Below, in pieces: positions 1 to 64,000 of a stretch of 64,000 nt of DNA; within the stretch, counting starts at the first letter, position 1, and the number at the start of each line of letters is the position of its first letter. The DNA lies in contig OY783209.1 in assembly GCA_963678705.1 (NCBI GenBank), forward strand, positions 4,464,001 to 4,528,000, given 5' to 3'. This stretch comes from Panorpa germanica. Taxonomy: Eukaryota > Arthropoda > Insecta > Mecoptera > Panorpidae. Both the position numbers and the translations under genes were made by a program. The notes below the pieces were generated by a model. The model did not search any database and was not told the origin of the DNA. It saw nothing but the letters and a program-made list of their open reading frames with translations.

Positions 1-795
1 TATGGTAGATAAAATTTATATATAAATAAATAAATACACATTGTATTTCGCTGATAAGATAAGAAATTGAAAATAAACAAAAGGTTACAATTTTAAATAT
101 TACAAATAAGAATAGATTCTATAAATATTGATAATTATTTATTCTATTTAGTTAACAATGTTAAATATTAGATTAAAAGTAACTCAATTCATTTTATAAT
201 GTTTGTATTGCATGATTTATTTAAGTCTTACATGCATAGATGTTAATGACCTATTCTTAATGATTTTACAACGGTAAATAATTTGTTACAAATATGTATA
301 TATCAGTTGAGGACTCTTATTTGCATTTATGTATATTTTACTTTAACAAATATTGTAAATTATACACAAAGTTTTATGTAAAATTAAGTTTTGTTATGTA
401 AAAATTTTACACGAATCTTTTCAGATTATATTAGTAAAAAATGGTATATATTTTGCGCACAGTAATAATCGCAGATATTATCAATAATAAACCCGTTGAT
501 AATTTTAACCGTAACATATAAATTTTTTATTTAATGTATATAAAATAAATGTAAAAATATAATCATAACATTTTCATAGAGATAGTTCCATTGAATACTA
601 AAAGTTTTTATTATTTCTATTACTATTTTTTTTCTCGTTTGGTTTGCTTAGTTAATAATTACAAAAAATAATCTACAGTTGCTTACAAATCAATTAAATG
701 ATGAGTTAGCTTTTTGAGGTGACTATACCATTCAAATATTGTATGTAAATTTCATTTGTATTTTTATGAGCGAAGCAAAGTAAATATTGTATGGT

Positions 796-883
796 CAGGG
801 ATGTAGCTAGAATCGAATTTGAGATAGGACATTCAAAATTTGATGATATTTAAGTTAGAACAAGGGCCCTAACTACGACACTG
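796..883. mobile_element. short hAT-like MITE or solo-end relic
   Basis: The left end reads CAGGGATGTAGCTAG and the reverse complement of the right end reads CAGTGTCGTAGTTAG, giving imperfect inverted ends about 15 bp long around an 88 bp body. CAGNG...GTAACTAG-type ends are common in hAT-derived elements. No convincing 8 bp target duplication is visible, so this is a tentative call. Confidence 0.3.
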
Positions 884-1336
884 ATATACTCTTACCATGT
901 TGCGTAATACAAATCAATTTCTTTAACGAGATTTTGTTTTTGCTATTTTATTTATATTTAATAAAATTATGCAGGCAGTAGCTAGCTTTATAGGTTTTTA
1001 TCGATTCTATAAATATAATACAATACCCAGGGTCTTTCTTTATCAAATGCAAAATCAATTTAACGGTTTTTGCATTACGTCTTATAAGTAAACACGTAAA
1101 CAAACATATTTGCATGCGAGTATAGTTGATTTACATATTAGTAGAAACAGGTGGTATATTTTTACATTTGTAAATATATCCACGTGAATATGTAGATGTT
1201 CATTTTTATATTTTCAAATAAATAACTGGCAGTTTCTTTTAAATAATTGAAAATGATATTTACCTTCATATTTTGTTTAAGTGAAGTGGCCACTCTAATG
1301 TTTACATGTAGTCGTATCGCTTCTAACGTGTTTAAT

Positions 1337-1472
1337 TAGGCCTGTCGCACACTGAAAGCGTATTTAAGCGTATTTTATCTTTACCTATCCGAACTCCCGC
1401 ACACTGCAGGCGACAAAGCCGTCCGAATACGGGCATTACATAGGTCTCATACTGAAAGCGTATGTCAGCGAA
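1337..1472. repeat. two-unit repeat with a TAGGCC...CGCACACTG end
   Basis: The phrase ACTGAAAGCGTAT occurs at 1351 and again at 1451, each followed by a related (T)AGCG segment, so two units are spaced 100 bp apart. The TAGGCCTGTCGCACACTG start looks like a transposon terminus (Harbinger-like by general appearance only). No TSD or coding capacity is visible. Confidence 0.3.
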
Positions 1473-2330
1473 TTTTAACCAAACGAATACACTGGAAAGG
1501 GATATGAAATAGAATGCAATACTCTTTCATAACAGTGGTGTATCGATAAAAATTAAAGTAAAAGTTTGTTCTCATGATAAATTATGTTAACGCAAAACAA
1601 CTTCAATACACCCTACAGTACACAAGTTGATTTGGCGTATTGTCGTATCGGTACTTGGTATGTATGTATGTATTGTGATATGACATGGAAAAAGTGCAAT
1701 GTTAATATTTCAGATATTCATGTAAATTTAATTTCAAGCTTGTTAAAATTATGGTTTTTTTAATATTACTTTGTTAATAACATTAACTGTATGTAAATGT
1801 ACGTTTTTAAGTAAATTAGGTTTTTGAATGTGAAAATGTATAATCAAGCTTTTAAAGATTATAAGAAAAAGATTAAAAATATTAAAACAATTATTACATT
1901 ATTTTTAAAATAGAAATAAAAAATTATTTGAACGTTAAAATCTTGTGATGATTGATTGATAAGAGCCTAGCTCTGTATAAATCCTTTATTCTCCTTTGCT
2001 ATCAAAGTTGTAATAATTTTTTTTTAAAGTGTTATTAAAATGGAATACATACTGTAAACATGTGTTATTTTAGAAACGTGATTATTAGTTAGATAACTTT
2101 GAAAATGATAAAGATCATTTACATATTCAATTCCTGATAAGCTAAATGTTCCAGACACGATCTTTGATAACCCATTAATCTGTGATTAATGGATGCGTAG
2201 TTATGATGCAACCGGGAGAATATACTTTCAAAAATTAATAAAAGCAAAGTTTACCATTAGAATCTCCTGTGTAGTAGAAATAAGGAAAAAAATATTTTTC
2301 ATATATTAGTAGCTGCTTGTTAGCTAAAAG

Positions 2331-2442
2331 ACTGTAACTCATAAACTAATGGTGGGAATGTCTAGAAATTTTGGCACATATCGGTTAAAAGTTAATACTA
2401 ACTAAAAATCATATGGATTTGCCAATAGTACCACCATTTATA
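2331..2442 (+). repeat. dispersed repeat, copy 1 (second copy at 3421)
   Basis: This block of about 110 bp starts ACTGTAACTC and ends ATTTATA. It is repeated in the same orientation at 3421-3529 with moderate divergence; shared pieces include AAATCATATGGATTTG. The two copies lie on either side of the first two visible BNIP3 exons. No inverted ends or coding potential are seen. Confidence 0.55.
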
Positions 2443-2560
2443 CTTAAAAACTTATAAAAAAGAAGCATGAAAAATGACTGAATATTTATTTTTATTTAAA
2501 ACTTTTGTATGAAAGTTATATTATTAAAAAATATTAAAAAGTATATATTTTAATTTTCAG

Positions 2561-5500
2561 TGTCGTCATCTCTTTCAGACTCATGGGTTGAGCTTCCAAG
2601 TGGGACTGCCAGGTCCATTAGTTCTGGACCACATACTCCAGAACGTGTAACTCCTTTACCATTTGCTTCCAGTGAAGAGTATCTTAGATTACTCAGGGAA
2701 GCACAACGAGAATCAAATCAATCTTCTGCAAGAGTTTCACTTGCAAGTTCGCGGCGTGATACGCCTAGAGATAGGTACAGTTGACTATATTGTATTTTAT
2801 TTTTATCTATATCCATGGGCGTCCGCAAATGCAACCTGGGAAATTTTATACGAATGTAATATTTTTATTTGTGTTTATTAATTTTGATCGATTTTTTTTC
2901 TTTATTATAGCCCAAAATCACCACCAAACAGTCCTAACACAGAGCTGTCTACCGAAGATGAACTTAAAGGCGTATATATTAATTATTGGTGCAAGGTAGG
3001 CCTATTTTAATACATAATATGATGAGAATATCTTAATTTCTATAAAGCTGTGCTATATATTGTATATTGATAAAGTTGGCTACTAGATAGTAGAGATATC
3101 TTTCATTCATGTAATATTTTACTACAGCAAAACCTAGTAATATTTAATCCAAAAGAGATTATTTTAAAGCCTTTAATCCTTAAAAAGTCTAATGCTCCAA
3201 ATTTATTACTAGTTTTTTTTTTTAATTATTTAAAATCGGTTTCGTAGAAAGTATGATTTATTATGTTAGATAAATATGAAATACTGCTCTGTTTAGAGGG
3301 TCAGCCTATATATTTGTCCTCTGTGTGACCGAGATAATTAGGTCGAAGTCTCAAACACTCGCCGCTATTGAATAATACTTGTCCATCCATTGCCTTGCTT
3401 GAACGGTAACCGTAGTAACTACTGTAACTCGTAAACTAATGGTCGTAATGTTAAGAAATTTTGACACATATCGTTTCAAGATTGGTATCTTAAAATCATA
3501 TGGATTTGTCGATAGTGGCGCCATTTATAGAGTGCTGAGACTCTCACGAGAGAAAAAAGTTAGCAAGACGAAAAACGTGTTAACTATTATGACGATTATT
3601 GATATACAATGATTAATGGATCGTATGTTTATTGATTTAACTTTACGTTAAAATACGTCACTTGGCAAACGATCCTAAATGTGACGTCTATGTTATTTTT
3701 TTGAGGATATGATATTTATCTTTACAGAAATACTGTAAAATAGAAAGGATTGGTTTTTAATATCACTAAAGAAAGTTTATTTTCATTTTGATGATGTTTT
3801 AATCAAAACATTAAAGACAAATTATTCCTTATAGTGATAGAAAGAGAAACATTTTCCGAATTCAGATCCATAAATCTCAACCATGAATACGTATTGCATA
3901 TTGAAAAATGTGATGGTGTCTAGTAGATTTGCAGATTACGATTTTAAGGAGATAAAGCATCTATAATAATCGATAATTAAAAGAAAGGATATCGATCCTG
4001 CCAGGATTCGAACCTGGAATCTTCTGATCCGTAGTCAGACGCGTTATCCGTTGCGCCACAGGACCTTGTTAACATTGAAACATGTTTCTTTTTTGCCGTA
4101 GAATTTATATAAAACCTGTTTACTAAGTATATTTAAAATAGAAAACAAGAATTTATATGGATTGTAGTTTTTTCTTTTAGAATTATTTTATTTTCTTCTT
4201 TAATTCACCTTTTTTTATATAACAAACCCTGCAGAACAAAAATAAACACAGAATAGAGTTTTACAGTCACAATGATTTACAAATTTAAAATAAACAAAAA
4301 GCTGGGTATACTATTTCAAATATATCTTTGTGTTCTCTGTTGATTACTAATTTATTTTTTTCTAACATTAGTATCATGTTGTAAAATTTATCCTAGACTG
4401 TACTGTGGTCGGTCACCCTAAACCAGTGGTTGGCAATATTTTAATTATAAGAGCATATTCACTGACAACAAAGCATTGGTTTTGTATTAGATTATTATTT
4501 AACAAATCATATTAGAAGACATAATCACAGCTAGATAGACGTACCGAATGAGAATGCAACTGTGTTGTTAGTGAGAGAACGCACAAGCTCGAATGAAAAA
4601 TAACTGATTTGAAATTGGTTTTGAGCGACTGTGTTTCTAGGTCGCAGGGCAATTACGTTGCATGCTTTTGATGGTGAACATCATGAGCAGAGATGTGCAG
4701 AAATACTTTTCAAAAGTATACATACAAATACCTTAAAATACGACACAAAAAAATCCCCTATTATGCTATTGTTAAAAATTCTATAGTCATGAAACATGGC
4801 TCGACATGGCTCGTTTTTCGTTTTCGTTGGAAACTTCGTTGCGTGGCTAGTTTGCAATCAGTCGACCCGTGTGCAGACGGCCTTACAGTCATCTTCAGCT
4901 TCACGTTAAATGCAGCTACGGACGTCGGGAGGAGGTTGCAATAAAAGAAAAACGCAGAAAAAGATTATGAAATATAATTTCTATTTTGTTAAAGTCACTG
5001 TTGGAATAAAAACTTCAGGCGTCCAGATTGTTGTCTAAGTTTGTTCAACCTTTTGCTAATGAATTCAGTATCCTCCTCTACCCCATTCCCATGAACATTG
5101 AGCGTGTACCTCCCTAATAGTAATCCCTCTGGCGCATATGAATGTAGGTAATTTCATAGTATTTGTTGATGATATTTTCATCCATTACTTAATCAGCTAA
5201 AAATAAAATACAGAGAAATCTTGTTTATTTCTAAAATACATAAATATCAACAAAATTGCGATAATCGCTTCAAAAAAGTCAAAAATAAATATGTATAGTT
5301 TCGCAAGCTTCTTTTCTATGAATCAGTAATGTTGTCAAGCCCTGCTTTTCATTAATACTATGTACGTGGTGCCAGTCTTGCACGACCACAGGCCTTTAAT
5401 GGCAGCTAAACAGTTTTGGACATGCGCCAGTATGTCTGAACATCTGCTCGTATGATGTTTATTTTATATCCATCTAAACTATATTCACATGTTCAACCAG

Positions 5501-8500
5501 ATTTTCGATTAAGATGATGTTCTGGTCCATTCTTTTACAAAATTTGTTCACTACTGGTGTGAATTTAGGTTATGTAAACGCAGAATGATTATCCTACAAC
5601 TAGAAATTAAATCAACTTGATGACACGTTTTGTAGTCTTTGTTTATATAACAGAGATTGGTTTACTTCCACGATTTCTGTACTTGTTGATTATATTTGGA
5701 AAAAAATGTGGTAGAGAAGTGCGCGCGGACAATAGCAAAACTAAGAAATCTTAATCTGAGTTAGGCCCCCCGCATACGAGTCGACTGATTGCAAACTAGT
5801 CAAACAGGGGATTTTATTGTGTCACATTTGTATGTATGTATGTATTTAAATACTTTTGAATAGTATTTGTGCATCTCTGTTTATGATGTCACCATCAAAA
5901 GCATGCAACAACATGCAATCAAGTTTGGCCCTGCGACCGAGGAACAGAGTCGTTGAATACGTACTCCATACCAGTTTAGTTTCGTTCGTGCCGTGTGTTT
6001 TCTTTCACTCGTATACACGTTCGTTTTCTTACTAACAACACAGTTCCATTCTCATTCGGTTCGGGCAGATTCGGGGCTAAGGTTTGTAATCAGTCGCCTC
6101 ATGAACGGACGCCATTAGGTTGACGAGAAAATCAAAATTACAAAATTTAAATAGATATTTTTCCGTCAATTTTTTTTTATAAATATTTAAAAACATAACT
6201 CTTATATTTGTTTAGTAATGATTGGAAATATTTAATTACATATGATTTATTAACGCTTATTAGAAAGTCGCTTCCGAAAATTAAAATTCGAGTTAAGTAT
6301 ACGTAAAGTTAAGTTAAGTTATATGTAATAGTGTATCCTCCATCTGATTCAATACTGAGATAACTCATAAATGCACCCAAACAAAATTATAATGCACACA
6401 ACGGTCGGGTCGGTACGTATGGATCCGGAACGGATTTCAACATTGTATTCAAAGATATTTGGTAATGAATTAGATGTTTAGATTTACTTTGATCGTGTTC
6501 AATTAACTTAAAAGCATTAAAAAAATGTAAATGTAGTGTAAATAATTATCCAATTGTTTATTTAACATAAGTTTTTAGATTACCAATCGTAGATCACTAA
6601 GAAATTTGATCAAAAACGCATATCTTAGTTTATGACATTATTTATTTACATTTTATTTTGCCATATCAGTATCCATCCAGCATCCCAGGTACACGAGGGT
6701 CTCAGGTAGTTTCTTTTATTATTATTGCGTCATTATTTAAAAATAGCTCATTTTTAAGAGAAATTTTGTTTGCATGTTTCTAAAAGTTATATTCAATCTG
6801 ACTTGCGATATTGTACTAAACAACACGAGTGCGAAAGAGACGGAATGATGTTACCCTAAAATGGCTTCGCACCCCAAGTAAAATTCAGAATCATTGTTAC
6901 CTGCTTACTTTGATATTAAAGTCAATATGTATGTTAAACCAGAGCCGCACTAGAACATAAAATAAACGTCCTACAAAAGTATCTACAGTGTAACAAACGC
7001 TGTCTGACGTCATTTTATCATATTGGGATAGGTCATTTGACAGCTGTTGTGTTTAAAATCATTATTTATGAAAAGTAAATTGTCCAGTAATAAACACTTA
7101 TCAGCAGAAATTTTATACGAAATATAATGTCTGTATTTAAATAATATCTTAAACGGTTTTGTGAATCAGGTTTGCCTCAACTTTGATATTGTACAAGGTA
7201 ATCTTGACAACTGCGCAGACTAAGGTGGGTCCCATTCAAACCAAGGCTAACCTTGTTTACAAACACGTTTATTTCATGAATAATATTTGCAAGCCATTTA
7301 CAATTAATAAAGTATACAAATATAAAAAATAATATTTAGATTTTAAAAATATATCGAAATATTTGATGGTGTTAGATTTGAAATAGGATTGGGCAATTAT
7401 GGTGGGCCGTAAATCTATATATTTTTTTTATTTATAGACTTAATATCCTTTAAAAACAGTCATGTAGCATTTATGTATAATTTACGTCTAAACTCATAGT
7501 AAAATCAACCTTATGAATTACATATTATTACTTAATATCTCAAATTTAAATTTTCTCGTGGATTTAACTTTACAAAATATCTATTTACAAACATATTTTA
7601 TATTCTAAACTCGCCTAAACATCTCTTGTAGTGATAACACTTTAAAAACTAAATTATTCAGAGTTCTTTGTTTTGAAAACATAATAGAAGTCTAAAAATG
7701 ACTTTATAAAAAATGTCCTCCAGACACTGAAGACAAATTTATATGTATATTTAAAACATTCACTGATTACTCATGCACACTGTGAGTTAAAGTAGAGTTG
7801 TCAATATTATATCTATATTTCGAACTTAATTATCGATGGTAAATGGTGTAAGTATTATTTTTCAATGGCTTTAACATACATACGTGTCTCTACCTTATTT
7901 TATTACAATTTCTTTTTACAATAATATTTGTAATTATATAATATGAGTCACAACAAAAATTGATACACTTACTCCTCGACTTCGTTTACGTAAATCATAC
8001 ATAAATATTACATATTCTTAGAAGCGAATTAGAAATGTTTATTACATAAGTGTGGAGTGCATAGTAAATACATAAACTTTCTATAAATATTCTTGGATTA
8101 TTTGAATTTTCTTTTTAAATGAGTACAAATAATATTCAACACTCTTTGACTTATACGGTTTTTTAACTTGCGTAGAAATCGTTGCATGCAATTAATCGCA
8201 TTAATTAGTATTTAGTTAAAGGACTACACTATTAAGGACCTAAAATAAATTAAGAAATCAATATTTTTATTGTTGTTCTCTTAAAAAAGCGTTAAAATCG
8301 CCATTTGTTCCAATCGTTTCCCATCTACATTTTATCAACATTTTATAGGACATAATCTATACAATTTATAATTTTCTATTTTATCAGCTTATTTCATTTA
8401 TTCTATTTAAATTCTTCAATCTATGCTTCTTTCCATTATCCATCTTTTTCTATTTCAACTGCATAACAATCTGATACATCGCTTCCACTATGATGACACC

Positions 8501-11500
8501 CATTGCATTCTCTGGTTCTTTCTTCTATTAGCATTTTTTTTTCTTTGTCTAATATTGTATACTTCTACTCTTCTGTTCTTTCAACTATAATTCCTTTCTT
8601 TTTATAAACCAGTTTTCCTTCTTTTTCGTTTTTATTCCTCTGTCTATTTTCTTTATCGATTATTTCTTTTTGTTATCGTGTTTTCTTTGTTCATATTCAT
8701 GATTATGGTTGCACATAACCAATTAAATCTGATTGTTACCAAACCCAGATAATATAACACTGGCCCGGGAATCGAGCCCGGAGACATAGTAGTCAGAGTC
8801 AAGCATCAATGCTCTCGACTACTTGTGTCGTCACATATGACGTTATTTTTATCAATAGCACACGATAATATTCATTTTATAATAGAAACCAATGGTAAGT
8901 TTTAATTTAAAGTTAAAAAAAGAAACATTTTTTCTTGAGTAGAAAACGCCATTACATAATTATCCAAGAAACAAACCAATAAATTCTTTTTGGGCAACCT
9001 CGTACCAAACAAGCTAACTAGAAGAAAAATATCAACTATTTCTTGTCATAATATCACGAAGGTCTGGTTCCTTTCCTAATTTTCTAACTAGAAAGAAAAA
9101 TAGAAAGATGGATTATGAATTAAGTAATATTTTTATAATCGATGTTTTCTAGACGATAGTATTTATATTTGTGACACCACTACTGCGTTTTACCGAGGTT
9201 CCCCATAAGGCAATAGCATGTATAGTCATATTCTGATGTTACAATCGTCAGAAGGTTACATGAGGTCGCCTCGTGCAGTGCATACTTTTTATTTTATTTT
9301 CGTACTGTTGCCTAGCAATCATAAAAAAGTTCATTACTATTATTTAAATTATAGAGTACTACACATAGAATGATAAAGAGTATTTTAAATTGCATGAATA
9401 GTGTCTGTATGCTTTTAGAGTCACGTAGCATTCAAATAGAATTGGTTGAAATCTAAATTGATTAATTATAAATGACATATAAATGTCTTGAACTATTGAA
9501 ATGATAACGCTGTTGAAATTTGTCAACTATTTAAAATTGCGCTATAATAGAATGTCCTCATTTTTTTAATAGAATTCAATAGAGTATTCTAATTTCTATT
9601 TCTTTATTTGAAAATCTATTTTCAAAATCTCTCTGTAGCAAAGTTTCTAAATGGGTTCATAACGTTTGATTTCTAATAAGTTACATTATTACTGTAATAA
9701 GTGTTGCCTGTATTGCAGGCGCTATAACACTGATTATTTTCTTATCTTCTGGTGAAGTTTTAAAATCATTTTTGTAGAAGCTAGAGATTATCAAATCCCA
9801 TTTAATGGCACTTCAAAGAATAAAATAAAATAATCAGTTTTCATTTTTGTTTTATAATTAGTTTAATGTCAAGTCCCCTAATCTGACCCTGATGATTGTT
9901 GACACAACATTTACGATTGTCGGGTCAGTTACACATAAATATTTATAAAACACAATGTATGACAAAGAAAACAAATATGTATAATACATATAATATAACC
10001 CATTAGTATCTTTAACGATATATTATTTTTCTGTTCGCGCATTTTAAAAACAGTAAACAACTTGGAATTATAATGTTGTTTTTAAGTTAGCAACATTATA
10101 AATATTTTTCATAAAATGTTATTGTTATTAATGATATGTTAATAGTATGAAAGACTACTTGTCTGCTTCAAAAATAATAAAAATCACTTACATAAAATAT
10201 ATTATGTCTAGAATGGATGTAAATCTTACATAATAATTGTTTTTTTAATTTATAATGTAATAACAGATTTTAACATGAATATTTTATAATGCTATTACTC
10301 CGTTCTCCATGAACCATATAATGTAGACATTTTATTTTAATATCTTTGTCTACGAAATCTAGGGAGAACGTAGTAGGATTACCTTTTAAAATATTTACAG
10401 GCTTTTACTTTATGTATGTAAATAGTTATATAAACAGGGTTCACAAAATTGGACAAGTGCGCTGTATTGACAAACAGCCACTTAACTCTGAGATATATTT
10501 TAAGCCATTGTCATTATTTCATTTTAATTCTGAGGGTTCTCTAAATTAATAGTCCTTATAGTCTTAATTAATAGTCTTAATTAATAATTATATAACTAAC
10601 ATTTATTAATAATCAATTTCTCTCCAATGCCTAAATCCTCAGTGTTCTGTCCAACCGTTGCTGTCAGATACATCAGAATATAAATGATGTTATGGTCAGC
10701 TCTAGGTTGAAGTCACAATGATGTACTGGGAGTATTCACGTGCTAAATAGGTCTAACACAATTCAGTGTTAATTTTTGAAGTTATCTTTGAATGACCTTT
10801 GCAATGATAGGCAAATTGGAAAATTCCTCATCGCACCCCGCATTTTAGGTAGACAGCAATTTCCTTTATTCATGTGAAAACGTTAATTGAAGAGCTTTCA
10901 TTCGGCCGCCATCTTTAAAATATCGTTCTAATCATCTTTTTTGTTTATCTTGAAAAATATACCTCCCATAAAAATTTTGTAATATGCTTTTTTGTAGATA
11001 ATAATACTATCGACAACTTTCATCATAACTTTTTGATGTGACTTTTAAAATAAAAACGTTATAAATAAAAATAAATCTAAAAATAGAATAAACTAATGAT
11101 GAAATAGAAAGATGGCTGCTTTTACAACGAATTTCCCAGACTAATAGATAATATTAATTTTACCTTTGTTTTATATTGGCTGTTATTTTCTTTAATGTAA
11201 AGTTTACATGCCATAATGGATTTAATAATATACTCGTATTAATAACCATTATCCGAGCAGATGTAAATAAATAAATTTTATTTTAATGATATGTACGTAC
11301 ATAAAAGGTTGAGTACCTCTAGTCTGTAATTTTCCAGACTTTGTAAATATACCCCTTCTACGTGTCGGGCGAAAACCCCTACCTCTGGGAGTCTGCGACA
11401 ACTACCACTTGTCGCAACTTTAGTTTACTGTCTTGTGTCCTTGACCTTGTCTACAATGCAAATCAATATTTATTGAGTTTAGTTGTGGTAGGCAAGGGTT

Positions 11501-12271
11501 ATTTAAAAAAAAGAGAAGATAGTATACATGTCTACGTGCAACGTAGCGTCTGGCTACGGTTCAAGTTAAACTATGTATTTAGGTGTAGTACGTTTTATTG
11601 ATTTTTATTTTTTGTTTCAGGAGGGTGAAGTAATGAATGTTCATACAAATTCTGACTGGATTTGGGAATGGAGTTCTCGACCAGACCAAGCGCCACCAAA
11701 GTAAGGATAAAATTGATTATACACCTCAATAGATAAGATAAAATAATTCGTCATAAATAAGCAACAACTCCATTTTATACTTGTAGTACATTGGCCATAA
11801 AAACAGATGGCGGTAGTAGTATCATTGATGGGTAATTAAATATATAGAAAATAAATAAATAAATAATTTTATTGTTTCAGAGACTGGAAGTTTAAACACC
11901 CTAAACGCAAGGCATATAGTATCCGACACGCCAAATTTGGAAAGTCCTCACTCTTTTCCAAAGAGGTTTTATATACTCTGGTGTTAACCAATTTTTTGTC
12001 ATTGCTGATTGGAACTGGTGTTGGGTAAGTTAAAAGAAAATGTATAGCTACCTTAAAAAGTGGCTAAGAGTTGTGAAACAGCGTTTATATACTAGCCCTG
12101 GAGTTAGTTCTTAACTCAGCATCGTAAATAGGCAACCGTTATATAAATTTCATTAAAAATAATAATACTAACTCAAGAACCTCTTTAAGATTGTTTTTAA
12201 CTAAGGTTTTTGTTTACAGGGTATGGCTGTCTAGAAGGGGAATGCTTTTGCCCCAAATTTCATTGGACTAA
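2561..12271 (+). CDS. BNIP3: BNIP3-type mitophagy receptor / BCL2-interacting protein
   Basis: Outer-mitochondrial-membrane, tail-anchored receptor that links damaged mitochondria to Atg8/LC3. The coding exons are 2561-2774, 2911-2995, 11621-11700, 11881-12024 and 12220-12271; all junctions are GT-AG and phases close, giving about 190 residues plus stop (human BNIP3 is about 194-259). Near the N-terminus SWVEL is the LC3-interacting WxxL motif, preceded by acidic or polar residues. LRLLREAQRES is the conserved BH3-like region. NSDWIWEWSSRP followed by FKHPKR is the family hallmark before the membrane helix. The C-terminal helix carries GTGVG, the glycine motif used for dimerisation, then a short RRG tail. 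The first visible exon begins with TG, so the initiating A, or a longer N-terminus, must lie in an undetected upstream exon. AATAAA sites at 12892 and 13431 are candidate poly(A) signals. Identity is secure; only the first exon is missing. Confidence 0.93.
3421..3529 (+). repeat. dispersed repeat, copy 2 (first copy at 2331)
   Basis: Second copy of the ACTGTAACTC...CCATTTATA block, in the same orientation as the copy at 2331-2442, inside the long BNIP3 intron. The bases just upstream (about 3298-3400) look like separate repeat material with a tRNA-promoter-like flavour that I could not assign. Confidence 0.5.
3993..4065 (-). tRNA. tRNA-Arg (anticodon ACG)
   Basis: Read on the minus strand this is a complete 73 nt cloverleaf with no intron. 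The acceptor stem pairs GGTCCTG with CAGGATC (one G-U pair), followed by discriminator G. The D-arm contains GGCGCAACGGATAACGC. The anticodon arm TCTGA-CTACGGA-TCAGA places ACG in the loop. The T-arm contains GGTTCGAATCC (B box). A pyrimidine-rich run ending TTTT follows the 3' end on the minus strand and would terminate RNA polymerase III. It sits antisense inside the long BNIP3 intron. The gene looks intact and is very probably functional. Confidence 0.96.
4541..4886 (-). mobile_element. TAGGCC-ended MITE, truncated copy
   Basis: This block is the reverse complement of most of the element at 5762-6117. Shared signatures are GAATGAGAATG, CTGTGTTGTTAGT, GCATGCTTTTGATGGTG and TTTGCAATCAGTCGAC. 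It lacks the outermost bases of one terminus. Together with the copy at 5762 it forms a long inverted repeat with arms of about 340 bp and a loop of about 0.9 kb. No coding capacity. Confidence 0.6.
5762..6117 (+). mobile_element. TAGGCC-ended MITE, near-complete copy
   Basis: An element of about 355 bp. One end reads TAGGCCCCCCGCATACGAG then CGACTGATTGCAAAC; the other end, reverse-complemented, reads TAATGGCGTCCGTTCATGAG then CGACTGATTACAAACC, so both ends share the inverted CGACTGATTNCAAAC block. It is related to 4541-4886 (inverted) and to a fragment at about 43530-43682. Non-autonomous; superfamily not determined. Confidence 0.55.
8695..8835 (-). mobile_element. tRNA-derived SINE fragment
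   Basis: On the minus strand the block carries a tRNA-like head: GAGAGCATTGATGCTTGACTC resembles an A-box/anticodon region, and GGGCTCGATTCCCGGGCC is a B-box-like T-arm. An unrelated AT-rich body follows. It cannot fold as a proper tRNA because the acceptor ends do not pair. A tRNA-derived SINE is the simplest reading; a decayed tRNA pseudogene is the alternative. Confidence 0.45.
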
Positions 12272-15062
12272 ATTGATGAGCCATTTGAGAGTTCCAGAAA
12301 TATGTGACTGCTACAGTGAAAAAAATAGAAACACAGGATTATTTATATTCGACACATTACATATTATATACTGACAGCTATATATTTTGTGTATGACTAT
12401 AAATAACATTAATCAAGTATAATTCTTAAACCATGTATTTTTAATACAATATTATCATAAAATACAAGCTTATTGTGTAGGTTTAGTATAAAAAATATTT
12501 AAAAAATCGGGAAAGAAATGGTCCAAATATGTAGCTGGCTCAGATTTTTCCATTATCACTTTATTATAAGACTATAAAACTAAAAAACTTTTATTATTCT
12601 TAAAGTTTAAGAGTTAAGTTTTTTGTATAATTATATTCAATTGTTTTTGTGTTTAGAATTGTATTGTATGTAAAACAATAATGTCAATCGACATTTCACT
12701 TATATTTTTCATTCACTTATACGAATTGTGAAGATAAATATCCATATACATACATACTACAAATCAAATTACTAAACATTTTCATTTTTATTAGAAACAT
12801 GTGGATTTTATAATAGATGTACAAGTAATCGTAATTATTTTGTGATAAATTATTAAATCAAAAAAGTAGTAATTAAATGGTAGTAATGATGAATAAAGTA
12901 AAGTACAGGTTATTTATATATCTTAACCACTTTTAATATTTAAAATAAAAATAATTAACCTATATATTTTATATTACTGCTAATTAGATTTCTACATTTT
13001 ATAAAGTAAAATAATCTTAGATATGTATTAATAGATTTTCGTTAGTTTTAAAGTCGTTGATTTAATTTATTAGAGTTGGAAGTTTTGTCTGGTAACAATT
13101 ATTTTAATTGTCGTTATAATAATCATAAATGAGGATGTAGTTTAAAATATAAATTAAAAGAGTTAAGATTTACGTTTCCCATTTTGAAAAAAAATATATG
13201 TATTTTTTGCAAACATTATTTTTATATTATAATTCTTGTTTTGTTGTAGAACTACAATATTAAATCAACGAGTTTAAAGTTGTCAATTATTTTATATACT
13301 ACGCACTTCTAAACTCATTATTTTTCAAAATTAAGCAATTCATATTTTATAAATAATACATCTGAAACCGTAATTGACATATTGATTATGTTTGATTGGA
13401 ACGTAATCGTTTTTGTGAAATAGAAAATGTAATAAAACAAGAACTGAAATTGAAATTTGTTTTCATTTTTATCAAAAAACCTTTCTCTAATCCGTTTGAT
13501 TATTTAATAGATTAGATATCTGATATTATTACTGATGGTAAATAATAACATTTGAACGAACAAAGAACATTCGTGCATGGACACTTATGTGTGGGCATGT
13601 TAAGGATCTAAAATTTTGAAGTAAATAAAAAACATATTTTACTTCACCAAGTTTTCGTCAGTAGTATAGCATTTGGAATGTAATGTGGTATTTTTACATT
13701 GAAAGAGCTTAATTCAAAGCTCTCGAGCTCTCTCAATTCAAACACAAAATGAATTTTCTGTAAGGATGTATTTAATAATAAATTTCTAATTTTCGGATGC
13801 AATTATTATCTCCAAAAATATAGAAATTTTACTCTTGACAAATCCAAAGTATTATTTGTGTTTTATATTTATAATTCTAAGCAAAACCCATTACTTTAAT
13901 ATATTAAATAAAGAGAAGTCAACCATCTTTGTTCCATTTACTTTTATTTGCAAAAATATCTGCTACAAAAACGCATAGTCAGTCGACTGTAAGTTCTGCG
14001 GAGGTAAAAAAATAGTTAGTATTGTGGCCAAATTCTATTCATATCTAGTGTATCTTGTGAATAATATTCAAGTAATTCTCTTTCCTTTATCTCATTCAAT
14101 TCTATCTGGCCAGCGGCCCGAAAAACCGTTGTTCTATCCGGTTTTACAAAGATTGCTATTTGTTTTATTTTAATAGAGAAATAATGAAATCCAGAAAAGT
14201 ATCCTAGTTGCTATGAAAGAGTTATTGTTGTTTAGTTTAAAATATATTTGTAAAAAAAAAAACATTTTTTTTTATACATTATGAAGTAATTTCTAAGCGT
14301 TAATCCTGAAATAAAATATGTAAGTATTATATACTTTCTGCTTAACATAAAACATGGATGTTACCTTACATTTACATCCATATAACATTTTATTTAGCGA
14401 AACCTAGTCATATTTAATCTAAAGAGGTCAAAGTTTTGTGTAAAATCGGATTATAAAGATACTCTATAACCGTTTAATCTGCAAAAAGGTAGGCTCTTTT
14501 CTAGCAATAAAATAGGTCAAAAAACGGTATATACATGGTAACATAATTAGTTTTATTATGTGAATTAAACCTTAAATAACCGTTACAGTGTTTAGCGGAT
14601 TATCATCAATTGCTAGTTTCTTGGTCTTGGATATTCTTGATGATTGTTAATTTTTCTAGGTGTATAAAGTAAAGGTTTGATAAGATTGCTTGAAAGAGAA
14701 GTTAATTGCGTTTGCAATAAAATTCACGTGCAAGTTTAATTTATAATAAAGTTATTGGGTCTTTGCAGAATTTCGCAAAGTGCATTTAGGTACGGTAAAG
14801 AAAAAAATATGAAGTTTTAATATACGTTTGCTTTGGAGATTACAAATAAAGATTGTAACTTGTTCTAGAAATTATGTGTTGTATTTTAGAAATTTAGTTA
14901 CAACCTTTTTCAGTTCAAATAGTTGCTTAATAAATTACTGAAGATAAGTAATACACCTCTGCCATCTTTGTTTTGATTAACAAACTGTCATATATATTAT
15001 TAAATTTAGTTCACAAGTTATTTAAACGTCATGTAAGACAACTGTCTAATATAAGCAAAAAA
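12272..15062. other. BNIP3 3' UTR and intergenic spacer before SEC23IP
   Basis: This AT-rich stretch contains the BNIP3 3' UTR (candidate AATAAA at 12892 and 13431) and, at its right end, the 5' UTR and promoter of the SEC23IP-type gene. The start of that transcript is not marked by an obvious TATA box. A minimal upstream ATG followed at once by TAA occurs at about 15031. I see no further gene. Confidence 0.45.
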
Positions 15063-15210
15063 ATGGCAGATAAATCTTTTAGTGACACGTCAAGACCTGT
15101 GAAAAATCCATTATTTAGTGCAGCCGTAACAGGATTTTCTGTTGATGATTTTACACAAAATGCTGTTTTAATGCCTGTTATACCTAAACCTGAACCTGAG
15201 CCACCAAAAG
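15063..15210 (+). CDS. SEC23IP: SEC23IP coding exon 1
   Basis: The exon opens at the first in-frame ATG (A at -3, AAAAAAATGG context) and encodes about 49 residues ending PKPEPEPPK, then one base before GTTAGT. That phase-1 end fits exactly the phase of the acceptor at 58615, restoring GAA. It carries the conserved [10 protein letters not shown]...MPVIP segment seen near the start of SEC23IP proteins. The following intron is 43.4 kb, far longer than any other in the gene, and contains a whole gene on the opposite strand. Confidence 0.8.
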
Positions 15211-18200
15211 GTTAGTGATAAAACTTATAACCTCAAAATATAAACGTCAAAACAGCTGTTGCATTACTGCAGGTATTATTTATTATTATACAATAAATGA
15301 TAAATGAAAATAAGTCGCTAATAATTTAGATGTTATATTTTAGTAACTAATAATCCAATTAATTTGTTATGTAACTGTGGTATGAACTGCACAAGATCGC
15401 TTAAAGCAATGCCACACCTGGTCTGTTTTTATAGCTATGAATTATTATAAAAATATTTATAATTAATCATGTAGGAATACATAACGTAATAATTAAAAAT
15501 TGTATTTTAAAAGAAATACATTTTATCAGTAAATGGAAACTTTCTTTATTACTAAATAAACATAACCACAACGTACATTCATGCTTGAATCTCCGTGGAT
15601 TAGTTAAACGCTTTCCATTTATTTCTTTTATGAAACTCTTCAAATTAATATTGTTAATTTTAAATTAGTATTAGCAATAATTGGGCCTTAATAATAACAA
15701 ATTAATTATGGATAAAGTAACAACAAATTTATACGTATTCATTAGCCCCTAAATGTATTGCAACACTTATAACATATTATTCAATTTATTAACGTTTATT
15801 TTAAGTAATTAGTTAAATAAGTAGGGCTTCGTAATGCTTCCTCTTATATTATCAACTCTTTCCTGCTTATAGTAAATGTAAATGTTGACGATTTAGTTTA
15901 TATACATGTTGAAAATAAAAAAAAAAACAAAGTGATTGTATAAAATATTTTATTATTTAATATGGCAAAAACATTGATAATAATTATAACATTTGTAAAT
16001 AAATAATAATAAATTTATGGAAATGTAACAAGATGACAGATTTTAAACATTGGTAACATTAAATATATTACTATTAAATCATATTTGTTCAAAATCTAGT
16101 AAAATTACCTTTAGACAACATCAAATTCAGGTTTATATTCTTAGCAATTCGTTAAAATATCTATGTACTAAACTAGAGAACTATTATCCTCTTCCCAAAT
16201 TTATGTTTATTTTCTTCAATATTTTAAAAATAAATTAAATATAACAGTGAATATTTTTATATATTTCATAGTTATTATTACTATAAGTTTACCTTCGTCA
16301 AAACGCATCTTTTACACCGGTTTATTTTATCTGTTATACATAATAAAATCATGTTATATTAAATTTAATCTTAAAAAACTTAAACGGTCATTTTAAAATT
16401 TCAGGTTTAAGAAAACAAGCATCTGAATTTTCTTTAGGCTACTACTTGTAGATTTAGATAGACTTGTATATTTTATAATAGTCTTAATACAAAACAGAAA
16501 TTTGCGAGCAGCACGTGAAATTAATTGTTGATTCTTCGGTTCGTTATTAAATAAAGCAGCTATAAAATTCATCAAATTTTATGTTAATTTGGTTGTTACT
16601 GTCGATGAAATTAAGAAAGTTAATTTCAATCACAAAATCGTATAAAGTAAATCAACTGCACTAAGATTTTTCTCTATTTGTAAGATTTATTAATTTATAG
16701 TTATCAATATATGTTTTTTCTTTAAACTAATTTTTGTATATTTGGTTTTATAAATTATTTTTGTATTTGTTTTTTTTTTGATATTATATTCTTGCTCTCT
16801 CTGATCGATAAGCTGGTAAATCTCTAGATTGTTGTCTTTTTTTGATACACATTCTTATTAATAAAGCAATTAATATAATTATTACAATTAGTAACAAAAC
16901 ACCACATACAATGGCTGCTATTGTTCCAGTCTCGAGTAAAATATCTAAAAGAAAGAGAGTACAAACATTTGTAAAGAAATTGGAATAATTTGAACGAATA
17001 ATGTCTTAAAAATTAAGTTTATACTATTATATGACTCAACCGAATATCATAAAACACATGTAGCATTTACGTACTATATACTTCTAAACGTGTTTGCTGC
17101 CTAAATTGAATTCGTTGCTATATCTAAGAAATAATTTATATATCTAATTTAAATAATAGGTGATGAATGAAATAAAATTTAACAAACTAGACTAGAAATA
17201 ATCATGAATGGGTTTGAATCTTAGATTATTGTTGAAGTTTTTTAAAGAACTGTTAAAATATATATCTTACCTGAATTGGATTATTTTTTAGCGGATATTT
17301 ATTCAAATTATTATATGCAATATACAAACAATTTTTTAAGAAAGAGTAGGTTGCATTATGGGAAAACATCTGCTTGTATTTCTGTTATTGGTATTTGCAT
17401 GTCATCAATAAGCGGTACCTTCTATTTTAGATAGAAATAAAGTTTTTGTCCGATATAGGTTAGATCTGTAGATTATCATTTATAGTTTTCGAGTTATAAG
17501 CGCGACAAATCATCCTATTTTATTCAGGTCGTCTTTTGTTTATTTTTTAAATAGAAGATATTCTTTTAATATGTATTTTTTATATTTTTTATTAAATAAA
17601 ACTAAGCAATATGTTTATTACTTTTACAATTACTTATCGAATTTTAATTTTTCCGATTTTCTTCTGCGATGGAAAATATCTACTGTGTATGTGTTTGGAA
17701 AGAGGTTTGTTTTTTACCCATTTAATATTTGATTTAGATTAGAATTTTACCTGTAACATCGATTGTAACTGATCTCTGATTGCTGGAAAGGTCAATAGCT
17801 GTTATAGTAACCCGTGGATTGCAACAGGAGGCTGAGTAAAATGCGCGAACGTCATCTCTAGTTCCAGCCGTGTATGCACTCCTGGTTGTGAGACCGCGTG
17901 GTGTTGAGGTTATCCTTAATAATCCTATAAAATATAGATTAAGTTATTTTTTGTAAATTTATTTTAAAAACTACCTGAGCAGATTTCTACCTGATCCTGT
18001 GTCTTTGGCAGTTATATCTAAAGTCCACATCGCCTCTCTACATTTTCCAGATTCTGTTTTTCCTTCGCACCGTGATCCGAAACTGTAGCTGATCGTTGGA
18101 TTTTCTGTGTCAACTGTCAACCTGTTTGGGTCAACGACTTGTAGGTTTGCAGATTTAGTAACTATTTCACGGCCTTGTGCTGATAATGTTATCCTGTTTG

Positions 18201-21200
18201 TGGTACCGGGAGACGCATTTGGAGGCACCGTTGCCGTTATTATAACGGTGGACGTCTGATCAGGCGCAAGAAGCATTCTGAAAGTACAGATAGTCAAATT
18301 ATATAAATCTAGCTAACCTTTATATATATTTAGACTGTTATGCAATGGGCTTGTGTCCTCATGTTTTAGTGGTCGAATTTTCAATTGTTGATTGAAATTG
18401 ATGTTAATAAATGTGAATTGGCGTGTCTATTTTATTAAATATCTAAATATTGACGGAGATATAGCAATTAAAAGTTTAAATTGTAGTTTTAGCGCTAGAA
18501 ATGGTCGGCCATATTTGTATGTCGTGAAATGCATTTTAACGTCAGTTATTTGTTGAGTAGGTCAGTGCTGTGATAATGTTCTGTAGTCGAAATAATCAAG
18601 TCAAGTCAAAGAATAATAAGTTTTTATTTTATTTAACCCTGCTAAGGCAGACATAATATTGGAATTTTATTGTTCCTTGAAATAGCTGTAAATATTTAAT
18701 ATATAAATACATATAGCAGAGATTTATGAGCTGTAAGGTTGGCAGCGGTTGTGATGTCACATGCATTTGGAATATGTACAACGTTGAATCCTTTTAATAA
18801 TTAAAGAGACAAAATGACTTTTTTAATTGTTAATATCTCTTAACATATAAGGAGTTATTCTATTTACCCACTTTATCAATATATAGTACACTTTTATAGA
18901 AATTAAGATATAGGACACAAGGCCATTCAAATAGTCGATTTCGATAAATGTTACTTACTGTTGTGGATGCATGTGCTGCAAATATCTCTGCTCATCTCTA
19001 CATGTGAAATAGTACATTACAGCCTCATCTCTAAAGTTCGTTATTTCGAATTGAATCTATAATAAAATGAAGAAAATTAAACGGTTTTATTTTGAAATTG
19101 TTTTAGGTTATATTTTAACGTACTTGTATCGTTGTACCAGGTGTTACCAACAGCTGAGACTTTGCACTTAGTTCCACTAAGGTTGGTTCAATTCGTTGGA
19201 TATCTTCTTGACTTACGTAGGAAAGTCTAGTGATGTCAGATCCTGAAGCGAAAGAGAATTTAAATAACTGTCACATTTTTTATGAGTGTTTATTATTGTT
19301 TGTTAAGTTTAGAATAGACATGCTTTTATTTAGCAGCGAGAAACGGTTTTATTAGTAGTTTAATTTTGTTCAAAATAGTACCGTCTTATGTTATCAAATG
19401 AGGTGGTATTTGTTGAATTATTATTTTAGAGGTGTTTTTTTATTGAAGTATAGGTATTTTAGCGTTTTATTATAAATATCCAAATATTGACAGAGAAATA
19501 CTTATTTTTTATTTCTATTTATCATTGCATACCACCTTGAGGATATGAAAACTTTGTCCAGTTGTATAACAGAGATGGCAATACATAGACGGAAGAGGAT
19601 ATCAATATAGAGTGCAGTTTTATAGAAATTCAGTTATGATTACAACCTAAATATTGTTGTTTACAGCGTATTCCATTTTTATCTTACCATTGCCATCTTT
19701 GCCTGATAATTTGACGTAAAAATCTTCCTCTGGAACTTGATCAACCGGCAAAATAAATTCTTCTGTTTTGAGGTTACTGTGTGAGACTTCTCCAGTAGTC
19801 CTAAAACAAATGATAGGGATTAATTATTAATTACGTTAATTTTATTATTAAAAAATTAAATTTTAAAATTTTTTTTTGGAATCTTACTTGTACGCAAGTT
19901 GAGAAATTTCACGTCCAGCGCCATCTATTAATGTAAAACTTTCTATCGCATCAATAGGCCCCTTTAAACGTAATCGGATTATACGGTTGCCTTCTGGGTT
20001 TTCTGAAAATGTTATTAAATGTATTAATAACAATTGTGAATTAATTTTTAAGAGTCATTTTTGTAAATTTTAATAGAATATCCAAAAGATAATGGAGATA
20101 TAGCTATTTAAAATTTAAATTTCTGTTTCACCGCTTGTGCTAACTCTGCTTATGACGTCAGAGAAGAAATAGTAATTGACATACCACACACATTCGTATG
20201 CATTTCTTTTACACTCTGCTGTATAACAGGGATGACAATTTAGAGAAGGACGAGGGTATGAAATGAATATGAAGTTGAATTCCTAATACATTTTGATCAA
20301 CTTAAAGATTAAAATTTACCAGGATATATATGAACATAATCTTTAATTTTATTTCTTATCTTGTTCAATACCATCCACGTGTTCTATTAGTTTTTTTTAT
20401 TTTTGCCACTAAACACAATTTTGAAATCACTTATCAATTTTATACAAATTTGTAATTATTACGTACTTCATAAAATGTTTATATTGTAGATAAATTAATC
20501 ACAAACAGTGTATGTAAATGTAAACACTGAACTAACACTGTGTAAAATGACAAAACTCTTCAATAGATTAATTAAATCGCTGACTACTTTTTAATATATT
20601 CTGTAATAAGATGTTTTTAATAATGGCGTACGTCATCACAAATAAAGTGTTTGCCTTCGCTTCCATGTGTCGTGTACCAGAGTAATCACTGCCACCCCCC
20701 TCTCCTCTCCGGGCCAATTCACACAGCTGACCGCACTCCCGCGGCGCAGTGACGTAATGTTTAAAACGCGCTGTTATTGCAATAGCAATTGAGATAAGGA
20801 TTCGGAGTACTGTTTAAATATTCAATAAAAGATTGATGAACAAAATCAAGAGCAAGTTATAGTTGTAGTTCAACCTACGACACACTACGACACATCGGCA
20901 CTGACTGATGCAAAAGTTTAAATTTGAAATATATATAAATTTATTACATTTTTGATATTTAAAAAAATTGACTTTTAAATTCACATTGCACAAGTCTATT
21001 CAGAGGCTATTACTTATCATGATAAATAAGAGTATGTACTTGAATTAATAATTATATCGACTTGAATGGGCTTGTGTCCTATGTCTTAATTTCTATAAAA
21101 GTGTACTATATATTGATAAAGTGGGTTACTAGAACCTCAAATGTTCAATTATTTTTTAATAACTCCTTATATGTTAGGAGATATTAACAATTAAAAAAGT

Positions 21201-24200
21201 CATTTTGTCTCTTTAATTATTAAAGGGATTCAACGTTGTACAAACGCCAAATGCATGTGACATCACAATCCTTGTGTAAGGTTACCAACCTTACAGATCA
21301 TAAATCTCTGCTATATGTATTTATATATCAAAATATCAAATATTATTTACAGTTATTTCAAGGAACAATAAAATTTCAATATTATGTCTGCCTTAACAGG
21401 GTTAAATAAAGTAAAAACTTATTATTCTTTGACTTGACTGGATTGTTTGAGTACCAACAGCTACAAAACATTACCACAACACTGACCTACTCAACAAATA
21501 ACTGACGTAAAAATGCATTTCATGTCATACAAATATGGGCGACCATTTCTAGCGCTAAAACTACAATTCAAATTTATAATTGCTATATCTCCGTCAATAT
21601 TTAGATATTTAATAAAATAGACACGCCAATACACATTTATTAACATCAATTTCAATCAACAATTGAAAAATCGACCACTAAAAAATGAGGACACAAGCCC
21701 ATTAAGAAATAATAATAAAAAACATTTTTTGTTTTTAAACGAAACGTTTCTATCTTTTCTAGATTTACAAAATACAACAAGTGAAAATGGCGTCTTTTGG
21801 ATTTTATATCAAATATGTTCTTTTTAGATATTTTAAAAAATGTATTAATTATAGATACATGAAGATCTGTAGGATAATTTTTTTTTAAATATATACTACC
21901 GGTATAAATAAATTCCTAAAAAGGTTCTAATTGTTGCAATATTTTGGATGTTTTATCGTGCCCTTAATATTCGAATATCGACAGTTTTAAACTTAAAGAA
22001 ATATAGGTTTAACCTTATACTTTAATACCTTATTATCTTTGGTTATTTACGATTAAAAATGCAAGTAAAAACTAAGGAATACTAATCCATGTTTTTCAAT
22101 TATTTTACTGAGTAAAATAACTCTTCTACATTGGAAATCTTAATTACGCTGACAAACAGTTTTTTCCTATTAGATTATTAACATCGATAGTCCGGTTCAT
22201 TAGTGAGATATCTCCGAATTTTGAGTTTTAACATAACAACGAAAACAATATTCGAGTTCTATATGTATATTATAATTTAGTTTGGTTGCATTTATGGATT
22301 ATCTGACTATTGAATCAGATAGATTCAACTAATGTTTTGATGTTTCACTAATTAATTCTACGATCAACATATTTCTCTGAATGTGATGTTGATTTCAAGT
22401 TGACAGTTAATAAGTCGATTAGAGTAGTGTTAAGATATTTTTAATTTCTCTAAAAGTTCAATATCCAAAATAATTTTATTTTGTTTTAGGATGTTGTTAA
22501 ATCGATTTCGTTGTGTATTTCAATATCATGTTCGTGCGGCCTCCAATTCCTATATAATCACATCTACTTCCGGTCAAGGTCCAGCATCAACAAGTATATA
22601 TAAAATTTTAATAATTTATTTTCATAATATATTTATTTATTTACTTATAACTTGTAAATTTGATAAACTATGATAGAGATTCATTAATTAGTATTTTACA
22701 CTTGCTGTCACTATATTTATGATTTCAACAGTAACGAGTTCATGTGATGGTTAACTTAATTTTAGTCCTTTCCGTGCTCGAATAATTAGTGGATTGATTT
22801 AGTTTTTTTTTCTTTAAGTTGGTAAGTTTACTTTTAACTATTTCTCTTTTTAATTATAAATCTTTATTAGTGCATAACTTCATTATGTGATTTGCGTTGT
22901 TGTTTTGATTTCTGTTCAAATATTTAACCTTCAACATTATTTCTAAAGTTTTATTTCGTAATTTGTATTATTTTATTGTTTATTGCATACTGTTTTTTGC
23001 TCTGTTTGACGTCTTGTATTTATGCATATATACAGAAGATTCAGTGGCGTAAGTAGGCTGGGACAATGCCCCATATATTAGCGATTGTATATCTACGAGT
23101 ATTTAAAGTTTGAATTTTATTTTGGTGCGTAATATTCTTGTACTTGTTAGAATATAATAAGTAATGTTTGTTATTTTTTGTTTTATATCACGGCGTTGTA
23201 TTGAAACATTATGGGGTCAACGCAACAGCTGCTATAGCTTTGTCGTTTAATACTGCATCTCTTTTGCACTTATCTTGTGATTGTAAAGATTAGCAAATGG
23301 TAGTGAGAAGCATTGACGTCGTGTATTCGGTTATTTTTTGTAAATTGTTACCCTTTTAATCATTAAAAGTAAAAAAATGGCTATTTCAATCGTTAATAAC
23401 TTCTATAATATTACAAGTTGAATAAAAATAATGGATATTTGAGGTTATGATAGCCAACTTTATCAATATACAGTGCAGTTTTATGTAAAATCAGTTGTGG
23501 TTCACAACCAATTAAAAGAGTTATATAAAATAACTATTAGAATTGTATTAATAGTTATATCGACTGTATAGTCAAAAATGTAAAATATCTTCTTTAGATA
23601 AATGTTAATTTTAGTTTACAGTGAATAGAATGCATAAATCGAATGTCTTACTGTTATTGGAAACAATTTCATAAAGCGTGGGAGTTAATGTTTCATAAAA
23701 AAATGTTTCTTTATTTATCCAGGGAAGCCAATTTGTGAACTTGCCCGGGGCTCCTAAATGTCTAGTTACGGCCCTGAGGGTATTCCATGTCAAAGTCTAG
23801 TTCATAAATTGTTATTGAAATATATGCTAGAATGCCTACTGGCACAATTAATTCATGGCAAAAACATTCAAAAATTGACGCAGATATCTTTTTGAAATAT
23901 GAATTTCTATTATAAATATCTCTATTTTTATTCTTAATATATTTAACGTCATATCATTAGTAATAAGGCTTAGTAATTACTTTACTAAGTATACTTTACT
24001 AAGTAAGTACTTTAAAGTACTAAGTAATCGATTTTATTTATGCTTGTTTTTTATATTTATAATATCAAAACTTTGTGTTGCTTCAGACAGCTGTAAGTTA
24101 TATTTGCCGTTTTTAGAATTCACTCTTTTCCGCTAACCATAGTTACCTATGGATAAGTAAGGTATATTTAACATAAAAAAGTTTATCTGTTATTGAAATA

Positions 24201-27200
24201 TAGATTATATTTACACAATTACACAAAAAACAGAATCATTAAACAATGTGACGTCACTGGTGTTTAAATATGGGCTATTATAAATATGATACAATTTTAG
24301 AGCAAAATAAATTTCGATCAGTTCTAATTATTCATTTTTATTTTAAATATCATCTAATAAGTTCGACAATGCTTATACTCGTATGTCTTACCATCTCGAT
24401 CAATCTTGGCTTCAAACCTAATCCCAGTATCAGCCTGTATTGTAAGGTTGTATTCTTCACTATTTGGTTTCTGCGTCGTTTCCAACATCCATTCGCCGGT
24501 AATATCAACAACGTCTTTATGCATCAATCCAATACGTAGAATATGAACGTCGGTCGTAGCTCGTCGGATAAACGAACTTTCAGAAAACGTAGAGACGGAC
24601 GTAGCATTCAGTAAGTCGATTGTAGGACCTACAAATAAAATAGTTTTTCATTTAAAGTAACAATGTTTTGGTTTGAATAGAAAATGGCGATTGTAGTTTG
24701 ACGTTTATTTGTTAGTGTATGTGTTTTAAGATATTAAAAGTGATAAATAAATACATAGTGTTATATAATCTATAGTATTTATACCAGGATCGTTTAGGTA
24801 ACGTTTTGTTATTTATTACTTAATCTATTTCATTATTTTTAATGTATTTTTAATTATTAAATTGCGTAATAAATTAGATATTATTTATTTAGAGTCAAAG
24901 TGACGTATTTTCAATGACAGATTCTTCAATCTGAAAATAGAATCTAAAAATAAGTTTCAGGAACAATCGCATTGTTTACATAGTAAAATTTTTGGCTACA
25001 AAAATACTACAAGTGTTTTACTTAAATTAAATTTGTTTAGACAGCGGTTGTTAACCTTTTTAAAATCTAACTTTACTACACCGAATTTACGTCACCGTGT
25101 TTTGTAATTATTTTTTTTAATTTTTACGTTTCACTGTGAAGGAAATATAGGAAAAAGTATATCTCGGTATTAAGTAGAAAATAATATGTAAATATAAAAT
25201 ATTATTTTCTCAGTATTTATATTTAGGTGAATTGAACATTGAACCAGAGGAAGAGGATATTCATGTAATCATATGAAAAAATTGAGCGAATGTATTGTAG
25301 AATGCAAATACATATATACAGATATAAATACAGCTGGATACTCGGGCTGGAAAATTTTCAGTGTTTTATTTTTTATAACTTTTTGCATTCTATCTTCTAT
25401 AAAAGATCGCGGTATAAAAATAGTTTGATAAAAATTTAAGTAGTTAAGTAGTTAAGAGTTAAGTTAACATAAATGATGAAAACGTCGTGACATTTGGAGG
25501 GTCGATACAAATAGTTAAAATACATGCTGTCTCAACATTTTAGAGACCTAGGGTTCATAGTTTTCTTTTTATACATGATTAAAAATAGTCATTTTCCATA
25601 CAAATCATAATTTTTAGCTCAATTTCATCACATAATATAACTTTTAACTATAAAAAAATGGTGACACGGCTTTCAAAAACTAGGTGTATATAAAAGAATA
25701 TTTTCTGTAACTATTGCAAAAAGAAAATTATCGAAAACATAACACACAAACTCCACGGTTTTTTATAAAATATTACCTCTCGATCCATTCTACATAATTT
25801 TCTTAACTTTTAAGACTTTGTACCTTTGCTGCCTATAATTAAACATTGATAAGCAATAAAACTTTATTTCAAATAGATTAGAGAACAGTTTACAATTATT
25901 ATCATCATTTCATCATATCTGTATCTGTATATCTGTTTTTTACACGGAACTAAATGTTATTGACAACGTGTTGTTTATGTTCGTATTTAACAATGACACA
26001 TGGTTTGATCTTTACACTTAACTTTCGAGTTAAAGTTATTATAGTGTAATCTAAACATAGGCGCACACTGAAATATTATTGATCGAACAGATCTGATTTA
26101 TATAAGTGAAACATTTTAGAAATTACTTTTAAAAGAGTATTTCTGAACTATAATAATAATTAATAATAAAATTTTGGAATAGTACAGGAATACTGTTTTA
26201 AAAGTGATTCGTAAAATGTTTCACTCATATAAATCAGATCTGTTCGATCACGATCATAGTTCGTAAGATTCAGGAATAGGGTCCCAGAACCGTCGAATGG
26301 GTCATTCTAAAACCACGTGGTTTCATTTTGGCATCTTTAGAACTCATGTAGCCAACGTAGCTCTCGTAGCCATGACAATCCTATTTCCCCTTTAGATTGA
26401 AACGTATTTTTTTTCTTATTACATCCAGATGACATTTTGTGTTTCTGTTAACAAAACTTTTTAAAAATTATTTGGTATAAAATGAACAAGACCGATATTT
26501 GTTTTCTATGTTTTTTATAGTTATAAATATTCTGAGTCAATCAAAGTCTGTCTCTGTCAAAATTAAAGTATGGAAATAAATATTCATACGTTGTCACTTA
26601 TTTTGCAAACTATTTTCGTTGTGTCAAGCAAAATAAATGACAAAAATTACGTTGCTTGATTCTAGCTCCCACTGCATTCGCGAAACTCTGCATATCTTTC
26701 TATCTAATAAATGCTTTTCAAAGCAATCTTAAGAAAATTACTATTGTTATATCACAAAATATCCTTTTCAACATAGGTCGAATGTTAAAAAAGCCAAAAT
26801 AATTAGCACCGCAAGGTATATTACAGTTTCTACTGCGTATAAAGGATATTAATAAATATGTATTTCAATCTTCAAGATGATTGTAAGAAAATAGATTTTT
26901 TTTGAGAAAGTACATAAACAAATACATAATGTATTAAAATGCTCAAAAATGAATTGCAGAATAAAACGCAACTCTTAACTTTGATCTGAGAGTTGAACCC
27001 TTAAACACAACCGCCCGTTGCTTGCAGCCATTGTCTTTTCTAAATAACTACAATACACTAATAAATTATCCATATTTATTATTCCAACTACTCATATTAG
27101 ACCAGGGTAGAAGCCGTCAAAAATAATTAAAAACATAAAAAAATTAAAGTAGAATGAAACCTATTGGAAATGGAAGGGAATACTACTAAAATGAAAGGAA

Positions 27201-30200
27201 AAATAAATTACAGTCGATCTGAGGTTGGGAAGGGGTAGGGGGTGAGGTTTTAAGGGTAAAAATTGGTAAATCTTGATTTCCGGCAAAACTACAAGTCCTA
27301 TCGAAAAAAGTTAAACGGCAAAGTTGTAGATAATAAAAAGATCTACAACTTTTGTATCTACACTTTTACTCCATAACCTCAAAATTCATGTAAAAAATCC
27401 AAAAAACCACATTTTTGATTTTTTATTTATATCTTTTACAAAAAAATTTTTTTTTTCATGATATTTGGTGAAAACTTACCTCTTTATGTCCCAAACACAC
27501 TGGAATTTTGAAGATTTAAAATACTAATTTTTTCACCCTATTTTGACTCGATATCGAAAAAAAAACCCTAATTTTCAATCGAAAATTCTCACGTCAAAAT
27601 ATCTGATTTTTCAAAGAAGTCGGTGGGCTTTTTGTTCGTTGAAATCTCTATTTTCTGATGGTGTAAAAAAAAATATACATTACTATGGAAAAATTTTTCA
27701 GAAAATGCAAAAAAACGAAAAATACTAAAATTCGAAATTTTTTTTTTAATCTTTATGTACAATTTTGAGGTATTCATTAAAATTTTTACTTTAATTACTC
27801 GAAAAACGTTAGGGACCATGTTAGATTAATAAACAAAAAATTGCAAGTCGAAATGTACTACTATAATTAACAACTAAATAAGTTAATAAAGTTAATATTT
27901 AATATGACATCTACAAAATTTTGTCGAATTTTCTTTAAATTATATGCGTAGATGCCTATTTATTGCTATTTTAAAATTATACCTATATACCTGAGAGAAG
28001 TCTTGTCTCTAAAAACGGTCCAATCTTCTGTTAAAGTAAACGGAGATATTATAGCAATTGATCCGTTATTGATATTTCAAAGAATATCTCTAACGATCGA
28101 CAGTAAAAAAGATATGGAAACTTATTTACAATACGAGCTTGCACCTTTTCCATTATCTCTTTTTACCGAAAATGGCCTCAGAAAAAACGTTAAATCTCAG
28201 CTCTACGAATTATTTGTGAGTACGAATAGACCAACGCATTTTGACGGCATTGTGCATGTCGTCGACGGTGGATTTTTACTACACAAAGTAATTTGGCAGA
28301 AAAATGAAACGGTGGAAGAGATCATGAATATATATTTACGCTATGTAGAAAAACATTACGCACCAGACAGCTGTATAGTTTTTTATGGGTACCCTGAAAT
28401 TGAAAAATCAATTACTGTGTCAACAGTACCAGCAGTTCATTCAACTAAAAAAGGAGAACGTAGTCGTAGAAAGACGTCAGACAATATTCCAGAGTTCAAT
28501 TATCAAAACCATACAAAAATACCATTTTTGCAAGAAAAATTTTTATCTAATGAGAAAAACAAAGACAAAATAATAAAATCGTTAATGCAAGTATTACAGT
28601 CAAAAGTATTTTTCTGTAAACAAGCTAAAGAAGATGCTGATGCTGACATTATTAAGACCTCGATAGAAATTGCCAAAGATACTAATAAAACTGTCATTGT
28701 TGTAGGACAACATATTGATCTTTTGGTCCTTTTGAATCAATTAAATTCTAATAATCATAAAATTTATTTTCTCAAGCCCGGTTCTGGAAATATAAAAGAT
28801 CTTTTTTACACGTCTAATAGTTTCAAATGTGAATCCGTCAAAAACATCGTTGCATTTCTGCATTGTTTTTCCGGTTGCGACACAACATCTGGATTTGCCG
28901 AAAAAGGAAAGAAAACTATCGTAAATTCATTATTAGACAATCAAAATTTGTCAAATTTGGCTAATATTTTTTTTAAATAAGATGTAAACAAAGAAGATAT
29001 AAAAAAAAATGGATTGAAATTAATTAAATCTATTTATAAATGTAAAAAGGATAATATATCACTGAATCAATTAAGATTTCAAAAATATCAATTGGCAAAA
29101 ATTAAATCATCTTTCATATTGGCAAATCTCCCACCCACAGAAGGTGCAGCAGAACAACATTGTTACAGGGCATATTATCAGCTTCAAACGTGGCTGGGTA
29201 ATGAATTAACAGCAACAGATTGGGGCTGGAAGCAACATCAACATGGAATTATGCCCAAATTTACAGAAATTGAATTAATTCCGGAAAAATTGCTGAAAAC
29301 TATTTGCTGCAGCTGTGAAACTGGATGTAATAATTTAAAATGTGGCTGCCGAAAACATGGTTTAAAATGCACAAATTTATGCTCAAATTGTGATGGTTCT
29401 GAACAATGCGCCAATGTGGAGAAAAAAATCTACGAGGAAGTTTATGATTCAGATGAAATTGCGGATGAAGAACCAATGCAGACCGAAAATAATGTTAGAG
29501 ACGAAGACGGTGATGGTCTTGAAGATGTCGAAGATCTACTAGAATCAGAAAGGCCTGTCGAATCTAATGATCAAGAAATACCATCAAAAAGACAGAAACT
29601 GATGAATAAGTGATTCGAATTGAATACTATGTTTTGATAGTGTAATCATTAAAAAAAATCTCTACTCAATAGTACGATTTACGTGTATATTTCTATCTAA
29701 TGAGATTTTCTAATACATAAATGTAATGAAAATTTAATAAATCAACTCTTATTACTGAAAAAAATAGCAGTAGTCACATTTTTTTAATAAAATCCCCTTT
29801 AAATCGTATTTTTAATATTTACAACAACTATGTTTTTTGCGATATTTATGTTTAATTGGTTTGTAATTTTTTTGTTTATTAATCTAACATGGAACCTAAC
29901 GTTTTTCGAGTAATTAAAGTAAAAATTTTAATGAATACCTCAAAATTGTACATAAAGATTAAAAAAAAAATTTTGAATTTTAGTATTTTTCGTTCTTTTG
30001 CATTTTCTGAAAAAATTTTCCATAGTAATGTATATTTTTTTTACACCATCAGAAAATAGAGATTTCAACGAACAAAAAGCCCACCGACTTTTTTGAAAAA
30101 TCAGATATTTTGACGTGAGAATTTTCGATTGAAAATTAGGGTTTTTTTTTTGATATCGAGTCAAAATAGGGTGAAAAAATTAATATTTTAAATCTTCAAA

Positions 30201-33200
30201 ATTCCAGTGTATTTGGGACATAAAGAGGTAAGTTTTCACCAAATATCATGAAAAAAAAAATTTTTTTGTAAAAGATATAAATAAAAAATCAAAAATGTGG
30301 TTTTTTGGATTTTTTACATGAATTTTGAGGTTATGGAGTAAAAGTGTAGATACAAAAGTTGTAGATCTTTTTATTATCTACAACTTTGCCATTTAACTTT
30401 TTTCGATAGGACTTGTAGTTTTGCCGGAAATCGAGATTTACCGATTTTTACCCTTAAAACCTCACCCCCTACCCCTTCCCAACCTCAGATCGACTGTAAT
30501 TTATTTTTCCTTTCATTTTAGTAGTATTCCCTTCCATTTCCAATAGGTTTCATTCTACTTTAATTTTTTTATGTTTCTAAAATTATCTACCCTGGTCTAT
30601 ATCTTTAATCATATTAGCAAACAACAAAATTTGTAAATTCTAGAATATTCATTGTGTTTGTTATTATTCAACAATTAACGCAATGTTCTAACTTTGTTGA
30701 CTGTTGAGTCATTAACATCTAATCTATTTATCTCGTCAAAGGTTACAATCGAATGCATATCGTATGATTAAACGTTAACACTATTTTCCATGTATAAATA
30801 AATTAATAATAACAAAAAACTTTTAGTTTCATTTAATTATTGTATAGTGTAACATCTGAAATTGTCATTTCTTTACCCGTCAAGTGTTAATATTATATAT
30901 GATATTTATTATGTAAGTATTTAATTTAATGCATTTATTTATTTAATACTTCATTAATTGTTAGTCATATTCTAGTACATTGCTATGCATATAAATTAAA
31001 ATATTAATTATAAAATATACATTAAATGTATAAAAACCATGATGTAAATCTTCTAGGTAGTTAATAGTTTTGTAATTAATTAAATAATACTAAATAAACA
31101 CCCGGTGACACATTAACATGTATTTAAGGTTTATTTAACATAAAAATGTTTATCTTTTGCATATTTGTTCAAATTTCATTACAAAAATCATCGTTTCTTT
31201 ATGTAATTCAATCTTTTAAGTACGATTAAATAATATTACTTATGTATCTTATATTATTTGATGACATTGTTAAAAAAATGATATTAGAACTTCGAGAAAT
31301 ACTAAAACATAACGCAAGATAAAAAGTATTACTTTCGAAACTGTTAAGTTTTATAAAAAACATCTGGTTTTCTATAAGGAACGTCGCGTAAGAACTTAAT
31401 CGAGCGCAAATTTATTATTTTATTTTTTATTTAATTTAATTATATATTTTTAATTTTTTAAATCTCTATCTGAGGGTAGTGATTTATTTGTGAAGAAAAT
31501 AACGAATGTAAGCTTAATACAATATATCTTAAACGTTTACTGTATGAACGTATAATTACAACTCTTATTTTAGAACTCTAACTTACATCCAACAAAAAAT
31601 TTAACTTTAAACCAATATATAATGTACAATGGAAGAGGATAACAATATCAATAGACAAGAATTTCTTTTCTTTTGCGAACAATTATAAATATTCTGTAAA
31701 CAGTGTTAAAACAGTATCAATTCAAAAAAAAAACCGGTGTTGAATTTGTCCGCAAGTCAATGATAAACATTTAAATTAATGACTATATAAAAATATGTTT
31801 GCCTCGATCTACGCAATACTGAACAGAAACTACATGCGTAAGCAATTATTCCAATTTAAATGTTAGCGTTTTTAATAGTCTCTTTAGATATTCTATCAGA
31901 TTGTTGCACGGACATAGTAGCCGTTGGTATTGAGAGTGACAATGAATATTGTTAATGTAATACATGTGTTATTCCCAATATTATAGAAGAGATAATTGTA
32001 ACAATTTCTATCCAAGAAACTATATTTTTTAAGATTGCGTCAAATGCATTTTAAAACATATCTCAAACCCGGAAAACCACCTTTTTGTGCTAAAAACTTT
32101 ACTATTTTTGATTTAAAACAAAGATTAAAGACTTACCGTATGGTGCACTAAGATTAGCACTAGACACTTCTCCCTCTATGGTCACTAGTAAACTTTTGAT
32201 GGACGTATCCACAGATAACAAGAGCTTATTTGATCCACTTAATTTGTGACACACGGCTAATGTTGCCTGAAATATAAATATATATATAATTACATCAAAT
32301 TCTTTGGTTGTTTTCCATTTAGAAATATTTACAATTGTCACTCACCATGCCTTGATGATCGAACTCTTCTTCGTCGGCAGTTTGTGCGCTTGTCCCGGGG
32401 TCTCCTTTAAGGACAATGAAGTCTCCGCCGGTCCGTTTAGCCACTTCCTGTAAATGTCCATCTAAACCGTCAGCACCCCACCAAAAAACATACAGCTGAA
32501 AAATAAACAAAACAAAAAACCACATGAGAAACCTAGTTTTTGCTACTTTTAATAATCATGCATTGAGCTCTTTATTTTGAAAGTGAAGTAAGTCCATTTT
32601 AGACATAAAATCTCATGTATGTATTTGTGAATTTTTGTATCACAGTCATAAATTTTGTAATGTTATATCTAATCTAAAATTTGTCTCCCATAAAAAAGAA
32701 AAAAACAAGATCAATTAACAAAGTATTAGTAAAATATATATATATCTTTATCAAACATGTGACGTTGCCATAAAAGGAGGGGTGGGGGGGTGACTTTTGG
32801 ATGACCCCTTAACTGAAAATTAAAGAATTGGCACTTATAAAAGCCACATGTTTGTAATGCGGTAAATTATTAGAACTTTCACTACTCAAATATTCGAGAA
32901 AACATGATTTTAAATTAGATTTTATCTATGTTAATATTAACTTGATTTTCAAAAATTGACTTATCCCACTTTCAAAATGAATTGGTGTTTGAAACGTTCT
33001 TGGTAGACTATTTTTTTTGTGTGAAATTCTTACTCGAATTCGTTTTCTGATTAATGTTGTGACAGTCAACAACGCCAGATCGGAATCACTGGGCGTCCGA
33101 TCCGTGGTCAGGAAGATAGCACTATCGTAGGGCACCAACTGGCTGGAACGCAGAGCCCCTAGATAGGCTAGACCACCGGTGTCAGTTTCTTTGTACGAGA

Positions 33201-36200
33201 TGTAGACTGTTCTCAAGGCTGATCGAAATCCACGACCTCCTTTTGTGTAGGTTATTTTTCCAATATCTGAAATTTGTTAAAATTAGTTTTTTACTTGTGG
33301 ATTTTTGGTTTATTAGTAAAGAATTCGTTCCAGAATTAGTTTTCTTACGTATTATTACCAATATTGTTATTTTCAAGCATTTTATCGGTGACATAATAAA
33401 AGAATTCTACAAATATAAAAGTGTAAAATAAAATTGGTCGAAATTAAACTTTAGACGCAGCTTTCTTAGGCTAATGCTGCACTAAAAAGAATAGTGCGGA
33501 AATAATAATAATTAAAATATAAATAACAATTTTGCGCGACTTTTAAACCAGCAGAGGGCATCTACATTTATATGATTCAATGGATTGTTATAAAATTTCA
33601 TAAATTTTGGATTTTTTGAAATTTTAAATAATTTCTATTTATTTCCTTTACGTTCGTTCTAAGAAAGATAATATTGTTATTATGATGCGATTCTAATTTA
33701 TTATTGATTTGACCGCTGATCACATGATTTGACCCGAGCAGTGTTGGTTACTTTACGTGTACTAGAAACGAGTAAGCTATGGGTTATATTAGTCTTACGT
33801 AATTTAATTTTTTTTTTTTTATATAAAATATGATTTATTTAACAAACGTTTATTATTTTATTTTGTTATGTAATTATAAGTCAATAATAAATAACTATTT
33901 AAAGCAGTTGTAGAAAGCCTAGGGTTCGATCACGTTTGTCTTTATTTAATCAGTTTATGATGTCTCACTAATGAACTGGACGATCGGTATCAATCCTCCT
34001 TCTTGTTCTTATATACTTATTCAACTTTTCAAATTGTGTAAAAGTTTAATGTTATAATGTCTTTGTTATGAGTAAAACAGACGTGAAATAGAATTACGTA
34101 AACGATTTTACCTAATATACAAGATTTTTCGACATATTTTACAGCTTCTTGAAAAATAAATCTATCGTTTTGCGCATTAGTTTAGTCATAAAACATCTTT
34201 CCAATTGTTATAGAATCTTAAGAAGTCCTTTTTAAAGAACTATAGATATGCAACAATAAAATTGTTGTTAAACCTTAATCAAATTAGTTAACACCGCAAT
34301 ATTTTCGTAAAAAGTCGAGATTTTTAAATTTTAATCTGAAGTACATACTCTGAAGTTGGTAATGAAATAGATCACAGCCAATTGTTGTATGTTAACATTT
34401 AAAAAATGGTGCCAAATTTAAAATGCTCTTGTTAAAAATCCTTATATAAGTAATTAGTTTAAACCTCGTGGTTTCATTTTAGTCTCTTTAGAACCCCACT
34501 CTATTATGGAAATAAATATCCATATGCTGTCATTTATTTTGTAAACTGTTTTCATTGTGCCAAATTAAATAAATAAAGAAAATTACGTAGCTTGATTCTA
34601 GCTCCCCCTGGTCTCCCTTAGTCTTTCTACCTAATCCTGGACTTCACCAAACCACGTGGTTTAAGTAGGACCTCTTATCTATTACCGGTTAAGTTTCAAT
34701 ATTATTATGGCTCTTCATATTTGTAAGGTTGTACAACCTTGTTACAATTATAGCTATACATTTAAATATGTGTCTTCAATTAAGCTAATTGCCGTATGTA
34801 GTAACTGGTAACACCGGCAGGTGGTTCTCTGTACGTTCATCGTGCAGATGTGCAGAAATCAAAACGTATCTCTTTAGGTTAATTACAATATTTAAACACA
34901 TATAGCCCCATCTGTATAATTATACGTAATTAATAATACTCTCGTACGAGTATATTTACCTGCAACTCATGTTTAACCGTGATTTAAGAGCTGTGTTGTG
35001 TTTTAACTGTCTTTTAATTAGCGAGTTAAATGTTAAACTTAATTAATAGAAATAGAATTATTGGTACATTATATGTCACGGAAATCCGTCGTTATTAAAT
35101 GACGCCAACCGTGCATTTGAAATGTAAATCTGAATTTGGTGTAATTAACAAAGTGAACAATAACAAAATAATGATAAAAATATAGTTCAAATTGCGAGAG
35201 TTCGCCAGTGACGCATGCTTAAAACAAGTTGTGTCGTATAAATCTGCTATACAATGAAAGAGCTTTGTCTTATTTATTTTGTTATATTACATATAGAAGC
35301 GAATAAGATACAATTAACTATTTTACGCAGATTTATACGGCTCGTATAACCTCTTTTAAGCATAAGTCATCGACGAGTTCTCATAATTTGAACTTATAAC
35401 AGATTGACTTAATTTTAGATTTATTTTGGCTAATAAGTTTCTTATCATAAAACTTACAACAAAAAGTTATTAATAAAAGTTGTAGATAACATTATTATCT
35501 GTAAAAAAGCTCTATACAAAATTTTTGTAAGAGTTATAGTTTCAAAGACAAACAAAAAAAACTGAATGCCGAAAATTCAATTTTCCTAGTAGACCATGAG
35601 CTTCTATTACCCGTATTTTAATGCGTTACAAATCAACTTATTTTTAAGCATCCTTTAATTTGATGGCTTGTTTATCATTCATAAATTTGTTCCAGAGCTT
35701 CCATTACAGTAACCTCTGGCACGTGCGAAACCACGTGGCTCTACCGGTTTTGCGATTTTACCGGATTATCCAACATCAATAAAGTTTGGACGGAAATACT
35801 AAACATAAATCACTCTACTTAGAAACACAAACGATTAACACTAATATTTTATGTGCTGACGCACATTGTGAACCTGTGCAAACGATATAAATATTCAAAA
35901 GAGTGTTTTCATGTTCCAGCAAGTGCGGAGTTTAAAGAAAAACATAAAATACAAAATTTAATTGAAACATTGAATATTTATTTGATTGAATAACACACAG
36001 TTTTTCTGAGTAAGAATATATTAAAACTTAAAATTAAAACAGTTCAATCGCGCTGAAGTGCCGAGTTAAAAAGAATTTACTGTAGTAGTATCTCCACTCT
36101 ATTCGCGATGAATCGTATATATGAGAAAATTGATTAAAAAATAGTATGTAGTTCAAAAGACGTTGATGCTGCCAGCGTAGTCTTTATGCCACAATCAAGG

Positions 36201-39200
36201 AACCACGTGGGATGCGCCGTTTAGTATTTTAAGTGTTATTCCTGAAAATGAATCCATACCCACATTATAAATACCTCCGCGTTTCTATGTTTTCTAAGAT
36301 GACATTTGTAATGATTCACACACTGCAGCTACAGAATGCAGTTGGCATGTGCGCATGCGCATTACACATTCAATAAATTAGGTTAAGGTTATCTAACCAT
36401 GCTATCAGATTTAAAATCTGCAATATCCCCTTCTTAATGATCTTTTGTACAATATTTTGTGCTAAATATTTATGAACTTTACATTAATTATAATTAATAC
36501 TAACATTTATAATTTTTTTTGAATTATTATTCAAGTTTTTATAAGTATATCATAGTTTGACAGTTTCTTTTTGAGGTTATGTTCTCTTTGGTGACAGCAG
36601 TAGTCTGTATAAGATTTTATATATTATATCTTGTTTTCTATGTTTATAAATAACTGAGTATATGTTGCTTTAAATGCGGTTTAATGAATTTCTAAATCAA
36701 ATGACGTAATATTTATTTAGATTTGACCCAATTTAAAGTTTGGTAACAAAATGTAAAACTACAAAAGTTATAAAAAAAAAAAAATCTTAGTTTTTTTTTG
36801 TTGTCTTTAAGAGGTTATTATGCAAATTTATGGTCTAATGAGCTGCAGACTAAAATCTAGTTTTTATTTATTTTAAAGTATATTTTATATTAGTTCTTTT
36901 GTTATTTACATTGATTTGGTTGTTCTTCTTTTAAGAAACCTAAAAGCTATAGACTTTAGAAACATTGATTGGGCTTGTGTCCTCATTTTTTAGTGGTCGA
37001 TTTTTTAATTTTTAATTGAAATTGATGTTAATAAATTTATATTGGCGTTTTCATTTTAATAAATATCTAAATGTTGACGGAGATATAGCAATTAAAAATT
37101 CGAATAGTTGTTTTAGCTGTACAGATGTCGGCCATATTTATGACGTAACATGTCGCACTATTAAGCGATAGGTCAGTTATTTTTTATATGAGTAAGAGTT
37201 CTGTGTTAAGTATGTTGAAGATGATAATAACTAAATACGTATGAAATCAAAATAAAATGTTTCACAGCGTCAGTATGATAGGTGATAGGACTCAGCTTCG
37301 AAACTAGGCTGACGTTAAATAAAAAAAATGTTAGTGAATCCAGCTACTGATAATTTATAAATATTTCATTAAAATAGGCTAATACGAGTATCAAACAATT
37401 TCTAACTCTATTATTAAAATAATTATCCAAACTTTCTTAATCTCATTATTTTTACCATAAAATATTTTCTCCAATCTATTCAACTGCTGCTAAACCGCAA
37501 ATATAATTTATAATAACAATTTTTAATCTTTATTTATAATTATACTACGCATTATAAAGTGTATTTTATTAGTGTTATAAATATTACCATAACAATGGAG
37601 AGGTATAGATAAGGTCAAAAGTCATCTTAACATTGAAAAGTAACTGATATCTGTTACGCCTGGTCTCAGGTATGTCAAGTTCATCACGTTTATTACTTGT
37701 TGCTTGTTGGCTACGTAAAAAACGCATTGTGTTCAAGATCTATGATGCATTGTTTCATTTAACGATGACAAAATAGGCTGCACGCATTGGTGGATAATGA
37801 TAAAGGATATCGCTCACATTTCAGCGCGAAAAACAGTCAACTGATTTCATTTAATGAATGAAACGTTATGACTACTCCTATAAATGCGTTCTGCCAGTTA
37901 AATGGTTTAAATAGCAACTCTTCAAGCCTCAGCATTATTCAAACGATGCTTATTGTCACCTGATTGACTTAATATTAATTTTTTTTAAGTCATCTGACTG
38001 AAAATAGAGTATAGAACATGCATTAAGTCTAAAGTTTTTTCAATCAATTTTTTTTACAGTGTATACAAGGTTTTACAACTCTGAATAAAATAATGTATGT
38101 TTCTATGTATAAATATATTAAAAATAAAAATAAAAAAATACACAATTTATTTTAGGATATTAGTTGTATTTTTTTATTTTTGTTTTTGTCTCATTGAGTG
38201 TTTGTTCATTGTTTAATCATTCGGAACGGTTCGTACGCTGGACCACTTACTGAAGTAGTTCACTGTGTGAAACATTACTTAGTCAAGGTTAATTAATTAT
38301 TCATATTTCAAGTTTTATTTGCGGTTAAGTAAATAGCAGTTGGTTAAATCACACATCAACTGATGATGCTGCAGAATCTCTTTGTTGTAGAGTGATTTAT
38401 TATAGATGTATGTATATAAATATATATGTATGTATATACATTTATTATTTGTACATATACATTACCACAGAAATATGGATTTTTACGTTTTCATTTTAAC
38501 TGAACAATTCGTCTTAAGGTGAAACGATACTTGGCCATTTTTTCTCGCGAAATATAGATGGCGATACTATACAGCAGGTTAAATATTATCAAAAAAAAAC
38601 CCGTTTTTTTATGTTTAAATCGTTTTATGTAAGTAACTATAAACGCGAAATAAAATCTAAAGTTGCAATTAGTTAGATGAATAACGTATCTACATTTTAA
38701 GCTTTCTTCCACTGACTTTTAATGAGTTGGAACAGCAAAAATAAGTTTTGAAAATGAATATTGCTATATTTTTTAGTTAAAATCCAATTTTTATACGACT
38801 TAAAAAATTTTGTCATGTATATTCTTTTAGTTATTTATACCAATTAATCTGATTTAATTATAATGCACAACCTCCTGGTTTTGTGAAATAGGTTCTCATT
38901 GGTTAGGGTTTTGCAAATTTATATATGATAGCTATTATACTCGTATATAATTGAGTAAAATCACAGAGTTTTGAGAATATGTAATGTAATATGTAGTTTA
39001 GAACATATGCCTACATGCTAGCTTGAAAGTAGAGCCCTTTTACAGGTAGCAGGTAACATAGGTAAATGTACATAAAAACTTAATTCATCCGCATGAAATT
39101 ATTATGGCTTGTTGTTGATGTTTTACTGAATATTGTTAAAAATCAAATTCATTATTACCAGTCAGCTTTATGACTCTAACATCTGCAAGATGCTTTAAAG

Positions 39201-42200
39201 TTCTTTAAAAAATTAGGTAAAAAAGACAGCTGTTGTTCAATAGATTGTGAATTAAAGTTAAGTACTGATGAAGACGCTGTAGCATTTGACGACTCTTCTT
39301 TAAAGCGCTAAATAGGTTTAAAGTGTTTGGTTTGGCTTGGACATGGACAGTCGGCAAACCTCCCGGAAAACTGGTTACGCAAAACAGCTCTTTTAAAAAT
39401 GTCTTTGTTTACATAAATATTACATAAACATTATAATATAAATGTTATATATAGTATAAACTTTAATAACAAAAACCGGATGATGAAACTATTAAAACAT
39501 AAATGACAATTGTTTGCCTTTTTTATGTAGTCTCACATTAAAATAATATTACCAAGAAAATAATAAAATTATCCTTCTTTTGAAATTGTTGTAGACACGA
39601 TAATTTGTTTGCTTGTTAATCTAAAAACGAATCAAAACAAATTCAAAATAACGAGCAAAAAATGTGTTAAAAATAAATACACAAATACGCAAGTAATTCT
39701 ATAATTAACAATAAAAGGAGCTAAAATTGGGCCTTGTATAGCAACAATAATAACATAAATATTTTGACATTGAGTCACCGAAGTAATGTTCTCAGTTTTT
39801 TTATTATTTTTATCAAAGTTAGGGATTGTTATACTTTGTTATATCTCCACACTATCCAAATTTAAAAACTAACGATTTTTTAAATTTTCATCGCAACTTT
39901 TGAACTATTCTTTTTGAAATAGTAACGTTTTATCTCCTGGAATCTTTCCAACTTCTCTTGCTCTTTCCATTTCCATATCTCTGTTCTGTACATTATCATA
40001 CTCGTTATTAGTTTATCAAACATCCATAGCCTCTTTTGCTTATTCGTACCAAACACATGTTCTCCTAATCTCCACACCCTCCTCATTGCTAAATCCGCCT
40101 TCTTCGCTACCTCACTTATCTGCGCCTCTTCTCCATTGTTTTTTTTTTTTGAATGTATACCCTAGGTACCTAAATTCCTCTACTTCCTCAATGTCATCTG
40201 TTTTATATTTCCACCTTTTCTTTATCCTTTTTCCTCCCCCTTTTTGGAACACAATGATATTTGTTTTTTCCGTATTCATTTCTAGCCCTTTCCTGTCTAG
40301 GAATCTCCCAGGTCGATCTATCATCTCCTGCAGTTCTCCCTCCCTTTTCGCAATATAAATAACGTTTTATTTTTAGATGAAACTTTTTTTGAATTAGGAA
40401 AATCTTAAAACGAGCATTTGAAAGTTACTGGATTATAAAGAATTTGAAATCTTTTTCAATTAAATATTACCAGGATTTGTTTATTGTACTGCATTTATAT
40501 TAATAGCTTTACACTTTTTTCCTAAATCAAATTTGTACGTATGCATGTGTAGTAACGAATTTTTAAAGTGATAGCTAGACTTGGTTGGTGCTAGAATAGA
40601 TTCCACGCTATTTTATAAGTATTTGCTAATTTTTTATACTTCTCTTAATAACTCGTTTCAATGTACACGACTGAGCAATTCGATTTTAACTTTAAATGAT
40701 GAGTTATAAAAACTATTGCTCTACATCTCAAAAACGGATCAGTCTCGCTTAAATCTGGACGCCCAGTGACCTTAAATACACCCAATCGATCCAGCGTCTC
40801 GATGCGCTTGCACGCTAACAACATCACCGTTAATATTAGATGATTTTCCTGTCGTGTTACAACAATTTCAAGATCATTGCGTCATTTCAATGCTAATCAC
40901 ATACAAAATGTAATTTAGAGGACAATGAAATGTACCTGGTGATGTCTCCTTCGCTGTTAAAACTGCCATCACGTGACTAATTAAATACCCGTACGCGTAC
41001 GGGATGCCGATGACCATTACGTATTGTTTTGTCTGTGGACAAGAGCACGTTAATGGGATATTTGCCAACTACATACTAATCGTGCGTACAGATAACGAAC
41101 GAACTACTTAGCTACATAAGACGAATACAACATAAAAACAATCTAGGAAGTTGTTCTCAAGGATTCTGCAATGGACAAGTATGAAGTTATTACAGAATTA
41201 TTTTATTAATGACACAGTAATTTTAATTATAATTATAGATGGTTTTTTTTTGTTACTTTACGTTTGTAAAATACAAATAGTTTGTTCTCGCGTTTCACAC
41301 AACCGATTGTAATACCTAGTAGTGAAAGCAAAACATTCGATTTATTTGGAATTTGACTACTTTTATAATTGAAATTTTGATTATGGTAATTACCAATAGC
41401 TAATCAACCGTATAGTACCAAATAACGTAAATATATCAAGCAAATCGTTTAACAATTTTTATATTTGTCAAAATTTTAGTAACTTAGTTTAGTTTAAAGT
41501 TTCCGTTACTTTAAACAAATATTTGGTGCCCCAATATGTGAACAATGTAACAGCCCACTTACGGTAAAGCATTTTATTCTTCGATGCTCAATATACTCAT
41601 CGCACAGACAAGGCTGTAGTATGCCTGAGTAATATAGGCAGATATTTGAAAGCAGGGAAAGTCTGAAAAACCTTTTTGACTTTATCAATAAAACTAATTT
41701 AATCTCTTTATTTTAAGTACCCGTGTATATAAGTTGTAAATTATGTTTTGTAAATGTTTATAAATGTATATATTGTTTTAAGTGCTAATAACTTTTGGAA
41801 GTTGATGCACTCAAATAAATTTTTAAAAAAATTGAATTGGTGCTCTTGATAAGATGTCACCGCAATTTGACGCGTAAGGTGGTAGCACTATAATTAATTA
41901 TTAATGAGCCAAATATGAGCAAAATCTGTCACTCAGTTCGTTTACAACAATTGGTTGAATCAGTCCACTTCAGTAGTGTATGACGATTTTTGCTTTATGG
42001 CTTTAATTGAGCCAAAATGGGTACCTCGGGAAAGTAATTTGACTTTCGGGTTCAGATTTGTGTATTGGCTCTAAATTCGGTCACAACTATCGCTCTGTGC
42101 TCTAGGTAAAATTGACGAATTGTTATTCCACAAATCAGACCATTTATGACGAATTTTCTCCAACAAACGCTTCTATATTGCCAAATAGTATTTTTAATTG

Positions 42201-45200
42201 ACCGTGTGTCACTCTGCAACGAATTTATGATACACCAAACCACGAATATCGACGAAAACAATGAGCATCACCTTGACTTTTGATCTTTTGGTCTGCTTGA
42301 ACGCTTTGTACCTATCGTAAGCACGTGTTTTTAATAAAACTGATTCCCCACTGGTCTTTTCTATCACATTGGCGAGTCAATACACGAAATTCTGTTGGTA
42401 AGACAAAAGTTAAGACTAGCTATATTATCAATAACTTCTTTCATTGTAAACTACGTATTTTAATTTTGACAGCTTCGTTAAACACAATTACATGTAATAA
42501 AGGTTTATCTAACATAAAAGAAGTTATCTGTTACGTAAACAATATTACCTAATATACAACATTTAGGGACCTGCTTTTAGAAAAATAAATCTACCTTTTT
42601 TAAGAATTAAAGGCTTTTAGAATAGCTATGAAATAATAAAATAACGGTTTGCCCAGACAGAGGTTTTATCATTTAAAATGTGAGAGTATTTCAGTCTATT
42701 AGGCTAGGTATTAAGTAATTATCAATATATGTTTTGTCTGGAATGTATGTGATAATTAGCCACAATTAAAATAATAAAATGCTTCAGATATGTGAGGCTG
42801 TAATCTGTGTATGCAACTTGATTTCCTTTAATCCAAGAGGATATTTATATAAGAATAAAATGTAAACAAAGATCTTTTATAAATAATTCAGATTATAAAT
42901 TAAAATAATCAAATATAGCTGTTTGCAAGATGCATGTGGATTATGCATCAAATGATAAATGAATTTACTTTTCCGTATCTGTATATAGCAATAGTTCATA
43001 CACAAGTTGTGTAAAATTAGTCAGAAAAAGGTCAGGTATTTGATATAAATTAACGCCAGTAGTGAAAACCAAATTTTCCATTTTGAAAAACATTCTGTGG
43101 CCCAAAACACAAAGTTTCGAATTTTGAAAAAAGGTTTTCTCTTATATTACTACAATTTCAATTTATTACATCTTCGGGAATCGAACTCTGACATCCCCGG
43201 CTCAAAGGTATTGGGTAAATTTTCGCTTAGTGTAACGATCGTCTGAGTAGGTTCATTTAATGCCGTACAAGTTTTTTTTTTACTAAAATAATTAACACTT
43301 ACACAATATTTATATAAGAAATAGTTTTATTTAATTCTGTAGTAATCTAATTATCTAGTTGTTAAGATGTCTACAGTTAAGCCATGGGAAGTACCCAAGT
43401 ACCTGTGCTATTGTTTGTCTATTGGCCATGTAAAAGTAAGGCCAAATTGTGGTTTGACTAAATCTTATATTACGTGTTATTTATAACTGTAATAAAACCG
43501 CGTTCAAATTAATTTGTTTACTGTCAATCTCGCTCGTTTGTACACAAGTTTGACTTGGTGTACTGTTGTATCGCATACACGTTCTATCTCTTACTAACAA
43601 CATAGTTGTAATCACATTCGTTTCGTGCAGATTCGGGCTAAGGTTTGCAACCAGTCGTGTCGTGTGCGGAGGGCCTAAGTACACTTTGTGCAATTGGGCG
43701 GTAAGTATATTAAATAAGTAAAACTACTTACGTACCTGTATCATTAAACGGAACCAAAACAATGTCCAGTGACGCATTAGTAGGCAGTGCAGTCTCCCAC
43801 AAATTTCTCGCCATTTTCAAGGGCCAAGCATTCGTGTCGACAAGCGCAGCAACTGGAGTCCTCAGATACAAATTCTGTATCAAATGCGCTAAGCTGTGCG
43901 TATCGGAATTCAAATTAATCTGAATCGATTGTTTAACAGACGTGGTCACAATATCCGATTCCGTTACTTCGACATCTGTCAGACTGTTGCTCTCAGTGGT
44001 GTCACTACTGGTAATCCGATATATCGAGTTTATATTTATTCCGTCGTCATTTTGATGCGAGTTTATATTTTGCAACGATAATTGATTCAAAACTCTGCCT
44101 TCATTAATTGATTGTTCTTCGTTGTTTTGCTTTAAGAATTCTTGTTTATCTGGAAGAAATGTTTCTAAAGGATCTTCCCTTTGCGTTATTGTTTCTTCAT
44201 TTTCTAATGTTGCTGTTATTATTTCATCATTTGTTTCATTTTTAAATAGTTGCAGTCTTGTTTCATATTCCACTGTCGTTGTTTCGTAATATTCTTCAAA
44301 ATTTTGACCCCTTACATTTGCTAATACTGTTAACAACACTATTGCACACACTTTTCGTTTATAGTTACACATTTTTGAAGGTTTTTTTATTTACAAGTCA
44401 ATTCCAAACACTCACTGTTATTTTTACTTTCGATTTAAAATGTACGTAAGATATTTTTTACTTTGTTTTGGCGTTAATTGTAAGAATATATATACGTACA
44501 AAAAATAAACACAATTATAGTTTGTTTGCCAGTTAGTTCTGCCCGCTGTCTTGCGTAATAGATGTCATACTGTTAAAAAACATGGTAAATCGAAAGTTTG
44601 TTGAAAAAATGTTATTTATTTTTGTTATAATAAAAGTTTTATAACATTGCTTTAAAATAAATATTTTCACTTTGTTTTTGTTTGATTTGTTAACTAAAAC
44701 ACAAAATATTACAATATTAGACCTAAGACATTTCTCTCTAAAAACTTGAAGATTTATTTTAAAAAATAACAATCTTACGTTTCAATAATTATAGTGCCAG
44801 TTTTCTCTATAATCGCTTACTACAATCCCTACTTTAAAAATAATTATTAAAAAAAATTAATAAAGGCTGGTTTACGTGATTAGAAATGTATATTTAAGTT
44901 TCGCCTCAAATTAGTTCTCGTATTTGTAAATGGTTAGGGCAATTACTATTACGGTTTTTTTAATTGGATGCTTAAACATTTAAAAAAAATTATTAACAAT
45001 ACTATAAATTTTCTAAAGCACACTAGCTTTTAAGGTGTATGCATAGAATTAAAATAATGGATGATAATTTGACCAGGGTTCCTTGCACCCCGATATGCGT
45101 CTTTTTCAAAGTTGCGTTGATTTAGTACTTGGATTTTATTAATATTTTAGCATATATTTCAGTAATTTGAATTCTTTCATGAAATTTGTTGTTTACTTAA

Positions 45201-48200
45201 GTACCTTGTTACCCAGGTACATGGTTAATTATAAAAAAAAAATAACTTGATTTGCATCGCTTTGATTTGCGTCATCTTTTTTCGGTTCTTATTAACAACA
45301 CAAATCGGTGCCTTAGGCTAATGAATGAATAATGATATACGTAATGCTGTTCTAAAATTTCTTGAATGATTGTTAAAATATTTTTTTACAAAAAGAACAC
45401 TGAATTTAGTCACTTATACCTATGTATGTGCAATGTACATATATAGTATAAAGAGTTCGGTGCGACTCATGCGTAAAAAATGTTAAAATAGTTGCTATAT
45501 CTAGGATACGGTGGTGAATTTTATATTATATGTTCCTATATACATTGCAGAAAAATTGTCTTTCAATTATATCACAGATTTGTACGGCACAACTTGTTTT
45601 ATGTATTAATCACTGCCGAACTCTCACAATTTGAACTATATTTAATTCATGCCATGCCTAACACATATATACGCGTAATCGGGAGGCTAATCTAGCTAAA
45701 AATATAGCTGATGATAAATTTGTTATAGTTTTACGTAAAAGTGTCAAAGTAACCTTAGAAAATGATTAATATACAATGTAATAAAGTAAATTAAGTGTAA
45801 ATGAAGCATTAAATATATAAAGACAGGTCGCAGGTGATTTATACTGTCATTAGATACGTTCAAACTGATTTGTGAATGAGAAAATGAACGTAAAATTAAA
45901 ATGGAAAGTATTTAATATAAAATAAGTAGATATAAAACATAATAAAAATAATATAAAACGCAATTAGTAGTCTGTAGTCACGGTTAGACTGGGTTAGACA
46001 TTGAGACGCTAAGGTACAAGTAGCTGCAAGCAAGTACACTTCAGGTGTACCAACATACCAACAATAAAAAAACAACTTTACACAAATTGACAGTTTCACT
46101 TTTATTATAACTATAACCTCACTTTTATTTAAAATATTCGAAGCACTGTATTTTGTTTAAAATTTGAAAACATACTCCCGCTATATCGAATTTCTGCAGA
46201 CTTTATATGTTATTGGTATGACTAACATTAAATATGATTAGATTTAATGACGTATACGATTGTTAACTTTTGTTTTAAAATATCTATTTGAATAATGATT
46301 TCCAAACGTAGTTAAACAGGATGTTAAAAGGGCGATACAGGAAATGTGGTTTTCGTAATAATTTTACTTTTATTTATTTGTAATTTAGCAATTGTCATTT
46401 GCCCTATTTATTTTTTGATAACAAAGAAATATTACGGGTTTTTACACTTGTACTTATTTTTTTCTTTAAATCACTATCTGTTTACTAGGAGGTACATTGT
46501 TTGACTAATTAATATTTGTATATTTTATTGTAATTAGTAATGAGTAAGGTCATTGAGTCTTTGAGAAAGTTTCTAGTATAGATAATATTTAATAAGTTGT
46601 TTTATTTTGTTTGTATATTGGAATTACTTATTGCAAACATAATATAATACGTAATAAGATCGATAAGTTGGATTTGTCACGCTGCAATTAAGTAAGACTT
46701 TAATACTAATCAAGAAGTTTTATGACCCTAAGGGTCTAAAATAAAAGTCAATTTTTATATCCGTGTCTATGTTATAATTCATTTTTATATATTTAGTGTG
46801 AATTTGTAATCCTAGAAAAAAGTATATAACTATATTAAGTTCAAATGTATAAATACTAAATATGGATGAGCATTCTTTTTTATTTTATCTAGTTCATTAT
46901 CCTCAAAAAATCTGTATTTGAGTTTAATATGCAATTATATATGAAAATGTACCCTCTATCTCATTAATGCCAATCAACAAAATTATAATGCAGATAAACT
47001 TGATAACTATCGATATCCACCATATTCTTCTATAATTTCTTAATTTTCAGAAAATCATGTTATGAATATTTCAATAAGAGCGGTTATTTTAAATCAATAA
47101 AGAAACGCAATATTTCCGTGAAAAGTGATGATATTTTTATTTTAATCTAAAGTACAAACTCTGAGGTTTGTAATGAAACACAATATCTGTCAAATATCTT
47201 CGAAGTATTGCGTTTTTCTATTCGTTTAAAATAACAGCTCTTGCTCAAACATCCATAAAGTGACCGCTCTTTTTGAAATACCCTATATGTATATAGAGTG
47301 TTAATTTGTGATATTGCATTCTATTCTATTTATTTTTCATTTGTTAAGATTGATTTCCCTAAAATGGTTTAAAGTAAATTTTAGGTTAAAAATAATACAA
47401 ACTTTTTAACCTATAAATCGTAGAGAACATCCACCATATTGTTTTACAAAAACCTGAAATTTTTTAGAAAATATTAGAGAAAATAAGTCTATTTTTTAGT
47501 TTTAACAAAGCAAAAGAACCACCTAAGAGATCATGCTCGTTTTTTTAATTTCTCAATATTTAATGTCTCAAGAATATTTGTTTAAAATTTTGAGTGTAAA
47601 TTCCATAAATTGGCAAAGTTATGCGAGTATACAATTTATTTTTTATTCTCTCCGCCAATATACATATTTTTTTTGGGTTTTTTTAATTTGAAAGATAAGT
47701 GGCCCGGCCCGACCCGGCTTTTCGAACGTGATGCATGTTTTGTTCTCTTAAGATAATTACATACATTAAAAAATATTTGTAAGAATTTTGAGAATAAAAT
47801 AAACTGAGCAACCAGCTAAATTACTGTTATTTTTTATCTAATATTTTTTTTATTAAATTACTCTAATTATACGTGGCTAATATAAAGATATTTAGATAAT
47901 TATCACTGTTTTTGTTGGCAGCGAATTATAAACTGTAACAAGAGCATCCGCGAATCGGTTATTCCCGGGATTACAATACGAATTTTACCGACAAATAGTT
48001 TATTAACCAGTAAATTGCGAACTATTGTGAAATAAATATAAACTTTGTCTAGATATTTATTCAGAGAAAATAAGTTTCTGTTCTTTTCAGGGCCCTATTC
48101 CTGAGTCTTGCGAGCAATGATCGTGATCGAACAGATCTGATTTATATGAGTGAAACATTTTACGAATAACTTTTAAAAGAGTATTCCTGAATTTAAGCAT

Positions 48201-51200
48201 ATGGCAATACGCGTAGTCATTTACAGTATCATTTTTAATTAAATTTATTTTTTAAGTTTTTTTAGTTTTTTTAGAACCTTACAAGGTCCAATGTTTTAAA
48301 TTAAAAATAATAAATTAAGAAAAACTATATTATATTATGACAATCTGTCAAAATGCAGTAGGATTTACTTTTAAAAGAAGTTTAATGTCAGTTTTTGAAA
48401 AATATAGAAGTGAAAACAATTTCTATTACTAATTGTTATTAAAAATAGCAATTTTAATTATTTCACATAGAATTTTGTCGAACTTTCAAAATTTATATTA
48501 CTAACAATGCATACGCACCAACTAAATTAACTAAACTTAAATTAAAACACAAAAGTGAAATGGAATGCTTAAACGAAAACCTAAAATCTAGATTACAATA
48601 TTAAATAAAAACAGTAAATTAAATAGCAAAACAGTGAGTGGGAATGAGGCTTTATTATAGTTCAGAAATACTCTTTTAAAATTGATTCGTAAAATGTTTC
48701 ACTCATATAAATCACATCTGTTAAGACTAAGGAATAGGGCCCCAGGTTGGAGCAGTTATTGCTGTTTAAACTAACTATATTTAATCCGATTTAGTGGTCA
48801 ATATATTTGAAGGCCATCGGTGATAGAAATCAATGGAATATAAAGGCTTCTTTACATTTTGCAAACAAGCGATTTTAGAAACACATACTCTTTGACTTCA
48901 CGAGGAGCTATTAATACAACTAATGAATACGTAACACAAAATGTAAAATAACAAAACATAAATCAGCTGTTTTAAATTAATCAAATTTTTAAGATAAATA
49001 CGCGGCTCTGCGAAGTTTAAGGACACTGTTAATTTATTTACGGTGATTCTGTTCAATGCTATAGTAGTAGTAATGATTATATTAACAATATTTAATAATT
49101 TATGATTATACAAGGTCAAACACCTGGTAGTTTTTATTATTTATTCGTTGATTTATTGATATGTTAATAAATAAAACGTATTTACGTATTACGAGTATTA
49201 AACTTTGTATTAATTTTGCTAATTTAATTAGCTATACTAATCTTTTAATAATGATATCACTTTTAGTTCTGTTGTTAAGTCCAGTACCGACTAGTGCGAC
49301 TTCAACATGCGACATTCATTTAAACCGGTTCCAGACGATGCGGTGAATGTTTGATTTTAATGCTTGCCTCCAATGTATGAGTCAAATATTGTTAGATTGA
49401 CATGAGAAGTTTCTTTGCTACACGGTGGAACGAATGCGTTCCATATCGTAATAGTATAACTAGATAAATTCAAAGCCAAAAATAAAGTATTTAATTTTTA
49501 ATAAAGTGTCAAATTATCGAATAGATTAAGATTTATAAATATACGAAAACTGGTTAAATACATTCTTTTGATGAGTGCTAATTAAAGATTCTACCTTGAC
49601 CTGTAAATTTAGATGTTCTCGACTCGACGAAATATTATATAATTTTTGTCTTTGACATTGGAGTACCTTAAAATATAATATAGCAATGGTTCTGAATCTT
49701 GTCGATATCCTGAAAGAATTCTGATTATAACAATTTGCTAAACATCAAAATCACTGGTTATTTTATCTATTAATAAAAATACTGTCTTAGTTTGCCTTAC
49801 TAATATTGTTTCATTTTTGTCAATAGAATGTGATAAAACTGTCGTCTGGTAAGTTTGACGATTTTCAAAGATGTATATTTTATAAATTAGGCAACTTATG
49901 CCCACTACAAGGCATAAGATTTATTTTGCTCTATATTTAACGTCGGTTGATAGTTTTGGGTGGACTTAGATAGCTCAATTTAGAAACTATAGGTCTTTGA
50001 AAAATCAGCAAAATATTATAGGACATTAGTTAAATAATTATCCGAGTTGGATAGTTTTAGAACTAGTGGTACATGACCTTGTAACCTACGTCAATATTAA
50101 GTTTAAGAATAATTAAAAATAACATAGTAATAAATAGTTAAATTTCCACCAAAGTAATCAACAAGAGTATTTAAATTTTATTAATTATTCAAAAATTTAA
50201 GATTTCAATCTGAAATATTTGACTGGATGATAAATAGTGAATTGGTGTTGAATTCATTAATTAAATTATTGATTATTACGTACGTAATTAATGATCCTAA
50301 CATTATCTATGTTATTCTATTAGCCGGTTTATTAGTACGTCTTGTGTCGTCAATTTTTTGTTTGTTTTTGACAGAATCCGGTGTAAATGTCATGTTTGTA
50401 TTGTTTAAAGTATAGAAATGGTCTGTGTTGTACCCTGTCATGGATTTATCGTTGGGTTGGCTTTTGCGAATAGAGGATGCTGTCGGGAATTCCCGGGAGA
50501 TGATTTTATTCTATTTCCCGTTTCTTTTGCCTCTACAGTTCTTAGTAACCGCTTCTGTGGCTCTTTCGTTCAAGTAGATATTGTTATAAATAATATAGAT
50601 GAAATTATAATAGTTTCGCGGTGACCCATGCTTAACAGAGGTTATAAAAACCGTATAAATCTACGATACGATAGTGAATTTTATCTTAATTGTTTCTATA
50701 TAGATCACAAAAATATCTGCGAGTCACTGTCGAACTCTCGTAATTTGAACTATATATACATTATAGGCACTTAAGAGGTTTTATTTGCTAAATTGAATCG
50801 ACTTCAACATGCGAGATCCAACATTCATATATTTTCATTCATAAATTGAAGATTTTTAGACATGAGTGTATTAAATGTGTTGAACTTTTATCGTACACAC
50901 CAATTTGAAATAAAATTATTGAATTATTTACTATACTTTACGACGCATTAGGGTATCTTTTATTATATAGATATGTTTCCATAGACTGTCGGTAAAGGCA
51001 CAATCATTTCTAGAATAAAACGAACCCATTATCTTACATAGTACATAAAACTAAGGCTTCAAAAAATTAAATAAATAAAATTTTCTCTCTTTTTTGAGGA
51101 CCTAAACCCAAATGTAAAGAATTAATCTGAATTTTATTATTACTTGTTATACAAGCTCAGCAAATATTAGATGTTGCATGTTAAATGAGGACAAAACTCA

Positions 51201-54200
51201 AGGTTAACCCCTTAATTTTATGAAATACTCGTAATTGGGAATTCCAATCTATTTGTTAGAAGCACATTTAACGACCCAATATGTTGGGGTCAACTATATA
51301 TTGTTCAACCAATTTTTGAGTGTTTGATTCTGGTGGTACCTATCCACTTTTGGGAAGATATACCACTTTCGGGAAGCACACTTTTTGATCTTTCGTACTT
51401 TTAACAGTTTTACCATTTCTGGTTTGATCAGCGGGTAATTTCCTAGGTCTTTTATTTGCTCGGTAACCCTAATTGTTACTTATTAGTAGATGAAAAGGAA
51501 CACCACGTGGCAGCACATGGTAGCACGTGGCAGATTTTTGGACATTATTTTATATTATAACATCGCAGTTGTTCAGCTTAATGACCATTTATTAGTATCA
51601 TATCTAATATGCAAATTATAAATGTATACTCAAATCAAAGACTATCAAAGCTATATATAGTTTTATTATAATATATATTCATTAATTCAATATATTTGAA
51701 TAATTTAACCTGTCGAAACTTGTCTTTGTTTATTTTTATTTTGTCAAATACAAGTATACTCGTATGCCAATATTGTTAATACAAATGACATCTTGTCTAC
51801 TACTTGTTTTCGTCTGTATATTGTTTTAATACTTTAAAGTCTTGTTTATGTGTCAAGTGTTTTTGAAAATAATTTCTAAATATTTATTTTCTATTAATTA
51901 TTTGGTCTTTTTTGCTTAGTAAAGCATATACTTAACTATGGTTTTGTTAAAGTTAAATTATTATTACAAGTACATTTGAATTGTATTTTTAAAAGACCCG
52001 CGGTAATTAAAGTGAATTGATTCAACCAGCAGTTGTAAACAAATGGCTTGACCAATCTTTATCATATCTACCAACTTGCAGATTTTTATTTTTTAATAAA
52101 ATAATTTCCGCGTGCCGTTTGACCACCTCCAAATTCCCGTTATATTGTTACACTACACTTCTAATCATTATTTATTCTAATGCATATATACGAGTATTTT
52201 AAGATGATGAATTATTTGGGCATGCAACTATTTAAACTTATAATAAACAAAAGAATCACTAATCTGCTATCTGCAGATGATAAGAATGTTATATGACATA
52301 GAAAGCAACATGTTTTGTTAATCAAACGGTTAAAGTTCTTAAATTAGTTTGCATATGAGTTTAATCATGTTGTAGTTGATGTAGGAACGAATTCCTTTGT
52401 TATTAATAGTTTAACGTATTGTTGTTAACATTTGTTAAATTCATGAACATCATGCAATTCATGTATACGATGAATTATGCGTCGTCCACATAGGTATGAC
52501 TCCAACATGCGATATTCAACATTCGTTGGAAGAAACTGAAGTAACATAAAGTTTAATACCATCCTTTGTTGTTTGTACGTATTCATACAACCAGTTTTGT
52601 ATGTATAAATTAAGTAATAAAAGTCGGATTAGATTTTTCAAGCGTCAGTCACTTAATAGATAGATAATGCATACGCAATTAATATTCTCGTTCTAGTCTA
52701 TACAGGATTTTGCATTTTTACCGACAGACAGGCGGTAACGAAGAATATAATACAAATAGTATTATTAAGTTCTTAATAATCAAAATTCACAAAAAATTCT
52801 AAACTATCATTATTTTCCTATCCTAAATAACTAAATAAAGAAAAATATTGGAAGTCTCCGATTTATGCGATTGTTTCACGATAAAGATTTCAGCGTTTTA
52901 AACTTCTATGCATTGTGAAAAAATACTTTTTTGTTAATCATTTTCAAAGATTGATTTGCTTCTGAGATTCGCGTATCTTTGAATCCGCATAAGTAGAGAT
53001 TTTACGGTATAACGAAATAGTGTAAAAATTAGTCAAAAAGTAGTGAAGGAAATGAAAATATTTCAGATTAAAAGGGTGGGTGGGTGTTAACCAATTAAAA
53101 TATACAATGTTACATGACGTTACTGTAATATACAAATACATACATACACAAATATGTGTGTATGTATATAAATAATAAGCTGTTACTAATTTGAAATCAT
53201 TATAATTAACATTTCTGTCAAGCAAAGAATAGTTTATTCATTTTTCGTGGTTTTTTTACAAATATGTTTTATCAAACTGCCATCTGTTCATCAGGTATTT
53301 CTTGTAAAGAATATCTATTTTATTATATATTAAAATTTTTCTATCAATTCTGCATAGAAGTTTCTTATTTAATGGCTCAATTTTGCCTTTGTGATTCCAA
53401 AATTAGTTTAATGAAAACTTTAGGCATGTTCTGTATTAGAATTTAGATATTTTTTTTGTAATACGTAAATAAAGATTAAACCTGCTAAAAGCAGTTACGT
53501 ATATTTCCAATAATTTACTTTTTAGGTTAATAAAATATAAGATTTTACGTTTTTATGACAATAAGAAATCTTTTTTGCGAAGTTATACGGTGTTACATAT
53601 TAAATAAATATCTTAGTAAAATATTTGCTAAAAATCCTGTAAATTTAAATTTTCCACTTATTAACTTAATACCTACTAAATACAAAACGTAAGCTTTTGT
53701 ATTTTTAACGTAATATTGTTTACAGAACCTTACGTTTTATTATTTACCGACATAATAATCTTTTACTAATATATAATTTAACATGTGTCTGACATAAAAA
53801 GCTTGATTAACGTCAGAAAACATAAATTTGTGTCAAAAGATAACTTTTGATAATGATATTATGCATTCCAATTTTAATTGAGAAATTTTATAGTCATAAA
53901 TATAAAATAAAAATAAAATTAGATACGATGAACAAATAAAAACAAAAATAATAGAGACATTAATTTGTAATCGAAAATTACAGAATAAGCTTTCATTACT
54001 ACTCAAAATTTTGAATTCTACCCTATTTTGAATAGTTTACTCTCTTGGTCAACCCTTTAAATAAAACAGAATAATGCCTTACATAAGAAACAGTCTATAT
54101 AATTAGAAATATTATTTTCTCGGTCTATTTATTTTTATATTTAAAGGATCTTTTAAAAATTTTGAATTAAATTTTTCCTACATTGAAAAATAAACCTGAT

Positions 54201-57200
54201 TTTCAGTTTTATCTGTATACAAATATAGTTACGTTTTCAAATACGGCAAAAATATCTAAATGCTTAACGTACCTAGATGCATTAAAAAACTAGAAATTTC
54301 GTTTTTGCAAAATTTTGCGATTTAGTTATTAAAGCTAGATTTCAGAAAAAAATTACTTTGTAAATTAATATTTGTTGCTAACTGTTGTTATTATAAATAA
54401 TGCGTAATTTGTTATTTATTAAATTATCTATTATTGTTTATATAAACACAGGCCCCAAAATAAAAATTTTGCAAAATATTTTGTTTGAATTATTTTATCA
54501 CTTACAACTTAAACTTAATCAATTACTTTATCACTATATTTCACACAACTTTTAACACTTTTTTATATTTGTTTATATAAAAAACCACGTGGTTATATAA
54601 AATATAAACAAAAAAATAATAATTAGATAATTTATAAAATATATATTTCTTATATACATACACCAAATAATAATAAAAATTTCAGTTAGTTAAGTATTAT
54701 TTGTAATTATATTATATCGGATCGTATTTGATCAAATCAAATCGCGGATTGCAGATCACTTTCTTTTCACCTTCTCAGTGAACCGCGGATAAGAACTAAC
54801 TGCGGGTGTACCTGTTGAGAGACAGACGAGAGTGACTGAGATGTTGATGTAGGAGGGCGTAGGGTGAGGGGTGGGGGCGGGGGTCTAGTGACACGGCTGT
54901 TACGGCAAAGACTACAACTCGCGGGTTGCGAACAAAACTCGAAACTGTATTAATAATGCTAATAAAATATGATTATTATTATTATTAACAACCGGTTTCT
55001 ATGTATGCTTTGTTATTATTATGATGTCTATTGTATGTATTGTATAATACTATATATGTGTGCGTTTTTTAGCTGGTTTTTAAGACTAGGATAACATCAT
55101 AAATGTTACTTCGTAAATTATTTATTTATTGTGTATTTTATTTTAAAGTTGTAGAAAAATATTTTTAAAATGTGCTTTTCAAGTGAGTGTTATTTCGACA
55201 TTGACGCATTTGACAAATTGACAGATATATAGTGTTAAACCTCCGCTGGATTTTTTTCGTGGGGAATTTAAAATTTCAAATGACTGTTGTTATTGCAACG
55301 ATGCACAAGCAAGTAACGCACTCAAGAAATGATTCTGGATGAATCTGTTCTGTGTTTCTTTTATAAACTAATGTTATAATTTTTTATAAATTTTTTTGAT
55401 ATAATAAATCAAAGTGTTTCTCTTTCTATTCCTCGTCTCAGAATTTATAAAGTACCTGTGCTCACATTCACAAAACACCTGTAGTGCTTTACTGTTTCCG
55501 TGCGCAGTTTTAAAAAGTATCTCTCGCGCCCAGAATGTAAGCTTTTATTTTTTGATTACTATTCATATTTATTTTAAAGTTTTAGAAAATTAACACTAAA
55601 GTTTTATTGAAAAACAATAGATTCTATTGTTTCTGTTGTAGAAAATGATTAAAGGTAAAAAGTACAATTATTAATTAATATCATAATATTTATTTGTAAT
55701 AATTATGTGTTAACATTATACATTTTAGTTGACATATAGATGCTATCCCTTTCATTTCTGTATAGACTTCATCATGACTTGGGTTTTACTGCCTGACAAA
55801 GAAACAACATTTTTGCTCTTGCACTTTATATATGATATGTATTTAATATGATTGTAAAAAGAATACTATCTCTTTCCAACAAATATCTATTTCATGGTGT
55901 ACATAAGATGTTATTCGATTGCATTCGTATTTGTTCGGATTTAATCGGATCAAAATATATTACCGAAACATTTAGTCGAACGTCATACGATGGTCTTCTA
56001 TAATTAGAAATAACAATTTATTTGTTTTTGAAATATCTGTACATAACCAATAAATAATGTTTTTACAATATACCATAAAATCGAAACACTACTTGAAAAT
56101 TCACACAATTAAAATTTAATACATTATGATTATATAATAATACTTAAGTAACAGATAATGAAGAGTTATTTAATTATCTTAAAATCGGTTTGTTAATTAA
56201 TTGAAACAATGTTTAATATATTTAAATATGTCCATGATTAATATGCAAGAAATTCATTGACCTTGATGATGAGAGATTGTGAGCTCCAGCTCTACCTCTA
56301 GCTCTAGCTCTAGCTCCGGTATAGAAACACCGCCGTCTATATCTAATGGACACAGAAAACAAAGATCTGCGGTTATACTGGGTTCTTGTTTGGTATAATT
56401 TATGTTTTAACTGGTTATTAGTAGCTTATGATATTTGATACATTGTATTATGCCATACTTAGGCCATAAATCTTGGATAAAAGTAAACATGTTTATGTCT
56501 ATTCTATACCAGTTCTATCGCAAATCATCGAAAATGAGTGGTAAAGTGTTTTGTCGATCTGTGCCTACAAATACAGACCCGAAATAATCCGACAAACGAA
56601 GAAAAATCGAAGTCAAACACTTAAACTAATTCTCTCATATAACAATTTATGAAAAATAATTTATCTAAGAAACACACCTATGTTTTTGTGCAATTTTCTT
56701 TACATATTACTTTTAACTATTTTTAGAGCGATCGCAGACTGGACTTAACTATCTTATGACAATCTGGGTGTCCAATATTTGGGAACTGTCACACTTAAGA
56801 CAAAGTCTTTATATTTCAAAATTAATTTCTAAATTTAAGTACTGTTAACAACATATGGCAACACCAAGTCTTGCTTTCTCTCCCATCAAATTTAATACAT
56901 AAACAAGATGAGTTCTCCAAATGGGAATTATGGGAGGTAACATATGTAATTGTAAGTTGTATAATGTACAAGCTAAAATATGAGTTTCACTGTCGACTTA
57001 AACATGCGCTAATTAACCTTTAACATTCTTAAACACTCTAAAATGAACCATACACATACAGTAATTGTTATATAACAATTTACTTTTATAAACAAAGTGT
57101 ATTCATACATCTTGTATAGGAAATATGCCAACGACGCAATGTCGGTGTTCATTTTGACGTAATGCTGACAAAAAGAAAGTTGCCAGTTTTTGTAGGTTAT

Positions 57201-60200
57201 GTTGTGTTTTTTTTAAAATGCACCAGTTGTTTTTATTTAGTAAATTGCCTGTTGATTGTCAACCAGTAACAATCACAAATATTTATTTATTTAATGTAAT
57301 TAAACATTGTTTATATAATTTGAATTCATTTTAAAACAAATAAATACTAAAATATAACGTCGGAGTATTTCCGCTACTAATTCTACTTCCGACGATATAC
57401 TAATATATTGGTAGTTTTTATGCTGTCTTATCTGACCAGATCTTATTCACTAATGAACCTATTTGTTTCACCCCACAAAAACATGCTGGAAATTGTTTTG
57501 GTATTTATATCATTTGAACATGATAATAGAAAACTAAAGTATAGGCAACCATTCCAACTCTAGTATTTTTTGTAGAATAGGTACATAAGTAGTTCTCTTA
57601 GGCCTCTATTTTGTAATAATAATAATAATTTAATATTTGAAGGTAAACACTGTAAAGGAAAAGTCGCGCAGAAATAAATACGCGCCGCAAATTTGCATCA
57701 AATTGCGAATTGCGAAGTATTACAAAGTTGCGAATTTATTACCGCCAGATTTTTTAACGCATTGCGGACCTACCCTTAGAAATGAGCGCCTAAACATTTA
57801 TCAATCAATTTTTTAAACAGCGTAGCCTAACTTTATTGAAAATCTGTTGTCAAAACCTGCTTTTGTCTTAAATTCTTTAAAATCATTCTGTTTATTAATA
57901 AAACTTTATTGTTAGCTAACAAAATATTTCTGATCATATCAGATTTAAAAAGACGAAAGTTTAATGCAGATAAACTAAAAATAAAATTTAAAAATTCCTT
58001 TTATTTATAAATGATATCTATTTTTCAAAGCGTGCAAATATGCAGATAAAAATTAATGGTATGAAATCTTAAATGTTAACATTACAGATGACACCCTCAT
58101 TGAATAAATTATATAGAAAATATTAATTATATTTCTTCTTTTAATTAATAATTAATCCAATCACCTCTAACTATATACCTACATCAAGTTTACTAGCAAA
58201 TCATGGCAGTTATCTTCTCTTTCTTCTTCTTCTTCTTCTTGAATGCTTTACTAGTTTGCCTTCATTTCTATACCATTGCAACATTCAATACTTTTACGAA
58301 ATCAACATACCTTCGTTGAACACAAATGACTCTGCCTCATTATGCGCAGTTATTGATTTGGTATTACACCATAACTAAATATTTTAACAATAGATAAAAT
58401 AATATTATTTACTCTTTCAATATTTGTTTTGTAATCTAATAGTTACATTGTTAAATATTCTTTTCCAACATGAGACACCCATGTAGACAATCTGACATTT
58501 TTAAGGTGGTAACATAACCTTGAAATTTTGAAATTATTTATATAGTATAACTATTGCATATAAGTAGCGATATGATTATGTACATTTTGATTAACAAAAT
58601 TATTTTTATTTTCAGAACCCACCCTTCAACCGCCGCCCCCTATTCAACCTCTGGAAATATTTAGTGAAATAAGTCTTGACCCCGATTCACAAGATACAAA
58701 TAATCAATATACCATTCACGATAATTCTTATTATACTCAAAATTTAAATCCTCTAGAAGAATCAAGTTCAATAAATCGAAATCCTTCACAATCTCCTTTT
58801 TCTCCTGTTAATCCCTTATCTAGCTTAACAAATCCAGCCGCACAGTTTACTGCATCTTTATCCCAATTACCATCTGTAGCTTCATCTGTTTTTTCTTCGT
58901 TTTCGAGTATTTTGGGAAGAACTTCTGCTGTTGTTAACCCGCCAAAACCGCCTGAAGTTGAGTATAAATCATCGCTTGATAACCTGCTCGGTGGATATGA
59001 CAATAGGTAAGGACAAAGCTTAAAATAAGAATTAATTACTTCAACTTTTTAATAAATGTTTGTTTTAGTAACCAGTATTCAGCTGCGCCTGTGCCATTAA
59101 TACCTGCAACACAATATACTTCAACTACGCCTGAAACTACTGCAAGGGATGTTGATCCACTACCTCCTGTGCCTATTTATTCGGGAAGTTCAACACAAAT
59201 TCCTTCTTCAGCGCCTCCAACGTTAGGTAATATAATTATTTAAAGAACATATTAATATTATTATATCATAATAACGTATGGAATGTTCTTTAAAGGTGGA
59301 AGCAACAACTACCGCCTTCACAGAAAAAAGACCTACGCTCAAGTACCAGGTTTATGCCGGACGGATACTCCTGCTGCTTTTAAACCACAAGATCAGTTTG
59401 TGCCTTTAAGTCAATCGTCTTCCAATTTACCTCCTTTACCTGTAGCACCCGTACAAGTATCTTTTGACGGAAATTCAACTTCTAATGAAGTAAATTTAGG
59501 ATCCGTTCAACCGCAACATCAAATATTTCCGCCTTTTCCACAATTTTCCAATACTGGTAATTCTTTAAGCAACGCCCATTTATATGATAACTCGATACCC
59601 ACCAGTATACATCCAAGTTCAGGAAATTTGAGTGAATATCCAAGTTCTACTGCCGCTCAAGAACACAGTCAAAGTAATATTCCCTATTGGTCTTCTGTGC
59701 CAACTAATTTAAGCCAAGTACACTCTCCGAATATTTTCAATCCAGCGTCAGCGTTTGAACAACCTACAACTAAATCAGATAATTCAAGTTTACCTCCTGC
59801 GACATTACCAAATCCGAATACCAGCGCAACCTTTGCAACTAATATTGCTCCAGTTCTATTTTCACCGTTGCAGCCTGATAATTCGTTGCCACCAGTTACA
59901 TCTTCTCATCAAAATCAAGAAACGCTGAGTAAATCTATAGCGCCTGAACAGCATACAATAACAAATTTGCCACCCCCACCATCATCTTCATTGCATCAAA
60001 TTAAAAGTGTGTCTGCCAATTCTTCTGATTTGCAAAACATTCAGTCTAGTCAGTTACCACCTCCTCCCATTTTTTCGGGATTTTCTTCTTCCCCACAAAT
60101 TCAAAGCGTGCCACCTAACCTCACCGGTCATATAAACTACTCTCAGAGTCCATTGCAACCTGCACCTAAAAGTGTATCTCCATCCCCACACGTTCAAGGA

Positions 60201-63200
60201 CAATCGTCCGCTTTTATAAACAGTCCACCAACATCTGCACCTTTACCCCCTCCTCCTACAGGTGGTGTTTCATCTTTCCGGAAACAAGATTTATATAAAA
60301 GCTCTCCGTTTTCCAATTATCCTAAACCACCACAACTTAACACCTCTACATCTCAAGCTGGGCCACTTTTCACAGGTTTACCTCCGAAACCAAATCTTTT
60401 TCCGGCTTCACCACCTTCTGTAGCTCCTGCTGGCCTAACACAAAACGTTCAAATTTTCAATCCAGCTATTTTTGGTGCTGCGGAAAATAATACGTCCTCT
60501 ACTCAACCGATTCCAACAACTGATAATATAAATTACAGTAATCCTTCATCTTTTTTTTCACAAAGTAATAATTTAATTCAAGGACCAAATAGTATAGCTA
60601 ATACTCCAAGCAACCCTTCCGGCAATCTACCTTTCAATAATCAAACACCTGCAGTGAATTCTGGACGATCCTCTGTTACAAGTTTCACTTCTAACTTACC
60701 TTCTGAACGGAATAGTGAATCTCCTGCAACCATAATTCCCGACACAAACGACTTAAGTAGAAACTTAAGTGCACCAAAAATAACGAAATTAACTACCGAG
60801 GAAGCTATTGTACAGGAACCCAGTCCACAGGCGCAAGGTCAAGAGGAAGTTCCAATAGCACAGCCGGAAATTAGTGCCAAGTCATATTTTGAACAAAATT
60901 ATTTTCCTAATAACCCATCTGAGTCTACTGACGGTAAATCTTTCGTTATTCAACAACCGGACAATAATTTGTTGTCATCCTTCAGCAATAATTCTCCGGA
61001 GCAAAATTCCGCAAATTATTATCAACCTCCTAGTGCAGCAGACTTTTTTGATTCGTCATACGCTCTCAATCATAATATAACTGATACAGTAACACAGTTT
61101 GCGCAATCAACGCCTAACTTCTTTACTCAGCAACACTCCACTTCTCCATATTTTCCACCTACAAATATCTATTCCGATTCATCTAATATAATGGCATCAT
61201 CAGATATGACATTGCCTCAAGATTTTGCAGGAATGCAGTTTACGGGCAGCAATGCTGAAATAGAAAATTTGGTATATCGACCGGTTTATCAGCATTGGTT
61301 TTATAAGAAGGATAATGATACAAAAGCAATTTGGGAACCTTTTTCTATGGTTGATTCCATGGCATTAGAAGAAGCTTGCACAGGAGGTATTTCAGATATA
61401 ATAGCCGGTACATATAAATATAACTCTTTTACAATGTTTTTCATATTTCCAGCAGCTCCAGATGATTTAGTTCCCACAGATGGAGGACGTTATGACGTAA
61501 ACATATGTACAAGAATGCGCGTTCCAGTTTTTTGGACAGGAAATCCTACGGAAGTTCGTAGATGTTCATGGTTCTTTAAAACTGTAGACTCTAGATTTAT
61601 ACCTTATGAGGAACCCGTTGCATCACGACTTGAAGATGAATATAGATTAGCCATGGAGACCAATGACTGGCATCGCCGTGTTTCTCTACCCAATGGCGAA
61701 ACAGTTGTATTTCACGGTCCGCTTGTGATTGTACATTTTCTACAAGCACAAAGTCCAGACGCTTGGGGAAACACACCAGTAAGTCATATATTGACACGTC
61801 TAATTTCATAGTATAAATTCTTACGCTTAAATCTATTTTTATATTTAGCAAACTGCAAATAGACCACGCGTGGTTAAACGTGGAGTTGATGAATTTGATA
61901 TTAACGACGGTGATCCAAAAGAGGTGGATCATTTGTTATTCCTAGTCCATGGTATTGGATCCGTTTGTGATTTGAAGTTTAGAACTGTAGAAGAAGTTGG
62001 TAAGCATTTTTATTTCACAAACAATTTTCTGTTGAGGTGTACAATGCAAACTAACATTTCCAATTTCATAGTTGACGAATTCAGAAGCTCGTCTTTGCAA
62101 CTTCTGCAGTCTCATTATCGATCAGCTTGCAGTCGTGGAGAAGTTAATCGTGTTGAAGTACTGCCTGTGTCGTGGCATGGGAAGTTGCATTCTGATGAAA
62201 CTGGCATTGATAAGAAACTGAAGGCCATTACACTCGAATCAATCCCGAAGCTAAGGAATTTTACGAACGACACTCTGTTAGATGTTTTATTCTACACAAG
62301 TCCCATGTTTTGCGAGGTATATAGATTTTTAAGGTTGTTGTGACATTGAAATGAAGTCGTGTGTGTGTGTACTACAACGTATTTATTATTTTTAGAATAT
62401 CATGCAAACTGTTGGAAGTGAACTCAACCGTTTGTACGCCCTGTTTCAAAAGCGAAATCCCTCTTTTAAAGGAGGGGTATCTTTAGGGGGACATAGCTTG
62501 GGGTCACTGATTTTGTTTGATCTATTATGTCATCAAAAGCCGGCTGGAGCAACAGATAAACATAGCTCAACTGTTGTTGAGAATCAATCGCAGGTATTTT
62601 AAAATATTACAATAATTAACACAAATAAATGAGTTTGACTTACTTATGAACATACTGTATAGGATAACGAACAGGATAAGGAGAAAGAAGGAGATACTAT
62701 TAAACCTTTAAAGCGTGGACTTTCACGCAAAATTAGTTACGTAATAGGGCATGCCGGAACTGGCCAGCCTTTCATCAAATATCCTCAATTGGACTTCTAT
62801 CCCAATAGTTTCTTCGCATTGGGATCTCCCATCGGTATGTATTTCGATTTTAATTGTTGCTGAATCTAATAGAAATGGATAATGATATAATTTTCTGTAA
62901 GGATGAATAAATTTGTATTGTGTTCGATTTGTAGGCATGTTTGTAACAGTTCGAGGAATTGATTCTCTTGGATTAGATTTTGCGCTTCCTACATGCCCCA
63001 ACTTCTTTAATATTTTCCATCCGTACGATCCCGTTGCTTACAGAGTAGAAGCCCTAGTCAATCCAGATACAAGCGGTTTACGACCGGTTCTTATACCGCA
63101 TCATAAAGGAAGAAAAAGAATGCATTTAGGTAATAACTCGTTAAATAAACATACTGCTACATGTTGCTATGCTGTTGTCATGTTTGCATTTGCAGGGGCA

Positions 63201-64000
63201 TATCATACCCTGTACATTTGTTATTATAAAGAACTAATTAGAGTTTGTTTTCATTCTTACTAAATAGAATTAAAAGACACAATGACAAGAGTTGGTGCAG
63301 ATCTGAAACAACGTCTCCTGGATTCCGTGAGAAGTACCTGGAACTCTGTTTATCAAATGGCAGTGTTTAAAAATCAACAATCTTTAGAGGAAGAAGTAGA
63401 CAAGGTAATTCTATAAAATATAAAGGAACGGACATTGTTTTAAGGCTTTGAGGGCTAATATTTCTCTCTGTTTTTAATTTAATTGTAGGTTTTGGAGGAA
63501 CAGTTAAACTTGGAGACAAATAATAGAGTACGATTGGACAGTTCAAACTCAGCAAGTGATGCTGAAAACCCTGAAACTGATTTGCCTCTGGGGCGTCTTA
63601 ACAGTGGTCGTCGTATTGATTACGTGCTTCAGGAAGCGCCTTTGGAATTTTTCAACGACTATCTATTTGCTCTTACAAGTCATGTTTGCTACTGGTATGC
63701 ATTAAACATAAAGGTTTCGTTTGAAGCATGCGTATCTAACATCTTATTAAATGTAATAAATTAATTTTGCAGGGAATCTGAAGATACTATGCTTTTAATA
63801 TTAAAAGAAATTTACAAATCTCGAGGAATTACAACCGATAGTCAAATTGCTCAACCAACTATGACAATTGAACGACCTTCATCAGAAGCATCATCACGTT
63901 CAAATTCAACACCACCAACAGCAAATATTATCCCTGGCTTTGGACCTGCTGCTGCACCATCTACAGCTGATTTAGTGACACGGCCCCCTCCGACAGGCAT
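15063..64000 (+). CDS. SEC23IP: SEC23IP/PA-PLA1-type phospholipase (WWE-lipase-DDHD), 3' end outside window
   Basis: Intracellular phosphatidic-acid-preferring phospholipase A1 family; SEC23IP/p125 acts with COPII at ER exit sites. Exons: 15063-15210, 58616-59006, 59069-59226, 59296-61386, 61453-61778, 61849-61999, 62072-62316, 62396-62593, 62663-62834, 62935-63129, 63268-63404, 63489-63694, 63774-beyond 64000. Phases close at every junction, giving about 1548 codons to the window edge. Residues 1 to about 890 are Pro/Ser/Asn-rich and disordered, with many PPPP and NPF/NPS runs. The WWE domain starts near 892, a VHGIG oxyanion motif lies near 1071, the GHSLG nucleophile elbow near 1204, and the DDHD domain follows. 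The long N-terminus plus WWE favours SEC23IP over DDHD1/DDHD2; the insect orthologue is usually called PAPLA1. The N-terminal [16 protein letters not shown] resembles the human SEC23IP start as I recall it, which supports the exon 1 join. An independent gene starting near 58 kb is the alternative. Confidence 0.9.
15211..16783. other. start of SEC23IP intron 1, 3' flank of the nested vWA gene
   Basis: AT-rich, with no coding signal. On the minus strand, AATAAA at 16686-16691 lies about 95 bp beyond the stop codon of the nested vWA gene and is its likely poly(A) signal. The short frames at 16050-16238 (+) and 16393-16575 (-) look like chance. Confidence 0.45.
16784..16944 (-). CDS. vWA gene, last exon: membrane helix and basic tail
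   Basis: The exon encodes about 52 residues: a short linker, a helix rich in Ile, Val and Leu ([11 protein letters not shown] onward), then [12 protein letters not shown] and a stop. A basic stop-transfer sequence after one helix, combined with the N-terminal signal peptide, predicts type I topology with a tail of about 20 residues. Confidence 0.85.
16784..44372 (-). CDS. secreted/type I membrane protein with hemicentin-like vWA domain
   Basis: Exons in transcript order: 44372-43736, 33266-33034, 32495-32346, 32266-32137, 24628-24392, 20002-19888, 19800-19688, 19242-19124, 19056-18959, 18277-17991, 17924-17751, 16944-16784. The total is 2454 nt, 817 residues plus stop, every junction GT-AG with closed phase. 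Residues 1-22 are a signal peptide ([17 protein letters not shown]). Residues 23-170 are acidic, Asn/Thr-rich and probably disordered. The vWA domain spans about 172-335, and [16 protein letters not shown] resembles the hemicentin/VWA7 group. A Cys-bearing beta-rich ectodomain follows, then a hydrophobic helix at about 772-795 and a short basic tail. The gene lies wholly within SEC23IP intron 1. It is probably an extracellular adhesion or matrix-type protein; function unknown. I give no gene symbol because the subfamily is uncertain. Confidence 0.85.
17751..20002 (-). CDS. vWA gene exons 6-11: membrane-proximal ectodomain
   Basis: Six exons (20002-19888, 19800-19688, 19242-19124, 19056-18959, 18277-17991, 17924-17751) encode about 300 residues with alternating beta-strand patterns. 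Examples are [26 protein letters not shown] and [11 protein letters not shown], which resemble the Ig/fibronectin-like or CLCA/VWA7 C-terminal sandwiches. Paired cysteines ([18 protein letters not shown]) suggest disulfides. Exons 9 and 10 are separated by a 681 nt intron almost filled by a MITE. Confidence 0.8.
18347..18924 (+). mobile_element. GGGCTTGTGTCCT MITE, copy A
   Basis: A 578 bp element with ends GGGCTTGTGTCCT and, reverse-complemented, GGCCTTGTGTCCT. The body matches copy B at 21068-21700 end to end in inverted orientation (for example TTTAGCGCTAGAAATGG and GACGGAGATATAGCAATT). It fills most of the intron between exons 10 and 9 of the vWA gene. There is no coding capacity; the TSD is unclear, although AAT/ATT flanks extend the inverted ends. 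Superfamily unassigned. Confidence 0.75.
21068..21700 (-). mobile_element. GGGCTTGTGTCCT MITE, copy B (inverted)
   Basis: A 633 bp element bounded by GGGCTTGTGTCCTATGTC and GAGGACACAAGCCC, the full-length partner of copy A in the opposite orientation. It sits in intron 5 of the vWA gene, about 2.1 kb from copy A. It is slightly longer than copy A because of small insertions. Non-coding. Confidence 0.75.
23042..23776. mobile_element. hAT-like non-autonomous element relic
   Basis: The left end is CAGTGGCGTAAGTAGG and the reverse complement of the right end is CAGGGCCGTAACTAGAC, each followed by a GC-rich (G)CCCC/GGGC patch. CAGNGNCGTAACTAG ends and an imperfect 8 bp flank pair (AGAAGATT / AGGGTATT, 5 of 8 matching) fit the hAT pattern. 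The 735 bp interior has no transposase. A minus-strand reading frame at 23611-23793 is only the translated terminus. Confidence 0.45.
24392..24628 (-). CDS. vWA gene exon 5
   Basis: The exon encodes about 79 residues, from [19 protein letters not shown] to EAKIDR, and includes [10 protein letters not shown], a typical strand-turn pattern. It joins in phase to 32137 upstream and 20002 downstream. It begins the beta-rich ectodomain after the vWA domain. The 7.5 kb intron upstream carries the large PIN-domain transposon. Confidence 0.85.
26081..26286. mobile_element. hairpin MITE of the GGCCCTATTCCT family
   Basis: Arms 26081-26144 and 26187-26249 are inverted copies sharing GATCGAACAGATCTGATTTATAT, AGTGAAACATTTT and TTTTAAAAG. 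The right side continues to CAGGAATAGGGTCCC. The longer relative at 48091-48742 has the same termini. The palindrome would fold as a near-continuous hairpin. Confidence 0.6.
26311..26674 (+). repeat. dispersed repeat with CCACGTGG end, copy 1
   Basis: It begins AACCACGTGGTTTCATTTT and ends with CTTGATTCTAGCTCCC. The same opening, internal (GGAAATAAATATTCATA) and closing segments recur in order and orientation at 34461-34612 but more tightly spaced, so copy 1 appears to carry an internal insertion. No coding capacity. Confidence 0.5.
27098..27846 (+). repeat. left terminal inverted repeat of the PIN-domain transposon
   Basis: An inverted repeat of about 749 bp matching 29861-30599. It contains a G-rich run at 27225-27247, poly(A/T) tracts, and an internal palindrome AAAGTTGTAGAT...ATCTACAACTTT near 27320-27352. 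Reading frames inside it are mirrored in the other arm and are not regarded as genes. Confidence 0.9.
27952..29613 (+). CDS. PIN/XPG-like nuclease with Cys-rich C-terminus, one internal stop
   Basis: One continuous frame runs from ATG 27952 to TGA 29613, broken by a single TAA at 28978-28980, which splits it into 342 and 210 codons. The first part has [11 protein letters not shown], then [43 protein letters not shown] and [12 protein letters not shown], in the order I recall for a widespread metazoan family with a PIN-like fold. The second part has [15 protein letters not shown], and the cluster CCSCETGC...[10 protein letters not shown]...CSNC, a CxC zinc-binding pattern, then an acidic tail. 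From memory the family usually shows FDGY and GxDTDLL, so FYGY and GQHIDLL here suggest damaged catalytic sites. It is the only gene of the transposon; the role is inferred to be mobilisation or replication of the element. An N-terminal extension may be missing. Confidence 0.75.
29861..30599 (-). repeat. right terminal inverted repeat of the PIN-domain transposon
   Basis: Reverse complement of 27098-27846. Differences visible by eye are a few transitions (for example ATTGG to ATCGG and AAACGG to AAATGG) and a different 20-30 bp stretch just inside the terminus. Confidence 0.9.
30603..32136. other. distal part of vWA gene intron 4
   Basis: AT-rich sequence between the transposon and exon 4 of the vWA gene. 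I see no exon, RNA gene or clear element. Confidence 0.4.
32137..33266 (-). CDS. vWA gene exons 2-4: body of the vWA domain
   Basis: Exons 33266-33034, 32495-32346 and 32266-32137 encode the centre and end of the vWA fold: [26 protein letters not shown] (MIDAS loop 2 position), [13 protein letters not shown] (loop 3), [22 protein letters not shown], then [19 protein letters not shown]. The order matches hemicentin-type vWA domains. Loop 1, in exon 1, reads VDTNAW instead of DxSxS, so metal-dependent ligand binding may be lost. The two introns inside this block are 538 and 79 nt. Confidence 0.85.
34461..34660 (+). repeat. dispersed repeat with CCACGTGG end, copy 2
   Basis: It opens AACCTCGTGGTTTCATTTT, contains GGAAATAAATATCCATATG and CTTGATTCTAGCTCCC (shared with 26311-26674), and is followed by AAACCACGTGGTTT at 34650. 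The two ends could be the inverted termini of a unit of about 200 bp, each end itself palindromic. Confidence 0.45.
35185..35393. mobile_element. GTTCAAATT hairpin MITE, copy 1
   Basis: A 209 bp palindrome. The left arm starts GTTCAAATTGCGAGAGTTCG and the right arm ends CGAGTTCTCATAATTTGAAC. Both arms carry TGACNCATGCTTAA and GTATAAATCTGC-type blocks. TA lies next to the left end and TTA next to the right, which would suit a TA-inserting (Tc1/mariner-type) MITE. Copies recur at 45451 and 50611. Confidence 0.6.
36971..37205 (+). mobile_element. GGGCTTGTGTCCT MITE, truncated copy
   Basis: It matches the first 220-240 bp of copy A (GGGCTTGTGTCCTCAT, TTTAGTGGTCGA, GACGGAGATATAGCAATT) and then loses similarity near 37200. 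Older than copies A and B, judging by its substitutions. Confidence 0.65.
39895..40345 (-). mobile_element. LINE (non-LTR retrotransposon) reverse-transcriptase fragment
   Basis: On the minus strand two adjoining frames encode the C-terminal end of a LINE reverse transcriptase: [43 protein letters not shown], then after a frame change [38 protein letters not shown] and [15 protein letters not shown]. The LGYTF and RVWRLGE...LFDKL pattern is typical of insect LINE ORF2 proteins. A poly(A) run in the frame has caused a frameshift, and both ends are truncated. Dead copy. Confidence 0.75.
41985..42330 (-). mobile_element. mariner transposase relic
   Basis: Translating the minus strand across changing frames gives [22 protein letters not shown], then [17 protein letters not shown], then [19 protein letters not shown]. 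This order matches the central and C-terminal mariner transposase (MLIVFFDIRGIVHHEFVP..., PKLKLPLRGTRFxSIEAI). Several stops and frame changes are present, and part of the DDD region is missing. The termini were not located. Confidence 0.65.
43155..43260 (-). mobile_element. possible tRNA-derived SINE scrap
   Basis: On the minus strand, GCCGGGGATGTCAGAGTTCGATTCCCGAAG has a B-box-like core (GAGTTCGATTCCC) but no partner acceptor stem or normal anticodon arm. It could be SINE head material. Weak call. Confidence 0.3.
43530..43682 (+). mobile_element. TAGGCC-ended MITE, fragment
   Basis: It shares CGCATACACGTTCTATCTCTTACTAACAACA-type sequence and the terminal GGCTAAGGTTTGCAACCAGTCG...TGTGCGG.GGGCCTAAG with 5762-6117, in the same orientation. 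The left end has decayed. It ends only about 50 bp from the exon 1 splice donor of the vWA gene. Confidence 0.5.
43736..44372 (-). CDS. vWA gene exon 1: signal peptide, acidic spacer, start of vWA
   Basis: It starts at the first ATG ([23 protein letters not shown]), a clear signal peptide. The next 150 residues are Glu/Asn/Thr-rich with repeated ETTT/ENEET-like runs, probably disordered and glycosylated. The last 41 residues, from [17 protein letters not shown], start the vWA fold. The exon ends in phase 1 before GTACGTAAG at 43735. On the minus strand a TATATATA run at about 44486-44494 lies about 115 bp upstream of the ATG and could be a TATA element. Confidence 0.85.
45451..45636. mobile_element. 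GTTCAAATT hairpin MITE, copy 2
   Basis: It begins near GAGTTCGGTGCGACTCATGCG and ends CCGAACTCTCACAATTTGAAC next to TATA. Inverted arms are shared with 35185-35393 and 50611-50750; the outer left bases are lost. Confidence 0.5.
47055..47290. mobile_element. palindromic MITE-like block with GAGCGGT arms
   Basis: The left arm AATAAGAGCGGTTATTTTAAA...AAGAAACGCAATATTTCCG is inverted on the right as CGAAGTATTGCGTTTTTCT...TTTAAAATAACAGCTC and CCGCTCTTTTTGAAATA. A decayed relative lies at about 34290-34435 (CCGCAATATTTTCGTAAAAAG, TTTAATCTGAAGTAC). No coding capacity. Confidence 0.45.
48091..48742. mobile_element. GGCCCTATTCCT element, long copy
   Basis: Inverted ends of about 100 bp: GGCCCTATTCCTGAGTCTTG...GATCTGATTTATATGAGTGAAACATTTTACGAAT on the left, and the reverse complement on the right ending AGGAATAGGGCC. 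The 450 bp interior is non-coding. It shares both arms with 26081-26286. The TSD is uncertain because the ends are low-complexity GGG/CCC. Confidence 0.6.
50611..50750. mobile_element. GTTCAAATT hairpin MITE, copy 3
   Basis: It runs from TTTCGCGGTGACCCATGCTTAA to CACTGTCGAACTCTCGTAATTTGAAC followed by TATATA. The central TATAAATCTACGATACGATAGTGAATTTTAT-like block is shared with copy 2. The outer left arm is truncated. Confidence 0.5.
54855..54883 (+). other. G-quadruplex-forming motif in a GC-rich island
   Basis: Five runs of three or more G occur within 29 bp, with loops of four, three, one and one bases. It lies in a GC-richer island of about 150 bp (54770-54920) that stands out in very AT-rich intron DNA. 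It could be a regulatory element or a decayed transposon end. Confidence 0.6.
56281..56318. repeat. (AGCTCT)n-type short tandem repeat
   Basis: An interrupted tandem array of CTCTAG/AGCTCT hexamers, about six units. Confidence 0.7.
58219..58240. repeat. (TTC)7 microsatellite
   Basis: A simple TTC run about 375 bp upstream of SEC23IP exon 2. Confidence 0.8.
58616..61386 (+). CDS. SEC23IP: SEC23IP exons 2-4: disordered Pro/Ser-rich region and start of WWE
   Basis: Exons 58616-59006, 59069-59226 and 59296-61386 encode residues of about 50 to 930. The region is dominated by Pro, Ser, Asn, Gln and Thr with repeated PPPP, LPPP, SPN and NPF-like pieces and no folded domain until the end; in SEC23IP this region contacts SEC23. 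From about residue 892, [24 protein letters not shown] is the first half of the WWE-like domain. The introns are only 62 and 69 nt. The last exon ends in phase 1 before GTATTT; the same frame happens to stay open through the next intron. Confidence 0.85.
61387..61452 (+). other. SEC23IP: short in-frame intron inside the WWE domain
   Basis: A 66 nt GT-AG segment with a pyrimidine-rich 3' end that keeps the reading frame open (22 codons). Its translation is an AT-rich, aromatic stretch ([13 protein letters not shown]) with no place in the WWE fold. Removing it joins LEEACTG to (A)[15 protein letters not shown], which has the expected family length. Neighbouring introns are 62-79 nt. The acceptor is a CAGCAG tandem that could give products differing by one Ala. 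Confidence 0.8.
61453..62593 (+). CDS. SEC23IP: SEC23IP exons 5-8: end of WWE and lipase core
   Basis: Exons 61453-61778, 61849-61999, 62072-62316 and 62396-62593. [19 protein letters not shown] and DSRFIPYEE finish the WWE-like domain. [12 protein letters not shown] and [18 protein letters not shown] give the oxyanion region. [35 protein letters not shown] and [19 protein letters not shown] follow. The Ser codon of GHSLG is at 62495-62497 and is the predicted nucleophile. All motifs expected for an active PA-PLA1 are present here. Confidence 0.9.
62663..64000 (+). CDS. SEC23IP: SEC23IP exons 9-13: DDHD domain and C-terminal tail (partial)
   Basis: Exons 62663-62834, 62935-63129, 63268-63404, 63489-63694 and 63774-64000+. 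[16 protein letters not shown] and [16 protein letters not shown] start the DDHD domain. [31 protein letters not shown] and [20 protein letters not shown] complete it, with the Asp/His residues conserved. After the domain comes a Ser/Thr/Pro-rich tail that runs off the window. Only about 50 residues of charged linker separate the GHSLG exon from FFALGSP, so no SAM domain is visible where human SEC23IP and DDHD2 carry one. Confidence 0.9.

Follow-up and report, generated by a model that had tools for sequence, protein, structure and literature searches.

Academ transposons carry a nuclease of the XPG type and a Cys8 zinc finger, and the AcademX lineage of this superfamily is reportedly treated in work by Kapitonov and Jurka in 2010 and by Kojima in 2020. 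In its passages on these elements, PMC10045372 gives AcademX a nuclease and a target-site duplication (TSD) of 3 or 4 bp, and AcademH a helicase and TSDs of 9-10 bp; the corresponding part of PMC9587614 lists Academ among the DDD/E superfamilies. In this report, we describe an element in a 64,000-nucleotide stretch of the Panorpa germanica genome (hereafter the window) that is very probably a non-autonomous element, derived by internal deletion from an AcademX-like family of DDE transposons; the assignment follows published descriptions of AcademX. The family resembles AcademX in combining a DDE transposase with a nuclease and in having inverted repeats and a TSD in the 3-4 bp range (3 bp here); the window copy differs from it in having no DDE part, which is found in the full-length relatives, and in its terminal inverted repeats (TIRs) of about 740 bp. 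AcademH belongs to the same superfamily and likewise has a DDE transposase, but its helicase and its 9-10 bp TSDs contrast with the 3-bp duplication found here and with 30 relatives in which no helicase was detected.

The window element and its copies in the host genome

The element at 27098-30599 is real, and our sequence analysis bore out its coordinates together with the clear ends, TAT duplication and 0.74-kb TIRs described in the first-pass annotation (Table 1). Both termini carry a perfect 14-bp TAGACCAGGGTAGA, directly inside which lies a short mismatched patch. The outer TIR arms (27127-27672/30035-30580) are 99% complementary and the inner arms (27666-27840/29868-30042) 97%, and the duplicated TAT is read in the flanks as CATAT-element-TATC.

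Table 1. Features of the window element and its flanks
Feature	Positions	Strand	Basis
Target-site duplication TAT, left	27095..27097	.	flank reading
Left TIR: 14 bp TAGACCAGGGTAGA perfect, short non-matching patch, then ~97-99% match	27098..27840	+	
Remnant of parental 5' region; continuation differs in copies L077 and L079	27841..27995	+	
Deletion junction, with ~965 codons missing: parental 5' region fused at the codons for residue ~965-970 of the full-length protein	27995..27997	+	
XPG/FEN1/EXO1-like nuclease part of transposase gene, inside ORF 27952-28980	27997..28977	+	
Asp->Tyr codon (FYGYP); Asp in 79/79 long relatives	28384..28386	+	
Asp->His codon (GQHIDLL); Asp in 79/79 long relatives	28711..28713	+	
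Premature in-frame TAA	28978..28980	+	
C-terminal part of transposase gene: acidic tail and natural stop	28981..29613	+	
Cys-rich CxC module (CCSCETGC...EQC)	29305..29409	+	
Right TIR	29868..30599	-	
Target-site duplication TAT, right	30600..30602	.	

The termini and the duplication recur in the host. Exact matches to TAGACCAGGGTAGA in the 464-Mb host genome number 155 on the forward and 160 on the reverse strand, against 1 and 0 for a control in which the terminus pattern was reversed. From the 100 listed of these 315 terminus places we drew two locus sets, neither of them random: the first comprised the first 19 listed terminus pairs and an 8.8-kb pair, and the second 17 places without a close partner and three short pairs. 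An exact 3-bp duplication flanks 26 of the 29 complete copies checked, the exceptions being L057, L073 and L094; this count omits 13 of the 20 second-set loci, which have no terminus pair within the stretch retrieved for each locus when two mismatches are allowed. L099 also shows no 3-bp duplication, and a 4-bp duplication was seen in 0/20 copies. The duplicated triplets include CTG, TTC, TCA, TAC, AAA, ATA, AAT, TTG and TAG, and uninterrupted empty sites exist, with a single triplet in both of the two that were aligned. PIF/Harbinger elements prefer TWA-type 3-bp targets, and that superfamily was rejected because the triplets are not of this type. A first look for the nuclease fragment in the host genome gave 678 candidates; all 34 that were scored matched, and 33 of these retained the C-terminal fragment. 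No same-family helper with a DDE core was found in the host assembly among the 75 of 76 candidates scored.

Outside the host, the phage collection gave no match, and protein alignment in the viral_contigs and genome_contigs collections gave 38 and 39 pattern-matching stretches with no relative among them. The 14-bp terminus occurred in 48 viral_contigs stretches, one match each, which we read as chance. A gene neighbouring the element had a single hit, to a wasp phospholipase DDHD2.

The gene left in the window copy is damaged. The first-pass annotation had taken 27952-29613 as one frame; the reading frame in fact ends after 342 residues (27952-28980) at the TAA, beyond which 210 codons run to the natural stop. 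This TAA is confined to the window copy among the 20 aligned copies, as is the Tyr codon among the 15 of 20 that have that codon, and the His codon is shared by 8 of the 19 other copies. Two of the seven acidic positions of the nuclease are thereby altered: the nuclease motifs quoted earlier are in part degraded, with FYGYP and GQHIDLL standing in place of invariant aspartates. The first ~965 residues of the full-length protein are missing from this copy. The earlier remark that no DDE is visible was right, since this copy has lost the stretch of the gene in question; even with lenient E values up to 10, the matches listed were short and chance-like. In Pfam, the two window pieces had three weak hits to families of no relation, and no hit came close to its cut-off. 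The window copy itself is unable to encode a working transposase; what remains here of a common insect transposon is a decayed copy with a damaged nuclease tail.

Full-length relatives and the predicted folds of their proteins

Full-length relatives are single proteins of ~1450-1550 residues that comprise an RNase-H-like DDE transposase, a FEN1/EXO1-type nuclease and a Cys-rich tail. The nuclease is joined to the DDE region in 106 of the 213 relatives listed; the shorter records are partial sequences or deleted forms. Residues were counted in 79 proteins, the other 134 being shorter than 1330 aa and excluded. The acidic residues of the DDE region are invariant in all 79, as are nuclease positions D1105, D1181, D1204, D1206 and D1261; D1065 is present in 78 (one gap) and D1179 in 77, with Glu in the remaining 2. 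The long relatives thus hold the ordered active-site acidic set of the FEN1/EXO1/XPG nuclease fold. A tyrosine recombinase was rejected on the parts recognised in the long proteins, namely DDE and nuclease. The finding that the first-pass annotation had named as one that would tell against it, a standard transposase in full-length relatives, was thus made, although the nuclease is a domain of that transposase and not cargo.

Profile comparison and predicted fold both place the nuclease part with the FEN1/EXO1 type. It resembles EXO1, FEN1 and XPG in profile, fold and the order of its acidic residues, and differs in that those enzymes serve cellular repair and have no transposase attached, and in the two changed positions of the window copy. 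Foldseek searches with two models gave 321 and 147 matches, none at E <= 0.001, the best rows of the first model being FEN/EXO/XRN nucleases; a PDB search with the single long relative P0101 gave 0 matches. In Pfam, 30 relatives matched five families at E <= 0.01, none of them a helicase family.

The predicted DDE fold is nearest to those of the P element, Transib, hAT (Hermes) and RAG1. Its best structural match is the Drosophila P element transposase (6pe2/6p5a), with which it shares a predicted RNase-H-like fold and a helical insertion between the second Asp and the Glu; sequence identity is, however, just 9-10%. P elements make 8-bp TSDs and are not known to carry an XPG nuclease. Membership in the P element superfamily was rejected, given the 3-bp TSD and a predicted fold as the only common feature.

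Competing readings of the nuclease fragment

Sister copies with identical termini hold other pieces of the full-length gene, and one has DDE-end coding sequence contiguous with and upstream of the nuclease. L069 (0.96 kb), L095 (0.70 kb) and L077 have no nuclease coding and still show 3-bp target duplications. The aligned nuclease-CxC fragment, from which L069 was omitted for having no coding region, is free of stops and frameshifts in 7 of 19 sister copies and broken in 12. Median pN/pS among the copies is 0.91, variable sites are spread evenly over the codon positions (64/47/54), and a set of copies with a lost catalytic Asp was amplified. The fragment evolves neutrally, and no purifying selection was seen.

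It is improbable, though worth weighing, that the family is a non-Academ DDE superfamily, undescribed or otherwise named, that likewise acquired an XPG-like nuclease. The consensus of the CxC module has nine cysteines by hand count versus the Cys8 of Academ; Pfam labels part of the long protein only as DUF6589 (7 of 30 members), and the match to AcademX is one of description. Against this stands the fact that a nuclease, a 3-bp TSD and a DDE transposase are the very combination stated for AcademX and Academ in the pertinent passages of PMC10045372 and PMC9587614.

The truncated KP protein is a trans regulator of P element transposase. A comparable role, in which the truncated nuclease-CxC product regulates the full-length transposase in trans and so partly aids the spread of deletion derivatives, would accord with the retention of the fragment in nearly all scored matches while the same-family DDE core is almost gone from the genome, and with its open state in some copies; we consider it quite unlikely, however, in view of the neutral pN/pS and codon-position pattern, the broken majority of copies and the insertion of derivatives that have no fragment.

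A new type of transposon, free of DDE and mobilised by the PIN/XPG-CxC protein itself, as the first-pass annotation had entertained, is very hard to credit: the window element does have clean TIRs and a TSD with nuclease-CxC as its sole recognisable coding sequence, and the fragment is repeated in the host and sometimes open, but the DDE region is joined to it in 106 of the listed relatives, a sister copy keeps DDE-end coding upstream of it, nuclease-less copies have TSDs, and the fragment is neutral with Asp-loss copies amplified.

The alternative offered in the first-pass annotation, a non-autonomous member of an Academ-like superfamily, gains support instead from the DDE and XPG-like nuclease of the full-length relatives and from the gene pieces in sister copies with the same termini.

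Proposed origin and significance

Our data suggest a model for this deletion derivative of an AcademX-like cut-and-paste transposon in which a single protein of ~1500 aa would be the product of the intact parent, with paired Cys/His motifs of zinc-binding appearance at the N-terminus, a DDE transposase of RNase-H-like fold that contains a large helical insertion and then a FEN1/EXO1/XPG-type nuclease in the middle, and a Cys-rich CxC tail at the C-terminus. Deletion of ~965 codons and part of the 5' leader fused the 5' end to nuclease codons. The shortened element reached at least dozens of copies, probably because a full-length protein acting in trans recognised its ~740-bp inverted repeats, excised it and reinserted it with a 3-bp stagger. 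During excision or repair, the nuclease may trim or open DNA ends. The part of the enzyme that cuts and pastes is lost and only a damaged nuclease tail is left; therefore, the window element most likely travelled as a passenger of other elements, with no new kind of mobility.

We speculate, with little confidence, that the nuclease fused to a P-element/RAG-like DDE performs an obligate excision or target-joining step, modulated in trans by the C-terminal fragment of deletion derivatives; the family would therefore be a natural domain-deletion mutant series for a two-nuclease transposition pathway. A likeness of Academ to the P/Transib/hAT/RAG folds was not stated in the literature searched, which lay mainly outside subscription papers and Repbase Reports, and may well be in print.

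Together, these results reduce an apparent DDE-free transposon to an ordinary deletion derivative, and they tie a large number of unnamed insect proteins annotated as 'CXC domain-containing' to a transposase. The covalent attachment of a flap-nuclease-type domain to a predicted P/Transib/hAT/RAG-like DDE makes the role of the nuclease testable.

Element ends and target sites in the host genome

The ends, long terminal inverted repeats and TAT target duplication that the first-pass annotation had described for the window copy were seen again: the inverted repeats extend over ~740 bp and are 97-99% matched except in a short patch just inside the first 14 bp, and TAT is repeated at both flanks. 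The element is a member of a repeated family. In the 464-Mb host genome (G000), where the window is part of contig 6, the 14-bp end occurs 155 times in forward and 160 times in reverse orientation, and the backwards-read control pattern occurs once and not at all, respectively. Among 98 of 100 listed end positions, 40 forward/reverse neighbour pairs lay at most 12 kb apart, with a median span of 3.29 kb; 39 of these spanned 0.70-3.56 kb, and the remaining pair, at 8.8 kb, is L076 (L numbers denote individual host loci), a copy carrying an insert.

An exact 3-bp duplication flanked 18 of 20 fetched copies and a 4-bp duplication none of the 20; when left and right flanks were paired across different copies as a control, 42 of 380 combinations agreed. 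A second set added 6 of 7 complete pairs, and together with L097 (AAG) and the window copy the total reached 26 of 29 copies. When the L062 flanks were joined with one TTA removed, 46 host matches were obtained; the strongest 40 cross the join, and the two empty-site matches that were aligned are uninterrupted with a single TTA. Thus, the duplications and the empty sites with a single triplet demonstrate that insertion generated a 3-bp duplication. The triplets vary among copies (TAA, ATA, AAT, TTA, TTC, CTG, TCA, TAC, TTG, TAG and others), and the target is therefore AT-rich with no fixed triplet. Insertion was equally clean for L069 and L095, which are without coding sequence, and for L077, which is without the nuclease.

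Several loci are noted separately. L062 (G000:C1:8852917-8856402) and L087 (G000:C2:15838700-15848619), with unlike internal structures, occupy an identical position in another high-copy repeat, both flanked by CATATTTA|TTAACTCT, and this host repeat is also present as uninterrupted copies. L057 (G000:C1:482275-485818) has both ends of the left type and no target duplication, in contrast to one end of each type in all seven other copies compared at both ends, and is perhaps a recombinant or aberrant product. In L088 (G000:C2:15848450-15857431), three termini share one orientation, with 4857 bp between the last two and near-identical element content; the locus is a tandemly repeated unit including part of the element. 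L092 and L093 (G000:C5), near-identical truncated copies ~33 kb apart, are possibly a local duplication.

Features of the window and of host locus L099
Feature	Coordinates	Strand	Description
Element	27098-30599		delimited by TAGACCAGGGTAGA at one end and the reverse complement at the other
First piece of frame	from 27952		342 aa; closed by TAA 28978-28980
Second piece of frame	after the TAA		210 codons, reaching the natural stop
Host gene exons	58591-63263	+	frame 59256-61811 matches wasp phospholipase DDHD2, E 3.5e-33
L099	G000:C8:3145400-3154000		6378-bp element; repeats ~330-355 bp

Internal deletion and the parental protein

The single frame previously annotated at 27952-29613 is in fact two pieces separated by a TAA, neither of which matched Pfam near the cut-off. 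P0102, a close relative (82% identical), aligned to the window copy from its residue 815 onward, and its residues 1-814 had no significant counterpart there; among relatives >1300 aa, alignment began at a median residue of 968. In L077 and L079, the shared 5' region runs beyond the point equivalent to window 27995 into different sequence leading up to the gene start, and window 27995/27997 is thus a deletion junction. Consequently, the start codon proposed at 27952 sits in the former 5' leader. L077 (both ends present) retains residues 1-374 followed directly by the 3' end, L079 (left end within the fetched stretch) keeps residues 1-102 followed by the nuclease, and L097 (both ends present) carries P0102 residues 731-998 uninterrupted, joining the DDE end to the nuclease. 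These differing deletion forms with the same ends show that the parental gene product was a single long protein.

Searches with the window frame (7994 candidates scored) and with the relative P0067 found 99 and 336 proteins, respectively, the best 120 of the 336 being taken up. Among the matches listed, 67 of 213 distinct proteins exceed 1400 aa; 106 run from the DDE region through the nuclease end, 16 cover DDE and nuclease but lack the tail, 52 are confined to the nuclease/CxC part and a further 39 are partial in other ways. The listed relatives are mostly unnamed, and the named ones are chiefly insect 'uncharacterised' or 'Tesmin/TSO1-like CXC domain-containing' proteins, together with one coral (P0174) and one rust-fungus (P0170) record. 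P0170, a long relative filed under Austropuccinia psidii, shares 39% identity with P0067 over 99% and may stem from horizontal transfer, an old fungal lineage or contamination.

Across the 79 proteins that are 1330 aa or longer (P0101 numbering), D427/D430 (DNAD), D589 (FDQPL), H622 (GGFH) and D834 with E838 (DMxIEQ) of the DDE part are invariant, as are D1105, D1181, D1204, D1206 and D1261 of the nuclease; D1065 is kept in 78, with a gap in the remaining protein, and at position 1179 there are 77 Asp and 2 Glu. Conserved N-terminal Cys/His pairs (C94, C97, H165, C168 and others) look zinc-binding. In addition, hits to PF20231 (DUF6589) occur in 7 of 30 relatives (E<=0.01), the best just under the family's cut-off, and fall in the DDE region of the relatives shown, which suggests that DUF6589 may be a transposase domain.

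Fate of the nuclease and search for a helper

Among 20 aligned copies, a premature stop or frameshift was present in 12 of the 19 sisters of the window copy and absent from 7. For the Asp codon at 28711, the window copy and 8 others have His, 8 copies retain Asp, 1 has Tyr and 2 lack the codon; only the window copy carries Tyr at 28384 and the TAA at 28978. With a median pN/pS of 0.91 (quartiles 0.74-1.37; 188 of 190 pairs) and variable sites of 64/47/54 per codon position, the nuclease fragment looks to be under neutral decay.

A DDE-core search of the host (75 scored candidates, 65 matches) revealed no same-family helper in the assembly: a single 92-residue stretch at 88% is L097, and all the others are at 22-65%, the longest, L099 among them, belonging to other families at 44-45%, with stops. 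The nuclease-half search gave 678 first-look candidates; of 34 scored, 33 are limited to the nuclease half and the other is L099, whose minus strand carries a nearly complete DDE-nuclease gene in a frame with stops. Its repeats start TAGNCCGG (compare TAGACCAGG in the window family), no 3-bp duplication was seen, and L099 is another family of the same type.

Classification and proposed mechanism

Academ is listed among the DDD/E superfamilies in PMC9587614. PMC10045372 gives duplications of 3 or 4 bp for AcademX and 9 or 10 bp for AcademH, and relates these lengths to the encoded nuclease and helicase. The window family agrees with AcademX in all three respects, the 3-bp duplication, the nuclease and the DDE transposase, and Pfam detected no helicase in 30 relatives. 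We therefore file the family as AcademX-like, a placement by described features.

The ends, duplication, empty sites, deletion and decay are shown by the sequences. Beyond these, predicted folds and established knowledge of DDE transposases suggest a model whereby the full-length protein would bind the inverted repeats, cut via its DDE site and join the element to target phosphates separated by 3 bp. The nuclease might open or trim flanks, hairpins or gaps, and deleted copies would be mobilised in trans by the full-length protein.
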